64,000 nt of DNA, taken from a virus. This document shows, piece by piece, positions 1 through 64,000 of this stretch (positions are counted from its first letter, which is position 1; the number at the start of each line of letters is the position of its first letter). Below the pieces are notes generated by a model. That model made no database searches and was not told the DNA's origin. It saw only the letters and a program-made list of their open reading frames with translations. The DNA lies in the IMG/VR virus record IMGVR_UViG_3300028840_004184, positions 1-64,000 of that record; one strand, 5' to 3'. The translations under genes were made by a program, and so were the position numbers.

Positions 1-1
1 T

Positions 2-754
2 AAAGACATAGATTTGTGTTTGCTTCCTAATAGTTTTGAAGTATCACGTAAATGTGATATTGAATTTCGTAAAGCGTTTGCTGGTGCTCTTCAGGAGGGT
101 GTTTATATACATGATGTTTTAAAAGAAGTTTTTGAGAAGCAAGGAGTATGGACCAAGGAGCATGAAAAAGATTTTAAGCGACTTGGTGTTGAGCTTCAGG
201 CACATATATTATTGCTTGAAAAATATAAGACGGCAAAAGATAAGACTAATGCTAAAAAAACTGCGTTAAAGCTTGTCGAAATTCGTAATGACATTATGGC
301 TATGAATGAGAGAAGACAGCAGGCTTATGTTTATTCATGCGAGGGTGTTGCCAACGAGGTACGTATGGAGGCTTATATAGCTTATGCAGCCGTTGATGCC
401 AGTGACTATACTAAGAATTATTATAAAAATTATGAAGATTTCAAACTAAGACGAGATGAACAAGCAGCCGTTGATCTTTGGGCATTTTATCTTAAGCAGA
501 TGATGAATGAGAACATGGGATTTATAGAAACATTGCCCGAAAACCGTTTTTTGGTTGAGATAGGTTATTTGACTGATGATCTTAAGAAGGCTATAAAAAT
601 TAACAAAGGAGTTAAGGAGGCACTTGATAAGGCCAAAGAATTGGATTCTAAGAATGTTAAGAAAAAGAGCGGGAGTGCCAAGAAAAAAACCGTGGCAAAA
701 AAAAACGAATCAAATAAGAGGAAAACAAAGAAGAAGAAAAAGACTCGCCGTTAG
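2..754 (+). CDS. 5'-truncated tail-region protein with Lys-rich C-terminus
   Basis: The reading frame is open to the left edge of the window, so the true start lies upstream; a TTG at 14 is only the first start-like codon inside. About 250 residues are visible, mostly charged and helical in character, ending in a basic tail dominated by Lys, Arg, Ser and Asn over the last 35 residues. It ends 24 bases before the tape measure gene. Proteins in that slot are often tail assembly chaperones, but I see no recognisable family motif. The basic tail could bind nucleic acid or an acidic partner. Function unknown. Confidence 0.8.
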   Translation, partial: KDIDLCLLPNSFEVSRKCDIEFRKAFAGALQEGVYIHDVLKEVFEKQGVWTKEHEKDFKRLGVELQAHILLLEKYKTAKDKTNAKKTALKLVEIRNDIMAMNERRQQAYVYSCEGVANEVRMEAYIAYAAVDASDYTKNYYKNYEDFKLRRDEQAAVDLWAFYLKQMMNENMGFIETLPENRFLVEIGYLTDDLKKAIKINKGVKEALDKAKELDSKNVKKKSGSAKKKTVAKKNESNKRKTKKKKKTRR

Positions 755-777
755 TTTATACAGGGAGGCGAATATAG

Positions 778-3700
778 ATGGCTAGCGATATGCTACTGAC
801 TGCAAAAATTAAGTTTACTGATGTAGATATATCTAAGGTCCAGTCCGTATTAGCTAAACTTAAGGGCATTAAAGTCCCTATAGATACTACGGCTATAAAT
901 CAAGCACAACAACGCATGGCCGCCCTTACTTCTCAGTTAAGGAGAACGCAGGGACAGGCTGCTGCTTTACAACAACAGTATGGTCGTTTTAGGCAGCATA
1001 ATAGGTCTATTCAAAATGCTCAAAGGAACATGAACCGATTGGGTACTTCAACTAATCGGGCTAGAAGACATATGTTATCTTTGAGTGAAAGAATGCAGGA
1101 GATTGCACCTCGTGCCTTAGCCTTCCGTATTGCCACCACTCTTATTAATGGTTTTGTTAATGCTATTAGTGATGCTATAAATTTTATACGTGAGATGGAT
1201 CAGATTCTTGCTGATGTTAAAAAGGTGTCTGGTTTGACAACTCTTGAGTTGGAGTTGATGGGTGATAAAATTATAGAGGTTGCTAGTAATTATGGTATTG
1301 CAGCCAGAGAAGTTGCCGAACAGTTTAGAACTATTATCCAGGCTGGTTTTGATGCCAGCAGGGCTTTTGATGTAGTTGCTCAGGCGGCAGAGGGTGCTGC
1401 GGCTACTACATTGAATTTTGGTCAGGCTACTGAGGTTCTAATTCAAACTATAAAAGTATTTGGTGATGAAGAAGCAGATACAATTTTTGATCGAATTGCC
1501 GTTGCTGAGTCTACAGCCGCTGCTACTGCTACTGATGTTCAAGAAGCGATGAAACGTAGTGCCGCCACTTTCAGAGAAGTCAATGCGTCTGTTGATGATA
1601 TGATTGGCTTGATTGCTGCTTTGCAGGAATCGAGTCGTCGCGGTGGTGCTGTTGTTGGTACGGCTTTTAGGACTATCGCTACGCGTATTATTGCTGGTGA
1701 TACGGCTAAGGCTGTTGAAGATCTTGGCGTAGCTACCAAGAACGCAGATGGTACGCTGCGTGATTTTGGCGAGTTATTGGGTGAACTTAGTCTTAAATTT
1801 AAAACTTTGACCGAAGCCGAGAAGGTACAGGCTGGTACTGTTATTGCTGGTCGTCGTCAGTTTGAGTCGTTCTTTCAGATATTGAATAGTCTTGATAAAG
1901 CACAAATAGTGTCTCGTGAGTCGGCTAGGGCTCATGGCGAAGCCCAGAAGCGTGCCGCTATACAGGTTGAGACGATTAATGGCTTAATGAATCAATTAAA
2001 CAATTCGTTTTTAGCCGCTGTTAGGGGTGTTAATGACCTTGTTCCTGTCCTTGGTATATTTAAGCAATTAATTAAGTTATTGAATACTTTGCTGACTACA
2101 GCAGATGGTGCCGTTGCCAAAGTTGCTGCATTGGGTGCTGCTTTTATAGCTATGAAGGGTACAGCAAAAGTACTTGGTCCTTTGTTTGGTGGTCTTACTC
2201 GTGGTGTTGGTGGTCTTGTTGGAGTCGGTGGTGGCCGTGGCCGTGGTGGAGGCATCCCCGGACGCAATATTACTGTTTTGCCAGGCATGGGTCTTCCTGC
2301 ACGACATCAAAGCCGTGTTGTCGGTGGTGCTTCTGGTGGTGGACCTGGGGCTGTTCAGGCGACCAAGGGTATGATGAAGTCTCTTGCTGGTTTTAAAACT
2401 ATTGCCGGTGGGTTCGCGTTGGCTACTGCTTTTATGGGATCAGAGATTAAGGAAGCTGGATTTTCTATGGAAGATTTCGGCTTATCAGCGAATGCTACTA
2501 CTGAGGAAATCGAATATGCACGCAAGGCTTTTGAGGACACTAAGGGCGGTGTCAGAAGATTTGCTGACGAACTTGTTTCTTCTCTTGGTCCTACCGCGAT
2601 GGGTTTTATGATTAACCCTGTCGTCGGGCTTGGTGTTGCTATTTTGCAGGCTGGTCCGAGGATATGGAATGCTATTGATACGTATGTTGAAGCCAATAAA
2701 GCCTATGAAGTTGCTGTGAGGTCTCGTGGCATCCCCGCGACAATGGATTTAGCTGATGCTATTGAGGAACTTGAGAAGGAAGGCAGAACAGCAGAGGCTG
2801 CTATTTTACGTTATAAAGATGAAATAGGTAAGCTTAGTGCGGATCTTGTTAGAGTAAGATCTGCTGGTGAAACAGAGATGGCTGATGATATAACAAAGGC
2901 AATAGAAACTGCGGACATTAAGCTTAAGTTTTTTGAAGATGCTGAAAATCAGGCGTCTGCCCTTGGTAGTCGCGTGAGTGCCATTTTAGAAGAATTTAAA
3001 AAGCAGGCAGAGGGCGTCAAAATGTCTGCTCAGGAGATGCGTGATAATATTATCAAAGCACTTTTGGGAGACCCTAATGTTGAAAATGTTGCTCAAGCAG
3101 AGGCGATATTAACATCTGGCGATATTTTTTCTGATGTAATGAGGCAGGCTGGTTATGATCTTGAGTCGGTTGCCAAGGGTGGTAATTTATTACTTCAGGT
3201 GGTTGATCAATTTAATGATGCTGTTGTCAAATTGTCTACTACCAGGATAGACCTATCGACGATTTTAGATTCTGATGCATATATAAATGCTGTCCATGAT
3301 ATGAATGTGGAAACATTAAAGATGGCATCTGCTTCTTTAATATATAGCGAAGGTATTACTGACAGTATAGCTCTTAAGCGTGAACAAGCCCAGCTTGAGC
3401 TTGAAATTGCTCAGGAGTCGAATAAGAAGCAGCAGAAATTATTTAAAACAAACCTTGAGGCATTTGTTGAATCAATAAGTGAAATGAAGGGATACAGTGC
3501 TGCTCAGAGTACTATGTTCACAATGGATATGGAGAAGTTTTTCAAGTCCGTTTCTGCTAATGGCCAGGGCGTCGTAGATGCGGAGGCTGCTCTTAGAGGA
3601 TTAACCGAGCTTCTTCAGGGTAGATATGTACAGAGCACGGAAAAAAATATAAAATTGATACAGACTCTGCATGGTTTATGGCTGGATAATGAAAAAAGTT

Positions 3701-5919
3701 TATCTAAACTTAATCGTTCACAAATTAAGCATAAAAAAGTTGTGGACGATACAGATCTGGAAAGGCTTGTCCGTCAGTTAGAGGAAGAAAACAAAGTTAG
3801 GGAAAGAAGCATTGAGGTTATGGAAGCTTCACGTAGGCTTCTTGAGGGCACAGATATCGATTCAACTAATTTAATGGAGGTCCAAAGTGTGTTTGAGGCT
3901 TTGGCTGGCGGGTCTATAGAAACAAGTAGCGGTATGGCCAAGCTTTTAAAGTCCATTGATGAATTTGAAAATCCTGTGGCGAAACTAAGTCATGAAATAC
4001 AACGAGCTATAGGTGACGGGATTCATGAAGTTGATGTTTTGAAAAATAGAAATGATAGTATAAAGGAAGAAATAGATAGACTTAATGAAGCCAATAAGGC
4101 CGGTGATAGAAATGCCGAGATTGCTAAACGAGAAGCAGAAGTATTAGAGAACGAAAAAGATATTATGTTAGCTCGTATTAATACTATTAAAAATGTAAAT
4201 GATTTGAATAACAAGCTTAGGTCTGAAGAAAAAGACGCTGCTGAAAAGTTAGCCGATGCACAGAGTAAGCTTATCAATGCGTTTATGAATCTTGAGGATC
4301 AGATGGCTGCTCTTAGTGAAGAAACATTAACCGCTATGACCCAAGAAGATATTAATGCTCAGAATGATTTAAAAGACGCACAGCAGGCTGTTATAGATTC
4401 TACGGAATCGTTAGCCGATGCTTATGCTGACCTTGTTGATTCACAGTTGAATCTTGGTGATGCTATAACAGGATATAGGATTGGTGTATCGTTAGCTGCC
4501 CGTGAGGTAGATGTTATACGTGGTCGTATACGTGGTTTTTCTGACCAGATGCGTTCTTTACAAAATGTATATACTGATATTTTAGATACCGCAGTTATGA
4601 CAGAGACAAAACGTCTTGAGTTAATGCAAGAGATGGCGTCAGCACAGTTAAGTTTGGTGGAGTCTGTTATTGATGAAACTAAGTCGATAGGTCAGCGTCT
4701 TTTTACTGCTACGGCTGAAGAAGCAACTGACTTGGTAAGTGGATTTGCTGCTTTAAGAACTGTTATAGAGCAGTTCCAGGGAGCCGGTGGGTTCGGTGGG
4801 TTGGACATTAATGAATTTGGTAATGCTTTGATGAATTTACCTCAGGCTACTCGTCAGGCCATGGTGGATGCACTCGGTATGCTCCCGGAAACCGCCACTC
4901 TGGGAGGATTAAGTAAACAAGAGATAGAGAATATATTATTTGGTGCTGCTGTTGGTGAATCTCAGGAGGCTAATATACAAAATATAAGTGATTTAACCGA
5001 AAGACAAACAGATCTTATGGTTGAAATAGCCGAATTAAATAAGACGGGCATAATATCAGCACACCAGCAGCTTGATGCAGCAGAGGAACAACTATCTTTG
5101 GCCGAAGAGCAATTAGCTTTGGATGAAATAATGCTTGAAAGAGCAGACCAGAATGTTGTTGATGTCAGAAATGAGATTAGGTCGGCAGCTTCGTTGTTGA
5201 ATATTACTCAGGAAAAAGTTGGTGAAGTAGTTGTTGGTGGAGTAATGTCTGCTACTGATTCAGATATGCATCAGAGAGCAACGGAGCATGCTTCAAGATT
5301 GGCAGAATTAGAGCGTATTGGCGTAAACACCGATGGTTTACGCGATGCTTTTTTATCTCTTAAGGAGAGTGGTATCAATGTGGCCAAACTAGGTGGAGCG
5401 GCACATGGCAATATACCGCGTAATTTTGCTGCTGGTAATACGAATATTGCTGGTTTAGTAGCTGCATATATGCGTGAGAAAAGAATGGGACCTCCAGGAT
5501 CTCGTCCTGTAATAGCAAACGATTCTGAGTGGATTATACCTACGAGATCTAAGGGGAATGTCAAGAATTATCAAGCTGGTAACAAGAGTGCCATACCCAT
5601 CGAAAGTAGAGAAATTGTTAGCTTGTTGAGCAATATTTTGGAAGCCGTTCAGGCACAGCCTACGGTTGAAGATAGTGCCCCTACTACTGGTGCTATAACA
5701 CCCGAACAGAGAATTGAAGCTATTATTAATGTCAATGCTGAACAAAAGGTACAAGTAACTGGTGCATCTAGTGTAGCCAACGCTGTTGCTGAAGCAGTTA
5801 AAGATGGATTGAATGGATATGTTACGGATGATGCTATGGAGGCTATCAGTGCCGAGATAATGGAGATACTTAGTGTATTGAGAGAAAGAGGACTTACTAA
5901 TATATTTGGAAGAGGATAG
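778..5919 (+). CDS. Phage tail tape measure protein (TP901-1 type core)
   Basis: A 1,713-residue protein. An N-terminal helical stretch rich in Gln and Arg is followed, at about residues 140-390, by the conserved tape-measure core (segments such as LADVKKVSGLT, ASNYGIAAREVAEQ and RRGGAVVGTAFRT). After this come a Gly/Arg-rich linker near residues 470-500 and long coiled-coil-like segments rich in Glu, Lys and Leu. Tape measure proteins fill the tail lumen and set tail length; at the usual 0.15 nm per residue this predicts a tail near 250 nm. The start is supported by GGGAGG at 763-768. Only about six Ser-Gly pairs occur in the whole protein, unlike the external tail proteins downstream. Confidence 0.95.
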   Translation: MASDMLLTAKIKFTDVDISKVQSVLAKLKGIKVPIDTTAINQAQQRMAALTSQLRRTQGQAAALQQQYGRFRQHNRSIQNAQRNMNRLGTSTNRARRHMLSLSERMQEIAPRALAFRIATTLINGFVNAISDAINFIREMDQILADVKKVSGLTTLELELMGDKIIEVASNYGIAAREVAEQFRTIIQAGFDASRAFDVVAQAAEGAAATTLNFGQATEVLIQTIKVFGDEEADTIFDRIAVAESTAAATATDVQEAMKRSAATFREVNASVDDMIGLIAALQESSRRGGAVVGTAFRTIATRIIAGDTAKAVEDLGVATKNADGTLRDFGELLGELSLKFKTLTEAEKVQAGTVIAGRRQFESFFQILNSLDKAQIVSRESARAHGEAQKRAAIQVETINGLMNQLNNSFLAAVRGVNDLVPVLGIFKQLIKLLNTLLTTADGAVAKVAALGAAFIAMKGTAKVLGPLFGGLTRGVGGLVGVGGGRGRGGGIPGRNITVLPGMGLPARHQSRVVGGASGGGPGAVQATKGMMKSLAGFKTIAGGFALATAFMGSEIKEAGFSMEDFGLSANATTEEIEYARKAFEDTKGGVRRFADELVSSLGPTAMGFMINPVVGLGVAILQAGPRIWNAIDTYVEANKAYEVAVRSRGIPATMDLADAIEELEKEGRTAEAAILRYKDEIGKLSADLVRVRSAGETEMADDITKAIETADIKLKFFEDAENQASALGSRVSAILEEFKKQAEGVKMSAQEMRDNIIKALLGDPNVENVAQAEAILTSGDIFSDVMRQAGYDLESVAKGGNLLLQVVDQFNDAVVKLSTTRIDLSTILDSDAYINAVHDMNVETLKMASASLIYSEGITDSIALKREQAQLELEIAQESNKKQQKLFKTNLEAFVESISEMKGYSAAQSTMFTMDMEKFFKSVSANGQGVVDAEAALRGLTELLQGRYVQSTEKNIKLIQTLHGLWLDNEKSLSKLNRSQIKHKKVVDDTDLERLVRQLEEENKVRERSIEVMEASRRLLEGTDIDSTNLMEVQSVFEALAGGSIETSSGMAKLLKSIDEFENPVAKLSHEIQRAIGDGIHEVDVLKNRNDSIKEEIDRLNEANKAGDRNAEIAKREAEVLENEKDIMLARINTIKNVNDLNNKLRSEEKDAAEKLADAQSKLINAFMNLEDQMAALSEETLTAMTQEDINAQNDLKDAQQAVIDSTESLADAYADLVDSQLNLGDAITGYRIGVSLAAREVDVIRGRIRGFSDQMRSLQNVYTDILDTAVMTETKRLELMQEMASAQLSLVESVIDETKSIGQRLFTATAEEATDLVSGFAALRTVIEQFQGAGGFGGLDINEFGNALMNLPQATRQAMVDALGMLPETATLGGLSKQEIENILFGAAVGESQEANIQNISDLTERQTDLMVEIAELNKTGIISAHQQLDAAEEQLSLAEEQLALDEIMLERADQNVVDVRNEIRSAASLLNITQEKVGEVVVGGVMSATDSDMHQRATEHASRLAELERIGVNTDGLRDAFLSLKESGINVAKLGGAAHGNIPRNFAAGNTNIAGLVAAYMREKRMGPPGSRPVIANDSEWIIPTRSKGNVKNYQAGNKSAIPIESREIVSLLSNILEAVQAQPTVEDSAPTTGAITPEQRIEAIINVNAEQKVQVTGASSVANAVAEAVKDGLNGYVTDDAMEAISAEIMEILSVLRERGLTNIFGRG

Positions 5920-5921
5920 TC

Positions 5922-7385
5922 ATGACAACCGAAAGTAAAACTAGGAATTCTCCCGCTAGTATAGTAGAGGTCCATTATGGCGAATATCGTCTTATACCTG
6001 CTCCATTAATTCAATGGACCGAGGAGAGCGAGCATGACCCAGATACAAAAGGGCGTACCGTACAACGAACTAGATTGAAGCTCGATGGTACTTTTATTAT
6101 TTTACCAACCGGTACCTATGAAGGTATGTTCGAGATGCAGAAAGCGTTACGTAAAGCCTTTAGTGTTGATGGTCGAGAATTTCGCATCTTGGCTGGTGCT
6201 GGTAATACAACGTTGCCTTCTGGTGCTCCGATTGTCAGTGGCATGTTCCCGCTAGTTACTAATGTAGACATAGAGGCTGACTTGCAACACAATAGGGTTG
6301 ATTATACAGTCGATCTTGAGGTTGAAGCGGCGTCTACTAGTGGTCAGGCGTTTGAAAGTCTAACCGATACGTGGGACTTAACAGAAAATCCGGATGGTTT
6401 ATATCTAGATGTTGTGCATAATGTGTCGGCTAGAGGTATTAACACTTTAGCTTCTGGAACAAACGCTGTACATAATGCCATCAATGCCGTTTATCCACTT
6501 CTTGGTGTTGACAAGATGCCTTATTATTTGCCATATTATACGGAGCCAAATGCTAGCGGTGGCGGCACTGTACAAATGTATCATGTTGCCGTTAATCGTA
6601 CCGAGCAGATAGACACAAGGGGTGGTAATTATTCTGTTACGGAGAGTTTCATTTTAGCTTCTGGTACTGACCCATATGTGCATAGTGTCAACTCTAGTTT
6701 CGATGAAGACGAAGATGGCATAGCCACAGTTAAGGTTAATGGCAAGATACAGGGCTTGGGGCGTAGTAATTTTAATGGTGATAATGGCGGTATTGCTTTT
6801 GATAGAGCCCTTAATGGTTTTTCGACTGATATACAGCCTAACTTACCATCTACTGCTTCTGGTGTGTATTTAAGATACAAGAGTGGGACTTTATATACGA
6901 CCAATCATCTTGGTTTTTCAATCAGTGAAAACAGAACGCGTGGTACTATCAATTACAGTATTAGTTATAATGATGACCCAGCAGAGAATTTGCCTAGCGG
7001 TATTGTTGAGGCGACATCATCAGTACAGCGTACAGATGGTATACGTCTTTATGGTTCGCATCCTATTCCGTTTCGAAGATTAGGCAATGTTGTGCAGGAT
7101 ATTAAAACAACCACCGAGGGACAAATGGTTATTACTGCTTCAGCTAAAGCCGAGAATACTGGTGATGCTACAGCAGATACCAATAGAGCTATTTTACATG
7201 TACAAGATGAAATTAATAGATTAAAACCTAATTCTGCTGATTTTCAAACCCTTAGACCTGGTGCGATGACTGAGAATCATAGCGACAAGGAACTTACTGC
7301 TCAAGCTAGTGTGACCTATATTTTTACTATTGATCTGGCTAGTGTTTTTGAGGTGGATAGTGATATCGCGTTACACACGCTTTAG
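5922..7385 (+). CDS. Tail structural protein, beta-rich
   Basis: A 487-residue protein directly after the tape measure, with AGAGG six bases before the ATG. The position is typical of a distal tail or tail-tube-associated protein, but I do not recognise a family. It is rich in Thr, Ser, Asn and Gly with alternating hydrophobic residues, which suggests beta structure. It carries nine Ser-Gly pairs, mostly ASG or PSG. There is no signal peptide or membrane segment. Assignment as a virion tail component rests on neighbourhood and composition. Confidence 0.75.
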   Translation: MTTESKTRNSPASIVEVHYGEYRLIPAPLIQWTEESEHDPDTKGRTVQRTRLKLDGTFIILPTGTYEGMFEMQKALRKAFSVDGREFRILAGAGNTTLPSGAPIVSGMFPLVTNVDIEADLQHNRVDYTVDLEVEAASTSGQAFESLTDTWDLTENPDGLYLDVVHNVSARGINTLASGTNAVHNAINAVYPLLGVDKMPYYLPYYTEPNASGGGTVQMYHVAVNRTEQIDTRGGNYSVTESFILASGTDPYVHSVNSSFDEDEDGIATVKVNGKIQGLGRSNFNGDNGGIAFDRALNGFSTDIQPNLPSTASGVYLRYKSGTLYTTNHLGFSISENRTRGTINYSISYNDDPAENLPSGIVEATSSVQRTDGIRLYGSHPIPFRRLGNVVQDIKTTTEGQMVITASAKAENTGDATADTNRAILHVQDEINRLKPNSADFQTLRPGAMTENHSDKELTAQASVTYIFTIDLASVFEVDSDIALHTL

Positions 7386-7399
7386 GAAGGATATTGACG

Positions 7400-7960
7400 A
7401 TGGTTAATGTACCTATAGTGGAAATACGAGAATGGGAAACCACAAGCAACCCTTCTGGTATTCGTATATCTGATGACACGGATACGTTGAACGCTAGTGG
7501 GTTTTTAGGAAGCCGTGGTACCGCTGCTGGAGATACTTTGATTTACCAGCCCCTTAATACAACTGTGTCTGGGCAAGTTAGTGATACCAAGATGTTGGTT
7601 GGTCATGTTGAGTCATGGGGAGATGCTAGTGGTATTTCCAATATGTCTCTTTTTATGTCGTCCTTAAGTCATTTTAACGCAGGTAATTATCGATTTTTAT
7701 ATAGATTTGCAACACATTGGGTAAGTGGCTTACAGCTTACGGAGAATGATAGCGATTTACCAACGTCACAACCTGGTTCGCAGACTGTATTTAGTACACT
7801 TGGTAGCGGGATATTAAAGGACACTGGTTATTATGATGAAACGCAGGCGACACAATATATGTATGTGGCTACGTTTATAGACTCTGATGTCCCTATTGGT
7901 ACATACGGCGGTCCTGGAACAGGCGGATTTCGCTATCGTTTTCTTTTTGATTTTAGTTAA
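7400..7960 (+). CDS. Small tail structural protein, paralogue of the next gene
   Basis: A 186-residue beta-rich protein. I choose the ATG at 7400 because GGAAGG ends nine bases before it; an in-frame TTG at 7394 is only three bases from that site. The protein resembles the next gene product: both have an NPSG near the N-terminus, a central SGI(S/A)(N/D)M segment, and a C-terminus with a QY-hydrophobic-Y segment, P-x-G-x-YG, then a Gly-rich turn and RF-hydrophobic-DY/F. Six Ser-Gly pairs are present. Probably a virion surface or tail-accessory protein; exact role unknown. Confidence 0.7.
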   Translation: MVNVPIVEIREWETTSNPSGIRISDDTDTLNASGFLGSRGTAAGDTLIYQPLNTTVSGQVSDTKMLVGHVESWGDASGISNMSLFMSSLSHFNAGNYRFLYRFATHWVSGLQLTENDSDLPTSQPGSQTVFSTLGSGILKDTGYYDETQATQYMYVATFIDSDVPIGTYGGPGTGGFRYRFLFDFS

Positions 7961-7969
7961 GAGGGTAAA

Positions 7970-8557
7970 ATGAACGAAATGCCAGGCTTAACATGGTATC
8001 AATTTGATACTACTGAGTTATCCAACCCTTCTGGTGAGCGTCATATTGAAGGAGGGGCGTTTGCATTTGAGCGAGCAATAGCTAGTGGGACGTGTGCAAG
8101 TGGTATGGCTTTTCCTCAAATAACTATGGAGGTGCCTGGATATGCTGATCATTATGTTTCGCGTCCTGTGGCGGTAATATTCCGCCTCAGCACAATTGCT
8201 AGTGGCAGTGGTATCGCGGACATGAGATTTTATCTTACGGAGGATGCTGCTTTGAGCGGTGATGGAAATGAACCGAAGGCTTTTGTCCAGATTGCCGTTA
8301 GTGGTCAGTGGCTTCCTAATTGTACTATGCCGAGTGGAGCTAATGACAAGATGTATAAAAATGTTATTCCTGCTGTAGCAAATGTTAGTGGCCAGGCAGG
8401 TCAATTCGCTATTGAGGGAACAAACGACAATTTTGTTTCACAGTATATTTATATGAATGTAGTTGTTCCTAGTCGTTATCCTGTAGGGGATTATGGTATT
8501 TGTGGTAGTGGTCAGTTGCGTTTTTGTCTTTTGTATGATTATCAATCTATAATTTAG
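7970..8557 (+). CDS. Small tail structural protein, paralogue of the previous gene
   Basis: A 195-residue protein starting ten bases after its paralogue, with GAGGG as ribosome binding site. It ends in the same arrangement (SQYIYM, YPVGDYG, GSGQLRF, YDY) as the protein encoded just upstream, indicating tandem duplication and divergence. It has nine Ser-Gly pairs in 195 residues, the densest among the larger proteins here; most are ASG, VSG or PSG. No known domain is recognised. Its stop codon is the first base triplet of the promoter-like motif at 8555-8571. Confidence 0.7.
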   Translation: MNEMPGLTWYQFDTTELSNPSGERHIEGGAFAFERAIASGTCASGMAFPQITMEVPGYADHYVSRPVAVIFRLSTIASGSGIADMRFYLTEDAALSGDGNEPKAFVQIAVSGQWLPNCTMPSGANDKMYKNVIPAVANVSGQAGQFAIEGTNDNFVSQYIYMNVVVPSRYPVGDYGICGSGQLRFCLLYDYQSII

Positions 8558-8571
8558 TGTATATATTATAT
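8524..8571 (+). promoter_or_regulatory. Promoter candidate for the isolated 62-residue gene
   Basis: Two overlapping signals lie at the end of the preceding gene. TTGTCT at 8524-8529 and TATAAT at 8548-8553 have an 18-base spacer, a fair match to a sigma-70 promoter. TAGTGTATATATTATAT at 8555-8571 matches motifs near 19468 and 63003, which also precede structural genes. The downstream leader of about 90 bases contains a small GCTCT/AGAGC hairpin. Promoter function is inferred from sequence only. Confidence 0.5.
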
Positions 8572-8662
8572 GCAACTCGGCTCTGCTCAAGAGCTACATC
8601 CTCCCAAAATGTCGTTTTTTTCAATTTATTCATTTCTGTGTAGGTTTGCAGGAGGTGCAAAG

Positions 8663-8851
8663 ATGGCTACTATTAATTCGACTTCTTCTACGAATAACGT
8701 CAACCAGATTTTGTATAGTTGGAGTACCGTAATGGAGTATTTCACTGATCGTAAGGCTGGTAGCGTTGCTGCTCGTGACAGCATTGTAAAGCTTCAGGGT
8801 CTTGGCGTTAGCGTGACTGTGACAAATCCTTTTACAAGCAAGTCTTCGTAA
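8663..8851 (+). CDS. 62-residue protein in a single-gene transcription unit
   Basis: The ATG at 8663 is preceded by GGAGG at 8651-8655. The frame continues upstream to 8570, but that part overlaps the promoter-like region and has no good ribosome binding site, so the short form is preferred. The product is rich in Ser, Thr, Asn and Val with no Cys, no signal peptide and no membrane segment. A strong terminator begins 20 bases after the stop and a promoter candidate lies upstream, so the gene is probably transcribed alone and strongly. A small abundant virion protein is the likeliest role, but no family is recognised. Confidence 0.75.
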   Translation: MATINSTSSTNNVNQILYSWSTVMEYFTDRKAGSVAARDSIVKLQGLGVSVTVTNPFTSKSS

Positions 8852-8871
8852 TTGAGGGTAGGTAGTTAGGG

Positions 8872-8904
8872 GATGGTCGGGGATTTCCCCGACCATCTAT
8901 TTTT
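8872..8904 (+). terminator. Rho-independent terminator
   Basis: A perfect 11-base-pair stem (GATGGTCGGGG, 8872-8882, with its complement at 8887-8897) closes an ATTT loop and is followed by TATTTTT. It lies directly after the 62-residue gene and before the start at 8918. This is the strongest intrinsic terminator I see in the first 60 kb. Confidence 0.93.
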
Positions 8905-8917
8905 AAGGTACATAATT

Positions 8918-9364
8918 ATGATTAAGCCAACGATACACCATGATAATACAAGTGGGGTTATCAGGTTTAATACTCATTTGAATAAGCCCGTGATCTATAC
9001 AATGTGTAAAATGGAGCATGAGGCTTTTTTTATTAGTTATACGGCTGTAAATAATCTAGTTGTATTACCAGCACAAGTATCATCGGTTTGGCCTAAATAT
9101 TTGCAGGCATTTTTGTTTGGTGGTAAGAAAGTTAATGCTGATTATCGTGGCAACAGCTTTCATTGTGGTAAAGAGATATACGTTGCCGAGAATGTTGATG
9201 CGATTTTGCGAGGCGACGAGTATGAGTGGGTTGCTTTAGTAGATGTCCCTCATGATATTAGATGTGTGTATGTTAATTTAGATGTGTATGATGGTAAGAA
9301 GCATGTCAGGAGATTACAAATTGATACCTTTTTTGGGCGTAGCAGGGCAATAAATTATGAGTAG
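8918..9364 (+). CDS. Hypothetical protein, 148 residues
   Basis: The frame is open from 8873, but that upstream part is the terminator stem. The ATG at 8918 has AAGG about nine bases before it and is taken as the start. The product is beta-rich with many aromatic residues and ends in a basic stretch. It overlaps the LamG/PKD adhesin gene by eight bases, so translation is probably coupled. An accessory or assembly role for the adhesin is possible from position alone; no family is recognised. Confidence 0.7.
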   Translation: MIKPTIHHDNTSGVIRFNTHLNKPVIYTMCKMEHEAFFISYTAVNNLVVLPAQVSSVWPKYLQAFLFGGKKVNADYRGNSFHCGKEIYVAENVDAILRGDEYEWVALVDVPHDIRCVYVNLDVYDGKKHVRRLQIDTFFGRSRAINYE

Positions 9365-12179
9365 CTTGTCAGTTTATGATAGTAATCTGTTAATGTTTTA
9401 TAGGTTTGATTCACCTAGTGGTGGTGCTATTCAGAATCGTGCATATTACCGTCCTAGAACTCAGCCCGATGGTTCTGATTTGAATACTGATTTGGCTTGG
9501 TACGATAATCATATTGCTGCTTCTCCTGGTATTCCTGGTTATCATGCGTGGAAGTTGGTAGACTTGACTGAACTTCATGCTTCGGGTTTGGGTGAATTAT
9601 ATTTACCTGGTCAGTGGGGAAGTCCTAGCGGTAATGCATTTACAGACAATGGTCATCATTTGGCTATATCTGGCTTGTTGTATGATCATACTATGACGAC
9701 GAGCATATCTCATCTTCACAAGCTGAGGTTAGAGGATGATAGTGACGCTAATTTAGATGGTACTTCAATTGCACAAGCTATGGCTTCAGGCGATGTTACT
9801 TTTGGTGGATGGGTCAGGTCTTTTACGTATAAGCCTTTGACATATATGTCTATGATTGGTTTTACTCAGGTTAATACTGGGTTTAGTTCGCCATGGCTGT
9901 TTTTAGAACAAAATAATACTGGTGATAGAGACTTTGAATTAAATTTGGTTAATGCTGGTACTTTGACAACTGGTGCTGGGAAACCCTCTGGTAGTACTGG
10001 TGGTCTTCCTGGAGATATGAATGTATATAATCCTCCGTGGGGAGGATGGAACCACGTCGCGTTTTCTCTAAAGTATGGTGGTGATGGTGGGGGCATATAT
10101 GCTAGATCTTATTTAAATGGTCATCAGGTTGAAACAAGTAATAATGCTAATTGGGACGCGAAGAGGTTTGTCGCAAGGTTTTTCTATGTTGGTGGCTTGA
10201 ATTCTACTACTAATAGTGTTGGACAGGGGTGTACTGCATGGAAAGACTTTTTCTTGTTCGATCGCGTTTTATCTTCTGGTGAAATTTATCATGTTTTTAA
10301 TAATAGTATAAGTGAAACGCCAATATTAACAAGCCAGGATAATGATTTGCTTTTGTGGTATCGGTTTGTTGAGCATAGTGGAGTACCTGTCAGAAGCTGG
10401 GCAGCAAATACGCCGAACCAGGATCTGAGTGGTGGGTCACTTGATCCTTATCTTTATTGGCATGATTATCCACCAGATCCGATTTATGGTTTATTTAGAG
10501 TAGAGGCCGATTTGCCTGAGGCGTCTGGGGCGTGGTTTCCTTCGCAGTGGAATGCTCAGTATCCTGATCAGGTTAGAGTTTGTGCTTCTGGTAATACTAC
10601 TAATCCGTTCCACGGCATCCGTGGAACAAATATAGATCACTCTGATATTAGTCATGCTATTTCTTCTGGTAGTTTTACCATGTCCATGTGGGTAAATCCT
10701 AGATATTATTCTTCATACAGGGTCCCATTTGTTTGGAGCAGGGGTGATGAAGACACTGTTTCTATTGGATTGAATTGTACGAGTGCATCGCAAGTTAGAA
10801 TTAGATATAACGATGGTACTGGTAGCGATCACTCTTTGTATAGCACTAGTAATCCGCCGTCTGGTTATTTTTGGAATCATGTGTGTGTTGTACATCCCAG
10901 TGGTGGGTTTGACGGTTCTTCCGATACAGCCAGACTGTATGTGAATGGTAGTTTGGCAGGCAGTACTACTGATCCAGATTTCAATAGTCTTGCTGTGCCT
11001 TATTTGGTCAGTTTTTTCAATTACCATGATGAATGGTCAGATTCTCAATTTTTGGGTGGTATTAAGGATTTTACGCTTTGGAAGAGGACACTGGAGCCAC
11101 ACGAGATCCGCTCTTTGTTTGGTCGCGGTATTGATTTAATTTCAAGTAAGGCGAGTGGGACGATCGGCGGACATACGCTTGGTCGTACTAGGACATCTGG
11201 TGTATTCGGTGGATATATTGATGCGTGGGCTTATCAGGCTAGCGGTGTTTTTGGTGGTCACACGCTTGGTAGATGGCGTGGATCTGGTGTGCATGGCGGA
11301 TATGTTTTTTGTGGCAATAGGGTGTCTGGTGTACATGGTGGATTTATTTATTGTAGTGGTATAGGCTCTGGTGTCCATGGTGGATATTGTTTTGGTATTT
11401 TAAAAGCTTCTGGTGCTATAGGTGGTCGTACTTTTTCTGTGGTCAAGACTAGCGGAGCGTGTGGTGGTTTTGTTCATTGTGGTTTACAGGGGTCTGGTGT
11501 ATTTGACTCGTCTATGAGGGTCAGAGCAATTACGTTTTCTGATGTTGATGCTTTAGTAGAGGTTAAAAATACAATTAATAAGGATTTTGATGCCGAAATA
11601 GAAGTTTACAAAAACGAAAGACCTCCATTTGTAGCCATAGAGTATCCCCCACCAGAGATTGTTAGTGGTATACCACCTAGCAGTGTGTGGTTTGTAGGTA
11701 GTGGTGTCGCCGTGGACGGTAAGCAGATAGACAGTGCTAAGTATCTTTTCGGTGATTTAACATCTCACGCCAATGGTATTCCGTCTGGCAGCGACCAATA
11801 TGTTTCTACGTATACTTATGCTAATAGTGGTCTTTATATAGCTACATTGCGGGTTGTAGATAATAATGGGTTGGTTGGCAGCGACTCTGTTATTGTTGAT
11901 CTTGCTAGTGGCGTTCCGTTACCAGATGTTGAATTAACAGCTAGTCCACGTAGTGGAAACGCCCCACTATCTGTTGATTTTGATTATAGTGTTACTAGTG
12001 TACCCAATGGCGTAACTGTTACATCAGCTATTTTATATTTTGGTAATGGACAGTCAACAGTTAACCCAGATACTACCTATGTGTACAGAGAACCTGGGGT
12101 TTACACTCCTATATTGTGTATTTTGGATAGTAGGGGTATCATTACGTGTGATTCATTAACGATTGGGGTTAATAATTAA
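9357..12179 (+). CDS. Tail adhesin with two LamG-like domains, repeats and two PKD-like domains
   Basis: A 940-residue modular protein. Residues about 40-320 and 335-595 each look like a concanavalin-type LamG domain (for example GGWNHVAFSL, then a Gly-rich loop, SYLNGHQV and FFLFDRVLSSGEI near the end of the first). Residues 600-712 hold eight SG-x-x-GG repeats of 14-15 residues. Residues about 763-940 contain two PKD-like domains (YTYANSGLYIATLRVVD and YVYREPGVYTPI are the typical final strands). Such modules bind carbohydrates and act as spacers in extracellular proteins, so this is a good candidate for a receptor-binding tail appendage. About 30 Ser-Gly pairs are present. The stop overlaps the next start as TAATG. 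Confidence 0.85.
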   Translation: MSSLSVYDSNLLMFYRFDSPSGGAIQNRAYYRPRTQPDGSDLNTDLAWYDNHIAASPGIPGYHAWKLVDLTELHASGLGELYLPGQWGSPSGNAFTDNGHHLAISGLLYDHTMTTSISHLHKLRLEDDSDANLDGTSIAQAMASGDVTFGGWVRSFTYKPLTYMSMIGFTQVNTGFSSPWLFLEQNNTGDRDFELNLVNAGTLTTGAGKPSGSTGGLPGDMNVYNPPWGGWNHVAFSLKYGGDGGGIYARSYLNGHQVETSNNANWDAKRFVARFFYVGGLNSTTNSVGQGCTAWKDFFLFDRVLSSGEIYHVFNNSISETPILTSQDNDLLLWYRFVEHSGVPVRSWAANTPNQDLSGGSLDPYLYWHDYPPDPIYGLFRVEADLPEASGAWFPSQWNAQYPDQVRVCASGNTTNPFHGIRGTNIDHSDISHAISSGSFTMSMWVNPRYYSSYRVPFVWSRGDEDTVSIGLNCTSASQVRIRYNDGTGSDHSLYSTSNPPSGYFWNHVCVVHPSGGFDGSSDTARLYVNGSLAGSTTDPDFNSLAVPYLVSFFNYHDEWSDSQFLGGIKDFTLWKRTLEPHEIRSLFGRGIDLISSKASGTIGGHTLGRTRTSGVFGGYIDAWAYQASGVFGGHTLGRWRGSGVHGGYVFCGNRVSGVHGGFIYCSGIGSGVHGGYCFGILKASGAIGGRTFSVVKTSGACGGFVHCGLQGSGVFDSSMRVRAITFSDVDALVEVKNTINKDFDAEIEVYKNERPPFVAIEYPPPEIVSGIPPSSVWFVGSGVAVDGKQIDSAKYLFGDLTSHANGIPSGSDQYVSTYTYANSGLYIATLRVVDNNGLVGSDSVIVDLASGVPLPDVELTASPRSGNAPLSVDFDYSVTSVPNGVTVTSAILYFGNGQSTVNPDTTYVYREPGVYTPILCILDSRGIITCDSLTIGVNN
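11154..11492 (+). repeat. Eight tandem SG-x-x-GG protein repeats (42-base unit)
   Basis: Units start at 11154, 11196, 11241, 11283, 11325, 11367, 11409 and 11451. Seven are 42 bases (14 residues) and the second is 45. Each begins Ser-Gly, has Gly-Gly at positions 5-6 and usually an aromatic residue or His at positions 4 and 7; a degenerate ninth start (SGVF) follows at 11493. Codons for the conserved Ser and Gly vary between units, so the repeat is kept at protein level. The period suggests a thin beta-solenoid or rod linking the LamG and PKD parts. Confidence 0.9.
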
Positions 12180-15100
12180 TGGCTAATAATACTATATTAG
12201 TTAGCGGCGTTGGTGTGCCGGATTTTGCTATACCGTTTCCTAGCGGTCAGATTGATGCTGGTTATCCAGGATCTAATCTGTATGCATTTTTAGCCAGTGC
12301 AAATGCTAATTTTGGTTTTAATTTAACGCCTAATACTCTGGAAATGAATTTTATGCCTGTGCCTCGTGATGAGACTATATATCATGGTGCTAGTGGAAAT
12401 TTACCAACCGTCGGTATGTTTCTTGAGATGTTTATTGAGGATTTTTATTTTCGTGGTAGAATCAATCATGCTGATTATAATAATAGTGATGCTGGTACAA
12501 TTATACGTATTACTCTAGAAGATACAAGACGTTCTTTAGACAAAATAAAAATACACACAGAGGATCTTGGCGATAATGTACCTAGCGGTGTTGTGTCTAT
12601 AGGCAGAGCCTACCGTATTTTGCATGGTTTGACTGATGATGATGGTGCTGAGGTTGATGGGCTTGTTTTTGAATATAACGAGATTATGGATCGTGGGGCT
12701 ACATATAGTCAAATAATCGAAGCCTTACAGCTAGCTATTAATGAAAGACAAATTAATTTATCAATCAACCAAGTGCCTCCATTAAGTAAGCTTGAAGCTA
12801 ATATTGGTGGTACTATTGAGGCCTTGCGATTTAAATTTGATATGACAAGTTTAACAGAGGCCATAACGACCGTGTTGCAAGACTGTGCATACGATTGGTA
12901 TTGGAATATGAATACCAATAGTGTCTCTTTGATAAATCGTAAAGCTGCATTTGAATTGACCGAATCTAATTTAATGAGCCTAATTAATAAAGTGAGTGGT
13001 TATAGCGATGTGTCAGAGGGGACTAAGCGACTTGGTTTTGGCGAGGACGCCGTTCAAGAACCAACAAGGTTCCGTTTATTGGGTGGGCGACAGCAGGGTT
13101 TTATTAATTCGGAGTTATTGAGTCCTGTTGATGGTTTGGATACGTCGTCTCTTGATAATAATGTGACTTTTGTCCCGGCGTGGTCTGATATCAGTGTTGG
13201 ATTTTACGATGCTGATGGTTTTTATAGAACGTATACTCCCACAGATAAAGAATTACAAATGGCTCTCGCTGGTATTGAGCACTGGACTTATTTCAAAATC
13301 TATCAGTCTGAGCCAGCACCAGATGGGTTTGGCTTAGCATCAGATGTTGGGTCTATTGCAGCACAGCATTCGACTTTTCAAAGCAGATTTGATCCTTCTG
13401 AAACTTTGGCTGATATGGTTGCCGGTTCTGATGCAGATAATAGTTTGCGTATTATTAATAATCGTAGAGATGAAGAACATAATTGGGTGAATGATTTTTT
13501 TAATAGAGTAAATAATCATGCCCAGAGGCATTTCGGTAGATCATATGTTGCTGAGGGTATTGCCTATAATGAATCATCAGGTTTATTTAAGCCAATAGAT
13601 GCTGCCTGGTGCAACATAGAGAATCAAATAGAGGGACAAAGCGTTGGTGTCAGCGGATCTTTTGGTCCGTTTGTAGATGATTATGAGATCAATCGTTTAT
13701 TTGGTCCAGTTGCACCGTTTTTAACCGATGATTTTCGCGTATCGGCACACTGTGTACTCCCACCAGATACTCGTTATGGAGCGGATGGAGACCAGGCACC
13801 GGCTAGTTTTTCTGAGTGGACAGAAGACGCACCACCATTTAATCCATCTGGCAATGGCTATCATTACATACCGTGTTCTATTTCTGTGGTTGGAAGAAGA
13901 GTCAAAAATCCTCGTAGTGATGACTTGTATAGTTTTGAAGATTATCCTGATGGGACGCTATGGGTGCAATTGCCTACTATTGCTGGTTCGAAAAGCGAGG
14001 ATAGCGTGTTAGCTAATTTATCCACTTTAATCGAATTGAGCAGGAGTGCAAGTAGTCAGGGATTATTTGATGTTGCTAATCCAGCACAATTAATAGAGCC
14101 ATACAGTTCTTTAAGTGGTGTTGCTATTCCCGTTGAGTCACGTATACGCTATGGACAAAATTTCCCATCCCAGTGGGTTTTGGGCGACGAGCATTATCAG
14201 CGTGGTGAAGACGTTGTTGTTGATGATGCATTTGTTCCTTGGGGCTTTTATCCTGTTGGTAATGATACTTCGTTGGAGGTTATGACCAATAGGGCTGTGA
14301 GAAAAGTACAAGGACGCTTTGTTGACAATATATTTTCAAGATATGCTGATATTAGTCAGGTTGGATTGCCGACAGTTGGTTTTGATAGTTTCGCGGACCA
14401 GGGTGCCAGTGCTTCCGGAGTTTATGGTGAAAGATCCCATGGTGTTACAGAGCTTAATATTGTTATTGGACAGACTGGGTATGAAACAAGATATAAAATT
14501 GCGTCATATTTTGCTACATTTGGAAGAGAGGCCCCACTTGGTGAAAGACAAAGGACACAAGTTAATGGTATTTTACATCCGATAGATTATACTCTTTTAA
14601 CATTAACTAATCCTATCCCTGGTGATCCATCCTCACCAGCGGTAGCTGACTCTTTATATAGTATACCGCCTTCAGTAGGTGATAAGAAAACAGCACGTAG
14701 AGTAACAATCACTGAGGTAAATGATGTCTTTACGTTAGTCTACAAGAATAATCCAGCACTAGGTCCTATACAGGAACGTTATCGTGGTAAGACTGAAACT
14801 GGTGATTATGATGCACCTAATCCTAATCGAGGATCACATATCGATTATACAAATGGTGCTATATGCGTGGATGGTTTTTTGAATTACAGTGATAGGGCTA
14901 TGTATCATACGGATGATTACGAGCTTGCTACAGGCAATGTTGTCTATCGTTATTTCACTGGTGGTCGTAAATTCGGTGCTGGGAATATTGTCGATGTAAA
15001 AGAATACCTTGGTTATGATGGTACATATCATAGATATAACGTAGAGATGGTTCAGGGAGCGGGTCGTGCCTTAATTAATACTCCTCTCCTTAATGGTACA

Positions 15101-15439
15101 CTGAATATTAATGATAAAACTACGCTTGTTGCTGATGGCGGTGCTTCGGTTCAGCCGGGCAATGCACCGAGTGGTGTTTATCTTAATAGTGCCGGTGGCG
15201 GAGGAGGCACGCCGGTCATTATCCAGAGTATTACTAGTGCTGGTACATTGGACGCTTATGCTTATGCTCAACCGGTTAATGGCGATTTGGACCCGGATGC
15301 TACGCGTAGTGCTGTAAGTGGAGTACCATTCCCATATCCTCCTTATGCCCAAACTGGTGACATGGGGCTTTGGTCAACCACGTCAGATGGGAGAAATGTT
15401 ATTTATGTAAGCAGGTTACCGATTAGGAGTATCGACTAA
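12179..15439 (+). CDS. Large tail protein, possibly baseplate or tail-tip hub
   Basis: A 1,086-residue protein starting in a TAATG overlap with the adhesin gene. The first 280 residues (a segment FLEMFIEDFYFRGRI, later AYDWYWNMNTNSVSLI) have the alternating strands and aromatic spacing of tail hub proteins of the gp27/gpD type, but this is a weak resemblance. The C-terminal third is rich in Gly, Tyr and Asp with a Gly-rich stretch before residue 1,020. About twelve Ser-Gly pairs occur. Virion location is supported by size, composition and neighbours; the hub role is inference. Confidence 0.7.
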   Translation: MANNTILVSGVGVPDFAIPFPSGQIDAGYPGSNLYAFLASANANFGFNLTPNTLEMNFMPVPRDETIYHGASGNLPTVGMFLEMFIEDFYFRGRINHADYNNSDAGTIIRITLEDTRRSLDKIKIHTEDLGDNVPSGVVSIGRAYRILHGLTDDDGAEVDGLVFEYNEIMDRGATYSQIIEALQLAINERQINLSINQVPPLSKLEANIGGTIEALRFKFDMTSLTEAITTVLQDCAYDWYWNMNTNSVSLINRKAAFELTESNLMSLINKVSGYSDVSEGTKRLGFGEDAVQEPTRFRLLGGRQQGFINSELLSPVDGLDTSSLDNNVTFVPAWSDISVGFYDADGFYRTYTPTDKELQMALAGIEHWTYFKIYQSEPAPDGFGLASDVGSIAAQHSTFQSRFDPSETLADMVAGSDADNSLRIINNRRDEEHNWVNDFFNRVNNHAQRHFGRSYVAEGIAYNESSGLFKPIDAAWCNIENQIEGQSVGVSGSFGPFVDDYEINRLFGPVAPFLTDDFRVSAHCVLPPDTRYGADGDQAPASFSEWTEDAPPFNPSGNGYHYIPCSISVVGRRVKNPRSDDLYSFEDYPDGTLWVQLPTIAGSKSEDSVLANLSTLIELSRSASSQGLFDVANPAQLIEPYSSLSGVAIPVESRIRYGQNFPSQWVLGDEHYQRGEDVVVDDAFVPWGFYPVGNDTSLEVMTNRAVRKVQGRFVDNIFSRYADISQVGLPTVGFDSFADQGASASGVYGERSHGVTELNIVIGQTGYETRYKIASYFATFGREAPLGERQRTQVNGILHPIDYTLLTLTNPIPGDPSSPAVADSLYSIPPSVGDKKTARRVTITEVNDVFTLVYKNNPALGPIQERYRGKTETGDYDAPNPNRGSHIDYTNGAICVDGFLNYSDRAMYHTDDYELATGNVVYRYFTGGRKFGAGNIVDVKEYLGYDGTYHRYNVEMVQGAGRALINTPLLNGTLNINDKTTLVADGGASVQPGNAPSGVYLNSAGGGGGTPVIIQSITSAGTLDAYAYAQPVNGDLDPDATRSAVSGVPFPYPPYAQTGDMGLWSTTSDGRNVIYVSRLPIRSID

Positions 15440-15440
15440 G

Positions 15441-18400
15441 ATGACTATGGCTTCAGGACAGAGGCCGTTTGATTATGACAGACAGCCATTTCCATTCATT
15501 ATTCCAGAAAACACTGGTAATACCAGTGGTGCGATGAATCCATTCCCAGAATATGGGGAGCCTTATTTTATTTACGCTCATCACCTTGGTCAAGCCTGGT
15601 TTGCTAATTTAGCTCAGTTAAGGAGCTTGCCAGATGGTCATCCTGATCAAAATGTATATCCTGCAATAGACAGAAATTGTCGTGGTATTATCCATGTACC
15701 GTCCGGTCAGATAGATCATCCCCAGCTAATAGCCCCACATATTTTCGAACCAGACCCAAGTGGTAATGCGTGGTTGTCGATGACAGCTAGGGACGATACC
15801 GGCGATGTTCTTTTGCAAAATGTTTCAGCCCATATTCAAGTCGATACTTATGGCCATTATATTTCTTGGTTAAGGAGTATGATGAACAATATTTTTGCTG
15901 CTCAGTCGCTTGATTATGATAATAAAAGTATGGGCGAGATGCGTTATGATTATTTATTGGCTTATTTTCCTCGTAGTAGTGGTTTGTATTTTGACCCTAA
16001 TGCGACTGAATTTTTAGACATTAGTTTGGCTGAAGTTCAATATAACCCCTATCCTCGTATAGCTGGTGATCCTCCATTCCCCTATGTTGGTGATTATTAT
16101 TGGACGCGTTATGCTGGGCAGTGGGGCGGAGACGTTAGTGCAGATGATGAAGATTATAGATTTGTTATTAACGGTTATTTGTATTATGATAATTTATTGA
16201 GTACGTCTGATTATGGTATAAATTATAACATTTATAGGAATTATTTTTCTAGATATTCTTGGAGGGGGTCTCCAGCTAGATCGTCACCCCTAGATGATGA
16301 TGATTATATAGCTCTTTCTAGGGAGCTACTTACTAAGTTTGGAACTATCGATGTTTTTGGTCCTGTTTTTCCTTGTTGTCAATCTTTCGATGGTAGCTTG
16401 ACTTCTCCGCATAGCGGTGATGATAGTAAATATGAGGAACCTCCGTCTCAATGGTTTGTCGATGGTGCGGCCATGGGCAAGGAGCCTGGGCAGTATACTA
16501 TTGAGCAGTCTGATACTATATATAATAAATTCAGTGATGTTATATATCCTCTGGAAGCCGACATGGATGATTTTGATGACTTTATGGCGTTTTATTACTG
16601 GAATTATCCTTATCTGTCTGCTGGGTGGGTGTATGGTGGTTCTCCAAGAAACGTATCTTTGGCTGAGCATGCTTCTTTGCATGCACTGAATGATGCTGAG
16701 CCGTTGTTGTATGGATATATTCCTGGTGATATGCTTATAGGCTATATGGCATGGTGTAGTCAAGATAATGCCAATAGTATTAGAATAGATGGAGAAGGTC
16801 TTATTCCTAATTTGACACGGATGCGTATTTGTGATTTGTCAAGTCGTGATTACGATAAATGGGTATCTACGTCTGGTCTTGTGTATCATGCTACTGGTGA
16901 TTATATTGTGCAGTCTGGTAGTAGAGAAGTCCATAATAGCGTAGACGCAAGAAATGTAAACGTTAGTTCACACTGGGGACGTAACCCAGCAACGAAAAAT
17001 GGTTTCCCATCGTATTCTGGTGAGCCAGTTCGTTATATTCTTGATGAAGATTTCACTGCTGTACAAACAAGCGGCTATGTACCGAGTATTAAAGATCGTA
17101 GGGCATGGTTTCCAATGCCTGATTGTAATAACCCTAGTGCCGCGAGTGGTGAACAGGAGTTGATATTTATAGAACCTATCTTCGCTGAACGTAGGAACGT
17201 TAAGAAAATATTGGTACAGAATGATACAAGTTATAGTAGTCGTGGTGTTTGTAATGCCGCTGCTCCTTCGGGGTTTTTGAGTGTATGGCCGTCTAATCCG
17301 TTGTTCCAAAACGGTAGCGGCGTTGGTTATCATGTGATGGATAAAGGCATTTGGATGCGTAAACATCCAGCAAGTTGTGGGATGACGTTGGTGTCTCCAT
17401 ATAATGGTCAGGAGTTGTTATTTAAGAGAGCGGAAGATAAGATACAAACATGGGGGACTCAGAATGATACATGGCGTATAGAGGTTAGACCTGGGAATGA
17501 CTTTCATTATCCTGAATATTATAATACAGCAGTTAATGCGTGGCGGAAAAATATGTTTTTTCGTGATCCTTATGCTATTAAAGAGGAAGTGACGCCGCAA
17601 GAGACCCATGCACAAGTCCCACAGTTGGCTTTACCGCATAATACATATTTGAGAGAATTCACTGGTGAGAGATCCTATGTAGCCTCTTGGTATAGGAACA
17701 AGGAGGAGCAAGTAGCTCATACTGACGGTACTTATACTATTTTTAATTTAGCAGCACAAGTGTCGTCATTTGATGATTATAAGATTTCGCGAGAGGATTA
17801 CTTGGAGCCAGATAATTACAATTTTTGGTGGCATGATGAGGTTGATCCAACTAATCCGCCTGATCTTCCTGTAATGTCTGACTGGGGATCTACTCGCATT
17901 TATTATCCTATCGATAGTGGTTATTGGCATAAAACAAGGGGCGGGAATGCTATTCCACCTAGCTTTGTTCCGCAGGGGGGTGTCGGCTTAGATCAAACGC
18001 CTGATATATATTTATTACACCCTCACGCCAAATATTCTCCTTTAAGATCACAGAGTAGTTTAATTGGTACTTTTACTGCTGGAAGAACATCCACGATTAA
18101 TGATGATTTTTATGGTCTAGAGGGTGATGATGCTGGGAAAAATAGTTTGACGTGTGATGTTGATGTCTATATAGCAAATAAGCCCTATTTGCAATTTGAT
18201 ATTCCTGGGTTGACTATACAGCGTAGCGGTGAAGCTACGATAGATATGTCTCATAGTATGCTTGAGGGTATTTTAAAAGAAGGAACCCTGAAGCCAGGGT
18301 TCAGTATTACACAGAGACGTGAGTGGGTGTTGCGTACTACCACCTATCGTTGGTTTGATGGAGAGGAAATCAATAACGAGGAAGTTGTAGATGTTTATCA

Positions 18401-19490
18401 ACATCAAGTTGCTTTTGATGGTTTTTTAATTATGCGACTTGAAATGTATGGTTTACAAGAAAGCTCTAAGGGGGGTATAGTAGAGGGATGGGGAAGGCTA
18501 TATGAAACGGCGTCTGCTGGTGTAACCGAGACTATAAATCCGGATAAAGATTGGCCTAATATGTCAACTGATTATGTCAGACCGGAAAATCCAGGAGAAA
18601 CCCAAGAAGAAGATAGAGTCAAGTATTCTTTATATCATGTTGATTATTGGTCTTCGAGTCAATATGGATGGGGGTCAGTTCCTAGATATAGACCATATCA
18701 AGCAGATCATATTGGTCAGGACCAGTATGATTCTATGAACGGTTCGCGTTTTTTCAGAGTGTGGTTTGATCCCAATGACGATTCTATTGTTATTCATTGC
18801 GAGGACGACTTGCATGATCTGAAGAGATATGGGCTATTGCTTGGTAATAGTCTTTATAGATATGATGTTGTGAATAGAGAAAGTGGTGGTATCGCGAATG
18901 TATTGCATTCCACCAGAGAAGATGAAGACTTTCTCCCCGGCATGAATCCAGGCGATCTGCCTGGGTGGGACCCGTATGTACCAGGACCACCAGGGGCTGC
19001 TACTAGGCGTGCTATGAATCAGGATTATCAAGATGCCAAGAAATGTGTTATGAGTTTTACGTGGGTTGAAGATGAATTAGTCGCTGCTGTGGAAATGTAT
19101 GATCAGCAATATGGTTCTACTATTGTTAATCATGGCAGGAAATGCGAGATCGCTACACTAGATCCTGATACTGGTATTTTTGACAATGAAAGAGCCAATA
19201 TGATTTTCGCTATGCCAGGCAGGATGTTTACTAAACAAAGACCTTTGCTCGAAGACAGGGCTGTGACTACCCCTGGTACTGCGTTTGTTGAGTTGCCAAT
19301 TTGGGATTATATTGATCCATATCAGTACGAACATTATCGTTACGGTGGGTGGCTTAACGCATTTGCTGGATATGGTGATATTGTTATAGAAGACGATCCT
19401 GATTATGGGGTTACTCCATTTTCAATTTTTGTTTATTCGTCAGAAGTTAGCGATATGTGGCCAAAGATAGTGTATACTAATATATCATAG
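15441..19490 (+). CDS. Very large tail protein, 1,349 residues
   Basis: Begins one base after the preceding stop, with AGGAG at 15425-15429; an ATG at 15447 is an alternative start. The product is exceptionally rich in Tyr, Trp, Asp and Pro, without coiled coils, signal peptide or membrane segments, and contains about thirteen Ser-Gly pairs. It shares the short string PSGQID with the preceding protein. It is probably a tail-fibre or tail-tip protein, but no domain is recognised. A perfect eight-base-pair hairpin at 18283-18302 lies inside the coding region without a T-tract. The end of the gene contains the promoter-like motif at 19468. Confidence 0.7.
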   Translation: MTMASGQRPFDYDRQPFPFIIPENTGNTSGAMNPFPEYGEPYFIYAHHLGQAWFANLAQLRSLPDGHPDQNVYPAIDRNCRGIIHVPSGQIDHPQLIAPHIFEPDPSGNAWLSMTARDDTGDVLLQNVSAHIQVDTYGHYISWLRSMMNNIFAAQSLDYDNKSMGEMRYDYLLAYFPRSSGLYFDPNATEFLDISLAEVQYNPYPRIAGDPPFPYVGDYYWTRYAGQWGGDVSADDEDYRFVINGYLYYDNLLSTSDYGINYNIYRNYFSRYSWRGSPARSSPLDDDDYIALSRELLTKFGTIDVFGPVFPCCQSFDGSLTSPHSGDDSKYEEPPSQWFVDGAAMGKEPGQYTIEQSDTIYNKFSDVIYPLEADMDDFDDFMAFYYWNYPYLSAGWVYGGSPRNVSLAEHASLHALNDAEPLLYGYIPGDMLIGYMAWCSQDNANSIRIDGEGLIPNLTRMRICDLSSRDYDKWVSTSGLVYHATGDYIVQSGSREVHNSVDARNVNVSSHWGRNPATKNGFPSYSGEPVRYILDEDFTAVQTSGYVPSIKDRRAWFPMPDCNNPSAASGEQELIFIEPIFAERRNVKKILVQNDTSYSSRGVCNAAAPSGFLSVWPSNPLFQNGSGVGYHVMDKGIWMRKHPASCGMTLVSPYNGQELLFKRAEDKIQTWGTQNDTWRIEVRPGNDFHYPEYYNTAVNAWRKNMFFRDPYAIKEEVTPQETHAQVPQLALPHNTYLREFTGERSYVASWYRNKEEQVAHTDGTYTIFNLAAQVSSFDDYKISREDYLEPDNYNFWWHDEVDPTNPPDLPVMSDWGSTRIYYPIDSGYWHKTRGGNAIPPSFVPQGGVGLDQTPDIYLLHPHAKYSPLRSQSSLIGTFTAGRTSTINDDFYGLEGDDAGKNSLTCDVDVYIANKPYLQFDIPGLTIQRSGEATIDMSHSMLEGILKEGTLKPGFSITQRREWVLRTTTYRWFDGEEINNEEVVDVYQHQVAFDGFLIMRLEMYGLQESSKGGIVEGWGRLYETASAGVTETINPDKDWPNMSTDYVRPENPGETQEEDRVKYSLYHVDYWSSSQYGWGSVPRYRPYQADHIGQDQYDSMNGSRFFRVWFDPNDDSIVIHCEDDLHDLKRYGLLLGNSLYRYDVVNRESGGIANVLHSTREDEDFLPGMNPGDLPGWDPYVPGPPGAATRRAMNQDYQDAKKCVMSFTWVEDELVAAVEMYDQQYGSTIVNHGRKCEIATLDPDTGIFDNERANMIFAMPGRMFTKQRPLLEDRAVTTPGTAFVELPIWDYIDPYQYEHYRYGGWLNAFAGYGDIVIEDDPDYGVTPFSIFVYSSEVSDMWPKIVYTNIS
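19468..19485 (+). promoter_or_regulatory. Promoter-like motif TAGTGTATA-N4-TATAT
   Basis: TAGTGTATACTAATATAT spans the last codons of the 1,349-residue gene and lies 35 bases before the next start. It shares TAGTGTATA and TATAT, in the same order and spacing within one base, with the motifs at 8555-8571 and 63003-63020. No convincing -35 box is present, so a phage-specific or alternative-sigma promoter is more likely than a housekeeping one. Confidence 0.4.
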
Positions 19491-19519
19491 ATTTTATTTT
19501 CGATATAAGGAGGTTGAAG

Positions 19520-20260
19520 ATGTCTGTAACTTTTATGGCTGCTTCTGGTGCTGAAAGTTCTATGTATCACGATGAAGCTAAGCAGATTATATGGGAAATG
19601 ACACCAGCGGTAGGAGGGAACACAGGCCCTTGTCGTTTAGGCTTTTACGGTATCGCTGGGCATGGGGATTCAGTACTTTTGCTTACATGGAGTAGTTCTT
19701 CCTATATCGTGGATGTTAATGGTGATCAATATGGTGGAGGTGGCAGCGGCGTTTTCGTCCCCGTGCAGTACGTAAGTAGTTCGCAGGCAGCACTTTCTGG
19801 CATAAACGGCGGTGCAGGCTGGTCGTGGAATCTTAATCAGGACCATCGCGTTCCATGTGAAAGTGGCACAGTATTAATCCGGTTTATTGAACCTACTGGT
19901 GCAGCGGTACAAACATTAAATTGTACGTTCAGGTCTGTGCTTTTGACCGTAGACGACGTTGTAGAGAACGATACCGTCGGTGCTGATAGTTCACAGATTC
20001 AGATTTATGCTTTTGAAACCTCACGCATGAGTTTTATGACATGGCAGTGGGGACAAAAGGGGATGGAAGGTGATTCTGGTTTAACTGGTGATACAGCATG
20101 GACTAGGATAGATGATGGTGGTGCCAGCAACCAGCTTGCTGTAGATGACCATCAGTGGGAGGCTGTGGCCCACGATTATGTGGTTTGCGTCAGCGTATCC
20201 CCACAACAAACTGGATCTATTACTAGGTTTGGTTTTATGTTCAGAGTGGACTATGTTTAA
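19520..20260 (+). CDS. Structural protein, 246 residues
   Basis: The ATG at 19520 follows AAGGAGG at 19507-19513 with six bases between; a TTG at 19514 abuts that site and is unlikely to be used. The protein is beta-rich with Gly-rich loops and five Ser-Gly pairs. Its C-terminal segment (YVVCVSVSPQ, then TRFGFMFRVDY) distantly resembles the ends of the paired proteins at 7400 and 7970, so it may belong to the same family. It probably opens a short transcript behind the motif at 19468. Confidence 0.7.
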   Translation: MSVTFMAASGAESSMYHDEAKQIIWEMTPAVGGNTGPCRLGFYGIAGHGDSVLLLTWSSSSYIVDVNGDQYGGGGSGVFVPVQYVSSSQAALSGINGGAGWSWNLNQDHRVPCESGTVLIRFIEPTGAAVQTLNCTFRSVLLTVDDVVENDTVGADSSQIQIYAFETSRMSFMTWQWGQKGMEGDSGLTGDTAWTRIDDGGASNQLAVDDHQWEAVAHDYVVCVSVSPQQTGSITRFGFMFRVDYV

Positions 20261-20271
20261 GGAATATTATT

Positions 20272-20694
20272 ATGCCAGAAATTAGCGTAACTCTAAACGC
20301 CCCAGAGATTAATGAACAGTCACACTGGGAGGCCAAACTTTCGGATGGTAGGGTTATTGTCGAAGACGTTATCAAGGGGGCACCTACCGCGTGGAGTCGC
20401 ATGCGTAGGTACTTGGCAAAGTATAAAAATATAAAAATTTTAGAATTTTCCTTGACTTTTGGTGATCGTCGTATTATAATTCCTCAAAGCCTTTCTGTCG
20501 ATGGTTACTTCTTCTCCGGTAGGTCTGAAGGAGTCATCGGGGTATACCAAATGGATTTTCGTGGCGTAGGCTACGTTGTGGGTGGGAAAATATATGTGTC
20601 ATGGGCACGTCCAGCCACAAATAATTTTCCGGGTGGTGTACAACAGGAAATTATGGAATATAAAGAGGGTGACCCAAGGGTTATAATGAATTAA
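20272..20694 (+). CDS. Hypothetical protein, 140 residues
   Basis: Starts eleven bases after the structural gene, with AAGGA close by. It has alternating hydrophobic residues, a basic helix near residues 42-55 and no recognised motif. It lies at the boundary between tail and replication genes and overlaps the next start as TAATG. It could be the last structural gene or an unrelated small protein. Confidence 0.7.
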   Translation: MPEISVTLNAPEINEQSHWEAKLSDGRVIVEDVIKGAPTAWSRMRRYLAKYKNIKILEFSLTFGDRRIIIPQSLSVDGYFFSGRSEGVIGVYQMDFRGVGYVVGGKIYVSWARPATNNFPGGVQQEIMEYKEGDPRVIMN

Positions 20695-21155
20695 TGGATA
20701 AGTTTAAATCCATTACTACGCAAGGAATTAAGCATGATGCAGCTAATCTCCTTACGGAGATATTATTGCTTAATAAATATGGAGATCTGGAGCCTTATTG
20801 TTGGCGAAAAAACCACTCTATGGCAAAGGAGTGGCCCAAGTCTTTAGCACTTATCCGTAAATTAATCAAGTCTTTCGATATCAAGCCAGAACAGATAGCT
20901 TGGTTTTTCTATAAAACACGCCCAAAGGAAATCAACTCCAAAGAGTTCGGACTTGTCGCTTGGCAAATCCGGCGTCTTTTCCCACAAATGCCTCTTGGTA
21001 AAATCCACGGGATTTATCTCGCGAAATTTAAGCCAGAGCCCAGTAGTTATTTTTCTCTTAAGGAGCAAAGTAAGCCGACAGAAACTGGAAAAACCAGACA
21101 AAAGTCTAATTTGTTAGATGTATTAAGTCAATTGGAGAATAAGGGTGGCGAATAA
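20694..21155 (+). CDS. Hypothetical protein, 153 residues, upstream of recA
   Basis: The ATG overlaps the previous stop (TAATG) and the 3' end overlaps the recA start by eleven bases. The product is basic and helical, with many Trp, Lys and Pro residues in the middle and a polar tail. No motif is recognised. The tight coupling to recA suggests a replication or recombination role, which is inference. Confidence 0.65.
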   Translation: MDKFKSITTQGIKHDAANLLTEILLLNKYGDLEPYCWRKNHSMAKEWPKSLALIRKLIKSFDIKPEQIAWFFYKTRPKEINSKEFGLVAWQIRRLFPQMPLGKIHGIYLAKFKPEPSSYFSLKEQSKPTETGKTRQKSNLLDVLSQLENKGGE

Positions 21156-22182
21156 GAAAAGTAATGAAGAGCCTAAGGTCGAGATGTTTCAGGACGAGAA
21201 AACGTTTCTTGCTCATGCTAAGAAAGAATATGGTAAGCTAAGTGTCAGGGATATCGATACAGTTGAGGACCCGAAGCCCAATTCGACTGGTTCGATTATG
21301 CTGGATATAGATCTCAAAGTCCCATACCCGGAAGGACGTATTATTGAGATTTATGGTCCTAATCAGGCTGGTAAAACATCCATTGTCCTTGAAGCTCTTG
21401 GTCAGGCACAGAAGGCGGGGAAGTATGTTGCTTTTTGTGATGCAGAAGGCAAGTTGACCAAGAGTCTTGTTAGTGGTATTAGAACAATTAATCCATTAAT
21501 TGAAGACGAAGAAGGTAATAAAACATTTAAGATTTTAAAGGGAAGGTGTGGGGAAGAGAATCTTAATTTGGTTAGGGATTATGTTAGGTCATATCCAGGC
21601 AGTGTTGTCGGTATAGACAGTGTTGATGCTCTTGTCCCAGAGAATGTTTTACAGGGCGATATCGGCGATTCTGCTGTTGCTGATTTAGCGAAGTTAATGT
21701 CTGATGGTTGTCGTAAATTAAACGAAGCAGTACAAAAAACTAAGTCCACCATTCTTTTTATAAATCAGATGCGTAATAAAATTACTCTTTTCGGAGACCC
21801 TAGAACTACGTCTGGTGGTGAGGCTCTTGGTTATTATTCTGATCAAAGGATAGTTCTTTCTGGTGTTGGAAAAGACCAAAGAGTCAAGGGTGAGGGTGGT
21901 AAAATTATTGGTCATATTGCTAGATATAGTATTATCAAGAATAAACTAAGTCCACCCGTGGAGGGTAGTGTTCGTATCATATATGGGATTGGCATACACA
22001 GGGAATGGGAGCTTGCTAGGTTACTCAAGGACCTTGGTCTTGTAGAAGCTGGTGGTAAGGGTGGACACTCTCTTAAGATTGAAGGTAGGGTGCTCACCGT
22101 GGATAAGACTGCGGCTTTGTTTGAAGCAGACCCTGATTTATATACTAAGTATTATGAAATGTTGATGGACTGTTATAAATAA
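21145..22182 (+). CDS. recA: RecA/UvsX-type recombinase
   Basis: A 345-residue protein from a GTG start, with AAGGGTGG just before it. The Walker A loop is GPNQAGKTS at residues 71-79, where bacterial RecA has GPESSGKTT. VVGIDSVDAL gives the Walker B strand, and FINQMRNKI then FGDPRTTSGGEAL matches the RecA L2 region before the final beta-strands. The length matches a RecA core with a short C-terminal domain. The protein would form filaments on single-stranded DNA and drive strand exchange in phage recombination and repair. It leads the replication module. Confidence 0.93.
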   Translation: MANKKSNEEPKVEMFQDEKTFLAHAKKEYGKLSVRDIDTVEDPKPNSTGSIMLDIDLKVPYPEGRIIEIYGPNQAGKTSIVLEALGQAQKAGKYVAFCDAEGKLTKSLVSGIRTINPLIEDEEGNKTFKILKGRCGEENLNLVRDYVRSYPGSVVGIDSVDALVPENVLQGDIGDSAVADLAKLMSDGCRKLNEAVQKTKSTILFINQMRNKITLFGDPRTTSGGEALGYYSDQRIVLSGVGKDQRVKGEGGKIIGHIARYSIIKNKLSPPVEGSVRIIYGIGIHREWELARLLKDLGLVEAGGKGGHSLKIEGRVLTVDKTAALFEADPDLYTKYYEMLMDCYK

Positions 22183-22203
22183 TCTTACGGAGATCATCCA
22201 GTA

Positions 22204-22533
22204 ATGAGAACTTTAGCTGAGATTATTGAATGTATTAAAGATGGTTATGACCCGTCTTATGAAGAACTTTATTGGGCTATGTTGGCCATGGAGGCTTTGG
22301 CTAATTTCGATTCTATGGATATACGTAGGCTATTAAATAAGGGGCCATTATTTACGCCGGAATATGTACACAGGACTTCGTTTGATAGATGGAAAAAGGC
22401 CTTAAATAAAGACCCCAAGACCTGGGTGGGGACTAACAATGACCCCAAGACCACCGAGTATCAGAGGCGTCGTAAGATAGCTAAGAAGATATTTGATAAA
22501 GTGATGAACAAGGATGAGCCTCACGGCAACTGA
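22204..22533 (+). CDS. Hypothetical protein, 109 residues
   Basis: A small helical protein with a Lys-rich second half. The tetrapeptide DPKT occurs twice, encoded by a 12-base direct repeat (22411-22422 and 22441-22452). It lies between recA and the nuclease gene, ending one base before the next start codon. No family is recognised. Confidence 0.65.
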   Translation: MRTLAEIIECIKDGYDPSYEELYWAMLAMEALANFDSMDIRRLLNKGPLFTPEYVHRTSFDRWKKALNKDPKTWVGTNNDPKTTEYQRRRKIAKKIFDKVMNKDEPHGN

Positions 22534-22962
22534 GTGATGAAATTTAAAACTGTTGATGGGCGTGTAGTTTCCGTAGACCTACGAAGAAAAAACACATGTA
22601 GGGATATTAGCCAGAGATCTAAAGGACAAGAACACTTAAGTGTGTGTATTGCACGTATATATCAGTTTGTTCCTGTGTTCGAAGAGTTTATTATTCCTGG
22701 TGAACAAGGTTTGTCGCTTGACTTTTTTATACCACAAAAGAAGATAGCGTTTGAATTTAATGGTCAGCAACACTACGAATATAATAAGTTTTTTCATAAT
22801 TCTAAAATAGATTTTTTAAATCAACAAAAAAGGGATAATAGGAAAAGAGAATGGTGCAGAGTAAACAATGTAACTCTAGTCGAGGTGGTAGACCAAAAGA
22901 TATCATTGGAGTCACTGGGGGAAATGATAGAAAAAGCAATCCGCAAGCAGAGCAATTATTAA
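22534..22962 (+). CDS. PD-(D/E)XK-like endonuclease (Vsr/DUF559-like fold)
   Basis: About 142 residues from GTG at 22534 or ATG at 22537. The centre reads LDFFIPQKKIAFEFNGQQHY: an Asp strand followed by a Glu in E-x-NG-x-QHY, the signature of Vsr-like and very-short-patch-repair-related nucleases. A basic stretch with K-R-D-x-x-K/R follows. This suggests a nicking or structure-specific endonuclease, possibly free-standing and mobile. Its last 112 bases overlap the start of the helicase gene in another frame. Confidence 0.7.
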   Translation: MMKFKTVDGRVVSVDLRRKNTCRDISQRSKGQEHLSVCIARIYQFVPVFEEFIIPGEQGLSLDFFIPQKKIAFEFNGQQHYEYNKFFHNSKIDFLNQQKRDNRKREWCRVNNVTLVEVVDQKISLESLGEMIEKAIRKQSNY

Positions 22963-24356
22963 TTGCTGCCATGATTAAACACCCGGATATCTTTTTTCAA
23001 TTCGACCAATATCTTACCGAAGACGATTTTTCAGTTCATGAGCATAAGCAAATATATTATGTTATTAAGCAATTTTATGATGACTCTAGGGAGGATTTGA
23101 GTATAATTCGTTTTGAGGCAAAAGCCACTGATGTTGGTTTTACTTTTTTGTGTAATAACGAAATGGTCCAAGACCTATTCACTATGTCTGTTACTAAAGA
23201 CGATGCGTCAGATAGTTTCGCGAAAGTTAAGAAGGAATCCATCAGACGTAAGTACGATGATGCTTTACAAAGACTTAGTGCTTATGTGGATGACACTGGC
23301 GATTCGGTTGGGAATATTGTTTCGAGTGTTGAAGAGGGGATTATGGAGGTTTCTTCGATTCTTCAATATGGTGAACATGGTATTATTAATCTTGCCGCAG
23401 AAGCCGAAGATATGATCCGTCGGTTAGCAGAGTCTCCTGGGCATCTTGGGCTTGATATAGGTTTTCCTATATGGCAGAAGCATGTTGGTGAACTACGTAA
23501 TGGCAGTTTACATATTGTTATTTCTGATACAGGTGTTGGTAAGTCACAATGGGGTATGCGTGGTGCGATTTTAGCCGCTAAAAACGGTATTCCGTCCCTG
23601 ATATGTGATTCTGAAATGAATGAAACAGATCAGGCGGTTAGAGCCTTTGGTATGTATATGAAAATCCCCTACTGGATACTTGAAACAGGATATTGGCGGT
23701 TAAGTGACGATGAATTAATTGAGCGTGATTTTAAAGAAACAATGCCTGAGTTTCGACAAATTCAAAATGCTAGGATGAGAATGGGCGATAAAGAGGCGTT
23801 GGATGTATTTAAAACATTCCCGTTACAATATGTTTCTATTAATGGACTGACCGTTAGTGATGCTATACCTTTTATGCGTCAATGGGTTATGCGGTATACT
23901 AATATAGACAAGGAAAATAAATTTCCACAAGCCTTCTTGGTATATGACTATATTAAGCTTGCTACAGTAGAAGAAGTGAGGTCTGGTTTACAAGAATATC
24001 AATTACTTGGTTTAAATACTTCTAAGCTACATGATTTTATGCAGAAGTATCATTTGCCCGGCCTGACTTTTGGACAGACCAATCGCGATGTGGATGATTC
24101 ATTGCGTTGCATTGCTGGTTCAAAAAGAATAGCAGAACTTTGTGATTCTGTGTCTATTTTTAAAGAGAAGAATCCTGAGGAATTACAGCTTGACCCCAAC
24201 GGGAACCATATGGTTAAGGTGTTTAAAGGCAGACATGGTAAGAGGACTGGTCGTGGTCATGTCAGTATTCAGTTTAATGGTGAAATAGGACACATGGAAG
24301 AAATAGGATTCGTTAGTTATGCAGAGAGACGAGCCCAAGAAGAAGAGCAGGAATAA
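22851..24356 (+). CDS. dnaB: DnaB-type replicative DNA helicase
   Basis: A 501-residue protein. The DnaB N-terminal domain starts at PQAEQLL and continues through LTEDDFSVHEHKQIYYVI. The RecA-like motor has Walker A SDTGVGKS near residue 225, LVYDYIKLA as the Walker B region near 362, and FGQTNRD followed by a hexameric-helicase C-terminus. The start at 22851 is favoured because GGAAAAGAG precedes it and the next in-frame ATG (22971) would delete the PQAEQ element. It therefore overlaps the nuclease gene by 112 bases and carries about 35 extra polar residues at the front. The protein unwinds DNA at the fork and recruits primase. Confidence 0.9.
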   Translation: MVQSKQCNSSRGGRPKDIIGVTGGNDRKSNPQAEQLLIAAMIKHPDIFFQFDQYLTEDDFSVHEHKQIYYVIKQFYDDSREDLSIIRFEAKATDVGFTFLCNNEMVQDLFTMSVTKDDASDSFAKVKKESIRRKYDDALQRLSAYVDDTGDSVGNIVSSVEEGIMEVSSILQYGEHGIINLAAEAEDMIRRLAESPGHLGLDIGFPIWQKHVGELRNGSLHIVISDTGVGKSQWGMRGAILAAKNGIPSLICDSEMNETDQAVRAFGMYMKIPYWILETGYWRLSDDELIERDFKETMPEFRQIQNARMRMGDKEALDVFKTFPLQYVSINGLTVSDAIPFMRQWVMRYTNIDKENKFPQAFLVYDYIKLATVEEVRSGLQEYQLLGLNTSKLHDFMQKYHLPGLTFGQTNRDVDDSLRCIAGSKRIAELCDSVSIFKEKNPEELQLDPNGNHMVKVFKGRHGKRTGRGHVSIQFNGEIGHMEEIGFVSYAERRAQEEEQE

Positions 24357-25404
24357 GCTTGATAAAGATGATATCAAGATACTTAATGAGCTAGGTAGAA
24401 GGGACTTTTCTTGTATCTTGAATCATTTTAAAATTCCTTATGCTGATAAAGGCAGCTTTCTTAACACATGCTGTCCTTTACCAGGCCATACTGGAGATGG
24501 TGATAATTGGTCTGCTTTTTCTTTTCAGTATGACACCGGTATGTGGGCATGCTGGACCCATCATTGTGAAGAGCGGTATGGACGCGATGTCATAGGCTTT
24601 GTTAAGGGGATGAGAGAGTGTTCTTTTAAGGAGGCTGTCGAGTGGTTACAAAATTTTATGTCGGACACAAAGAATCTTGATGTTTCCGAAATAAGCATAG
24701 ATGATGTTCCAGATACGAAGAAGCGTAAGAAAGAATCTATAGTTATACATCGTCCTATACCCGATATGATGTTGGATTATTTAGATTATAGCGATGATTC
24801 TTCTGGCATGTTGTATATGCTTGGTCGTGGTTTTAGTAAGAGTGTGTTAAAAAAGTTCGAGGTTGGTTACTGGGAACGTTTTGGAACCTATATGCACAAA
24901 CGTGTAATTATTCCTGTTCGGGATGCCGAGGGGCGTATTGTATTTTTTACTGGTAGAACGTTAGAGCCTAAAGAAGTATGGTCCGATAAGTCTAAGGATA
25001 TATCCAAGTGGCTCCATGCACGCAACTATGTTAAATATAATAAGAGAGATAAATTTTCAAAGACTTCAGTAGTATTTAATCTACATAATGTTATAAAGAA
25101 GAAATATGATAGTATAATATTGGTTGAAGGACCTTTTGATGGTTTCAAGCTTGAGATGGCCGGAATTTATAATTGGGGTGCATGCTTAGGTGGATTTTCT
25201 CCAGTCCAGCAGAGATTATTAATGCAGGCTGGGATTAAGTCAGTTGTTCTTGCTTTTGATCCTGACGACTCCGGTCGTCGCGGAACCCAGACAGCGAGAG
25301 CATTGCTCGCCGATGTTTTTAGTGTTAAGGAGATAGCTGTTCCGGAGCCATACGATGTTGGTTCTTTGTCTGTAGCTACGTTGAGAGAACTAATTGGAGT
25401 ATAA
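24319..25404 (+). CDS. dnaG: DnaG-type DNA primase
   Basis: A 361-residue protein overlapping the helicase gene by 38 bases. Residues about 50-90 form a CHC2-like zinc domain (CCPLPGH, then WACWTHHC). A primase core follows, with KRVIIPVRDAEGRI and the TOPRIM motifs VEGPFDGF (Glu near 268) and FDPDDSGR (near 314). It is shorter than cellular DnaG and lacks the long C-terminal helicase-binding domain. It synthesises RNA primers for phage replication; gene order with dnaB supports this. Confidence 0.9.
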   Translation: MQRDEPKKKSRNKLDKDDIKILNELGRRDFSCILNHFKIPYADKGSFLNTCCPLPGHTGDGDNWSAFSFQYDTGMWACWTHHCEERYGRDVIGFVKGMRECSFKEAVEWLQNFMSDTKNLDVSEISIDDVPDTKKRKKESIVIHRPIPDMMLDYLDYSDDSSGMLYMLGRGFSKSVLKKFEVGYWERFGTYMHKRVIIPVRDAEGRIVFFTGRTLEPKEVWSDKSKDISKWLHARNYVKYNKRDKFSKTSVVFNLHNVIKKKYDSIILVEGPFDGFKLEMAGIYNWGACLGGFSPVQQRLLMQAGIKSVVLAFDPDDSGRRGTQTARALLADVFSVKEIAVPEPYDVGSLSVATLRELIGV

Positions 25405-25407
25405 GAG

Positions 25408-25965
25408 ATGCATAATAATATTTTTCAGTTTAAACATTTTCTTGTCTATCTTGGTGGGGCTATTCAGTATGCCTCTGACGGTGGTGTGAATTGGCGTAGA
25501 GATGTTACTAATAAGATGATGACTTTGGGCATTCCTAAGGATCAAATTATTGACCCATGTGATAAGCCATTGAATAATTTTGAAGGTGAAGATTTGGATA
25601 TGGCGTTTAGTAGGATCGGTGAGTTGCGTAAACAGAAGAAATGGAAGGAGATCGAGCGACTTAGTAGGAATACTATACGGGTTGATTTACGTCTAGTGGA
25701 TAAATCAGACTTGATCTATGTACATATAGATCCTCAAATTCATACCTGCGGGACATATGATGAGATTAGTGTGGCAAGAACACAAAAGAAGCCCGTGATA
25801 GCCGTTATTGATGGTGGTCTTGAGAATGCTCCGTATTGGCTGATGGGTCGTATAGGAGTAGAGCATATTTTCGCGACGGATGATGATGCACTGAGTTATA
25901 TAGGCGGTGTGATGAAGGGTCAAATTGCTTTTGATCCTAAATCATGGTTGTTTTTTGATTTTTAG
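25408..25965 (+). CDS. Nucleoside 2-deoxyribosyltransferase-like protein
   Basis: A 185-residue protein. The N-terminal VYLGGAI, the central D-x-I-Y-V element and GTYDEISVARTQKKPVIAV are typical of the nucleoside 2-deoxyribosyltransferase-like superfamily, in which the Glu after the aromatic/Asp pair is catalytic. Members move deoxyribose between bases or hydrolyse nucleotides. The gene sits between primase and dNMP kinase, which fits nucleotide metabolism. The exact reaction cannot be told from sequence. Confidence 0.75.
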   Translation: MHNNIFQFKHFLVYLGGAIQYASDGGVNWRRDVTNKMMTLGIPKDQIIDPCDKPLNNFEGEDLDMAFSRIGELRKQKKWKEIERLSRNTIRVDLRLVDKSDLIYVHIDPQIHTCGTYDEISVARTQKKPVIAVIDGGLENAPYWLMGRIGVEHIFATDDDALSYIGGVMKGQIAFDPKSWLFFDF

Positions 25966-25977
25966 ATGGAGCAAGTT

Positions 25978-26631
25978 ATGGTTAAATATATTGGTTTGTT
26001 TGGACAAAAGGAAGTTGGAAAAAATACTTTTTATGATGCTTTTGAACAATATGTTGTTGGTAGACTTCGCTCTGCTTGTTCTAGGGTGGTGACGGTTAAG
26101 GAAGCTAGTTTTGCTTATCATTTGAGACGTATTTTGGCTGATACATATGGTATTCCGGATGAGATTATGTGGTCTGGTGATAAAGACCAATTGATTAAAG
26201 TTGATAGGTTAAGGTGGGAGAACCTTGGGTCTATTGTACGTAATAAATATCCTGATCGTGTTGGTTATATGACTTTACGTGAATTACTTCAGGTATTTGG
26301 TACCGATGTTATTCGTGATGGATGGGAAAAGAATTTTTGGGCTTATTTCCCGTTTATGCAACTTAAGGGAACTGATGTTGACTTTGTGATATTTACTGAT
26401 TGTCGTTTTTTGAATGAAGTGCATGCATGTATAGATCATGACGGTATAGTTATTAATCTTTTGCGACCTGCGTTAGAATCTAGCGATGCACATTCATCAG
26501 AAAACCAGGCTATACCGGAGGAGTTATTTGATTTCACAATAAAGGGTGTTGAGGGCGTGGGGCCTTTTACTCGTCAAATTCATGATTTTCTTGATGCGAA
26601 CCAGGAAAGGTTTTTTGGACAATGTATGTAA
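25978..26631 (+). CDS. Deoxynucleoside monophosphate kinase (T4 gp1-like)
   Basis: A 217-residue protein. An ATG at 25966 abuts the previous stop, but GGAG at 25968-25971 lies six bases before the ATG at 25978, which I take as the start. The P-loop is FGQKEVGKNTF near the N-terminus; TLRELLQVFGTDVIR and FTDCRFLNEV match the phage dNMP kinase family. The T4 enzyme phosphorylates dTMP, dGMP and hydroxymethyl-dCMP. A kinase of this type raises, but does not prove, the possibility of modified deoxynucleotides in this phage. Confidence 0.8.
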   Translation: MVKYIGLFGQKEVGKNTFYDAFEQYVVGRLRSACSRVVTVKEASFAYHLRRILADTYGIPDEIMWSGDKDQLIKVDRLRWENLGSIVRNKYPDRVGYMTLRELLQVFGTDVIRDGWEKNFWAYFPFMQLKGTDVDFVIFTDCRFLNEVHACIDHDGIVINLLRPALESSDAHSSENQAIPEELFDFTIKGVEGVGPFTRQIHDFLDANQERFFGQCM

Positions 26632-27692
26632 CTAAGTTAAGCCCATCTAGAGTTAATACTTTTTTAGATTGTTCTTTTAAGTATTTTTTGACTTATGAAA
26701 TTTACATATGTCAGGATTGTCATCAACCTACGTATGTTACTGAATGGCAGGCGATGAATATCGATCATTACAGTAACAAGAAGTGTCTTAATCCTAAGTG
26801 TAATAGTACGAATTTAAAGAAGCTTGAGTTACCATCTAATTGGGGTGCGACAAATGGGTCCATTATACATAAGATATTAGAGTTGTATGCCGAGGCATGT
26901 AGAACTAAGGCTGATGTAGGTGACTGGCGTTTTAAATGGAAAGACAATTTGGTATTGGCTTATTTAGGAAGGCTTCCTAATGAAGATGGTGATGGTTTTG
27001 AGGACTTTGGTTCAGAGAGACTTAATTTGTTAGTTGATAAAAACCAGGACGGATTGAGTAGTCTTACTGAGTGTGGAGAATGCCCTTTTCATTGTCTTGT
27101 GACGGATAATAAGCCGTGCTTTGATGGTACGACACATAGTGGTTTATGTCCTAAGCTGTTCTTTGAGAAGTCTATACTATTCGTTGAGGGTGTTATTAAA
27201 CGTTATGACAATAGATATCGAGAGAATTGTTTGGGGACTGAGAAAAAATTTAACATAGGTATTGGTGAAGATATTTTTATTAATGGCATCATGGATGCTG
27301 CTTTTCGTGTAGATGATGATACTATTGAGGTAGTGGATTATAAAACTGGTAAATTTACCAAAAAGTATGATGAGTTATTGAATGATAATCAGGCAAGGAT
27401 GTATTCTATAGCAGTCAAACATTTGTTTCCTCAATTTAAGCACCATTTATTAACATTTGATTATTTCACGAGGGTGCCAGTTACTGTCAGCTTTAGTGAT
27501 GTTGATGATGAGTATATGAAGAGGCGTGTTATAGAATGGTATAGACAAATTGAGGATACCGAATACCCGAGACGTATACCTCTCCGAAATAATGGTTCTT
27601 TATTTTTTAAATGTAGATATATGTGTGATCGTGATATTTGTGATTATCATTGGGATATTTTTAATTCACGCTATGGAAGGGGTGGTTTATAA
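26622..27692 (+). CDS. RecB/Cas4-like PD-(D/E)XK nuclease with Cys cluster
   Basis: A 356-residue protein overlapping the kinase gene by ten bases. It begins LSPSRVNTFLDC, the usual opening of PDDEXK_1 nucleases. Catalytic motifs are GIMDAAF (near 224) and VVDYKTG (near 238-243). Cys17 with Cys331, Cys335 and Cys340 matches the C...C-x3-C-x4-C pattern of iron-sulfur nucleases of the AddB/Cas4 type. Extra Cys pairs at 30/33 and 55/60 suggest an inserted zinc finger. It probably trims DNA ends during recombination or replication. Confidence 0.82.
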   Translation: MYVTKLSPSRVNTFLDCSFKYFLTYEIYICQDCHQPTYVTEWQAMNIDHYSNKKCLNPKCNSTNLKKLELPSNWGATNGSIIHKILELYAEACRTKADVGDWRFKWKDNLVLAYLGRLPNEDGDGFEDFGSERLNLLVDKNQDGLSSLTECGECPFHCLVTDNKPCFDGTTHSGLCPKLFFEKSILFVEGVIKRYDNRYRENCLGTEKKFNIGIGEDIFINGIMDAAFRVDDDTIEVVDYKTGKFTKKYDELLNDNQARMYSIAVKHLFPQFKHHLLTFDYFTRVPVTVSFSDVDDEYMKRRVIEWYRQIEDTEYPRRIPLRNNGSLFFKCRYMCDRDICDYHWDIFNSRYGRGGL

Positions 27693-28264
27693 TGCCAAAA
27701 ATCGCCAAGGATGCTATTGATATTTATTTTGAACATGGCATTGATCAAATTAATAGACGTATTTTTTTATATGGTGATGTTGATGAAGATCAAATAGGAC
27801 AGGTTATTAAAGGCATTTTTCTGTTACGGTCATTAAATAAAGAAAAATCGATTGAGATATATGTGGGGACATTAGGCGGCAATATATATGAAATGTTTGG
27901 TCTTTATGATGTAATTAGGAATTGTGATGGTAAGATTATCACTATTGGTATGGGAAAAGTAATGTCTTCTGGTATTTTAATTCTTGCTGCTGGTGATGAG
28001 AAAAAGGCGTTTAGAAACACCTCGTTTATGATGCATGAGTTTAGTGCTTATGGTGATGGTGAAGGAGCATCTAGTCAAAGGGTTTCATTGGAACATATAG
28101 ATGATCTGCATAAGAAGTGGGCAGAATGTATGGAGGAAAGAACACGCATACCAGTCAGGGAATGGTACAAGATGCTCAAGAGCCCTGATTATTTTTTCGA
28201 TATAGACGAGGCTATTGACCTTAAAATTGTTGATGAAATTATACCGGAAAAGGAGATGGTGTGA
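27692..28264 (+). CDS. clpP: ClpP-like serine protease
   Basis: A 190-residue protein with the ClpP fold pattern: IYVGTLGGNIYEMFGLYD, then GMGKVMSSGILILAAG with the likely nucleophile Ser92, then FMMHEF with His115, and an Asp in SPDYFF before DEAIDLKIVDEI. All three triad residues appear present. Phage ClpP-like proteins often process capsid proteins, but this gene lies between a nuclease and the glycan island, so regulated proteolysis or partnership with host Clp ATPases is equally possible. Start overlaps the previous stop (TAATG). Confidence 0.85.
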   Translation: MPKIAKDAIDIYFEHGIDQINRRIFLYGDVDEDQIGQVIKGIFLLRSLNKEKSIEIYVGTLGGNIYEMFGLYDVIRNCDGKIITIGMGKVMSSGILILAAGDEKKAFRNTSFMMHEFSAYGDGEGASSQRVSLEHIDDLHKKWAECMEERTRIPVREWYKMLKSPDYFFDIDEAIDLKIVDEIIPEKEMV

Positions 28265-28803
28265 AACTGTGTCTTGGATGTGATTTTAAGATTTTGGCAC
28301 GAACTGGATATAAGTCTGTTGATATTCATGGCAAGCCAGATATTGAATGTGATGTTTTCGATCTTAGCGTAATACCTAACGATTCGTGTGAGGTTATTAT
28401 AGCCTCACATATATTAGAGCATGGTTATTTTGAGGGAGCACTATCTTATAGGGTACAACAAGTTATTAATGTTTTAAGGATGTGGAAGAGAAAGCTTATT
28501 AAGGATGGTAAGATATATATTGCTGTGCCAGACTTTGAGTATGTGGTGTCTGCTTATTTTACATCTAGGGAGAATTTTTGGGCAAATGAAGTTGATATTA
28601 TCGGTCCACTTCTTGGCGGAGCCACTAATGCTAATGATTTTCATAATATGATTTTTAATATATATTTGCTTAAATATGTGATGGAGCAGGCTGGTTTTCA
28701 GAATGTCTGTGAGATGCAGCCAGGCAGTGCCGAGTTTCTGCCGGATGTTAATGGTGCATCCAGGGATATACGCAGTATTAATATGGTAGGAGAAAATATA
28801 TGA
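28261..28803 (+). CDS. SAM-dependent methyltransferase (type 11-like)
   Basis: A 180-residue protein from a GTG in a GTGA overlap with clpP. It begins with LCLGCDFK, a short glycine motif, followed by GYKSVDIHG, EVIIASHILEHGYF and KDGKIYIAVPDFE, the pattern of small predicted SAM methyltransferases found in polysaccharide clusters. It opens the glycan island. The likely substrate is a sugar or glycan, judged from context. Confidence 0.72.
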   Translation: MKLCLGCDFKILARTGYKSVDIHGKPDIECDVFDLSVIPNDSCEVIIASHILEHGYFEGALSYRVQQVINVLRMWKRKLIKDGKIYIAVPDFEYVVSAYFTSRENFWANEVDIIGPLLGGATNANDFHNMIFNIYLLKYVMEQAGFQNVCEMQPGSAEFLPDVNGASRDIRSINMVGENI

Positions 28804-29645
28804 TAGGATATAAGCTTTTATTATCATGCTGGCGATATTTTGCTGTATTATATCTTGATGATGATGCTAAGTTCAAGGATTTTCAGATTATAAGACCTGG
28901 TTGGTACTGGGGTTTTACTTATGATCAGTGTGGAAGATTTTTTATTTCACAAAAACATAGCGATCCTCCTGGTTATTATCCCATATATGTTTTAGATCAT
29001 AATTTTAAAGTTATACGTAGGATTAATGAATTACCTGAGTATGGGAGCAACGTACATCAGATTCAATGTTATGGTGAAAAGCTTTATGTTTTATGTGCTC
29101 ATAATGGTCACGTTCTTGTGTATGATTTAAATAATATAGATGGTGACCCGGAAATATGGAAGCCAGAAGGTTTACAGCGGTATTCGTATATGAATACTTT
29201 GTTTTTCCACAAGGACCATATTTATATTATGGAACATAACATGGGATATAATAATAGTATTATTTCAGAATACATGGTGAACAGCCGACGTTTGGAACAT
29301 AAACATATTTTGTATCACAAAAAGTGTCACAATATATTTGAACTCAATAATGAGATGTGTTATTGTGCATCACATGATGGCTGTATATGTAATTTGAGAG
29401 GGGAGTCGGTTGTCAATATTGTTGATGGAAGTTTTGTCCGTGGTGTAGCTATGGATAGTCGCTTTCTATTTGTGGGTGATTCTAAAATTGCCGAACGCAG
29501 TAACAGAGGCGTTGGTGATGGTCGTATTATGGTGTATAATACAGATAATTCAGAGTTTGTTAGGTCGATAAATATAGAGAAGTGTGGGCAAATTCATGAA
29601 ATTCGTTTATTGAATAGGGATGATTTATGTCATAATGGATACTAA
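28800..29645 (+). CDS. Beta-propeller-like protein in the glycan island
   Basis: A 281-residue protein overlapping the methyltransferase gene by four bases. It contains repeated strand patterns such as GFTYDQCGRFFIS, HQIQCYGEKLYVLCAHNG and FLFVGDSKIAE, typical of a six-bladed propeller of the NHL or TIGR03032/DUF4915 kind. No catalytic motif is visible. Propellers in such clusters may act as glycan-binding or scaffold proteins. Many His and Cys residues are present. Confidence 0.6.
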   Translation: MIGYKLLLSCWRYFAVLYLDDDAKFKDFQIIRPGWYWGFTYDQCGRFFISQKHSDPPGYYPIYVLDHNFKVIRRINELPEYGSNVHQIQCYGEKLYVLCAHNGHVLVYDLNNIDGDPEIWKPEGLQRYSYMNTLFFHKDHIYIMEHNMGYNNSIISEYMVNSRRLEHKHILYHKKCHNIFELNNEMCYCASHDGCICNLRGESVVNIVDGSFVRGVAMDSRFLFVGDSKIAERSNRGVGDGRIMVYNTDNSEFVRSINIEKCGQIHEIRLLNRDDLCHNGY

Positions 29646-29648
29646 GAT

Positions 29649-30563
29649 ATGATACCAGATATTACTTATTTTGTTTTAGATTATAATCCATCGCATAGCG
29701 AGAAAGAAGCTGATTGGCTTCGTGAGTGTTTGATATCTTTATATGATAATACGGACGATTCTTTGTCTAAGGTTGTTTATGTGCTCAGTCAGGGGAACGG
29801 GACAAAACAGGAAGAATACCTTGGGAGACTTTCTCGTTTTCTTGATTTTCATTTGTTATGTATGAAAGATAATCTCGGCATCAGCCGGGGCATTAATCAT
29901 TGTGTCCAAATGTCACGTAGTCCAGTTGTAGCCTTGGTGACCAGCGATACTGTATTAACCAAGGGAATGGATATCGACCTGTGGTGTAAACTTAATGATG
30001 GTGACAGCCGTTTGATGCATGCGACACCCCTTACCCAGAAAAGTGATATACCTTATCAGCAGTATGTACCCGAAGAAGATTTCGGTGCTGAGTCTGTAGT
30101 TAAGATGCCTGGTAAAGATATTTTCTGTATAGCATATGAACTAACAGTTAATTTTTGGAACCGAAGATTATTTGATCAAATAGGCTTCTTCGATGAACGA
30201 TGGAAGGCTTGTTATGAGAATCTTGATTTTTCGCTTCGTTCTTATATACGTGGATATGATAGTATAGTAAGTGGTAGCTCTTTCGTGTGGCACAGGCATG
30301 GGACATGTTATCAGAACGATTTATTGAGACATGCCTATGATGGTTATTTAGACTACTTTATGTCGGGAGGGTTTAATCATACTCCGTTAAGAGAAATGTG
30401 GGACTTGAAGTGGCCTGGTATTAATAATTTTATTGACATATATAAACCTGTTCGGAGTATTGGCATTAATGATGATGATGTGGTAAGATTAAGAAGTTTC
30501 TTACGTCGTGAATTTGAACATAATATTTATTTACCCTATATACAGAAAAGAGTCAAATATTAA
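29649..30563 (+). CDS. Family 2 (GT-A) glycosyltransferase
   Basis: A 304-residue protein. NLGISRGINHCV, VALVTSDTVL (taking the place of the DxD metal site) and IGFFDERWKACYENLDFSLR correspond to the nucleotide-sugar-binding and acceptor regions of GT2 enzymes. No membrane segment is present, so a cytoplasmic enzyme using a nucleotide sugar is expected. It ends in a TAATG overlap with the next methyltransferase. Confidence 0.8.
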   Translation: MIPDITYFVLDYNPSHSEKEADWLRECLISLYDNTDDSLSKVVYVLSQGNGTKQEEYLGRLSRFLDFHLLCMKDNLGISRGINHCVQMSRSPVVALVTSDTVLTKGMDIDLWCKLNDGDSRLMHATPLTQKSDIPYQQYVPEEDFGAESVVKMPGKDIFCIAYELTVNFWNRRLFDQIGFFDERWKACYENLDFSLRSYIRGYDSIVSGSSFVWHRHGTCYQNDLLRHAYDGYLDYFMSGGFNHTPLREMWDLKWPGINNFIDIYKPVRSIGINDDDVVRLRSFLRREFEHNIYLPYIQKRVKY

Positions 30564-31069
30564 TGAATGATGCAAACAGGGACTGGATTGTTAAGCAACA
30601 CAGAGAAAAGCTACAAGGTAGGATATTGGAAATTGGGTCGTTTATTGTTCCAGGACAAGAAGAAATATCTATGCGTAAAGCTATTGAGTCTTTAGGTTAC
30701 CCGTTTGTGGGTATAGATATGCGTCAGGGACCAGGCGTAGATATTGTTGCAGATGCCAAGAATATGCGTAGTATAATAGCTGATGATGAGATAGATACTA
30801 TAATTTGCCTTGATACACTAGAGCATGTTGATTGGCCTAGAGACCTTATACAAGAATTGTATCGTGTCCAGAAGCCCGGAGGATATTTTTTCTTGGCTAC
30901 TGTTATGGACTTCCCCATTCATGATTACCCTAGTGACTATTGGAGATTTACTCCACAATGTTTGAAAATGTTGCTTAAGTATGCTGGTTATGAAGTGCTT
31001 GGGGTAGAGGGATGTGGTAGGCAAGATTTTCCTGGTGTAGTAAGAGCTATAGGGAGGAAAAATGCCTAG
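30563..31069 (+). CDS. SAM-dependent methyltransferase
   Basis: A 168-residue class I methyltransferase. Motif I is ILEIGSF, followed by FVGIDMRQGPGVDIVADA, the post-motif IICLDTLEHVDWP and QKPGGYFFLAT. These are the ordered elements of the Methyltransf_11 group. Substrate unknown; surrounded by glycosyltransferase and other methyltransferase genes. Its end overlaps the next gene by eight bases. Confidence 0.83.
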   Translation: MNDANRDWIVKQHREKLQGRILEIGSFIVPGQEEISMRKAIESLGYPFVGIDMRQGPGVDIVADAKNMRSIIADDEIDTIICLDTLEHVDWPRDLIQELYRVQKPGGYFFLATVMDFPIHDYPSDYWRFTPQCLKMLLKYAGYEVLGVEGCGRQDFPGVVRAIGRKNA

Positions 31070-31592
31070 GTGGTGGTTCCAAGAGAAACGTAATAAGTAC
31101 GCAGACCGGTCTTTCACTAATCATATATCGGTAGGCTGTAGACCGCACTTGAGTGATATACCTAACTGGGAATTGCAAACTTTCGATTATTGTGATGAAC
31201 TGATTATTGTGGAAGCCTGCCGAGATCACGAAGTTTTACTTAGAGAGGGGTGCTCTAGGTTTCGTAAGCCTGTGAAAATTTTTATTGAAAAAATTGAAAA
31301 AATGCTTGACTTTTTCCCAGAATGTGGTATATTTTCATGGCATCATGGACCCGAACATAGTTGGGATTGGCAGCATGTGTTGTCAGAGATGGAAAAGAAG
31401 GCAAAACTTATCATGATTTCATGCCCGTTAGGACATGTCGTTCCTGGCCACATTCACGGCCAAAATCAATGTGACGAACATCCAGATGGACTTCGTATAG
31501 AAAGAGATTACTTTGACCAAAATGGTTACGAGGTTTTTATGTGGCGAGAGAAATGGGGGATTGAAATCAATGCCATTAAGGAGAATCCGTAA
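31062..31592 (+). CDS. Probable SAM methyltransferase-like protein
   Basis: A 176-residue protein. ISVGCRPHLSDI resembles a degenerate motif I, YCDELIIVEAC resembles the acidic strand-2 motif, and IFSWHHGPEHSWDW followed by LIMISCPLG resembles the motif IV and strand-5 region of class I methyltransferases. The match is partial, so an inactive or divergent member is possible. It lies in a run of five methyltransferase-like genes. Confidence 0.55.
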   Translation: MPRWWFQEKRNKYADRSFTNHISVGCRPHLSDIPNWELQTFDYCDELIIVEACRDHEVLLREGCSRFRKPVKIFIEKIEKMLDFFPECGIFSWHHGPEHSWDWQHVLSEMEKKAKLIMISCPLGHVVPGHIHGQNQCDEHPDGLRIERDYFDQNGYEVFMWREKWGIEINAIKENP

Positions 31593-31593
31593 C

Positions 31594-32280
31594 ATGAGTA
31601 ATAGTAATGGTGTTGAAAATTTGCGTTTGTTTGCTAGGTCTGTTACTTCTCAAAATGGTGAAGACGGTATTATATCTTATCTTTTAGACAGACTCGGTAT
31701 TAGTGATGGATGGTGTTGTGAATTCGGAGCGTGGGATGGGATTCACTTTAGTAATGTATGTCGGCTGTGGCGTGATATGGATTTTAACGCAGTCCTGATA
31801 GAGTCTGACGGAGGCAAGTTCGGGGCACTGAAAAATAATGTTACTCAACACAAAAGTGTTCTTCCTATACATGCCAATGTTTCTAGTAACCAAAATAGCC
31901 TTGATTCTTTAGACGGTATTTTGTCTCGTACATTTATACCATTCAATTTTGATGTTTTGTCAATTGATATAGACGGTAATGACTATGAGGTTTGGAAATC
32001 TTTTATGGAGTATAAACCAAAAATAGTTATTATAGAGGTTAATTCTAATCATATGCCGGATGTAGAAATTATTAATGTTTTGCAAGATTTACGTGGTGAT
32101 ACGTGGCGGTGTACTTCGTTGAAGCCAATGGTTGCTTTGGCTAATGAAAAGGGGTATGAATTAGTTGCTCATATATCTTGTAATGCTATTTTTGTTGACA
32201 GGTCTTTATATCACTTAGTAGGTCTAGAGTCTAATTGTATTGAGGATATATATCATTATGAAATGGTGAGGCATAGATGA
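31594..32280 (+). CDS. FkbM-family methyltransferase
   Basis: A 228-residue protein. The frame is open upstream to 31513 inside the previous gene, but AAGGAG at 31578-31583 fits the ATG at 31594. SQNGEDGIISYLL, then CCEFGAWDGIHFSNV, IESDGGKFGAL, VLSIDIDGNDYEVW and IVIIEVNS are characteristic FkbM segments. FkbM enzymes O-methylate sugars or polyketides, which agrees with a glycan setting. Confidence 0.85.
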   Translation: MSNSNGVENLRLFARSVTSQNGEDGIISYLLDRLGISDGWCCEFGAWDGIHFSNVCRLWRDMDFNAVLIESDGGKFGALKNNVTQHKSVLPIHANVSSNQNSLDSLDGILSRTFIPFNFDVLSIDIDGNDYEVWKSFMEYKPKIVIIEVNSNHMPDVEIINVLQDLRGDTWRCTSLKPMVALANEKGYELVAHISCNAIFVDRSLYHLVGLESNCIEDIYHYEMVRHR

Positions 32281-32996
32281 AATTAACTGATTTACTTGAT
32301 ATATACAAAAGATTTGGTAACCATGGATTAGTTTCAAAACTAGAATATGAATTTACTACTGATGCCGACTTAGTAGCCTGGCGTAAATATTTTGAAAAGA
32401 TCGGCGGCTTTGCCCAAAATTCATGGTATGTTATGTGGGACGCTATTATCAAGAAGATTACTATAGAAAATTTTCTTGATCTTGGTGTACATGTTGGTCA
32501 ATTTAGTATATTGCCTGCTCTTCTTGGCAAGCGGCATGATAAAGAGTTTAATATCCATATGGTAAGCCCATTTAACGGAGTGGGTGATAAATATAGTAGT
32601 TATGAACAGAAGGATTATGGAGAAGTTTTCTTACAAGCCATGGCAGACATGATGATTGACTCATGTAGTTTCGTAATGCATAAAGGGATGTCCCAAGACC
32701 CAAAAGTTAAAGACGAGGTTAAAGATACAAGATTCGACTTAATGTATATCGATGGTTCTCACGATTATGAGGTGGTTACCCAGGATATAGATTTTTATGT
32801 TATGGAGCTTCTTAAACCTAATGGTATTGTGATATTTGATGATGCACAATTTTATATACCATCTGGCGGCCATCCGTGGGAGAGACAGGGGTATGGTGAT
32901 GTAGTGAGGGCCGTTAGAGAAAAAATGGATAATCATCCTGATTTTATGCATCTTTGTGATGTTACGCATAATAGAATATTTCAGAGGTTGAGATGA
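32277..32996 (+). CDS. Class I SAM methyltransferase (Methyltransf_24-like)
   Basis: A 239-residue protein in an ATGA overlap. FLDLGVHVGQFSI is motif I; DLMYIDGSHDYEVVTQDI and LLKPNGIVIFDDA match the Methyltransf_24 group, often annotated as macrocin or cephalosporin-type O-methyltransferases. Another member of this group is encoded at 45342. A sugar O-methyltransferase is the likely role. Confidence 0.82.
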   Translation: MKLTDLLDIYKRFGNHGLVSKLEYEFTTDADLVAWRKYFEKIGGFAQNSWYVMWDAIIKKITIENFLDLGVHVGQFSILPALLGKRHDKEFNIHMVSPFNGVGDKYSSYEQKDYGEVFLQAMADMMIDSCSFVMHKGMSQDPKVKDEVKDTRFDLMYIDGSHDYEVVTQDIDFYVMELLKPNGIVIFDDAQFYIPSGGHPWERQGYGDVVRAVREKMDNHPDFMHLCDVTHNRIFQRLR

Positions 32997-33832
32997 ATTT
33001 AAATAGTGTATGCGTTTTGCTTGGTCCATACAGGAATTTGACTACTCTTTTATCAAGCATGATGTTTCTTCATCCTAATTGTCAGGTTTTAAATCATGCT
33101 GGTGATCGTGTATATCAACCTAGTGTTGGGGAAGATGTTAATTTTATTGATAGATATTCAGAAGAGACGCTAGATAATTTTGTTGATTATGCTTTACGTA
33201 TATCAAGGGAGCCAACTAGTGGTTGGCGTGGCGGATCTATTACAGTTTCTCATGCCTTTATTTTCCATCCTAAAATGGTGAAAACATATAATAATAGATA
33301 TGGGTCTTCGTTAATAAAATCCGACATTCGTTGTTTGTGGTGGAAGGAGTCTATGAAGACGACTCTTAAGCTAATGCATGATGATTTTGACTTTGATTTA
33401 TTTTTGAAGAAATCAGATCCTCGTGTTAAATTTTTGTTACCCATTCGTAACCCCATGGATTGTGCGATATCTAATTCAAATAATGGTCAGATGTGGCCTA
33501 TGTTATCCCCATCACGTTCTGAGCAAGCTATTTTGAATAAGATTGTGGAAATTATCAAATGGTTTACAGAGTGGCGTACAAGGTATCCTGATAGATTTTT
33601 TTATATTACTGAATATGATCTTGAGAATATGTTGAGTGGGACGTTATTTGATGTTGCTAATTTCTTGAAGATAGACTATGTAGATGAGTGGGTTGATGAT
33701 GTAAGGACGGTTTGTGAATTAAAAACAACTTATCCACATCCTGACGGTCTACAGAAGCATTATGATCTTTTGTTAAATACGTACTTTGGTAATTTTGCTG
33801 ATTTTAAACATAAATTATCGTTAATGAGGTGA
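32993..33832 (+). CDS. Sulfotransferase-family protein
   Basis: A 279-residue protein in an ATGA overlap. The N-terminal LGPYRNLTTLLSSM (residues 10-23) corresponds to the 5'-phosphosulfate loop G-x-x-R-S/N-x-T-T-L-L, and LLPIRNPMDCAISN (near 145) corresponds to the 3'-phosphate loop with its Arg and Ser. Such enzymes transfer sulfate from PAPS to hydroxyl or amino groups of sugars and other acceptors. The location at the end of a methyltransferase run suggests sulfation of a glycan. No PAPS-synthesis gene is seen, so host PAPS would be needed. Confidence 0.72.
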   Translation: MNLNSVCVLLGPYRNLTTLLSSMMFLHPNCQVLNHAGDRVYQPSVGEDVNFIDRYSEETLDNFVDYALRISREPTSGWRGGSITVSHAFIFHPKMVKTYNNRYGSSLIKSDIRCLWWKESMKTTLKLMHDDFDFDLFLKKSDPRVKFLLPIRNPMDCAISNSNNGQMWPMLSPSRSEQAILNKIVEIIKWFTEWRTRYPDRFFYITEYDLENMLSGTLFDVANFLKIDYVDEWVDDVRTVCELKTTYPHPDGLQKHYDLLLNTYFGNFADFKHKLSLMR

Positions 33833-33841
33833 TTATTTAAA

Positions 33842-34156
33842 ATGCCTTTTTATGATTACAGATGTAATAAATGCGAAGAGATTACGGAATGTTTTTTTGA
33901 TGAGATAAAGAAGCGTCGTGATAAAATAAAGTGTGGCAATTGTGGCGAGGACGCTAAGCGTATTTATACTATTGCTGCTGGTTATGTTAAAAAGAATCGC
34001 GTTGGCGATATTTGGGACAAAAAGGGCATCGGCCCAGTTTCTGAAGGAAATTCCAAAGCCAAACAAGCTAACATGGAGCGTGTTGAAAAAATGCGTAAGG
34101 ATAAAGAGTCGAGAATTGACATGGCACGAGAAAAAAGAAAAAGGGGGGATTTATAA
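33842..34156 (+). CDS. FmdB-type zinc-ribbon protein
   Basis: A 104-residue protein. MPFYDYRCNKCEEI and IKCGNCGEDAKRI form the two CxxC knuckles of the FmdB putative regulatory family. A highly charged Lys/Arg/Glu tail follows. It is two bases from the polymerase start, so a link to DNA or replication is possible. Function of the family is not established. Confidence 0.78.
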   Translation: MPFYDYRCNKCEEITECFFDEIKKRRDKIKCGNCGEDAKRIYTIAAGYVKKNRVGDIWDKKGIGPVSEGNSKAKQANMERVEKMRKDKESRIDMAREKRKRGDL

Positions 34157-34157
34157 G

Positions 34158-37100
34158 ATGTCCTTTTGTCACCTACATGTTCATTCTGACGCATCGCTTC
34201 TTGATGGTATGTCTAAAGTAAAAGATATAGCCAAAAAGGCCAAGAAGCTTGGTCAACCCGCCGTGGCATTAACTGATCATGGCAATATATATAATGCCAT
34301 TGCATTTTACCAGGCTTGTAAAAAAGAAGATGTTAAGCCTATACTTGGTTGCGAATTTTATTTTGTTCCCAGTATAAAGCGTATGAAGGAAGAAAAAAAT
34401 AGAACCGCTTATCATTTAACTGTGTTGGCTGAAAATAATAAGGGGTGGAGTAACATAGTCAGGATGATTTCTGCTTCTAATCATCCGGATAATTTTTACC
34501 ATAAACCAAGAATAGATTATGATATACTTGAGCAACATTCTGATGGCCTTATTGTGTTGACCGGATGTATGGGCGGTATGATATCTAAGTCGTTAATGAA
34601 TGATGACCAAGACCAGGCTATCGATTTTGTCAAGCGAATGCGTGATATGTTCGGTAATAGATTATATTTTGAAACACAAAATGCTGGTTTGGAAGAACAA
34701 GATAGCTTAAACGAGGCAATTCGTGCCCTAGCTAAAGAAGTGGGTAGACCTACTGTGGCTACGGTTGATTCGCATTATGTGAATCGAGAGGATGCCATGA
34801 CTCATATAGAGTTGAAAACTATTTCTACTGGCAGGGATTTTGTAATGAGTGGTGGCTTTGGGGTATCTAGTGAATTCTTTTTTAAGGCAAGAGAAGAAGT
34901 ACAATTGCCAGATAAAGAAAAAGATATGACGCTTGATATTGCTGAAAGGTGTAATGTTACTATAGACTTAAAAAAACAAAGATTTCCATCTTATAGACCA
35001 AGAGAAGGTGAGATGGACGGTATTGACACACATGATATACTTTTAAGAAAGAAACTAACGGATGGATGGCAGCAACGACTAACTAAGGAGCAACGTGCTG
35101 ATGTTACATATACGATGCGAGCCCAACAAGAGTTTAAAGAAATCGCGGCTGCTGGTTTTGTAGACTATTTTTTAATTGTGGCAGATATCGTTAATTGGGC
35201 TAAGGAGAATGGCATTTGGGTAGGTCCCTCTAGAGGATCTGTCGCCGGTTCGCTTCTTGCATATTTACTGAATATAACTGATGTGGACCCCATCAAACAT
35301 GGCTTGATTTTTGAGAGATTTTACAATAGTGGGCGTTCTCACAGTGCTCCTGATATTGATACGGATATTGAGCTAAGGTATCGCAAGGATGTGATTAGGT
35401 ATATCGGGGAAAGATTCGGATATGATCAAGTAGCTCAGCTTATGACACTTAATACGATGGCGGCCAGGGCGGCCCTTAAGGATGTTATGAGGGTTAATAA
35501 CGTAGACTTTGAGACAGCAAACGAAATAACAAGTCTTATTCCGTTGAAAAACGATGAGCACGGTACTATTACGCTTAAGGAGGCTATAGAAAAAAATGAC
35601 CGTTTAAAAACATATAGCGAAAATCCGGAATACGAGATGTGTTTCAAACATGCTAAGGCCATAGAGGGTGTTGCTAAGTCGGTTGGTACTCATGCTGCTG
35701 CGGTTATTATTAGTGATAAACCGTTTTCTGATGGTGAGTTGCCGCTTGTTAGATCTCCAGATGGACAGAATTTGATGTGTGGTTGGCCGATGAAGACTAT
35801 TGATGCTTTGAATATTTTGAAGTGTGATATCTTGGGGTTAGCTACGCTTGAAGTCCTTCATCGCTGTTGTGATTTTATTAAAGAGCGTCATAATGTTGTA
35901 ATTGATTTTGACAACTTGGATTATGGAGATGATAAAACATACGGATTGATATGTCGGGGGTTATTGGATGGTGTGTTCCAGATTGAAACTCATTTGGGGA
36001 AAAAGTGGTCTAAGCTTTTGATGCCCACCTCGTTGTCGGATATTGCCGATTTATTGGCATTAATCAGGCCGGGGTGTCTTGATACCAATATGACTGATGA
36101 ATATCGTCTTATTAAGCATGGAGAGAAGCAGGCTGCATATATCCATCCGTTCCTGAAGCCCATTTTGGAGCCTACGCATAGCGTTCTTATTTTTCAGGAG
36201 CAGATCCTTGAAATATGTAAAAAGATAGCTAATATGACCCTTAAGGAGGGGGATGAGATTCGGCGTTGTTTGGGTAAAAAACTACCCGATGAAATGCGTA
36301 GCTGGAAAGATAAATTTATTACGAAGGCTGTTGAGCATACTGATATGCGGCTGGATGATGTTGAATCTATCTGGTCGTGGATTGAGGCGTTTGCTGGTTA
36401 TGGTTTTAATCGTTCTCATGCTTTGGGTTATGCTATTATCGCTTATCGTACAGCTTATTTGAAGGCTCATTATCCTTTGGAATTTATCTGTGCGTGTTTG
36501 ATTTGCTCGAAATATAATCAGAAGTCATTAGATGAAGTCAAGAGGTTTGTTAATGATGCTAAGTTATTTGGTATTAGGATATTACCTCCAGATATTTGTG
36601 CGAAGAATGTTGATTTTTCTATTGCGGATGATAATACTATCAGATTTGGTTTGTCGCATATTAAGAACCTGGGTGAGAGTGCGATTGGTAAAATTCTTGA
36701 TTCTAATGAAGCCGGGGATGATTTTTATCAATATATCATGAATTGTCCGTTGAATAAAAGGGCTGTGTTGGCACTCATGCATTCTGGAGCATTGGATTGT
36801 TTTGAGATCCCAAGAGATCGCATGGTTAATGAGTATACGCTGTATAAGAAGTTGAGTCCGATCCAACAAAAAAATTTAAAAAGTGTGTTTAAAAAAGGTG
36901 AGGATAGTGTTATTTCTATTACTCGAAAAATGTCATCCGAGGACGAGGTAGACAATTGGAAGTCTGTTGGGGTGAGACCACCAAATGTTAATGGTAGAAA
37001 GAAATTGCGGAAGTTAGTTTCAGAGTATGAGGGCATGGAGATTTTATCTGATGCCCAGATGGCCGAAAAAGAACGAGAAATACTTGGTATAGCTACTGTT

Positions 37101-37406
37101 CCTAGGATGATACCCGCTAAAAGTAAGGACACATGTCTGTCGGTCAAAATGCATCTTCCCCCCGGTACCGATAATGTTAAAATCTCGGGTTTTGTTTCTG
37201 ATGTTAAAATTGTACGTACAAAACAGCGTGGCGATCAAATGGCGTTTATAGCTTTGGAAGATTCTACGTATGCACTTGACGGTATTGTTGTTTTCCCTAA
37301 ATTATTCAATCGTGTGTCGTCGCTATTGAAGGTAGATAGACTAATTAATATTTCTGGTGTTCTGGATAATCATGGTACTTTATTGTGTAGAAAGATCGAG
37401 GCATGA
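34158..37406 (+). CDS. dnaE: DNA polymerase III alpha-type replicative polymerase with intact PHP domain
   Basis: The frame is open from 33933, but the ATG at 34158, behind a G-rich AAGGGGGG site, starts exactly at the PHP motif. The 1,082-residue product has a PHP domain (1-210) with all expected metal ligands (H7, H9, D16, H41, E66, H86, C137, D204, H206). The C-family palm has PDIDTDIE near 397 and KCDILGL near 554, then the finger region and RPGCLDTNM. A C-terminal OB-fold is near 995-1080. It is the main replicative polymerase; no separate 3'-5' exonuclease or clamp gene is visible in this window. Confidence 0.95.
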   Translation: MSFCHLHVHSDASLLDGMSKVKDIAKKAKKLGQPAVALTDHGNIYNAIAFYQACKKEDVKPILGCEFYFVPSIKRMKEEKNRTAYHLTVLAENNKGWSNIVRMISASNHPDNFYHKPRIDYDILEQHSDGLIVLTGCMGGMISKSLMNDDQDQAIDFVKRMRDMFGNRLYFETQNAGLEEQDSLNEAIRALAKEVGRPTVATVDSHYVNREDAMTHIELKTISTGRDFVMSGGFGVSSEFFFKAREEVQLPDKEKDMTLDIAERCNVTIDLKKQRFPSYRPREGEMDGIDTHDILLRKKLTDGWQQRLTKEQRADVTYTMRAQQEFKEIAAAGFVDYFLIVADIVNWAKENGIWVGPSRGSVAGSLLAYLLNITDVDPIKHGLIFERFYNSGRSHSAPDIDTDIELRYRKDVIRYIGERFGYDQVAQLMTLNTMAARAALKDVMRVNNVDFETANEITSLIPLKNDEHGTITLKEAIEKNDRLKTYSENPEYEMCFKHAKAIEGVAKSVGTHAAAVIISDKPFSDGELPLVRSPDGQNLMCGWPMKTIDALNILKCDILGLATLEVLHRCCDFIKERHNVVIDFDNLDYGDDKTYGLICRGLLDGVFQIETHLGKKWSKLLMPTSLSDIADLLALIRPGCLDTNMTDEYRLIKHGEKQAAYIHPFLKPILEPTHSVLIFQEQILEICKKIANMTLKEGDEIRRCLGKKLPDEMRSWKDKFITKAVEHTDMRLDDVESIWSWIEAFAGYGFNRSHALGYAIIAYRTAYLKAHYPLEFICACLICSKYNQKSLDEVKRFVNDAKLFGIRILPPDICAKNVDFSIADDNTIRFGLSHIKNLGESAIGKILDSNEAGDDFYQYIMNCPLNKRAVLALMHSGALDCFEIPRDRMVNEYTLYKKLSPIQQKNLKSVFKKGEDSVISITRKMSSEDEVDNWKSVGVRPPNVNGRKKLRKLVSEYEGMEILSDAQMAEKEREILGIATVPRMIPAKSKDTCLSVKMHLPPGTDNVKISGFVSDVKIVRTKQRGDQMAFIALEDSTYALDGIVVFPKLFNRVSSLLKVDRLINISGVLDNHGTLLCRKIEA

Positions 37407-37909
37407 AGAAATTATCGGTTGTATGTAATTCATATAACAGTAGCGTGTTTTATAAGCATGATGATAATGTATTATGCGTGTTGCGTTGGACAATTAACGA
37501 GAATGAGCTTGCCGGTTTTGTTATTGATAGTCATAATTGTCTTGTAGATATATATGATAAGGATTTTTATCCATTAGATGATTCTGCGTTGTCGGCTTTT
37601 ATTATTAATATGGCCGATAGGATTAAGCTTGATCAGCAAATGGACACAGTTGAATATATTGATAGTGGTGGTGTTGCATCATACTTACCTATGTTTCTAC
37701 CTAATGAGATTAGGGATGAAGATATTAATGATTTACCTAGGTATCAAATAGGTGTATGTAAGGCCTGGGTGGCTTTTGTTAAGGAATTTAATTGTAGTCT
37801 TTATGAGGATTTTTTAAAATATTTGGATCAACAAGGTCTATTAGCTGGTTTTCTTGACCTTGTTACTGTTGAATTGTCTTCGTTGATGAAAGGAATAAAC
37901 AATGAGTGA
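37403..37909 (+). CDS. Hypothetical protein between polymerase and SSB
   Basis: A 168-residue acidic protein starting in an ATGA overlap with the polymerase gene and overlapping the SSB gene by eight bases. It contains several Asp-rich stretches and Cys residues but no recognised motif. Its tight coupling to both flanking genes suggests a replication accessory role, which is inference only. Confidence 0.68.
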   Translation: MKKLSVVCNSYNSSVFYKHDDNVLCVLRWTINENELAGFVIDSHNCLVDIYDKDFYPLDDSALSAFIINMADRIKLDQQMDTVEYIDSGGVASYLPMFLPNEIRDEDINDLPRYQIGVCKAWVAFVKEFNCSLYEDFLKYLDQQGLLAGFLDLVTVELSSLMKGINNE

Positions 37910-38321
37910 TTTTAGTGAAGTAACCGTTTGTGGTAGAATGGGCGAGCCTCAGTTTTTTGAGATTGGTGAGAAGAAGACTCCGAAGGCTGCGTTTAGTGTA
38001 GCCGTGAATAAATATCGTCCCAAGCAGGGTGGAGAGGGTTTCGATCAGAGAACCATATGGGTTCCTTGTGTCGCCTGGGCTCGTGTAGCCAGCCAAATTA
38101 AGCAAAATGGTGGTAAAGGCGTTACCATTATGGCTTCTGGTGAGTTTGAAGTTGAGGAGTATCAGGACAAGGAGGGCAACCCAAAGAAATCGCAATTTGT
38201 GCGTTTGCGTTCTGTCAAATTGTTTGATTTTAAGTCTGGTAATTCTGAAGCCGCTTCTCAAAATACTTCTCAAAATACCAATAACAATAGTGGTTTCCAG
38301 CCATCTGGACCTTTTGGATAA
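37902..38321 (+). CDS. ssb: Single-stranded DNA-binding protein
   Basis: A 139-residue protein with an OB-fold: VTVCGRMGEPQFFE, AAFSVAVNKY, TIWVPCVAWARVA and VTIMASGEFEVEEYQDKEG match bacterial SSB. A flexible Ser/Asn/Gln tail follows. The end is QPSGPFG rather than the acidic DDDIPF of cellular SSB, so it keeps a Pro-Phe near the end without an acidic patch and with an extra Gly. It would protect single-stranded DNA at forks and may dock partners through this tail. Confidence 0.9.
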   Translation: MSDFSEVTVCGRMGEPQFFEIGEKKTPKAAFSVAVNKYRPKQGGEGFDQRTIWVPCVAWARVASQIKQNGGKGVTIMASGEFEVEEYQDKEGNPKKSQFVRLRSVKLFDFKSGNSEAASQNTSQNTNNNSGFQPSGPFG

Positions 38322-38333
38322 TGGAGAAAAATA

Positions 38334-40199
38334 GTGTCGGATAAATATAAGAAAAGAATTCTGTTTTGTGGTGAGGCATCTTTTCTGAATACAGGATTTT
38401 CTACTTATTATCGAGAACTGCTTCCCCGTCTAGCAAAGACGGGGAAGTATGAAATTGCCGAAATGGGGTCGTATGCTAATCAGGCCGATCCTCGTATTTA
38501 CGATTTTATTCGTAATAGGTGGACGTTTTATGGTGTTGAGGCTATCCCGACGCCCAATCGTGATTCGTCTGACGAATTGGCATATCGAGATCCTCAAAAT
38601 CAGAGCCCTCGTGCTCCTGGGCAAAATACTTGTCAGTTTGGTGATTACAGGTTCCAGTATGCTTGTGCTGATTTCAAGCCGGATATTGTCGTAGATATTC
38701 GTGATTGGTGGATGCTGGAGTATATCGAAAGATCTGCTTTCCGTCCTTATTTCAAATGGATAGCTATGCCAACCGTTGATGCTGAACCGCAGCGAGAAGA
38801 ATGGATTGCTACTTATCGCACAGCCAATTTATGTCTTGCATATTCTGATTTTGGTGTTCACGTATTAAAGTCTTATCCTGGTGTGAAAGTCTGGAATAAG
38901 CCTACTAGACCTGGTGTTGATCTGGATGTATTCCATCCCATGGATCAAAAAGAACTGAAGAAAGATTGGCTTGGGTGCCAGGATGATGTCAGGGTTATTT
39001 TAATGGTTGCACGTAATCAAAGTAGAAAGCTGTTTCCTGATGCCTTAAATGCCTTTGCTTTAATGAAAGAAAAATACAAGGGTGTTCGTGCTGTTGATAA
39101 GGCAGTATTTGTTGTACATAGTTCTTGGCCTGATAATCAGCATTCTTATGATTACCCTCGACATATTGCAAGAATGCATACTGGGCATTATGGTCTTGAA
39201 TATTATAATATGCCGACTAAATCTAAAAAACAGAGCAAGAAGAAGCCTAAGGGCGGGATTATGCATGATGTTTTCCAGACATATATGTGTCGTAAATGCA
39301 ATCATGTTTTTCTTGGCTGGGCTATTCATTTGTATGATAAGCCCGTTGAGTATCGTGTTCCTAATGAAGCGGGTAAGATTTATATACAATGTCAAAAGTG
39401 TGGTGAAAATTGGGCCACTACCCCAGACACATCTCGTGGATATGATCGCGAACAATTAGCTCGTTTATATGCTATGGCTGATATGTTTGTGCAGGTCACA
39501 ATCTGTGAGGGGGACGGCATGCCTATTCAAGAAGCTAAGGCCTGTGGTTGTCCCACGCTAGTTGTTGATTATTCTGCTATGGCCGAAAAGGGCCGTTTTC
39601 ATGATGAGTATGTGCATTTCAAGGACAAAGATTTTAATAAGGACGAGTATACCGTCCATCATGGGGGGGCGGCCATCCCTGTGGAAAGGTTTTATTATGA
39701 GCCCGAAACTTCATGCAAAAGGGCTCTTCCGGACACATCTGAGTTAGCAGACCAGATGTATGAATTATTGACTGATGATAAGAAGCGTAATAAGATGCGT
39801 GTTGATGCACGCAGGTGTGTTGAAGAAAACTATGATTGGGATAAGCTTGTTCAGGAATGGGAATATGTTTTGGATAACATGGACATTCTTGATCGTTCTA
39901 CCACATGGGATAAGACTCATAAAATAGTGGAAACAAGGAAGGCTGGGGATATCCCCGAGGGACTTAACGATAGTGAGTTTATTGATCATTTATATTTAAA
40001 GGTTCTTAAATACCCTAAGGTGGATGATGCTGGTAAACAACATTGGTTAGCTGCCCTGGAGGCGGGAGAGAGTCGTGAGGCAGTTTGTCGTGCTTTTGAA
40101 CAGGTGATTGGGCAGGAGGTTAAACATCAGAATGCGGTTAATGCACTGCTTGCCACACCCGAAAAAGATCCTAATAAGCTTGATGGAGAGATGATATAA
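38334..40199 (+). CDS. GT4-like glycosyltransferase with inserted zinc ribbon and DUF4214-like tail
   Basis: A 621-residue protein from a GTG behind GGAGAAA. The N-terminal ILFCGEASFLNTGFSTYYREL and the C-terminal ICEGDGMPIQEAKACGCPTLV identify a GT-B enzyme of family 4 type. Between the two halves lies an insertion with CRKC (near 319) and CQKC (near 353), a zinc ribbon preceded by a Lys-rich loop. Residues about 545-600 (FIDHLYLKVL, DAGKQHWLAAL, ESREAVCRAF) resemble a DUF4214 domain. An 11-base-pair hairpin is at 38421-38447. It may bind nucleic acid or a protein partner in addition to sugar donor and acceptor. Confidence 0.82.
   Translation: MSDKYKKRILFCGEASFLNTGFSTYYRELLPRLAKTGKYEIAEMGSYANQADPRIYDFIRNRWTFYGVEAIPTPNRDSSDELAYRDPQNQSPRAPGQNTCQFGDYRFQYACADFKPDIVVDIRDWWMLEYIERSAFRPYFKWIAMPTVDAEPQREEWIATYRTANLCLAYSDFGVHVLKSYPGVKVWNKPTRPGVDLDVFHPMDQKELKKDWLGCQDDVRVILMVARNQSRKLFPDALNAFALMKEKYKGVRAVDKAVFVVHSSWPDNQHSYDYPRHIARMHTGHYGLEYYNMPTKSKKQSKKKPKGGIMHDVFQTYMCRKCNHVFLGWAIHLYDKPVEYRVPNEAGKIYIQCQKCGENWATTPDTSRGYDREQLARLYAMADMFVQVTICEGDGMPIQEAKACGCPTLVVDYSAMAEKGRFHDEYVHFKDKDFNKDEYTVHHGGAAIPVERFYYEPETSCKRALPDTSELADQMYELLTDDKKRNKMRVDARRCVEENYDWDKLVQEWEYVLDNMDILDRSTTWDKTHKIVETRKAGDIPEGLNDSEFIDHLYLKVLKYPKVDDAGKQHWLAALEAGESREAVCRAFEQVIGQEVKHQNAVNALLATPEKDPNKLDGEMI
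38421..38447 (+). other. Perfect 11-bp hairpin inside the glycosyltransferase gene
   Basis: CTTCCCCGTCT (38421-38431) and its exact reverse complement (38437-38447) enclose the loop AGCAA, about 90 bases after the GTG start. There is no T-tract, so a terminator is unlikely. It could slow ribosomes, shield RNA ends or be a chance result of coding constraint. Confidence 0.6.
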
Positions 40200-41389
40200 T
40201 GAAGATTTTGATTGTTGGTCCGCTTAAGGATTTTTCAGGCTATGCACATTTGGCTCGTAATATGGCGTCGGCTCTTCATATGAATAAGGTCGATGTCGCT
40301 ATGCGTCATGTGAAGTACGATGATTATGAATATATACCTAGTGTTGAAGAACTAGATATGTTTAAGAAACCTATGGATGAGTGTGATATTGTTTGGCAGT
40401 GGACAACTCCGAATGAGATTAGGTACATTCCTGGTAAAATGAATATAGCTACTTTGTTTTGGGAAACCACACGCATTCCTAGGTATTGGGTTGAACAATT
40501 GAATTTGATGGATTTAATTATTGTCCCATGTAACTTCAATGCCACGGTTCTTAGTCGATGTGGTGTGACAAAACCTATATGTACTGCCAATCCGTTGTTT
40601 GATATTAGTATTTATAATCAGCAGTATGACAGGTTTGAAATTCCTAATGCAGGTGATAGGACCATATACTATAATATTTGTCAGTTTAATGCTAAGAAGG
40701 GTCTTGATGCTTTACTAAGATCATATTTTCGGGCTTTTTACGATATACCTGAAGAAACATTATTGGTGTTGAAAACTTATATTAGTATGGTGAATCGTAA
40801 TGGTGAGATAGATCGTGTACGTGGTTTTATTGATAATGTTAAGAAGCGTATGCGTTTACCACAATATCCGCCCGTTTATGTTATCACTAATATATTAGAT
40901 GACAAAGGCGTATATAGACTACATACTACTGGTGACGTTTATGTGTGTCCGAGTCGTGGCGAAGGTTGGGGTATTCCGCCTTTTGAGGCGATGGCAATGG
41001 GTTCCCACCTTATAACTAATAATTGGGGTGGTTTGGGTGAGTTTGTCCATGAGAATAATGCGATTCTTTATCCCGGAGCCCAGTCTATTGTTTTTGATCA
41101 ACCACATCCCGATCCTAATCTTTACACTAGTGCAGAGGAATGGTTTGAGCCTAACGACTTTCATATGTCTGTGGCTATGCGAAATGTACATGAGTGTATC
41201 AGAGGGAGGGGGCAGAAAGATTTTGTTGATAAGCTTAACGGACTCAAAACAAGAGCAAAGGCCGATATCCAGAATTATGATTTTCGAACCGCTGGTCCAA
41301 AGTTTATAGCTGAATTACGTAAACTTTATTCGTCATGGAAACAAAATGGTTGTATAGAGGTTGAACAAAATGAAGCTAATAAGGTTTAA
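40199..41389 (+). CDS. Family 4 (GT-B) glycosyltransferase
   Basis: A 396-residue protein starting in a TAATG overlap. ILIVGPLKDFSGYAHLARN at the N-terminus and VYVCPSRGEGWGIPPFEAMAMG (donor-binding E-x7-E type region near residues 242-263) are characteristic of GT4 enzymes. A segment IATLFWETTRIP also occurs in phage and bacterial relatives. No membrane anchor is seen. It probably extends the same glycan as the preceding enzyme. Confidence 0.87.
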   Translation: MKILIVGPLKDFSGYAHLARNMASALHMNKVDVAMRHVKYDDYEYIPSVEELDMFKKPMDECDIVWQWTTPNEIRYIPGKMNIATLFWETTRIPRYWVEQLNLMDLIIVPCNFNATVLSRCGVTKPICTANPLFDISIYNQQYDRFEIPNAGDRTIYYNICQFNAKKGLDALLRSYFRAFYDIPEETLLVLKTYISMVNRNGEIDRVRGFIDNVKKRMRLPQYPPVYVITNILDDKGVYRLHTTGDVYVCPSRGEGWGIPPFEAMAMGSHLITNNWGGLGEFVHENNAILYPGAQSIVFDQPHPDPNLYTSAEEWFEPNDFHMSVAMRNVHECIRGRGQKDFVDKLNGLKTRAKADIQNYDFRTAGPKFIAELRKLYSSWKQNGCIEVEQNEANKV

Positions 41390-41702
41390 GTGTATTGTTT
41401 GTAAAAGTGAGTTTTATACTCTTCCTGATTATGTCGAAGAGATTCGTAAAAAAGATGATGATCCCATTTGCCCTTTTTGTGATCCTGAGCCGGGCAAGTC
41501 AATATCAAGGTGTTTTGAGGTCGGTGATGTTGAGTTTGATGATCGATCTAAGCTTGAGGCAGATGATATTGAAAATACTGTCGAATTTTTGAAGGAAGTT
41601 GAAAAAGAGATATCTGGGCAATTCGATCAAGCTTACCATAGAATAGAAAGACTAAAAAGACAAAAGGTTGAAGATAGCGGAGACACCAATGAGCCAGAAT
41701 AA
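41370..41702 (+). CDS. Small zinc-finger protein
   Basis: A 110-residue protein. The ATG at 41370 follows AGAGG by nine bases; a TTG at 41361 abuts it. CIVCKSEF near the N-terminus and CPFC about 25 residues later form a zinc ribbon, followed by an acidic helical region. It overlaps the 3' end of one glycosyltransferase gene and the 5' end of the next, so it is translated with them. Function unknown. Confidence 0.65.
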   Translation: MKLIRFKCIVCKSEFYTLPDYVEEIRKKDDDPICPFCDPEPGKSISRCFEVGDVEFDDRSKLEADDIENTVEFLKEVEKEISGQFDQAYHRIERLKRQKVEDSGDTNEPE

Positions 41703-42732
41703 TCAAGGAGCTAACTATCGTGGTCAAATGGACGAAATAGCCGAGGTGCTTATGTGGCCGACTAAAATCGTTCAATGTATCCAGGTATTCAATGGGGAAG
41801 AATTCATAGAGTATGTGTTAAAATCTATATATAATGCCGTCGATCACATAAGGATTGTCGAGGGGGCTGTAAAAAATCAGGTTGGTGCTACCAAAGACGG
41901 TCATTCTACCGACAAAACTGTTGAAATTATTAAAAGATTTATAAAAGAGAGTGATCCGGGCAAAAAAGTCAGACTTATCCAGATTAAGAGACCGTATGAA
42001 AACCTGGAAGAAATGAAACAAACATTTCTTGATTATGCGGTTCCGGGTGAGTGGCTTTTGATTAATGATGTGGATGAATTTTATAGGGAAGAAGATATAC
42101 ATCTGTTAAGAAGGGCTATATATTATCAACCTCTTGCATCTGAGTTTGTTCCGTTATTTTTGCATTTTTATAGAGATTGTGTTCATATTGCTAAACCAGA
42201 ACATGAATGGCAGCCTCAACATCAAAGATTTTTCCGCTTTGTAAAAGGAATGAAATATAATGCTCATCCGATAGTGACTGATCATATGAATCATTGTACT
42301 TATTATGCTGTCCACTATCAGCATCGACGCTTTGTTGTGAAAGACTGGTATGTATGGCATTACGGGTATGCTCGTGAAAATATGGATAAAGTCATGATGG
42401 ACAAGAAGACTTATTACGAAAAAGAGCTTTCTAAGCATGCCGGGGCTGATAAGCCGTTCGATGAAAAAGCCAATCTCTTTTTGAATAGAGGTGAAGATCT
42501 TGGAGATTTTTTGTCTTACAATATCGCGTTACATCCCGAGGTATTAAAAAATCATCCGATGATGAAGTTTCGCGATGAGCAGTGGAGTGGGTTAATATTT
42601 GATCCATGGCACAAGGCTGAACCCTATTGTCTTGAGGAAATTCCTAATATATGGCTTTGGATGACTGGAGCTAATCCACGTATGCCTTTTTACAGTAATC
42701 AAATTACTTTGGACGAACTAAAAGAACTATAA
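41689..42732 (+). CDS. GT-A family glycosyltransferase
   Basis: A 347-residue protein. The ATG at 41689 is preceded by GGAG at 41679-41682; a TTG at 41668 is a poorer choice. IVQCIQVFNGEEFIEYVL, then STDKTVEIIKRF and WLLINDVDEFYREEDI form the nucleotide-binding region with the DxD motif (DVD). WYVWHYGYAR follows in the acceptor half. A cytoplasmic sugar transferase with a two-metal or one-metal GT-A site is expected. Confidence 0.8.
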   Translation: MSQNNQGANYRGQMDEIAEVLMWPTKIVQCIQVFNGEEFIEYVLKSIYNAVDHIRIVEGAVKNQVGATKDGHSTDKTVEIIKRFIKESDPGKKVRLIQIKRPYENLEEMKQTFLDYAVPGEWLLINDVDEFYREEDIHLLRRAIYYQPLASEFVPLFLHFYRDCVHIAKPEHEWQPQHQRFFRFVKGMKYNAHPIVTDHMNHCTYYAVHYQHRRFVVKDWYVWHYGYARENMDKVMMDKKTYYEKELSKHAGADKPFDEKANLFLNRGEDLGDFLSYNIALHPEVLKNHPMMKFRDEQWSGLIFDPWHKAEPYCLEEIPNIWLWMTGANPRMPFYSNQITLDELKEL

Positions 42733-42744
42733 GGAGACCGAGAT

Positions 42745-43122
42745 ATGCGTTGTATTATTATTATGTTGTTTATTATGTTGTCATTAGTCGGGTGTCAGTC
42801 AATAAATCAAAATGAACGTCATATAATGCTTGATGTTAATGTTGCTACTGTTGCAGAATATTTTTGTGTTGCCGCACAACTTGATATTATACTCAATGAA
42901 TTGCTTGTGTATAATCCTGATAATGAAAGTCTCTTAGACATTCAGAAAAAGCTTAAAGAATCTAGAGCCAACGTTGCTGAGTTGGCGGAGCATCTTCGTA
43001 AAATGGTCGAGTCTTCTGATCTTGAAGATACTGTGAAAAATAGTATGTTCGAGGTATTAAATGCTGCTATATTGTTGGGTATTGATAACACCAAGGTATT
43101 AGTCACACCAAGAGGAGAATAA
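42745..43122 (+). CDS. Lipoprotein
   Basis: A 125-residue protein whose first 17 residues form a short hydrophobic signal ending LSLVGC; Cys17 would be lipidated after signal peptidase II cleavage. The mature part is helical and acidic. It lies within the glycan island, directly before a 75-residue basic protein. Phage lipoproteins serve as outer spanins or as superinfection-exclusion factors; neither can be chosen here. Confidence 0.75.
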   Translation: MRCIIIMLFIMLSLVGCQSINQNERHIMLDVNVATVAEYFCVAAQLDIILNELLVYNPDNESLLDIQKKLKESRANVAELAEHLRKMVESSDLEDTVKNSMFEVLNAAILLGIDNTKVLVTPRGE

Positions 43123-43124
43123 TC

Positions 43125-43352
43125 ATGCCATTCGAACCCAGAGGAATAGACGGATTAAAAGTTTTTAATATCCCTGAAGAGAAACTCAAGGAGATGCAAG
43201 CCAAAGCAAAGCATATGATCAAAAAGAAACATGTTAAAGAATTACTAAGTGTTATGGAGCAGGTCCAACAAGCCAAAGACCAACGAAAAGCATTAATTAA
43301 ACATCTTTTTTCTGTCCTCCGTATAGCTATCGCCCTAGGTTTTCGCGTGTAA
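43125..43352 (+). CDS. Small basic protein, 75 residues
   Basis: Starts two bases after the lipoprotein stop, with AGAGGAG as ribosome binding site. The middle is Lys-rich and helical, and the last 15 residues are hydrophobic (FSVLRIAIALGFRV), which could contact a membrane. No family is recognised. The pairing with the lipoprotein gene suggests a joint function. Confidence 0.6.
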   Translation: MPFEPRGIDGLKVFNIPEEKLKEMQAKAKHMIKKKHVKELLSVMEQVQQAKDQRKALIKHLFSVLRIAIALGFRV

Positions 43353-43364
43353 GGAAAAACATTT

Positions 43365-44222
43365 ATGCCTAAAATAAGCTACTTAGTATCCACATATAAT
43401 TCTGCTGATTATCTTGACAGATGTATTAGGGACCTTATGCTACAGAGCGAACAAAACTTCGAGATAATTATTGTGAACCCTAATTCACCAGATAGGGATG
43501 ATGAAATAGCCCAAGAGTGGTTGGATCGCGATTCTCGCATCAGGTATTTTTATGTTAAGGAGCGGGAACCTTATGGTCAGTCATGGCTTAGGGCATGGCA
43601 GCAAGCCGAATCCCCGATTGTGTGTAATGCTAATACGGATGACACAAGACATTATATGTTTGGTACATATGTGATTAGTGCTTTAGAATCTACGGACGGT
43701 ATAGCTTTTGTTTATCCTGGTGTTAATGTAGTAAATCAGAAAGGGATATATACTGGAGGCGGTGAGAGAGGGCCTTTTGATAGAAATGTTTTTAAGAAGG
43801 AGTGTCATGGTGGACCGTGTGTTGCTTGGCGGACGAGTCTGAGGGACGAAGTAAATATGGATGAGGCCTGGGAAAGAGCTGGTGTATATACGTCTGCTTT
43901 TGATTATTGGCTTTGGCTAAAATTTATGAGCCTGGGGTATGATGGTAAAGTTCTTTATGGAGTGCCTGTGACATATACTCAGAGGCCGGATTCAATCGAG
44001 AATAGTTCTGGTCCTAAATCTACGTGGCAGTCGTTTTGTGCTATATCTGAGTTTTTCCCCGAGGCTATCCAAGAAATAGGGAAGGAAGCATTGGACTTTC
44101 TTAGTTTTCCTGTTGTTCCTCCTCAGGACGAATGGTGTGAAATGATGAAAACTAAGATTGGACCAGATGATATCAAGAGGTGGGACGGAGCCAAGATTAA
44201 TATTTTTGCGGAGCGGGTATGA
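43365..44222 (+). CDS. Family 2 (GT-A) glycosyltransferase
   Basis: A 285-residue protein opening with ISYLVSTYNSADYLDRCI, the standard GT2 beginning, followed by EIIIVNPNSPDRDDEIA and an NTDD motif in place of DxD near residue 88. The acceptor half has SAFDYWLWLKFMSLGY. It overlaps the next glycosyltransferase gene by four bases. Confidence 0.87.
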   Translation: MPKISYLVSTYNSADYLDRCIRDLMLQSEQNFEIIIVNPNSPDRDDEIAQEWLDRDSRIRYFYVKEREPYGQSWLRAWQQAESPIVCNANTDDTRHYMFGTYVISALESTDGIAFVYPGVNVVNQKGIYTGGGERGPFDRNVFKKECHGGPCVAWRTSLRDEVNMDEAWERAGVYTSAFDYWLWLKFMSLGYDGKVLYGVPVTYTQRPDSIENSSGPKSTWQSFCAISEFFPEAIQEIGKEALDFLSFPVVPPQDEWCEMMKTKIGPDDIKRWDGAKINIFAERV

Positions 44223-45349
44223 AGATCTTGCATTTTATACATGATTTAGGAATTGGTGGTACTCAGAAAACCTGTGAGCAGTTTGCTATTGAACTTGCTA
44301 GGCGTGGGCATACATGCTCTGTCGTATTTTATGAAGGTGGGGCAACAGACAGGTGTGAAAACTTAGATAGTTGTGCAGCGAATGATGTTGGGTATGATAG
44401 ATTAGTTTGGTTTGGTATTAATAGGGAGAATAAAGAGAAAGCCTTCCAGGAAATAGTAGATAAGTTTAAGCCTGATATTATTCATACATATTTGAGTGGA
44501 TATCCTGAATTTCCTGATCCTGGCAAAGACTATGATCCTCGCGGAGCGAAGTGTGTTCAAACGAATGTATTTGGTCATTATAATAGTAACCCTGATTTAC
44601 ACAAAGTGTTATATATGAGCGAATATCTTTATTTTCATGCCAGGAAACATGGCTATGCTACTGGTCCTGATTTCCGATATGACTTTATTTACAATCCTGT
44701 CCCTAAACCTGTGGTTAGTAGGGTGTCTAAGCTGGTGCTTGATGGTGACAAGGAAATTTGGCCGAAAGATAATAAAATTGTTATCGGTAGGACTGGTAGA
44801 CCTGAGAATGGGATATACGACTCTATATCTATTGACGCCTTAAATATATTGTTGCAAAACCAGCCGGAATTACGTGGCAAAATTAATTTTTTGGTTCTTG
44901 CTCCGCCTCCTAATATGGTTAAAGATCTTAAGAGATATAGTATTCCCTTTAGTATGCATTGTCCTACGGTCATACCTTATGAAATCGATCGTATTTATAG
45001 TAAAATGGATATTTTTGCACATGCTCGTTTGGATGGCGAGACATGTGGCTGCGTTATTGAGGAGGCTATGATGCATGGGCTTCCTGTTGTTACTCATGTA
45101 TCGCAGCCCGATGTTCCAAATGTTTATCCGTTCCAGGCACAAACAACTCTTGTGGAAAATGATCGTACAGGATTTGTTGTTGGACATTCTGCTGAAGAGT
45201 ATGCTGAAGCCTTGGGTGAGCTTATCGAAGATGCTGATCTTCGCAAGAAGCTTGGTGATGCTGGTAAGGAAGTTGCCTTGTCACTTTTTGAGACTGGTGT
45301 ATGTGTGGATAAGTTGGAGAAAATATATTACGAGTTAATAAATGAATAA
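44219..45349 (+). CDS. Family 4 (GT-B) glycosyltransferase
   Basis: A 376-residue protein with ILHFIHDLGIGGTQKTCEQFA at the N-terminus, an IIHTYLSGYPEF acceptor segment, and a donor domain with DIFAHARLDGETCGCVIEEAM near 260-280. It resembles the protein encoded at 46015 in both halves (HxSG/SGH plus trailing EFP or EWP, ETN/QTN-x-FxH), so the two are probably paralogues. Confidence 0.87.
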   Translation: MKILHFIHDLGIGGTQKTCEQFAIELARRGHTCSVVFYEGGATDRCENLDSCAANDVGYDRLVWFGINRENKEKAFQEIVDKFKPDIIHTYLSGYPEFPDPGKDYDPRGAKCVQTNVFGHYNSNPDLHKVLYMSEYLYFHARKHGYATGPDFRYDFIYNPVPKPVVSRVSKLVLDGDKEIWPKDNKIVIGRTGRPENGIYDSISIDALNILLQNQPELRGKINFLVLAPPPNMVKDLKRYSIPFSMHCPTVIPYEIDRIYSKMDIFAHARLDGETCGCVIEEAMMHGLPVVTHVSQPDVPNVYPFQAQTTLVENDRTGFVVGHSAEEYAEALGELIEDADLRKKLGDAGKEVALSLFETGVCVDKLEKIYYELINE

Positions 45350-46034
45350 TCAAAGAGTAAAGCCATTTATTCAAGCGGTTAACAGGCTAAAAAACGCCAG
45401 GTGTGATGGCAATAAGATATATTATGATTTCCAGATACCTGGATGGTGTCATCAAGAAACAATGTTCTTTTTGAATCTTGTAGTTGGTCATTTTTTGAAT
45501 CAAGACGAACAGTATTTGGAAATAGGCACCTATTGTGGTAAAAGTCTAGTAGCTGCTCTTTATAAAAATTATGCTAAGGCTCAAGTAATAGAGCCGTTTG
45601 AGAAGCATTTGCCGGATGGAGTACATATTAGAAGTAAGTGGGTGGAAAATATTAGTCGTTTTGGTCTTGGGTCTGAGAATAGAGTCACGCTTCATAATGA
45701 AAAGTGTGAGCAGTTCGATGGCGATCTACCAGAGATCGGCGTGTTTTATTATGATGGTAATCATGACTCAGGTCACACTTACGAGGCTCTTAAAAAGTAC
45801 GAGAAGTATTTAGCGGACAATGCAATTATCATAGTTGATGATTATTATATCGGCGGAGGGGACGCCCAAACTCCTTATCCTGGATACGATGTTGTTGATG
45901 GTCATCCAGTTAAAGTTGATACTGACAGGTGGGTGTCTGAAAATCAAGATAAGGCCAGGATAGTTTGGATTATGCCGTGCGAGAACCATCAAGCCGTTAT
46001 TTTATATAGAAGAAATGGTCATGAAGAAGATTAA
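45342..46034 (+). CDS. Class I SAM methyltransferase (Methyltransf_24-like)
   Basis: A 230-residue protein. YLEIGTYCGKSLVAAL is motif I; VFYYDGNHDSGHTYEALKKY and DNAIIIVDDYYIGGGD match the Methyltransf_24 pattern of an acidic metal site near the active centre. It lies between two related GT4 genes and overlaps both (eight and twenty bases). Probably a sugar O-methyltransferase. Confidence 0.83.
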   Translation: MNNQRVKPFIQAVNRLKNARCDGNKIYYDFQIPGWCHQETMFFLNLVVGHFLNQDEQYLEIGTYCGKSLVAALYKNYAKAQVIEPFEKHLPDGVHIRSKWVENISRFGLGSENRVTLHNEKCEQFDGDLPEIGVFYYDGNHDSGHTYEALKKYEKYLADNAIIIVDDYYIGGGDAQTPYPGYDVVDGHPVKVDTDRWVSENQDKARIVWIMPCENHQAVILYRRNGHEED

Positions 46035-47079
46035 GGTAGTACATCACACAAAAGGATGTGGGTATTCTGGCACAGATAGGACAGCCCAGCTTTTCTGTCA
46101 ATATTTAGACAGGAGTAAGTTTGAGCCGTATATTGTGTACAGGGAAAACGCTGATTGTTCGCGGGTAAATTTTATGAAGCGTGAACTTGAAGGCAGTAAT
46201 GTGGTGGAATACGATCACGAACACGGTAATAATGTTTCTCCTTATTGGCCCAAGAGAGATAATTTTGTAGATGTGATTCGTTCTATTAACCCAGACATTA
46301 TACATTTCCATCGTTCTGGTCATACCGAGTGGCCTTGTTTGCCTTTTCTCAAGAAGGAATTTCCGAAAGTCAAGTTTGTTGAAACTAATATATTCGCTCA
46401 TAACGATAATTTTCCATGGGACCTGAGATTATTTATATGTCCTTATATCGCAACGAGAGCAGGGCATCCTGACGGATCTTATTTATATAATCCAGTAGAA
46501 TTGCCTTATTGCGGTGAAGGTAGTGACGATTCTGATATTGTCGTTTTGGGGCGAATAGGTAGACAGGATAATTTTTATGATATATCCTTACAGGCTTGTC
46601 GATTGTTGTTAGGTCGAGGAATTAAAAACTGGAAGTACTTGATTGTTAATCCTTGTGACAAGTGGATTAACAGGATTCATGAATTAGGGCTTGATAAATA
46701 TTGTGAGCCTATTGTCCCGATTTATGATAATCGATCATTATCTAGATTTTATTCATTATTAGATGTTTTCGCACATTCCAGAAGTGATGGTGAATGCCAA
46801 AGTGTTTGTATGAGTGAAGCACAAATACATGGTGTTCCCATTGTTACCCATAAGTCGCCATGCTGGAATGGTCAGGTTGATCAAATTAATTTGAGTAATT
46901 GTGGGTTTTGTGTTGGGTGGAATGATGCCGTTGGGTATGCTGATAATTTACAGGCATTAATAGAAAGTAAGTCATTGAGAGAACGACTTGGGGGGAACGG
47001 TAGGCGGTGGGCTAATCATAATGTCGAGGCTAGTGTTGTAGTTAAGCAACTTGAGGGATACTATGAGGGACTCATATAA
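46015..47079 (+). CDS. Family 4 (GT-B) glycosyltransferase
   Basis: A 354-residue protein; ATG at 46015 or 46021 could serve as start. VVHHTKGCGYSGTDRTAQ resembles the donor-less N-terminal domain opening of GT4 enzymes, IIHFHRSGHTEW the acceptor loop, and DVFAHSRSDGECQSVCMSEAQ the donor-binding region. It is related to the protein encoded at 44219. It ends in a TAATG overlap with the phosphoesterase gene. Confidence 0.84.
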   Translation: MVMKKIKVVHHTKGCGYSGTDRTAQLFCQYLDRSKFEPYIVYRENADCSRVNFMKRELEGSNVVEYDHEHGNNVSPYWPKRDNFVDVIRSINPDIIHFHRSGHTEWPCLPFLKKEFPKVKFVETNIFAHNDNFPWDLRLFICPYIATRAGHPDGSYLYNPVELPYCGEGSDDSDIVVLGRIGRQDNFYDISLQACRLLLGRGIKNWKYLIVNPCDKWINRIHELGLDKYCEPIVPIYDNRSLSRFYSLLDVFAHSRSDGECQSVCMSEAQIHGVPIVTHKSPCWNGQVDQINLSNCGFCVGWNDAVGYADNLQALIESKSLRERLGGNGRRWANHNVEASVVVKQLEGYYEGLI

Positions 47080-47633
47080 TGTCTAATATATTTTTTATCG
47101 CTGATACTCATTTCGGACACGCTAATATTTCTAAATATTGTAATCGTCCTTTCTCTTCGAAAGAAATGGACGAAATGATGATCGAGCGTTGGAATAATGT
47201 TGTCAAATGTCATGATCTTATATATCATTTGGGCGACTTCGCGTTCTGTTGTAGTCCTGCATATGCCGAAAATGTTTTAAAACATCTTAATGGACAGATA
47301 TATCTTTGTAAAGGATCGCATGATAAAATTGTTCTAAAAAATAAATGTAGAACATATTTTGCGGATATTCAAGAATCATTTTATTTACATATTCACAAGG
47401 GAATATTCTTGGCTCATTGTTGTCATAAGGTTTGGCATAAATCTCATCATGGATCATGGCATCTTTTTGGTCATAGTCATGGTGGGCTTGATAACTATGC
47501 TCACAACGAGGGTAAGTTACTGGATGTGGGAGTAGACAGTAATGATTTTACGCCATGGCATATCGATGAGGTCCGGGCCGTTATGGCTAAGCGTCCCTTA
47601 AATTTTAATGATCTACAAAGGAGAGAAAATTGA
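47079..47633 (+). CDS. Calcineurin-like metallophosphoesterase
   Basis: A 184-residue protein with the five metallophosphoesterase motifs: ADTHFGH (D9, H11), HLGDF, KGSHDK (replacing GNHD), a central LAHCCH and GHSHGG. Small phage enzymes of this type act on phosphomonoesters or phosphodiesters, including nucleic acid ends. Here it is flanked by glycosyltransferases, so dephosphorylation of a sugar phosphate is possible. The Asn to Ser change in the GNHD motif may reduce or alter activity. Confidence 0.82.
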   Translation: MSNIFFIADTHFGHANISKYCNRPFSSKEMDEMMIERWNNVVKCHDLIYHLGDFAFCCSPAYAENVLKHLNGQIYLCKGSHDKIVLKNKCRTYFADIQESFYLHIHKGIFLAHCCHKVWHKSHHGSWHLFGHSHGGLDNYAHNEGKLLDVGVDSNDFTPWHIDEVRAVMAKRPLNFNDLQRREN

Positions 47634-48634
47634 AGATAGGAATCTATACTACTGCACTTGGCTCGCATATTTCTGGTGGTATACTATGTATTGTTGAAAC
47701 ACTGAATGCACTTATCAGGCTTGGACATGAATGTTGCTGTTTTGTGGACGATAAGCCGTATCGATCGGACTGGTTAAAAACTGATTTCCCTGTTTTACCA
47801 TCTGATGAGATCGATAGTTTTGATGGTATACTGGTGTCTCCATATTCGCCAACGGCTGAAAGGGTTGCTTTTGCCAAAAATGCCGATGAGAGGTTCTACT
47901 GGGTGCATACCAATGAATCTTTATTCTGTCATAATGGACCGGAGTGGCAGGACCAGGCACGCAGATCATATCATTTGCCATTGAAGATTTTTTGTACATC
48001 TACATATGTACAGATTTTGATGGAAACTGTTTTTAATAGATATGTTATCGGTGCTTTAGTCCCGCCCGGCATAGACCCACAAACATTTTTCCCTAGCAAT
48101 CCGTTACAAAATAAAGATGTAGTGAACGTAGGTATGCTTCATCGTCCTGATTGGGTCAGGGGGCATGACGTTGCAGTACTTGGTATGCAGTTAGCACAAA
48201 GGACACTCGGTAAACATATGAATTCTGTGGTTATCGGTCCTACGTCAGATCGTCGTCAAATGGCTAACAGGATGCGATCCTTAGATATTTTTATTGACCC
48301 AAGTCGCGTTGCTGGTAGCCCGACTCCTGTTAAGGAGGCCATGGCGTGTGGGGCAATACCCATTTGTACAAAATATGGAACGACCGACTTTGTTCTTGAT
48401 GGTTACAATGGTCGTATCATCCCCCCTGACAATATAATGTCTTTGTCTAATCAGATAGTTAGTATTGCAAATCTTTCTTATGAAAAGCGTTGTGATATAG
48501 CCTCTCAGGCTGCTGAATATGTTAAACAGTTTTCGTGGGATCATATAGCTATGCGTTTTGAATCAGCCCTTGGAGAGGGCATTAATCGTGGCGACGAGTT
48601 ACTTAAGACAAGAAATTGGAATGAACCCAAATGA
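47630..48634 (+). CDS. Family 4 (GT-B) glycosyltransferase
   Basis: A 334-residue protein from a TTG in a TTGA overlap, supported by AAGGAG at 47618-47623. IGIYTTALGSHISGGI is the glycine-rich N-terminal loop; DIFIDPSRVAGSPTPVKEAMACGAIPI is the donor-binding region typical of GT4. FYWVHTNESLF lies in the acceptor half. It ends in an ATGA overlap with the next gene. Confidence 0.85.
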   Translation: MKIGIYTTALGSHISGGILCIVETLNALIRLGHECCCFVDDKPYRSDWLKTDFPVLPSDEIDSFDGILVSPYSPTAERVAFAKNADERFYWVHTNESLFCHNGPEWQDQARRSYHLPLKIFCTSTYVQILMETVFNRYVIGALVPPGIDPQTFFPSNPLQNKDVVNVGMLHRPDWVRGHDVAVLGMQLAQRTLGKHMNSVVIGPTSDRRQMANRMRSLDIFIDPSRVAGSPTPVKEAMACGAIPICTKYGTTDFVLDGYNGRIIPPDNIMSLSNQIVSIANLSYEKRCDIASQAAEYVKQFSWDHIAMRFESALGEGINRGDELLKTRNWNEPK

Positions 48635-48987
48635 AACATATAAATATGTATATCAAATGTTGTAACGAGTGTCCTTTTTTAAAAATGGATGATTACGCTA
48701 GACCTGGATATATATGGTGGTGTGAATGCAAGGGAGCACCACAGGGTGATAGGGGGCATGTTTTAGATATGCACGAACGAGGAAAAGATATACCCGTGTG
48801 GTGTCCACTACCAGATGCACACGCACTGGAGTTGCCTATGTTGGCCGCATGTATTAAGCCGGTAGAAAACAAGTGCCCAAAATGTAGAACCGTGGGTGAA
48901 GTTGGAATGATAAAATGCGATAACAATGGCGTGCATCAAAATTATCAATGTCCAAAATGTGGCTGCGGGTGGAGTGACAGAATTTGA
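48631..48987 (+). CDS. Cys-rich zinc-ribbon protein
   Basis: A 118-residue protein with twelve or more Cys residues. The N-terminal half has CCNEC and WWCEC; the C-terminal half (CPKC, then CPKCGCGW) looks like a zinc ribbon of the transcription-factor type. It overlaps both neighbours. DNA or RNA binding, or a structural metal-binding role, is possible; function unknown. Confidence 0.65.
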   Translation: MKHINMYIKCCNECPFLKMDDYARPGYIWWCECKGAPQGDRGHVLDMHERGKDIPVWCPLPDAHALELPMLAACIKPVENKCPKCRTVGEVGMIKCDNNGVHQNYQCPKCGCGWSDRI

Positions 48988-49883
48988 AGATACTAGTATC
49001 GTATAGAGGCATACCACAATCTCCTGGTTGGGCTACGGGAGATCTCGTATTTAATGCTTTTAAGAGCATGGGGTATGAGGTGTACACCTACGGATATTAT
49101 TATCAGAACCCCAAGAATAGACTGCCTAATAATCTAACTATAGAACAGGCGAAACGCGAAACTTGGGACCTTGTTCTTTATATGGAATGTAATGACCCAG
49201 ACCCACAATATGTGGAGCTTAAACATTTAAATTCTAAGAAGTTTGTATACTGGGATTTTGACGCTTCGTATCATCTTGATCATACTCTTGGTTTCGTAAA
49301 CTATATGAGGTTTGATCATATATTTTGTGCTAATATTTTACTTAAGGAGTATTTTAAAAGATATGCACCTACTACCATATTACCATACGCTTTTTGTAAA
49401 GACAAACACTGTATAGTAACACAACCGGATAGAACAATGAGATTTGCTATGGTCGGTAGTAACTGGGGCGAGCGACAAAAGATTTATGAAGCTTTGATTA
49501 AGGAGCGAATTCCTGTTGATTTAGTAGTAAATAAATTTCGCGAAGAATACATAGAGGCATTGGCGTCTACGCATGTATGCATAAATCATAATGTTAAGAG
49601 TGGAAGAGGACTATTAGTGATGCGTATTTTTGAAGCCTTAGGAGCGAAGACGTGTCTGTTGACTAATGATGCCGATGGAATTCAACATTTTTTGACACCG
49701 GACCAGGATTGCATAGTGTATAAAGATATTCCGCACCTTATTGAAATTTGTCGTGGTTTGAACGCACCAAAGGGTATGATACTTGCTGACCAGATAGCCG
49801 AGATCGGACATAAAACTGGTATAGATAGGCATACGTATCATCATAGATGCCAGAAAATATTAAGAGTTTTAAACTTGGAGTAA
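48984..49883 (+). CDS. CgeB-like (GT-B) glycosyltransferase
   Basis: A 299-residue protein from a TTG in a TTGA overlap. KILVSYRGIPQSPGWATGD, then KFVYWDFDASYH, FAMVGSNWGERQKIYEAL and SGRGLLVMRIFEALGAKTCLL match the Glyco_trans_1_2/CgeB group, in which a Gly-rich loop and R-x-F-E-x-x-A bind the sugar nucleotide. The protein encoded at 51234 belongs to the same group. Confidence 0.78.
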   Translation: MKILVSYRGIPQSPGWATGDLVFNAFKSMGYEVYTYGYYYQNPKNRLPNNLTIEQAKRETWDLVLYMECNDPDPQYVELKHLNSKKFVYWDFDASYHLDHTLGFVNYMRFDHIFCANILLKEYFKRYAPTTILPYAFCKDKHCIVTQPDRTMRFAMVGSNWGERQKIYEALIKERIPVDLVVNKFREEYIEALASTHVCINHNVKSGRGLLVMRIFEALGAKTCLLTNDADGIQHFLTPDQDCIVYKDIPHLIEICRGLNAPKGMILADQIAEIGHKTGIDRHTYHHRCQKILRVLNLE

Positions 49884-49888
49884 TAGTA

Positions 49889-50575
49889 GTGAGAGATTTG
49901 ACCTTATTAATTTGTAACCATAATCACGGCCACTTCCTAAAACGCATGCTGCGGGACGTTTTTAATCAAACCCTTAACCCAGATCGCTGGAAGTTAATAA
50001 TCATCCATGATGAATGCTCTGATGGCTCAGAGGAGATTTTTGACGAGGTATGGACAGAACTTTGTTCAGCCTCAGGACGCCCGGTAGATTGGCTGCCGTG
50101 TTTTTCTTTTGTTAAGGAGAAGAAGAAGGGTTTGGCTAATTGTAAGAACTTTGGTCTTAGTCGTTGTGATACCAAGTATGTAGCTTACCTGGATGTAGAT
50201 GATGGCATGCTCCCAGAAAGACTTGCTACGCAGCTTGGTTTTTTAGAGAATAACCCAGAAATAGATGCGGTTTTTACACAAGCCTGGGATCTTAACGACA
50301 AGGGACAGCTTCTTGTAAATTGTTTTGGTATAAATACTTATATAACGCATAACGATATAGCTGCTGCTTTACATCATGAAAACGTGTTGATGCACGGTTC
50401 TGCTATGATAAAAATGGATGCTATCAAGATTGTTGGTGGTTATGATGAGTCAGGCAGGCTTAAAGGACGAGAAGACTGGGGTTTGTGGCTAAAAATGCTT
50501 CGGGCTGGCTATAAGTTTTACAAGATTAATGAGAGGTTATGTATATATAGCTTGGGTACTTCGGTGGAGAGATAA
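49889..50575 (+). CDS. Family 2 (GT-A) glycosyltransferase
   Basis: A 228-residue protein. The frame is open from 49847 inside the previous gene, but GGAG at 49877-49880 fits the GTG at 49889. LTLLICNHNHGHFLKRML, WKLIIIHDECSDGSEE, GLANCKNFGL, YVAYLDVDDGM (DxD) and GREDWGLWLKML form a complete GT2 pattern. Confidence 0.85.
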   Translation: MRDLTLLICNHNHGHFLKRMLRDVFNQTLNPDRWKLIIIHDECSDGSEEIFDEVWTELCSASGRPVDWLPCFSFVKEKKKGLANCKNFGLSRCDTKYVAYLDVDDGMLPERLATQLGFLENNPEIDAVFTQAWDLNDKGQLLVNCFGINTYITHNDIAAALHHENVLMHGSAMIKMDAIKIVGGYDESGRLKGREDWGLWLKMLRAGYKFYKINERLCIYSLGTSVER

Positions 50576-50579
50576 CGCG

Positions 50580-51032
50580 ATGCGTGCAATATGTTCATGG
50601 TTGTTGAATATAAGAGCAAAAATCGGTGACGGTGTACGTAAATTAGGACTACTGATTATACCTAGAAGATATAGATTTTTGTATGTTACGAAGGGCATTA
50701 AAGCATTGAAATGTCTGGATGTTGATCAGGAATTTTATAGCCCCGGTGCTCCTTATACATGGGTGTCATTTGGGCAGTGTCCATATACTAAGGAGTGTAC
50801 AAGCAACCAGTGTTTTTTCAAAAGAAGAGATTGTTGTGGATACCAACCGTGGGCTACTGCATATAAAAATCAGGATGTTGTAGATAATGAAAAAAGAATG
50901 ACGGATAGATATGGTAAAGTCGTATTTCCTGAATTTGATATGGGGGTAGGTACAAATTGTATACGTATCGTTTGTAAAAGTGCTAAGGGTTATAGAGACA
51001 TAGACTATAGGGGTAGAGAGGTAACGCGATGA
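50580..51032 (+). CDS. Hypothetical Cys-rich protein, 150 residues
   Basis: The ATG at 50580 follows GGAG by about nine bases; an upstream in-frame ATG at 50529 lies inside the glycosyltransferase gene. The N-terminus is basic and amphipathic, and the centre has a cluster of Cys (CPYTKEC, CFFKRRDCCG) that may bind metal. No family is recognised. Confidence 0.6.
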   Translation: MRAICSWLLNIRAKIGDGVRKLGLLIIPRRYRFLYVTKGIKALKCLDVDQEFYSPGAPYTWVSFGQCPYTKECTSNQCFFKRRDCCGYQPWATAYKNQDVVDNEKRMTDRYGKVVFPEFDMGVGTNCIRIVCKSAKGYRDIDYRGREVTR

Positions 51033-51247
51033 TTTTTCTTAAGTCGTTTAATAATTCTGTTGGACCAGCTTGTCAGTTGATGCCTAACGTTTCTCCTCCA
51101 CCGGTATGGATTGATTATGCACAAGAACAAAAGATGAGTGAAATTTCTGATAGCTTTAAGCAGATATCAGCCAAGATAGATAAGCTTTCGAGTTTATTAG
51201 AGCAACTTACAAAAACTTTGGATGGATTAATTAATGAACGAACATAG
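51029..51247 (+). CDS. Small coiled-coil protein, 72 residues
   Basis: Starts in an ATGA overlap. The second half shows a heptad pattern (SFKQISAKIDKLSSLLEQL) suggesting a short coiled coil. It overlaps the next glycosyltransferase start by fourteen bases. Function unknown; it could help assemble neighbouring proteins. Confidence 0.55.
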   Translation: MIFLKSFNNSVGPACQLMPNVSPPPVWIDYAQEQKMSEISDSFKQISAKIDKLSSLLEQLTKTLDGLINERT

Positions 51248-52244
51248 AATTCTTTATTGCAGTCTTAAGTATGATTATGCTGAGCCTGATCGTGGACTGT
51301 CTTATGAGGCTCTTAATCTTGAACATGGTATGCGTGAGTGTGCCGAGAACGGACTGTTCGATCTTGAGGTTTTTCATATTGATGATGAGCATATTAAGCT
51401 TGGACAAGAACAGGCGGACGTTAAGCTTATTGATGTGATTAGAAGATATAAGCCAACCATTTTATTTCATACGTCGTTTGATGATAACTGGGATATTGAT
51501 CCTGAGACGTTATTGTGGTGTAAAGAAGAAGGTATTAAAACAGTTCTTTGGAATTGTGATGCGTCTTGGAGGTTCAAAGATTTTATTCTTCCACGAAAGA
51601 GTAGGTATACTCATTTTATTACAACACATAATGTTACTATCCCTTGGTTTAAACAAGAGGGAATGAAGGTTATCAAGAGCCAATGGGGCGGATCTTCTTT
51701 GTATACTAGGTACATGAATAAGTCAGCGGGTGGCGTTAAGTTATACGATGTTTCTTTTGTAGGACAAAAGCATGGCATTAGGCCACAATTGGTTCATGCA
51801 TTAAATAATGCGGGAATTAAGGTGCATTTGTTTGGAAATTATTGGGACGGGCACCCCGATGATCATGGCTTTATTTCTTTTGACGATATGATTAATGTAT
51901 TTAATCAAACAAAGATAAATCTAAATTTTTCTAATCCGTTTCAAGTAAATACAGTGCCACAGATCAAGGGTAGACATTTCGAGATACCGCAGTGTGGCGG
52001 CTTCCAACTATCTACTATTGCTGATGATATAGAGTCTTACTTTGTTTCGGATAAGGAAATTGTTCTTGTTGATAGTGTACCTAAGCTGATTAATAGTATC
52101 CGACATTATCTTGGTCATGATGATGAAAGAGAAGCTGTCGCAGAGGCTGGTTTTCAACGTATGATGAAGGAACATCAATGGGAACATCGGTTTGAGCATA
52201 TTTTAAAGGAGATTGACAAAAATGAAAACGGAACTAGAAGCTAG
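51234..52244 (+). CDS. CgeB-like (GT-B) glycosyltransferase
   Basis: A 336-residue protein. ILYCSLKYDYAEPDRGLSYE, TVLWNCDASWRF, DVSFVGQKHGIRPQLVHAL and IKGRHFEIPQCGGFQLS correspond to the Glyco_trans_1_2/CgeB fold, with G-R-x-F-E/C-G-G in the donor site. It is the eleventh glycosyltransferase in the island. Confidence 0.8.
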   Translation: MNEHRILYCSLKYDYAEPDRGLSYEALNLEHGMRECAENGLFDLEVFHIDDEHIKLGQEQADVKLIDVIRRYKPTILFHTSFDDNWDIDPETLLWCKEEGIKTVLWNCDASWRFKDFILPRKSRYTHFITTHNVTIPWFKQEGMKVIKSQWGGSSLYTRYMNKSAGGVKLYDVSFVGQKHGIRPQLVHALNNAGIKVHLFGNYWDGHPDDHGFISFDDMINVFNQTKINLNFSNPFQVNTVPQIKGRHFEIPQCGGFQLSTIADDIESYFVSDKEIVLVDSVPKLINSIRHYLGHDDEREAVAEAGFQRMMKEHQWEHRFEHILKEIDKNENGTRS

Positions 52245-52476
52245 GTTAGATCCCAATGAGTGTGGGGTAATTTTAAGTTTTTTGCAAAACGCGGACTTTA
52301 ATATTAAGGGTCAGTACATACCCATTGTCTCTAGTGCGATGCACAAGATGCAGGCAGTGTTGGTTGAGGCTGGGAAGCTTCAAGGAGATGCTTCTTCGCC
52401 TCAAAAGGAGCCCGTTGTACGGGCGTCTGGCATTAATAAAGCAGAGGATGGTAAAGATGGTGCTCCGTTTGGATAA
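52222..52476 (+). CDS. Hypothetical small protein ending in PFG
   Basis: An 84-residue protein. AAGGAG at 52206-52211 lies ten bases before the ATG at 52222; a TTG at 52213 is too close to the site. The N-terminal half is helical and the C-terminal half is polar. It ends KDGAPFG, similar to the QPSGPFG end of the phage SSB. No family is recognised. Confidence 0.6.
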   Translation: MKTELEARLDPNECGVILSFLQNADFNIKGQYIPIVSSAMHKMQAVLVEAGKLQGDASSPQKEPVVRASGINKAEDGKDGAPFG

Positions 52477-52489
52477 TAAGGAGGCATGA

Positions 52490-53458
52490 ATGAATTTACT
52501 TATCACTGGAGCTAATGGTTTCGTGGGTAAACACTTGGTCAAACTTCTCGCAAAGAAGAGGCCAGATATTAAGCTTTTTACACCATCACACGATACGTTC
52601 GATTTGCTCGATTCGTGTCATTTGTATGGATATTTAGACACATTTAAGATTGACCATATCGTACATTTGGCCGCCCGAGTTGGTGGTATCGGTGCTAATC
52701 AGAGTAAACCCGCGACTTTTCTCTATGATAATCTTTTGATGGGTATGAATATCGTACACGCAGCTAATAGCACCCCAGGTGTTAAGAAGCTTATTAACAT
52801 AGGGACAATTTGTAGTTATCCAAAACATACAGAGGTGCCATTTAAAGAAGAGAATATTTGGGATGGCTACCCCGAAGAAACAAATGCTCCTTATGGTATA
52901 GCTAAGCGTGCTGTGATGGCATATGCCATAGCATCTAATTTTCAGTACGGTACTAATGTAGTTAATTTGATGGCTGTTAATATGGCTGGTGAATATGATA
53001 ATTTTCATCCTCTCACATCACATGTTATACCAGCTATAATTTTGAAGATCGATAAGGCAATGGATGATGGTGATTCCGATATCAAATTATGGGGTACCGG
53101 TCAGGCAACCCGTGAATTTTTGTATGCTGGTGATTGTGCTCGTGCAATACTAATGTCTTTGGAGACTCATGTGGGGCCTGATCCGGTGAATATTGGTACA
53201 GGCAAAGAGATTACTATTCGCGTTCTCGCAAACGCTATTAAAAGTTTTATGAAGTACCAGGGGAATATTATGTTTACCTCTCAGGTATCTGATGGTCAAC
53301 CAAGACGTTGTTTAGATGTTTCTAGAGCTAAAAAGATATTTGGTTTTAAGCCCGAGGTAGATTTGTCAGAAATGATTCGGCGAGAAGTTCAATATTATTA
53401 TAGTCTTAAAGAACAGAATCCCGAATTAATAGATTCGTATAGAGCAATGATTAGCTAA
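52490..53458 (+). CDS. fcl: GDP-L-fucose synthase
   Basis: A 322-residue short-chain dehydrogenase. ITGANGFVGKHL is the NAD(P)-binding loop, VHLAARVGGIGAN is the signature after strand 4, and NAPYGIAKRA carries the catalytic Tyr135 and Lys139. LWGTGQATREFLYAGDCA is a hallmark of GDP-L-fucose synthase. The enzyme epimerises and reduces GDP-4-keto-6-deoxymannose to GDP-L-fucose. The dehydratase that makes its substrate is encoded ten bases downstream. Confidence 0.9.
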   Translation: MNLLITGANGFVGKHLVKLLAKKRPDIKLFTPSHDTFDLLDSCHLYGYLDTFKIDHIVHLAARVGGIGANQSKPATFLYDNLLMGMNIVHAANSTPGVKKLINIGTICSYPKHTEVPFKEENIWDGYPEETNAPYGIAKRAVMAYAIASNFQYGTNVVNLMAVNMAGEYDNFHPLTSHVIPAIILKIDKAMDDGDSDIKLWGTGQATREFLYAGDCARAILMSLETHVGPDPVNIGTGKEITIRVLANAIKSFMKYQGNIMFTSQVSDGQPRRCLDVSRAKKIFGFKPEVDLSEMIRREVQYYYSLKEQNPELIDSYRAMIS

Positions 53459-53467
53459 GGAGGATAA

Positions 53468-55546
53468 ATGAAGACTGCTGTTATAACAGGTATAACTGGT
53501 CAAGATGGTTTTTATTTGGCGTCTTTGCTGTTAAGTAAAGGATATGTGGTTGTTGGTATAAAAAGGCGTACTTCTACCCCTCATGATCAAAGGCTAAGGA
53601 TGTTGAAGCACCAGAATCTTTTTTTGGTTAGTGGTGATGTAACTGATTCGGCTTCAATACAACGTATAGTGACTAAGTACCAACCAGATGAGTTTTATCA
53701 TTTGGCGGCAATGTCTCACGTTGGTTTTTCGTCAGAAGCACCTCAGATTACTCAGGATATTAATTGTGCTGGTACAGTGAATACTCTTGAAGCTATTAAG
53801 GATTTAAAGCCAGATTGTAGGTATTATTTCGCGGCGAGTTCTGAGATGTTTGGTAACCAGCTTGAAGAATCTAGTCTTGTCGCTCGTGCTCCGTCTACTA
53901 TCAGGTTGAATGAATTGTCCAAAATGGAGCCTCGCTCGCCTTATGGTGCATCAAAGATTTTTGGTTTTGGTATGACGAAACACTATAGGGAAGCTTATGG
54001 GTTATTTGCGTGCAACGGCATACTTTTCAACCATGAGTCAGCGTTGCGTGGTGAAAATTTTGTTACTCGTAAAATAACAAAATCTATAGCAGATATTGTT
54101 GCTGGTCGTAGTGACAAAATAACGCTTGGTAACATAGATGCTAAGAGAGACTGGGGTTTCGCGGGTGATTATTGTATCAATTTAGACGTGCCCATTCTTA
54201 CAATAAATGGCTGGAAGTATTATGACGAAATAAGTATTGGTGACATTATTGTCAATTTTGATACTAAAATGAATAGATTGTCTCGTGACAGGGTGTTGAA
54301 CAAAGTTGTTAAGAGTAGTAGCGGCGACAAGATTTTGTTTACTGGGCGGGGGCTACACTTAAATGTTACTTTGGACCATAGGATGTATTATCAGCGTAAG
54401 TCTACTAAATCTAAAGGGGGTTGGTCTGACTGGAAGGTTATGATGGCACAAGAGTTATATGATGTACTTAATGATAAATCATTAAGGACTAAGTATGATT
54501 ATAGATTGCCGCATTTTCAGGATTATTATGTTGGCGATAGTGGTAATTGTTCTATGTTTACTGATGATGAATTATATTTAATTGGTGCATTGTTGGCAGA
54601 AGGCAGTTTAGATAGTCGTTTTTTTAATGGACGTAAAGTAAGTATATCTCAGTCTTTTGTTGCTAATGAAAGTATTTTAGATAAGATTATTGATATTGTT
54701 GATCGACTTGGCTTGATATATAGAAAGAGAGTCAGAAACGATGGTGTATATGAATTAATCTTTGATGCTCAGAGTAGTGACATTATTTTGTCTCGTTATT
54801 TTGATGAAGATAATGTTCATATTATGCCCAGATCTCTGTATGATGTCGATAGTAGACAGGCTGCTATTATTTTTGGTGCGTTGATGGATTGTGATGGATC
54901 TTGGGGCAGCATGTCGTTTTCATCCAAGAGGTCTTTATTGGCTGTTGATTTTCAAACTATTGCACATTTGGCTGGATATAGAACAACGGCAGTAAAACAA
55001 TTAGAGAATGGAATGTTTCGTGTTGGTGTTATTGCTAAACGTAAGAAATATTCCTATATTCAGGATGTTGAAAAATATAATGATAGTCATGGTAAAGTAT
55101 GGTGTGTCACTACTAGTAATCAAACAATTGTGACTCGCGATCATGGCTGTGTAAATATTTCTGGTAACTGTCGTGCTATGCATATGATGCTTAATCATCA
55201 TGAACCTGATGATTTTGTGATAGCCACTGGCGAATGTTATTCGGTAAAAGATTTTTTAGTTAAGGCGTTTGGATGTGCGGGTTTTGATGAATCGCCCCAA
55301 GAGTTGATTGATAAGTATGTTGTTTTCGATGAGAGATTTCTTCGACCATCTGATATTCATATACTGAAAGGTGATTCTACTAAAGCTAGAAAAATATTAG
55401 GCTGGAAGCCAAAAATGACATTTAATCAATTGGTTTTATCAATGGTTCAGTATGATCAAGAACAAGGCGTCGAAGGTAGGAGCGGTCGTCATTTTGTTTT
55501 TGATGCATTGGGATCTAAGAGTTTCGTAGAGGAAGGTATAAAATGA
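53468..55546 (+). CDS. gmd: GDP-mannose 4,6-dehydratase interrupted by an intein
   Basis: A 692-residue precursor. Residues 1-235 and 568-692 join into a 360-residue dehydratase: GITGQDG (8-14) binds cofactor, YHLAAMSHVGFS follows strand 4, SSEMFG and SPYGASK (Tyr159, Lys163) form the catalytic site, and VIATGECYSVKDF and LGWKPK close the fold. Between DWGFAGDY and CRAMHMML, where Gmd proteins run on without a break, lies a 332-residue intein. The mature enzyme converts GDP-mannose to GDP-4-keto-6-deoxymannose for the fucose synthase encoded upstream. Function requires splicing. AAGGAGG precedes the ATG. Confidence 0.92.
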   Translation: MKTAVITGITGQDGFYLASLLLSKGYVVVGIKRRTSTPHDQRLRMLKHQNLFLVSGDVTDSASIQRIVTKYQPDEFYHLAAMSHVGFSSEAPQITQDINCAGTVNTLEAIKDLKPDCRYYFAASSEMFGNQLEESSLVARAPSTIRLNELSKMEPRSPYGASKIFGFGMTKHYREAYGLFACNGILFNHESALRGENFVTRKITKSIADIVAGRSDKITLGNIDAKRDWGFAGDYCINLDVPILTINGWKYYDEISIGDIIVNFDTKMNRLSRDRVLNKVVKSSSGDKILFTGRGLHLNVTLDHRMYYQRKSTKSKGGWSDWKVMMAQELYDVLNDKSLRTKYDYRLPHFQDYYVGDSGNCSMFTDDELYLIGALLAEGSLDSRFFNGRKVSISQSFVANESILDKIIDIVDRLGLIYRKRVRNDGVYELIFDAQSSDIILSRYFDEDNVHIMPRSLYDVDSRQAAIIFGALMDCDGSWGSMSFSSKRSLLAVDFQTIAHLAGYRTTAVKQLENGMFRVGVIAKRKKYSYIQDVEKYNDSHGKVWCVTTSNQTIVTRDHGCVNISGNCRAMHMMLNHHEPDDFVIATGECYSVKDFLVKAFGCAGFDESPQELIDKYVVFDERFLRPSDIHILKGDSTKARKILGWKPKMTFNQLVLSMVQYDQEQGVEGRSGRHFVFDALGSKSFVEEGIK
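54173..55168 (+). mobile_element. Intein with LAGLIDADG homing endonuclease, inserted in gmd
   Basis: Residues 236-567 of the precursor. Block A starts at Cys236 (CINLDVPILTINGWK); block B has T-L-D-H with His304. Two LAGLIDADG-type motifs are YLIGALLAEGS (Glu378) and FGALMDCDGSW (Asp476), both keeping the acidic residue needed for cleavage. Block F is VWCVTTSNQTIVTRDHG and block G is CVNISGN, ending in Asn567, with Cys568 as the first C-extein residue. The penultimate residue is Gly instead of the usual His, a known but less common variant. The element looks complete and may home into intein-less gmd genes. Confidence 0.92.
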
Positions 55547-56268
55547 ATGAGCAATTTTCTGATATTGATATTGAGAAATTTCATGATGCAAAACAGCAGA
55601 AGCGTACTGTTGTGTCATTGGATGATGGTCAGGTTATAGAATTCGCGAGGATGTTACAGCGTCAGGCTCCTCCTGGAGATTTTAATCTGAGGTTTAATAT
55701 GTCGCCAGATGAGATAGAGCGTCAACGACATACCCTAGGGCTTATAAACGAAGATACTATTGATAGTTTTTTGAAGGCTATTGATAGTAGACAACCAGAT
55801 TTGGATCGGGAAAGGGAAATAAAAGAAGAGGATGCCAGGAGACAGAAAAGATTGGATGAACTTAATTCTTCTAGGTTTGTTAATAATGTTAAGAAGACTC
55901 CTTCACGCAAGAAGACGTTTAATAGAAGCGTGAATGAACAACAAAAAGATCTAGACGCCATGAATGATGCTAAGCACGGCGTTAAACCCAGGATGAAGTA
56001 TAATAGTGTTCAACATTATAAAGAGGTCACAGGTAAGAGATTCCGTAGGAAGCCGTCTGAAATACAAGAGGGGTTAAGTATAGAAGAGGCGTTCGAAAGA
56101 AGATTCGAAGAACCGTCTTTTCGGATTCCTGAAGACCAAGAAGAACAATTTAAGCTGGATTCTAGGCTTGGCATTAATATGTTGTGTAGTAAGTATGGTG
56201 CTAAAAGATCTGAGATTGCGGCTGAGCTTCGCAGACTTGGTGTCGATTTGGATATGTTGCCGCGATGA
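55543..56268 (+). CDS. Hypothetical charged protein, 241 residues
   Basis: Starts in an ATGA overlap with gmd. It is rich in Glu, Asp, Arg and Gln, largely helical, and the last 30 residues (NMLCSKYGAKRSEIAAELRRLG) resemble a helix-turn-helix or nucleic-acid-binding element. Overlaps the next, HTH-encoding, gene by four bases. Function unknown; DNA binding is plausible. Confidence 0.65.
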   Translation: MNEQFSDIDIEKFHDAKQQKRTVVSLDDGQVIEFARMLQRQAPPGDFNLRFNMSPDEIERQRHTLGLINEDTIDSFLKAIDSRQPDLDREREIKEEDARRQKRLDELNSSRFVNNVKKTPSRKKTFNRSVNEQQKDLDAMNDAKHGVKPRMKYNSVQHYKEVTGKRFRRKPSEIQEGLSIEEAFERRFEEPSFRIPEDQEEQFKLDSRLGINMLCSKYGAKRSEIAAELRRLGVDLDMLPR

Positions 56269-56474
56269 AAAAATCTATCAATGTGAATGAAATTATCCGG
56301 TTATACGAGATCGAAAAATTATCTAGTTATGAAATAGGTGGTAGGCTTGGTATACCTCCTTCAACTATTAGATATCATCTTAGAAAAAACAGGAAGCTTC
56401 GTGATAAGGCCGCCGCTCAAAGAGAATACTTAGCACGCCATGATCATCAGCGACTTGGTAAAAGGAGTAATTAA
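56265..56474 (+). CDS. Small helix-turn-helix protein
   Basis: A 69-residue basic protein. IIRLYEIEKLSSYEIGGRLGIPPSTIRYHLRKN is split by a turn at GGRLGIPP, giving a resolvase- or homeodomain-like helix-turn-helix of the kind that reads DNA with the second helix. A basic tail follows. It may regulate phage transcription, but no operator was identified. Confidence 0.75.
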   Translation: MKKSINVNEIIRLYEIEKLSSYEIGGRLGIPPSTIRYHLRKNRKLRDKAAAQREYLARHDHQRLGKRSN

Positions 56475-57161
56475 ATGAGTGAACCTGTGAGGAAAAAGAA
56501 AAAGCGTGGACGACCAAAAAAAGCTAAACGTAAGGATATGGCTATCAATGGTGAATGGTATCATAAATTAAGAGATAACGAGATAGGAAAAGATGAGAAG
56601 AGCGGAGACGAGTTTCCATTTTTTAGTGGTTTAGCGAGGATAGCTGATGAAGCAGGGAAAGTGTCTGAGCGTGTTATAAAGACAGAGTTTTTTCGTATAC
56701 CTCGTCCGGATGATGGTTATGCTTTGGCCGCCCATGTTGTTGTTGAAGTTGCTTTCGATGATGGTACTGTTTGGTGTGGGTCTGCTGACGCACACCCCGG
56801 TAATTGTGTCGCTTTTATTGGACACCCTACTGCTTTGGCCGAAACAAGAGCCCTAGGTAGGGCTTACCGTAGAGCCCTTGGTATCCATAAGATTTGTTTT
56901 GAGGAAAAAACCGACGGCGAAAATTGTGAACATGAAATGATTAATCAGCCAAGCCCACAGCAACTTCGATTAATAAGACATATGGCTAGTAAACATGATA
57001 TAAAACTTATAGATGTAATATCTAACGTCACCAATCGTGAAGATGTAACTGCTCTTGAAGATTTAACATATAAGGAAGCCCAGGCAGCGTCTCGTTATGT
57101 TGCCAGTGTTGCCGACAAAAAAGCTATGAGGAAAAGGAAAGATGAAAGAAAAAAAGCCTAG
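56475..57161 (+). CDS. Putative Rad52-like ssDNA-annealing protein with AT-hook
   Basis: A 228-residue protein starting directly after the previous stop. Residues 6-20 are Lys/Arg-rich and contain RGRPKK, an AT-hook. The centre (VEVAFDDGTVWCGSADAHPGN, then LAETRALGRAYRRALG near 121-136) carries the AETRA-x-x-RA-x-R signature of a group of phage and archaeal Rad52-like annealing proteins. The C-terminal SPQQLRLIRHMASKH to LTYKEAQAASRYV resembles the small helical domain found after such cores. Pairing with RecA and nucleases would give a recombination system. Family call is from memory of the motif. Confidence 0.55.
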   Translation: MSEPVRKKKKRGRPKKAKRKDMAINGEWYHKLRDNEIGKDEKSGDEFPFFSGLARIADEAGKVSERVIKTEFFRIPRPDDGYALAAHVVVEVAFDDGTVWCGSADAHPGNCVAFIGHPTALAETRALGRAYRRALGIHKICFEEKTDGENCEHEMINQPSPQQLRLIRHMASKHDIKLIDVISNVTNREDVTALEDLTYKEAQAASRYVASVADKKAMRKRKDERKKA

Positions 57162-57462
57162 TTTGTATAAAGTTAAGGGATTCAGGGGACCAACACTTAT
57201 ACCCATGATATGTCCGAAATGTGAAAAGCGTAGGATGTATAGGCCTGCCGGGCACCTAATATCAACTAATAAAGAGCTTGCTATAGATGGTAAAACAGAG
57301 CGTCTTATTGATGTGTGTGCTATATGTCAGCAAAAATATAAAGACATGGACGAAAAATATATGAAAAAGCAGGTTAGAGAGGCGAAGAGAGCTATCGAAG
57401 ACAGAAAGAGTCTTGATGGTACGGGCGTTTCTATAGAGGATACCCTTAATAATGGCGACTAA
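57142..57462 (+). CDS. Small zinc-binding protein
   Basis: A 106-residue protein overlapping the preceding gene by twenty bases. CPKC and CAIC, about 43 residues apart, form a likely zinc site, followed by a charged helix. It overlaps the FAD oxidoreductase start by eleven bases. Function unknown. Confidence 0.65.
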   Translation: MKEKKPSLYKVKGFRGPTLIPMICPKCEKRRMYRPAGHLISTNKELAIDGKTERLIDVCAICQQKYKDMDEKYMKKQVREAKRAIEDRKSLDGTGVSIEDTLNNGD

Positions 57463-58579
57463 TATCAATTATTGGTATGATACAACTAATGTAAGGGTGA
57501 AGATGAGGGCTGGTTTGCCTCGCAATAATACAGATGTAGTTATTATTGGTGGTGGGATAGCTGGTCTCAATACATTACATTGTTTGTTATCTAGAGGGAT
57601 AGATGCTATTTTGTTAGAAAAAAACGATGTAGGATTCAAGGCAAGCGGCAGAGCTAATGGCAGCGTCGGAGTTCCTTCCCGTATTGCTAAATATCCATGT
57701 TCTTTTGACGATCTGTATGGTATGGTTAAAACCAATAATAATATTCTTAGAAGAATGATTCAAACAGAAGGCATGGACTGTCATTTGGATATGTGTGGGG
57801 AATTCCAAATATGTACTGACGATCAGTCTGACAAGATGGTCGAGTCGGATGTTCATAGAGCTATTATGCATATGAATAAGGATTTATTGGATGGCATCGT
57901 TCCTAGTAAGGTGTTCGATGGTGGCTTATTTATGCCCGTGTCTTTTATGGTGAATAGTTATCGTTTGCTTTATTGTTTGGTGACTAAGTGTGAATCTTCG
58001 GGAAGCCGTATTTTTAGTCATATAGATGTTAAGAAGATAACACCACTTAAAAAAAGCGTTAAGATTACCCTGGATGATACAAATGTAATAAAGTGCAACA
58101 AGGTTGTTGTATGTAATGCTGATTTGGCCAAGAAGTTTGTTGATAACGACATATTAAGTGAGGCTACATTATATGGTGGATGCAGCCCTACTTTGCCGCT
58201 AGGTAAATGTTATACTTTTCCACCTTCGCCCATATATATATTAAACGATAATGTTAGATTGAGAATATATGGACAACGTTTATTTGTTGATGTGTTGGAT
58301 GGGCGAGATGTTATAGATGTTATGCCTAAAATATATTCCTATTTTAGTCATATTGCTGGCATAAATTTAGAATATGAGTGGTCAGGCAGAGTGGTTAATA
58401 CTAAGGATGGGCTTCCTTTGATTGGTGGTACACGTCATAGTAATGTTTATTTGAACACAGCGTTTGGGTATCACGGTTTAAGTTTTGCCTTTTTGGGTGG
58501 ACATATTATTAGTGATTGTATTATTAACGAAGTCAATGATCATAAACTTTTGTATCCTGGTCGTTTTGAAAAGGAGTAA
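57452..58579 (+). CDS. FAD-dependent amino-acid-oxidase-like enzyme
   Basis: A 375-residue protein of the DAO family. VVIIGGGIAGLNTLHCLLSRG (split at residues 30-48) is the FAD dinucleotide loop, followed by LLEKNDVGFKASGRANG, the usual G-x-x-A-S-G-R-N-G element. The C-terminus has DGLPLIGGT and GYHGLSFAFLGG, the second FAD contact. Related enzymes oxidise glycine, sarcosine or amines attached to RNA or DNA. Its place before ribonucleotide reductase and dCMP deaminase suggests nucleotide or base modification rather than catabolism, but this is inference. Confidence 0.78.
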   Translation: MATNINYWYDTTNVRVKMRAGLPRNNTDVVIIGGGIAGLNTLHCLLSRGIDAILLEKNDVGFKASGRANGSVGVPSRIAKYPCSFDDLYGMVKTNNNILRRMIQTEGMDCHLDMCGEFQICTDDQSDKMVESDVHRAIMHMNKDLLDGIVPSKVFDGGLFMPVSFMVNSYRLLYCLVTKCESSGSRIFSHIDVKKITPLKKSVKITLDDTNVIKCNKVVVCNADLAKKFVDNDILSEATLYGGCSPTLPLGKCYTFPPSPIYILNDNVRLRIYGQRLFVDVLDGRDVIDVMPKIYSYFSHIAGINLEYEWSGRVVNTKDGLPLIGGTRHSNVYLNTAFGYHGLSFAFLGGHIISDCIINEVNDHKLLYPGRFEKE

Positions 58580-58588
58580 TGTATATAG

Positions 58589-60484
58589 ATGGAACTTAGA
58601 GGACTGTCGCGAGATGTTTTTATGGACAAGTACGCCGCTCCAGGCGAAAAAGAATGGTGCGAACTATCAAAACGCGTATCTCATAATATAGCCTTAGCCG
58701 AAGGTGGTAATTACAATAAGTGGGTTGATCCGTTTTTTGACATTATAAATAATATGGACTTTATACCCGGCGGGAGAATATTGTTTGGTGCTGGTAGAGC
58801 GAATCAATCGCTACTCAATTGTTTTTCGCTACAATTTGAGGATAACGTTGAATCTTTAGGCAGGGGGCTAAGAGATGTTTATTTAATATCTTGTCAGGGG
58901 GGCGGAATTGGAATAAATTTCTCAAAAATCAGACCCAAGGGAGACCCAATACAGAATATTCCTTTTTCTGCTCCAGGGGTTGTATCTGAGATTAGAAAAA
59001 TTAATGTGATAGGCGAAGAAGTAAAGGGTGGAAAAAATAGACGCACAGCCTTATTGGCTGTTTTAAACGCAGACCATCCTGATATCTTAGATTTCCTGCA
59101 TGCTAAGTTAGATCTAAGTCAGTTAAATAATTTTAATATATCTATCGGAATAACGAATGAATTTCTCAAGTCGGTTCAGAAAAATAAAGAATGGCGTTTT
59201 AAATTTAACAACAAAGATTACAATGTATATAGTGTAGATAAAATTCCATTTGGTGACAAGAAGAAAGAAGTCGTCCAGGTAGTAGCTCTTAACGAAGAAG
59301 ATGCTATTGGTCGTGCCCGATATGCATGCAAAGATAATGCCGCAGACGACTTTAAAAATGCACGTATAGCTAAATATATGGCAAAAGATTTATGGAATAG
59401 GATTATAGAAAACTCGTGGCGGTGTGGTGATCCTGGGTTATTTAATCTTGATCTTGTGAATACACACACAACTGTTAGTTATTTTGAACGTCTTGATCAG
59501 TGCAACCCATGCGGAGAGATACCTTTACCACCCTATGGTTCTTGTTGTCTTGGTTCCATCAATTTAAATAATATGTTTAACCCCAGAACCAATGATGTTA
59601 ACTGGTCCAAGTTGAGTCGGACTATTAAAATGGCGGTTAGGTTTCTTGATGATGTTTTATCAATCAATAACTATCCTATTTCATTAACAAAAGAAGTTAG
59701 TTCAAGATCGAGACGAATAGGGCTTGGCGTCATGGGTTTGCATTATTTGCTTATTAAGAAGAAATACAGGTATGGTGATGATAAGTGTCAAGAGTTTCTT
59801 GAAAGATTATTTATGAAGATCCGTAACGAAGCCTATATTGCGTCTACAGAATTGGCTGAAGAAAAAGGCGTTTTCCCCGCGTTCGATGTCGAGGCATATC
59901 TTAAAGAAGAGTTTATTAAACATCTTCCTTCGCGAGTTACAAGACGGATCAAAAAATGCGGTATAAGAAACGCCACTCTGTTGACTATTCCTCCCACTGG
60001 GACTACTTCCATAGTTGTGGGTGTATCGTCAGGTATTGAGCCTATATTTGCCCCTGTTTATAAAAGGAGCTATAGGGACCCAGAAGATGCTTCTGTGTGG
60101 AGATCATCTATTGTTGTAGATAAATTATTTAAAGAACTATATGAAAACGGACAAGACGTTAGTCATATTATAGGGGCACATGACGTAACACCAGAGGAGC
60201 ATTTGCAAGTTCAGGCAACAGTACAGCAATTTTTAGACTCTTCGATAAGTAAAACAATTAATGTCCCAGAAAAGATAAGCACAAAACATTTGTCTGATAT
60301 AGTTTTCGAATTTATTCTTGGGCTTAAGGGTGTGACAATTTATCGTACCAACAGCAGAGGGCAAGAACCATTGATACCGATAAAAATAAAAGACGACAGT
60401 CATATGCAACGTCTTCTTAAGAAGGCTAACGAAAATGGTAGTAATTCTATAGATACATGTAAAAGTGGGTCTTGTGAGCTATGA
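58589..60484 (+). CDS. nrdJ: Class II (B12-dependent) ribonucleotide reductase
   Basis: A 631-residue protein. Cys78 (LLNCFSLQ) and the CNPCGE motif with Cys308 are active-site cysteines; GSCCLGSINL, PPTGTTS and GVTIYR complete the catalytic barrel, and the C-terminal CKSGSC (Cys624, Cys629) is the redox tail. No small subunit (NrdB) gene follows, and the ATP-cone is absent, which fits the adenosylcobalamin-dependent class II type. It reduces ribonucleotides to deoxynucleotides without oxygen requirement. The host must supply cobalamin. ATGA overlap with dCMP deaminase. Confidence 0.87.
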   Translation: MELRGLSRDVFMDKYAAPGEKEWCELSKRVSHNIALAEGGNYNKWVDPFFDIINNMDFIPGGRILFGAGRANQSLLNCFSLQFEDNVESLGRGLRDVYLISCQGGGIGINFSKIRPKGDPIQNIPFSAPGVVSEIRKINVIGEEVKGGKNRRTALLAVLNADHPDILDFLHAKLDLSQLNNFNISIGITNEFLKSVQKNKEWRFKFNNKDYNVYSVDKIPFGDKKKEVVQVVALNEEDAIGRARYACKDNAADDFKNARIAKYMAKDLWNRIIENSWRCGDPGLFNLDLVNTHTTVSYFERLDQCNPCGEIPLPPYGSCCLGSINLNNMFNPRTNDVNWSKLSRTIKMAVRFLDDVLSINNYPISLTKEVSSRSRRIGLGVMGLHYLLIKKKYRYGDDKCQEFLERLFMKIRNEAYIASTELAEEKGVFPAFDVEAYLKEEFIKHLPSRVTRRIKKCGIRNATLLTIPPTGTTSIVVGVSSGIEPIFAPVYKRSYRDPEDASVWRSSIVVDKLFKELYENGQDVSHIIGAHDVTPEEHLQVQATVQQFLDSSISKTINVPEKISTKHLSDIVFEFILGLKGVTIYRTNSRGQEPLIPIKIKDDSHMQRLLKKANENGSNSIDTCKSGSCEL

Positions 60485-60960
60485 TATTGCCAAATAGAAA
60501 ACAAGCTGAAATAGACCAAAAGTGGCTAAGGGTAGCCGAATGTATAGCCAATGAATTCAGTCGATGTAAAAAACGCAAATGCGGAGCTATTATAGTCGGT
60601 ATCTATGGCAACATAGTTGGTACCGGCTATAATTTTCATCCTAAAAAAACCTGCCTTGATCATATTTGCTTAAGAGAAGAGGTTAAGAGTGGAAGTAATA
60701 ATGATATAGGTTATTGCTGTCATGCCGAAGTCAATGCGGCTACACATGCTAATTATAATGATATGCAGAGGGCCACCATGTATGTTACGCATGCCCCATG
60801 TATTCAATGTGCTCGTTATATTTTAAATTCAGGTATTGCACGATTAGTGTACTATATAGATGACCAGGATCGTATTGATGGCATAAGGCTAATCAAGGAT
60901 TTAACGGCTGACTGTGGGCCGATGCGTTTCACTATGAGTAGCTATAAACGCCAAGAATAA
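60481..60960 (+). CDS. dCMP deaminase-like protein
   Basis: A 159-residue protein with the cytidine-deaminase zinc site: HAE (His81, Glu83) and PCxxC (Cys107, Cys110), plus KCGAIIVG in front. The size and order match phage dCMP deaminases, which make dUMP for thymidylate synthesis. It overlaps the ribonucleotide reductase gene by four bases. No thymidylate synthase is visible in the window. Confidence 0.87.
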   Translation: MILPNRKQAEIDQKWLRVAECIANEFSRCKKRKCGAIIVGIYGNIVGTGYNFHPKKTCLDHICLREEVKSGSNNDIGYCCHAEVNAATHANYNDMQRATMYVTHAPCIQCARYILNSGIARLVYYIDDQDRIDGIRLIKDLTADCGPMRFTMSSYKRQE

Positions 60961-60986
60961 CGTATCCTAAGTAGGAGTAATATTTT

Positions 60987-61631
60987 ATGAGTAATGTTAC
61001 AATTTGTGATTGGTGTAAGAAACCATTTGATGATAATCAACTCAGGCCGGTTACTTTTCCAAGCAACACTTCTATGCCAGGCAGTGGTGCCGAATCCTCA
61101 TCAGACGAGTCTTTTGATCTTTGCACAAAGTGCAACGAGCAGGTTATTTCTCGATTAAGGAGCAGGGACGTACAGCTTTTTGCCGTCAACGTGAACCCAA
61201 CCATGGGACTAGAAGAATATGTGGATGATGATGGCTATGATTTTGTTGAGGAGTCTGGTGCATCACGCAGAAATAAGAGGAGGCAGCAACCGAAGAAGGC
61301 TGATGTATGGCCTGAGGATCGTGGTGATAAAATTGCTGCTATTGAGCGTGGTGACGTGCCTGTTCGTGATGGAGAAGAAAAGTCTGCTGCACGATCGAGG
61401 TCTAGTGGTGGACGTGTATTTAAGGACTCAAAGTCCGCCGAACATGCAGGAGATAAAAGAAAATGTCCTCACATGAACAAAGGCAGGATTGCTGGTATCC
61501 AAACTGGTCGTCCTTGGCGGCAGTGTTTAGATTGCAATAAAAAGATACCCATAAAGCGACCTGACGAAAAAGGTTTAACTAGGCCGCCTGCGGGTGTTAA
61601 TTTAGTATCGAGTAATGATAGAAGAAGATAG
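60987..61631 (+). CDS. Hypothetical protein with terminal zinc fingers
   Basis: A 214-residue protein. CDWCKKPF and CTKC near the N-terminus form one zinc site, and CPHMNKG with CLDCNKK near the C-terminus may form another. The middle is disordered-looking, rich in Ser, Arg, Lys and acidic residues. Preceded by AGGAG. Possibly a nucleic-acid-binding or adaptor protein; no family recognised. Confidence 0.65.
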   Translation: MSNVTICDWCKKPFDDNQLRPVTFPSNTSMPGSGAESSSDESFDLCTKCNEQVISRLRSRDVQLFAVNVNPTMGLEEYVDDDGYDFVEESGASRRNKRRQQPKKADVWPEDRGDKIAAIERGDVPVRDGEEKSAARSRSSGGRVFKDSKSAEHAGDKRKCPHMNKGRIAGIQTGRPWRQCLDCNKKIPIKRPDEKGLTRPPAGVNLVSSNDRRR

Positions 61632-61640
61632 GAGGATATT

Positions 61641-62099
61641 ATGAGAGTTATTCTTAGCCTGGCTTTAGTTATGTTAACATTGGGTGGATGTGTTTTGTTT
61701 GGTGGGATGCAGCAGTCATTGACTCAAATGAATGATGCTCAGTTTACGGCATTAGAAAAACAAATCTATCTGATTAGTAATCGTGGCTTTGCTAGATTGT
61801 TTACTGAGCGACCAGACCTTAAAGAGGATATGGCTTCGTTTGCTGAGATTGTTGGACCATATCTTGATGAAGCTGATTCAGATGCAGCTTTTTTTATCAC
61901 TGATGTACTTGATTCCGTTTTGCTTAAAATTTCAGACCCTGATGTGAAATTTATCCTTGAATTGGCGTTATTGGAGATACAGAAGTATGGTGGGTTGAGC
62001 TATATTGATGATGCTGAAGTAGAAGCGATTTTAAATATGCGTAGCATGAAGCTTGTTCAGGCTATTTTGAAAGGATTTGTAGAAGCCTTAAATGGTTAA
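61641..62099 (+). CDS. Lipoprotein
   Basis: A 152-residue protein with a 17-residue signal ending LTLGGC (Cys17 lipidated). The mature part is helical and acidic, with no transmembrane helix. AGGAGG precedes the ATG. It is the second lipoprotein of the window (the other at 42745); both have the lipidated Cys at position 17 but no clear sequence similarity. Role unknown; spanin or superinfection exclusion are options. Confidence 0.75.
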   Translation: MRVILSLALVMLTLGGCVLFGGMQQSLTQMNDAQFTALEKQIYLISNRGFARLFTERPDLKEDMASFAEIVGPYLDEADSDAAFFITDVLDSVLLKISDPDVKFILELALLEIQKYGGLSYIDDAEVEAILNMRSMKLVQAILKGFVEALNG

Positions 62100-62562
62100 T
62101 TGCTATTTTGATAATAAAAATTATTATTTCACAGATGGAGATGGTGGCTTTACTTTTTTTGCTGGCTCTGATTCTGTGGCTATGTGGAAGTTGTCATCTG
62201 ATTATCAGAGATCGTATTTGTTGTTAATGAATATGATAGCGGATCTTAAAGTCAATGGCATTAAAAATGTCAAGATACATCACAATACTAGAATTGTAGA
62301 AGAAGTAGGGGGTGTTATTAAACCTATGAATACATGGGGAAATAATGCCCTTTTGATTATTCGTCGTAATTATTTGCCGTATCTTATTGATTATTCTATA
62401 GTTAAAATATCGTCTGAAGAACTTGCTTCTGTGATTAGCGAAGGAAGAAAAAATATACAGCATTCTTGTGATATAGATCCATCGAAATTGTTACAAAGTT
62501 TTAAACAGAAGAGATTTAGGAGGTTTAAGCGTCGTTTTTCTAAGGAGGATGTACAAAATTGA
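62092..62562 (+). CDS. Hypothetical basic protein, 156 residues
   Basis: Overlaps the lipoprotein gene by eight bases. The N-terminal 110 residues alternate strands and helices (a SSDYQRSYLLLMNMIADL helix follows early strands), loosely like an RNase H-type fold, but the acidic catalytic set is not evident. The C-terminal 25 residues are strongly basic. Function unknown. Confidence 0.6.
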   Translation: MVNCYFDNKNYYFTDGDGGFTFFAGSDSVAMWKLSSDYQRSYLLLMNMIADLKVNGIKNVKIHHNTRIVEEVGGVIKPMNTWGNNALLIIRRNYLPYLIDYSIVKISSEELASVISEGRKNIQHSCDIDPSKLLQSFKQKRFRRFKRRFSKEDVQN

Positions 62563-62675
62563 AAAGGGCAGTTGGGACAAAGGATGATCGTCGAGCAAAT
62601 TATGAGAGAAAAAAAGACGGCAAAAAAAGGGATCGCCGTAAGTCATTGTATAGGGACAAAAAATTGGAGAAATAG
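62559..62675 (+). CDS. Very small basic protein, 38 residues
   Basis: TTG start in a TTGA overlap with the preceding stop, behind AAGGAGG at 62542-62548 with a ten-base spacer. The product contains about half Lys/Arg plus Asp and no hydrophobic core (KDDRRANYERKKDGKK in the middle). The same TTGA arrangement starts genes at 47630 and 48984, which supports it. It may bind nucleic acid. Confidence 0.5.
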   Translation: MKRAVGTKDDRRANYERKKDGKKRDRRKSLYRDKKLEK

Positions 62676-62677
62676 TT

Positions 62678-62890
62678 ATGGAGAAGGAAATTAGAAATGT
62701 TTTGAAGAAATTTTTTGATAAGTATGAGGTGCCTAATTCGGCTATAGAGTCTGCTGTTACCGAAATTTTAAGACTTGCTGCCGGTGGTCCTCCTAAGCAG
62801 AAGTATGGTGCTGTAGTGATGACTGAAGAGGCTTCTATGGCTGCTGATCAGAAGCTTGGTGGTGGTCGTCAGAAGCCTCCAATCGTTTAA
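62678..62890 (+). CDS. Hypothetical small protein, 70 residues
   Basis: ATG two bases after the preceding stop, with GGAG nearby. The first 35 residues form an amphipathic helix (IRNVLKKFFDKYEVP then AVTEILRLA), followed by a Gly/Pro-rich tail. It is the last gene before the terminator at 62946. No family recognised. Confidence 0.6.
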   Translation: MEKEIRNVLKKFFDKYEVPNSAIESAVTEILRLAAGGPPKQKYGAVVMTEEASMAADQKLGGGRQKPPIV

Positions 62891-62945
62891 TCTTGCCTAA
62901 CTAAAAACATATCTACCTCAGTGGACCACAAGTTCGCTGGCCGCC

Positions 62946-62974
62946 AAACCCCCGAGTGGTGACCGGGGGTTTTT
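62946..62974 (+). terminator. Rho-independent terminator
   Basis: AAACCCCCG (62946-62954) pairs with CGGGGGTTT (62964-62972) around a nine-base loop, and the T-run continues to 62974. It ends the long gene string that begins near 21 kb. It lies in the largest gene-free gap of the window (62891-63090, 200 bases), which otherwise holds the promoter candidate at 62991-63021. Confidence 0.92.
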
Positions 62975-62990
62975 AATTCTATTCGTCTTT

Positions 62991-63021
62991 TTGTCATTAT
63001 TTAGTGTATATTTCTATATTA
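62991..63021 (+). promoter_or_regulatory. Promoter candidate for the new structural module
   Basis: TAGTGTATATTTCTATAT at 63003-63020 is the third copy of the motif seen at 8555 and 19468. TTGTCA at 62991-62996 could be a -35 box with TATATT at 63016-63021 as -10, but the 19-base spacer is long. It lies just after a terminator and about 70 bases before the next start, as expected of a promoter. Confidence 0.5.
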
Positions 63022-63090
63022 GGACTCCCTACAACCTGTTATTGTTTTGGGGTTATTGGGTTATTGTGGCTGAAAGGAGGCTATAGAATA

Positions 63091-63537
63091 ATGCGTGTTA
63101 CTCAATCCATTATTGGTAGTGGAACTACAACTCTTACATCTGACATACGTCCTGGCGTTGTACCAAGTAGAGGAACTCAACCCGCACAAGGTATAAGAGA
63201 CGGCATGAACGTTGTTGTGATCAATCCTGAAGACTTAAACTCTTCACCATTTTTTGCTTCGTCTGGTGTGATGCTTGCTGCGGATACCGTCACCGAAATT
63301 CCTGGTCTTTTACCTTTGCGGAGAACGGTGCAGTTTGCTAGTACTGGTCCCGGATGGGTGTTTATAGGCTTTAATCCTGATGAATTGACCGTTATGAATG
63401 GTTTTCCTGTGCCGATGATTAAGATGGGTAATCAGACGGGACCTGGGACGTATTTAAAATTAAATTTGTTGCCTGGTGTTCAAATATTCGCTGTTTCTAG
63501 CGGCGAAGTATCTGATGTTCGCTGGACGGAATACTAA
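63091..63537 (+). CDS. Structural protein, 148 residues
   Basis: The frame is open from 63004, but AAAGGAGG at 63073-63080 fits the ATG at 63091 with a ten-base spacer. The product is beta-rich, with Gly, Pro and Thr, three Ser-Gly pairs and an FIGFNPDE element. It is similar in size and style to the next protein; both may be capsid-decoration or head/tail completion proteins. First gene of a new module behind a promoter candidate. Confidence 0.7.
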   Translation: MRVTQSIIGSGTTTLTSDIRPGVVPSRGTQPAQGIRDGMNVVVINPEDLNSSPFFASSGVMLAADTVTEIPGLLPLRRTVQFASTGPGWVFIGFNPDELTVMNGFPVPMIKMGNQTGPGTYLKLNLLPGVQIFAVSSGEVSDVRWTEY

Positions 63538-63552
63538 ACCCGGAGGTGAATT

Positions 63553-63990
63553 ATGCCTCATACGGCAGTTACATTACCCGGAAGTGGTACTGTCCCATCT
63601 ATTTATTCTTCTTTGCCCGGAGAGGAAGACTATGGCACTGTTGATGCTGTAACGCGTCGTGATGCTGATCCTATAGCCGTTATGAATGTCGAGGACTTCT
63701 CTGCTTTTTTGGGGCCTGGAGATACCCAAATTGTCACTGTGACCGGTGGTGGTGCGGCTGTTAAGTTGGATAAAGGGATAGTTAATAGGCGTGCTGTCGC
63801 TATTGTCAATACGCATGAAACCGCTATTCTATATGTAGGTTTTCGAGATACGATTACCACGAGTGCCGGTCCATTGGCTGGTTATCCTATCCTTCCTAGA
63901 ACCGGTATATCAATTAATTGTACTAATCGATATCAGATATGGGGTAGAAGTACCGCTAATATTGATGCGGGGATTATGGAGATAGCGTAA
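63553..63990 (+). CDS. Structural protein, 145 residues
   Basis: Preceded by GGAGGTG. Beta-rich protein with AVAIVNTHETAILYVGFRD and a GISINCTNRYQIWG ending, a layout common in small phage beta-sandwich structural proteins. It shares composition and general layout with the preceding protein. Its stop overlaps the following start as TAATG. Family not recognised. Confidence 0.7.
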   Translation: MPHTAVTLPGSGTVPSIYSSLPGEEDYGTVDAVTRRDADPIAVMNVEDFSAFLGPGDTQIVTVTGGGAAVKLDKGIVNRRAVAIVNTHETAILYVGFRDTITTSAGPLAGYPILPRTGISINCTNRYQIWGRSTANIDAGIMEIA

Positions 63991-64000
63991 TGATTAATGG
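63990..64000 (+). CDS. Start of a further gene, cut by the window edge
   Basis: ATG at 63990 in a TAATG overlap, the same coupling used repeatedly in this genome; only the first three codons (Met-Ile-Asn) are visible. Confidence 0.45.

Follow-up and report, generated by a model that had tools for sequence, protein, structure and literature searches.

A probable homing intein in the GDP-mannose 4,6-dehydratase gene of a metagenomic phage, with same-site alleles in viruses and cells

Introduction

The gmd gene of a metagenomic phage, encoding GDP-mannose 4,6-dehydratase (Gmd), carries a long in-frame segment foreign to the enzyme, raising the questions of what the segment is, whether the host protein survives it and what keeps it in place. 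The window, the whole stretch of 64,000 nucleotides that was analysed, is part of a 170,410-base metagenomic virus record. An earlier note on this DNA read the segment as an intein with a homing endonuclease, a reading on which anatomy, homology, profile, fold and comparison with empty sites agree. We put the probability at about 0.93 that it is, as sequence and structural models predict, a mobile intein of class-1 type carrying a LAGLIDADG homing endonuclease, kept in phage gmd by homing.

Results

Boundaries of the insert

The open reading frame at 53468-55546 on the plus strand encodes 692 residues in one frame that is open throughout. Its homology to Gmd covers residues 2-236 and 569-665, with none between, and both Pfam GDP_Man_Dehyd (E=3e-102) and NCBIfam TIGR01472 gmd (E=2e-102) match it in two stretches. 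In a PDB alignment with the solved Gmd 2z1m, residues 2-235 pair with 4-227 and residues 569-665 with 229-336, which leaves one residue, the equivalent of 228, for the junction. The insert lies between Tyr235 and this equivalent of 2z1m residue 228, here a cysteine. It occupies 54173-55168, or 332 codons, beginning with TGT (Cys) and ending with GGT AAC (Gly-Asn), followed by TGT (Cys+1); the protein reads CINLDVPILT...VNISGN, after which the C-extein opens with CRAMHMM. The frame is split into 235 residues of N-terminal Gmd, 332 of intein and 125 of C-terminal Gmd. The insert coordinates given in the earlier note are exact to the base.

The N-extein (Gmd residues 1-235; 53468-54172, plus strand), delimited by the Pfam and NCBIfam gmd matches and the alignment to 2z1m, holds the Rossmann NAD(P) half, the SSE motif, Y159xxxK163, NHE and RDWGFAGDY. 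The C-extein (55169-55543, plus strand), delimited by the second Pfam stretch and the PDB alignment of residues 569-665, holds the remaining 125 residues. The catalytic motifs SSE and YxxxK are intact, Y159 and K163 are invariant in our Gmd alignment, and the full-length homology with S/T-x-E and YxxxK identifies the host as a GDP-mannose 4,6-dehydratase. Dozens of intein-less Gmds were compared, and the viral ones (~330 residues) run straight through the insertion point. As in class 1 inteins, removing the in-frame insert restores the host protein exactly, judged against 2z1m and the intein-less Gmds. A long match at another locus (L007) was considered as a second carrier and rejected: it consists of an uninterrupted Gmd and, after it, a further epimerase-like gene.

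Intein anatomy and splicing residues

The intein (54173-55168, plus strand) comprises a class-1-type splicing domain with an embedded LAGLIDADG endonuclease, its exact boundaries being drawn from same-site alleles; tblastn matches spanning residues 1-332 and an AlphaFold2 model searched with Foldseek agree with this assignment. Residues were compared in two alignments, one of 12 same-site alleles, the window's included, and one of 19 relatives. Block A, CINLDVPILTINGWK, with the nucleophile Cys1, lies at 54173-54217; C1, L9, T10, G13 and K15 are invariant in the 12 alleles. Block B, around NVTLDHRMYYQ (54353-54394), contains T66-x-x-H69, the histidine being invariant among the relatives. The two LAGLIDADG motifs are YLIGALLAEG (54572-54604), with the catalytic acid E143, and IIFGALMDCDG (54866-54898), with the catalytic acid D241; E143 and G144 in the first, and M238, D241 and G242 in the second, are invariant among the alleles. 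Block F, KVWCVTTSNQTIV (55094-55132), has W310-C311 with cysteine at position F:4, and C311 is invariant among the relatives. Lastly, block G and the junction VNISGN|C (55151-55171) place Asn332, preceded by G331 and with both residues invariant, directly before Cys+1. All of these features lie on the plus strand.

C1, H69, E143, D241, C311, G331 and N332 are invariant across the 12 same-site alleles. The Cys1, TxxH, paired LAGLIDADG motifs, terminal Asn and Cys+1 listed in the earlier note are all present. The Cys1 nucleophile and Cys+1 in the window and every same-site allele, together with T66 and H69 of block B, are those of a class 1 intein. At F:4, aspartate is the commonest residue in inteins and cysteine the second (PMC4031507). 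A class 3 intein was considered and rejected because, despite the cysteine at F:4, Cys1 is present and invariant.

The penultimate residue is glycine, in place of the histidine that usually assists splicing (PMC4031507), and the earlier note had remarked on this end as odd. It could mark a degenerate intein that has lost splicing or splices poorly, leaving the phage Gmd inactive. We think this very improbable, since Gly-Asn is terminal in all 19 relatives, across many host proteins, the splicing domain is under purifying selection (below) and the SSE and YxxxK motifs of the host are intact. Furthermore, the phage intein of Bethlehem gp51, which also has a penultimate glycine, splices completely, and replacing the glycine with histidine slows it (PMC5050341). 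As the alignments have it, ending in Gly-Asn is normal for this subfamily and no anomaly, and the intein is genuine and probably splicing-competent. Two related viral inserts (L202 and L210) end in Gly-Gln instead of Gly-Asn (STMWCGQ, then S or T).

Relatives and fold

As sole query, the window intein returned no significant Pfam, NCBIfam or phmmer/PDB match, so its identity rests on relatives and fold. A tblastn search with the insert matched 211 phage records, 186 of them covering at least 80% of the query; among the matches listed, the best span residues 1-332 at 24-26% identity, and their hosts are ribonucleotide reductase, DNA primase/helicase and methylase genes as well as unannotated ORFs. 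Each of the five relatives retrieved starts with C and ends in GN, with C, S or T as the next residue. This end-to-end alignment with inserts in unrelated phage proteins, and the intein-less Gmds that run through the site, argue that the insert is not a chance feature. A profile built from the 19 relatives matches PI-PkoII (8e-10), over both the splicing and the endonuclease parts, the AceL NrdHF intein (1.6e-9) and other inteins. Pfam recognizes LAGLIDADG_3 in 16 of these relatives and Intein_splicing in five.

The AlphaFold2 model of the intein (pLDDT 92.2, pTM 0.90) has the Hint (splicing) fold by Foldseek comparison with the PDB, where the first thirteen matches are inteins with homing endonucleases, the best including TliVMA (1.2e-15), PhoVMA, PI-SceI (2.5e-12) and PI-PfuI. 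The next matches are I-DmoI structures, and this fold, with E143 and D241 in all 12 alleles, identifies a two-motif LAGLIDADG endonuclease with its acidic residues. A model of the whole precursor (pLDDT 83.5, pTM 0.52) does not settle how the intein is placed relative to Gmd.

Phage genes have been reported to carry in-frame endonuclease insertions that have no splicing domain, and one in ShiLan has been argued to be a read-through homing-gene insertion (PMC11855218). That the Gmd insert is of this kind, or an intron, is scarcely credible given its conserved splicing blocks A, B, F and G, its combined intein and LAGLIDADG fold, and the freedom from internal stops of every same-site allele. An intron was also rejected because Rfam gave no match across 53000-56000, even at E<=1. 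In mycobacteriophage Dorothy, the methylase insert (NC_041855.1, 46269-47249; L171) matches the intein family end to end, with the form C...GN|S, and may correspond to the ShiLan domain or to the intein proposed in PMC9957025.

Same-site alleles in viruses and cells

Scanning viral contigs for DWGxAxDYC yielded 116 loci, nearly all of them Gmd, with a few unrelated proteins (e.g. L079 and L167). Most have no insert and a native cysteine; five (L056, L097, L099, L109 and L137) run on into the intein. Searching viral contigs with the intein alignment returned the same contigs and added L189 and L193. The same-site intein thus occurs in seven further viral contigs, the alleles L191 and L192 being identical. 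The contig of L188, the closest Gmd intein, has two more intein-profile matches in one 1096-residue ORF (G007:C1:1333-3432).

The same search of genome contigs found five loci, all Gmd and all at the same site, in an uncultured archaeon, a Patescibacteria MAG, a Woesearchaeota MAG and two Omnitrophota MAGs. Around the Woesearchaeota and archaeon loci we read the neighbours, by eye, as sugar-nucleotide and glycosyltransferase genes, so both have the appearance of polysaccharide loci of cells and not of phage contigs. By alignment, one Gmd site is occupied by an intein lineage common to viruses and to archaeal and bacterial polysaccharide loci. Carriers are rare. Sampling 285, 380 and 371 genomes from three phyla turned up the element in the seed genome and in no other, and none of the records in the isolate phage collection covers 80% of the Gmd-intein precursor.

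The +1 residue is valine (43) or isoleucine (3) in a set of 46 intein-less viral Gmds assembled without regard to it, whereas the window and each of the eleven other distinct carriers have cysteine there; a change from valine to cysteine takes at least two base changes. Some 110 intein-less viral loci (L052-L167), nearly all Gmd, have cysteine exactly at +1, which means that a Gmd with this residue is tolerated. Such alleles could represent permissive targets, or else the scars that lost inteins have left; the set was selected for cysteine and so is a lead rather than a result.

Mobility and selection

Protein identity is 64-76% among the five cellular inteins and 49-64% among their exteins, as expected of homing, and GC content is 0.32-0.37 in the inteins against 0.40-0.53 in the exteins. 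The window intein is 58 and 57% identical to L188 and L189, with exteins at 48 and 43%, which weakly suggests recent homing here too. In many viral pairs intein and extein have diverged to a similar extent, and clear signs of recent homing are for this reason mostly confined to the cellular group. Carriers are scattered over the Gmd tree, which requires 8 changes in all; well-supported branches force no fewer than 5 of these. All five cellular inteins fall into a single supported group. The corresponding Gmd proteins are not all together: those of four carriers cluster with moderate support, while that of L214 sits among intein-less viral Gmds instead, making L214 the clearest case of transfer. 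From these comparisons, the intein is probably mobile.

In both the splicing and the endonuclease parts, dN is 0.14-0.46 and dS at least 1.2, pointing to purifying selection on both, measured only roughly because dS is saturated in most pairs.

Other intein sites in Gmd

A second site, NHE^S(PRRG), has an insert starting with cysteine directly after NHE in L163 and 15 further viral contigs; where the far junction lies on the contig, Gmd resumes at the serine of SPRRG. The ends of these inserts (L163, 9584-10756, and L173-L187) vary among HN, GN, AN and SN. One viral Gmd, on the minus strand (L177), has two inteins, one at the NHE^S site with a VHN end and another at a third site, FYQA^STSELFG, with an SGN end. 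The NHE^SPRRG and FYQA^STSELFG segments line the Gmd active site in the SDR fold. Conservation at the Tyr235 site is unexceptional within Gmd, 28% of windows along the protein being as conserved, against 3% and 5.5% for the other two sites, so the argument that inteins occupy the most conserved stretches holds better for those two. With three separate positions invaded in viruses, Gmd stands out, at the level of sequence, as an intein hotspot of sugar metabolism.

Genome setting

Directly upstream of gmd is a gene for the next pathway enzyme, a GDP-L-fucose synthase-like protein (Fcl; 52490-53458, plus strand), which matches NF047922 with E=2.2e-78 and 264 bits, below the curated cut-off of 500. 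Several glycosyltransferase genes also lie upstream, and from these neighbours the phage Gmd probably serves a fucose-type glycan.

Searching the whole genome with the intein profile revealed, outside the window, a second intein of the same subfamily (G000:143408-144433, minus strand; L217), hosted by a 774-residue ORF of the RtcB RNA ligase family and ending FVTGN|C. Within the window, three consecutive large ORFs (940, 1086 and 1349 residues) downstream of the tape-measure gene, at 9357-19490, had no PHROG match, and a DAO-family FAD-dependent oxidoreductase (57452-58579) lies beside the ribonucleotide reductase large subunit (58589-60484).

Discussion

We propose that, after translation, Cys1 would attack the carbonyl of Tyr235, the N-extein would move to Cys+1, and cyclisation of Asn332 would release the intein. 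The product would be a 360-residue Gmd with cysteine at position 236, predicted to feed the adjacent GDP-fucose synthase. The excised intein would cut intein-less gmd at RDWGxAxDY^C, the proposed cleavage site being the DNA for RDWGFAGDYCRAMHMM, and repair would copy the intein into the cut alleles. The element would thereby be kept by homing between viral and cellular gmd genes and not by service to the phage.

Could splicing instead act as a switch, with the precursor held back so that GDP-fucose appears only in certain conditions? Because the RDWG..DY segment of Gmd is broken by the insert, an unspliced precursor would probably lack activity, and some inteins are reported to respond to oxidative stress (PMC6195587). 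We saw no conditional feature in the Gmd intein, its sporadic distribution fits a selfish element, and its nearest tested analogue, Bethlehem gp51, splices to completion (PMC5050341); a switch seems quite unlikely. It is also unlikely that delayed precursor splicing times the supply of GDP-deoxyhexose during infection or surface-glycan synthesis. The suggestion in the earlier note that GDP-fucose supply is conditional on splicing is speculation, and we favour an intein kept by homing.

The earlier note also called a sugar-nucleotide enzyme an unusual host. Our literature search found no description of Gmd as an intein host, and PMC11467894 and PMC8528832 mention inteins and Gmd separately; sugar-nucleotide hosts as such have a precedent in the UDP-glucose 6-dehydrogenase intein listed for Halobacteria (PMC4071816). 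What is new here is Gmd as host, together with the allele, the kind of element being already known. The known hosts of viral inteins, hitherto replication, packaging and nucleotide genes, now include a gene for glycan-precursor synthesis. One insertion site common to viruses, bacteria and archaea makes exchange between viral and cellular sugar genes traceable, and inteins with a penultimate glycine and cysteine at F:4 are added as candidate splicing tools.

Among known systems, the haloarchaeal intein (PMC4071816) likewise sits in a sugar-nucleotide enzyme, in another enzyme family and on an archaeal chromosome; the likeness is one of host. With the Gmd intein as reference, PI-SceI, PI-PfuI, TliVMA, PhoVMA and PI-PkoII share with it the splicing fold and, embedded in this, a LAGLIDADG endonuclease with two motifs, at 10-15% identity in structural alignments; the Gmd intein differs from such inteins in its penultimate glycine in place of histidine, its cysteine at F:4 and its host. 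The Bethlehem gp51 RDF intein (PMC5050341) resembles it, by its published description, in the penultimate glycine, phage host and endonuclease domain, and differs in host protein and insertion site. Inserts in the ribonucleotide reductase, primase/helicase and methylase genes of phages of Shigella, Salmonella, Pseudomonas and Mycobacterium belong to the same subfamily end to end and share the xGN end, at 24-26% identity and in other host proteins.
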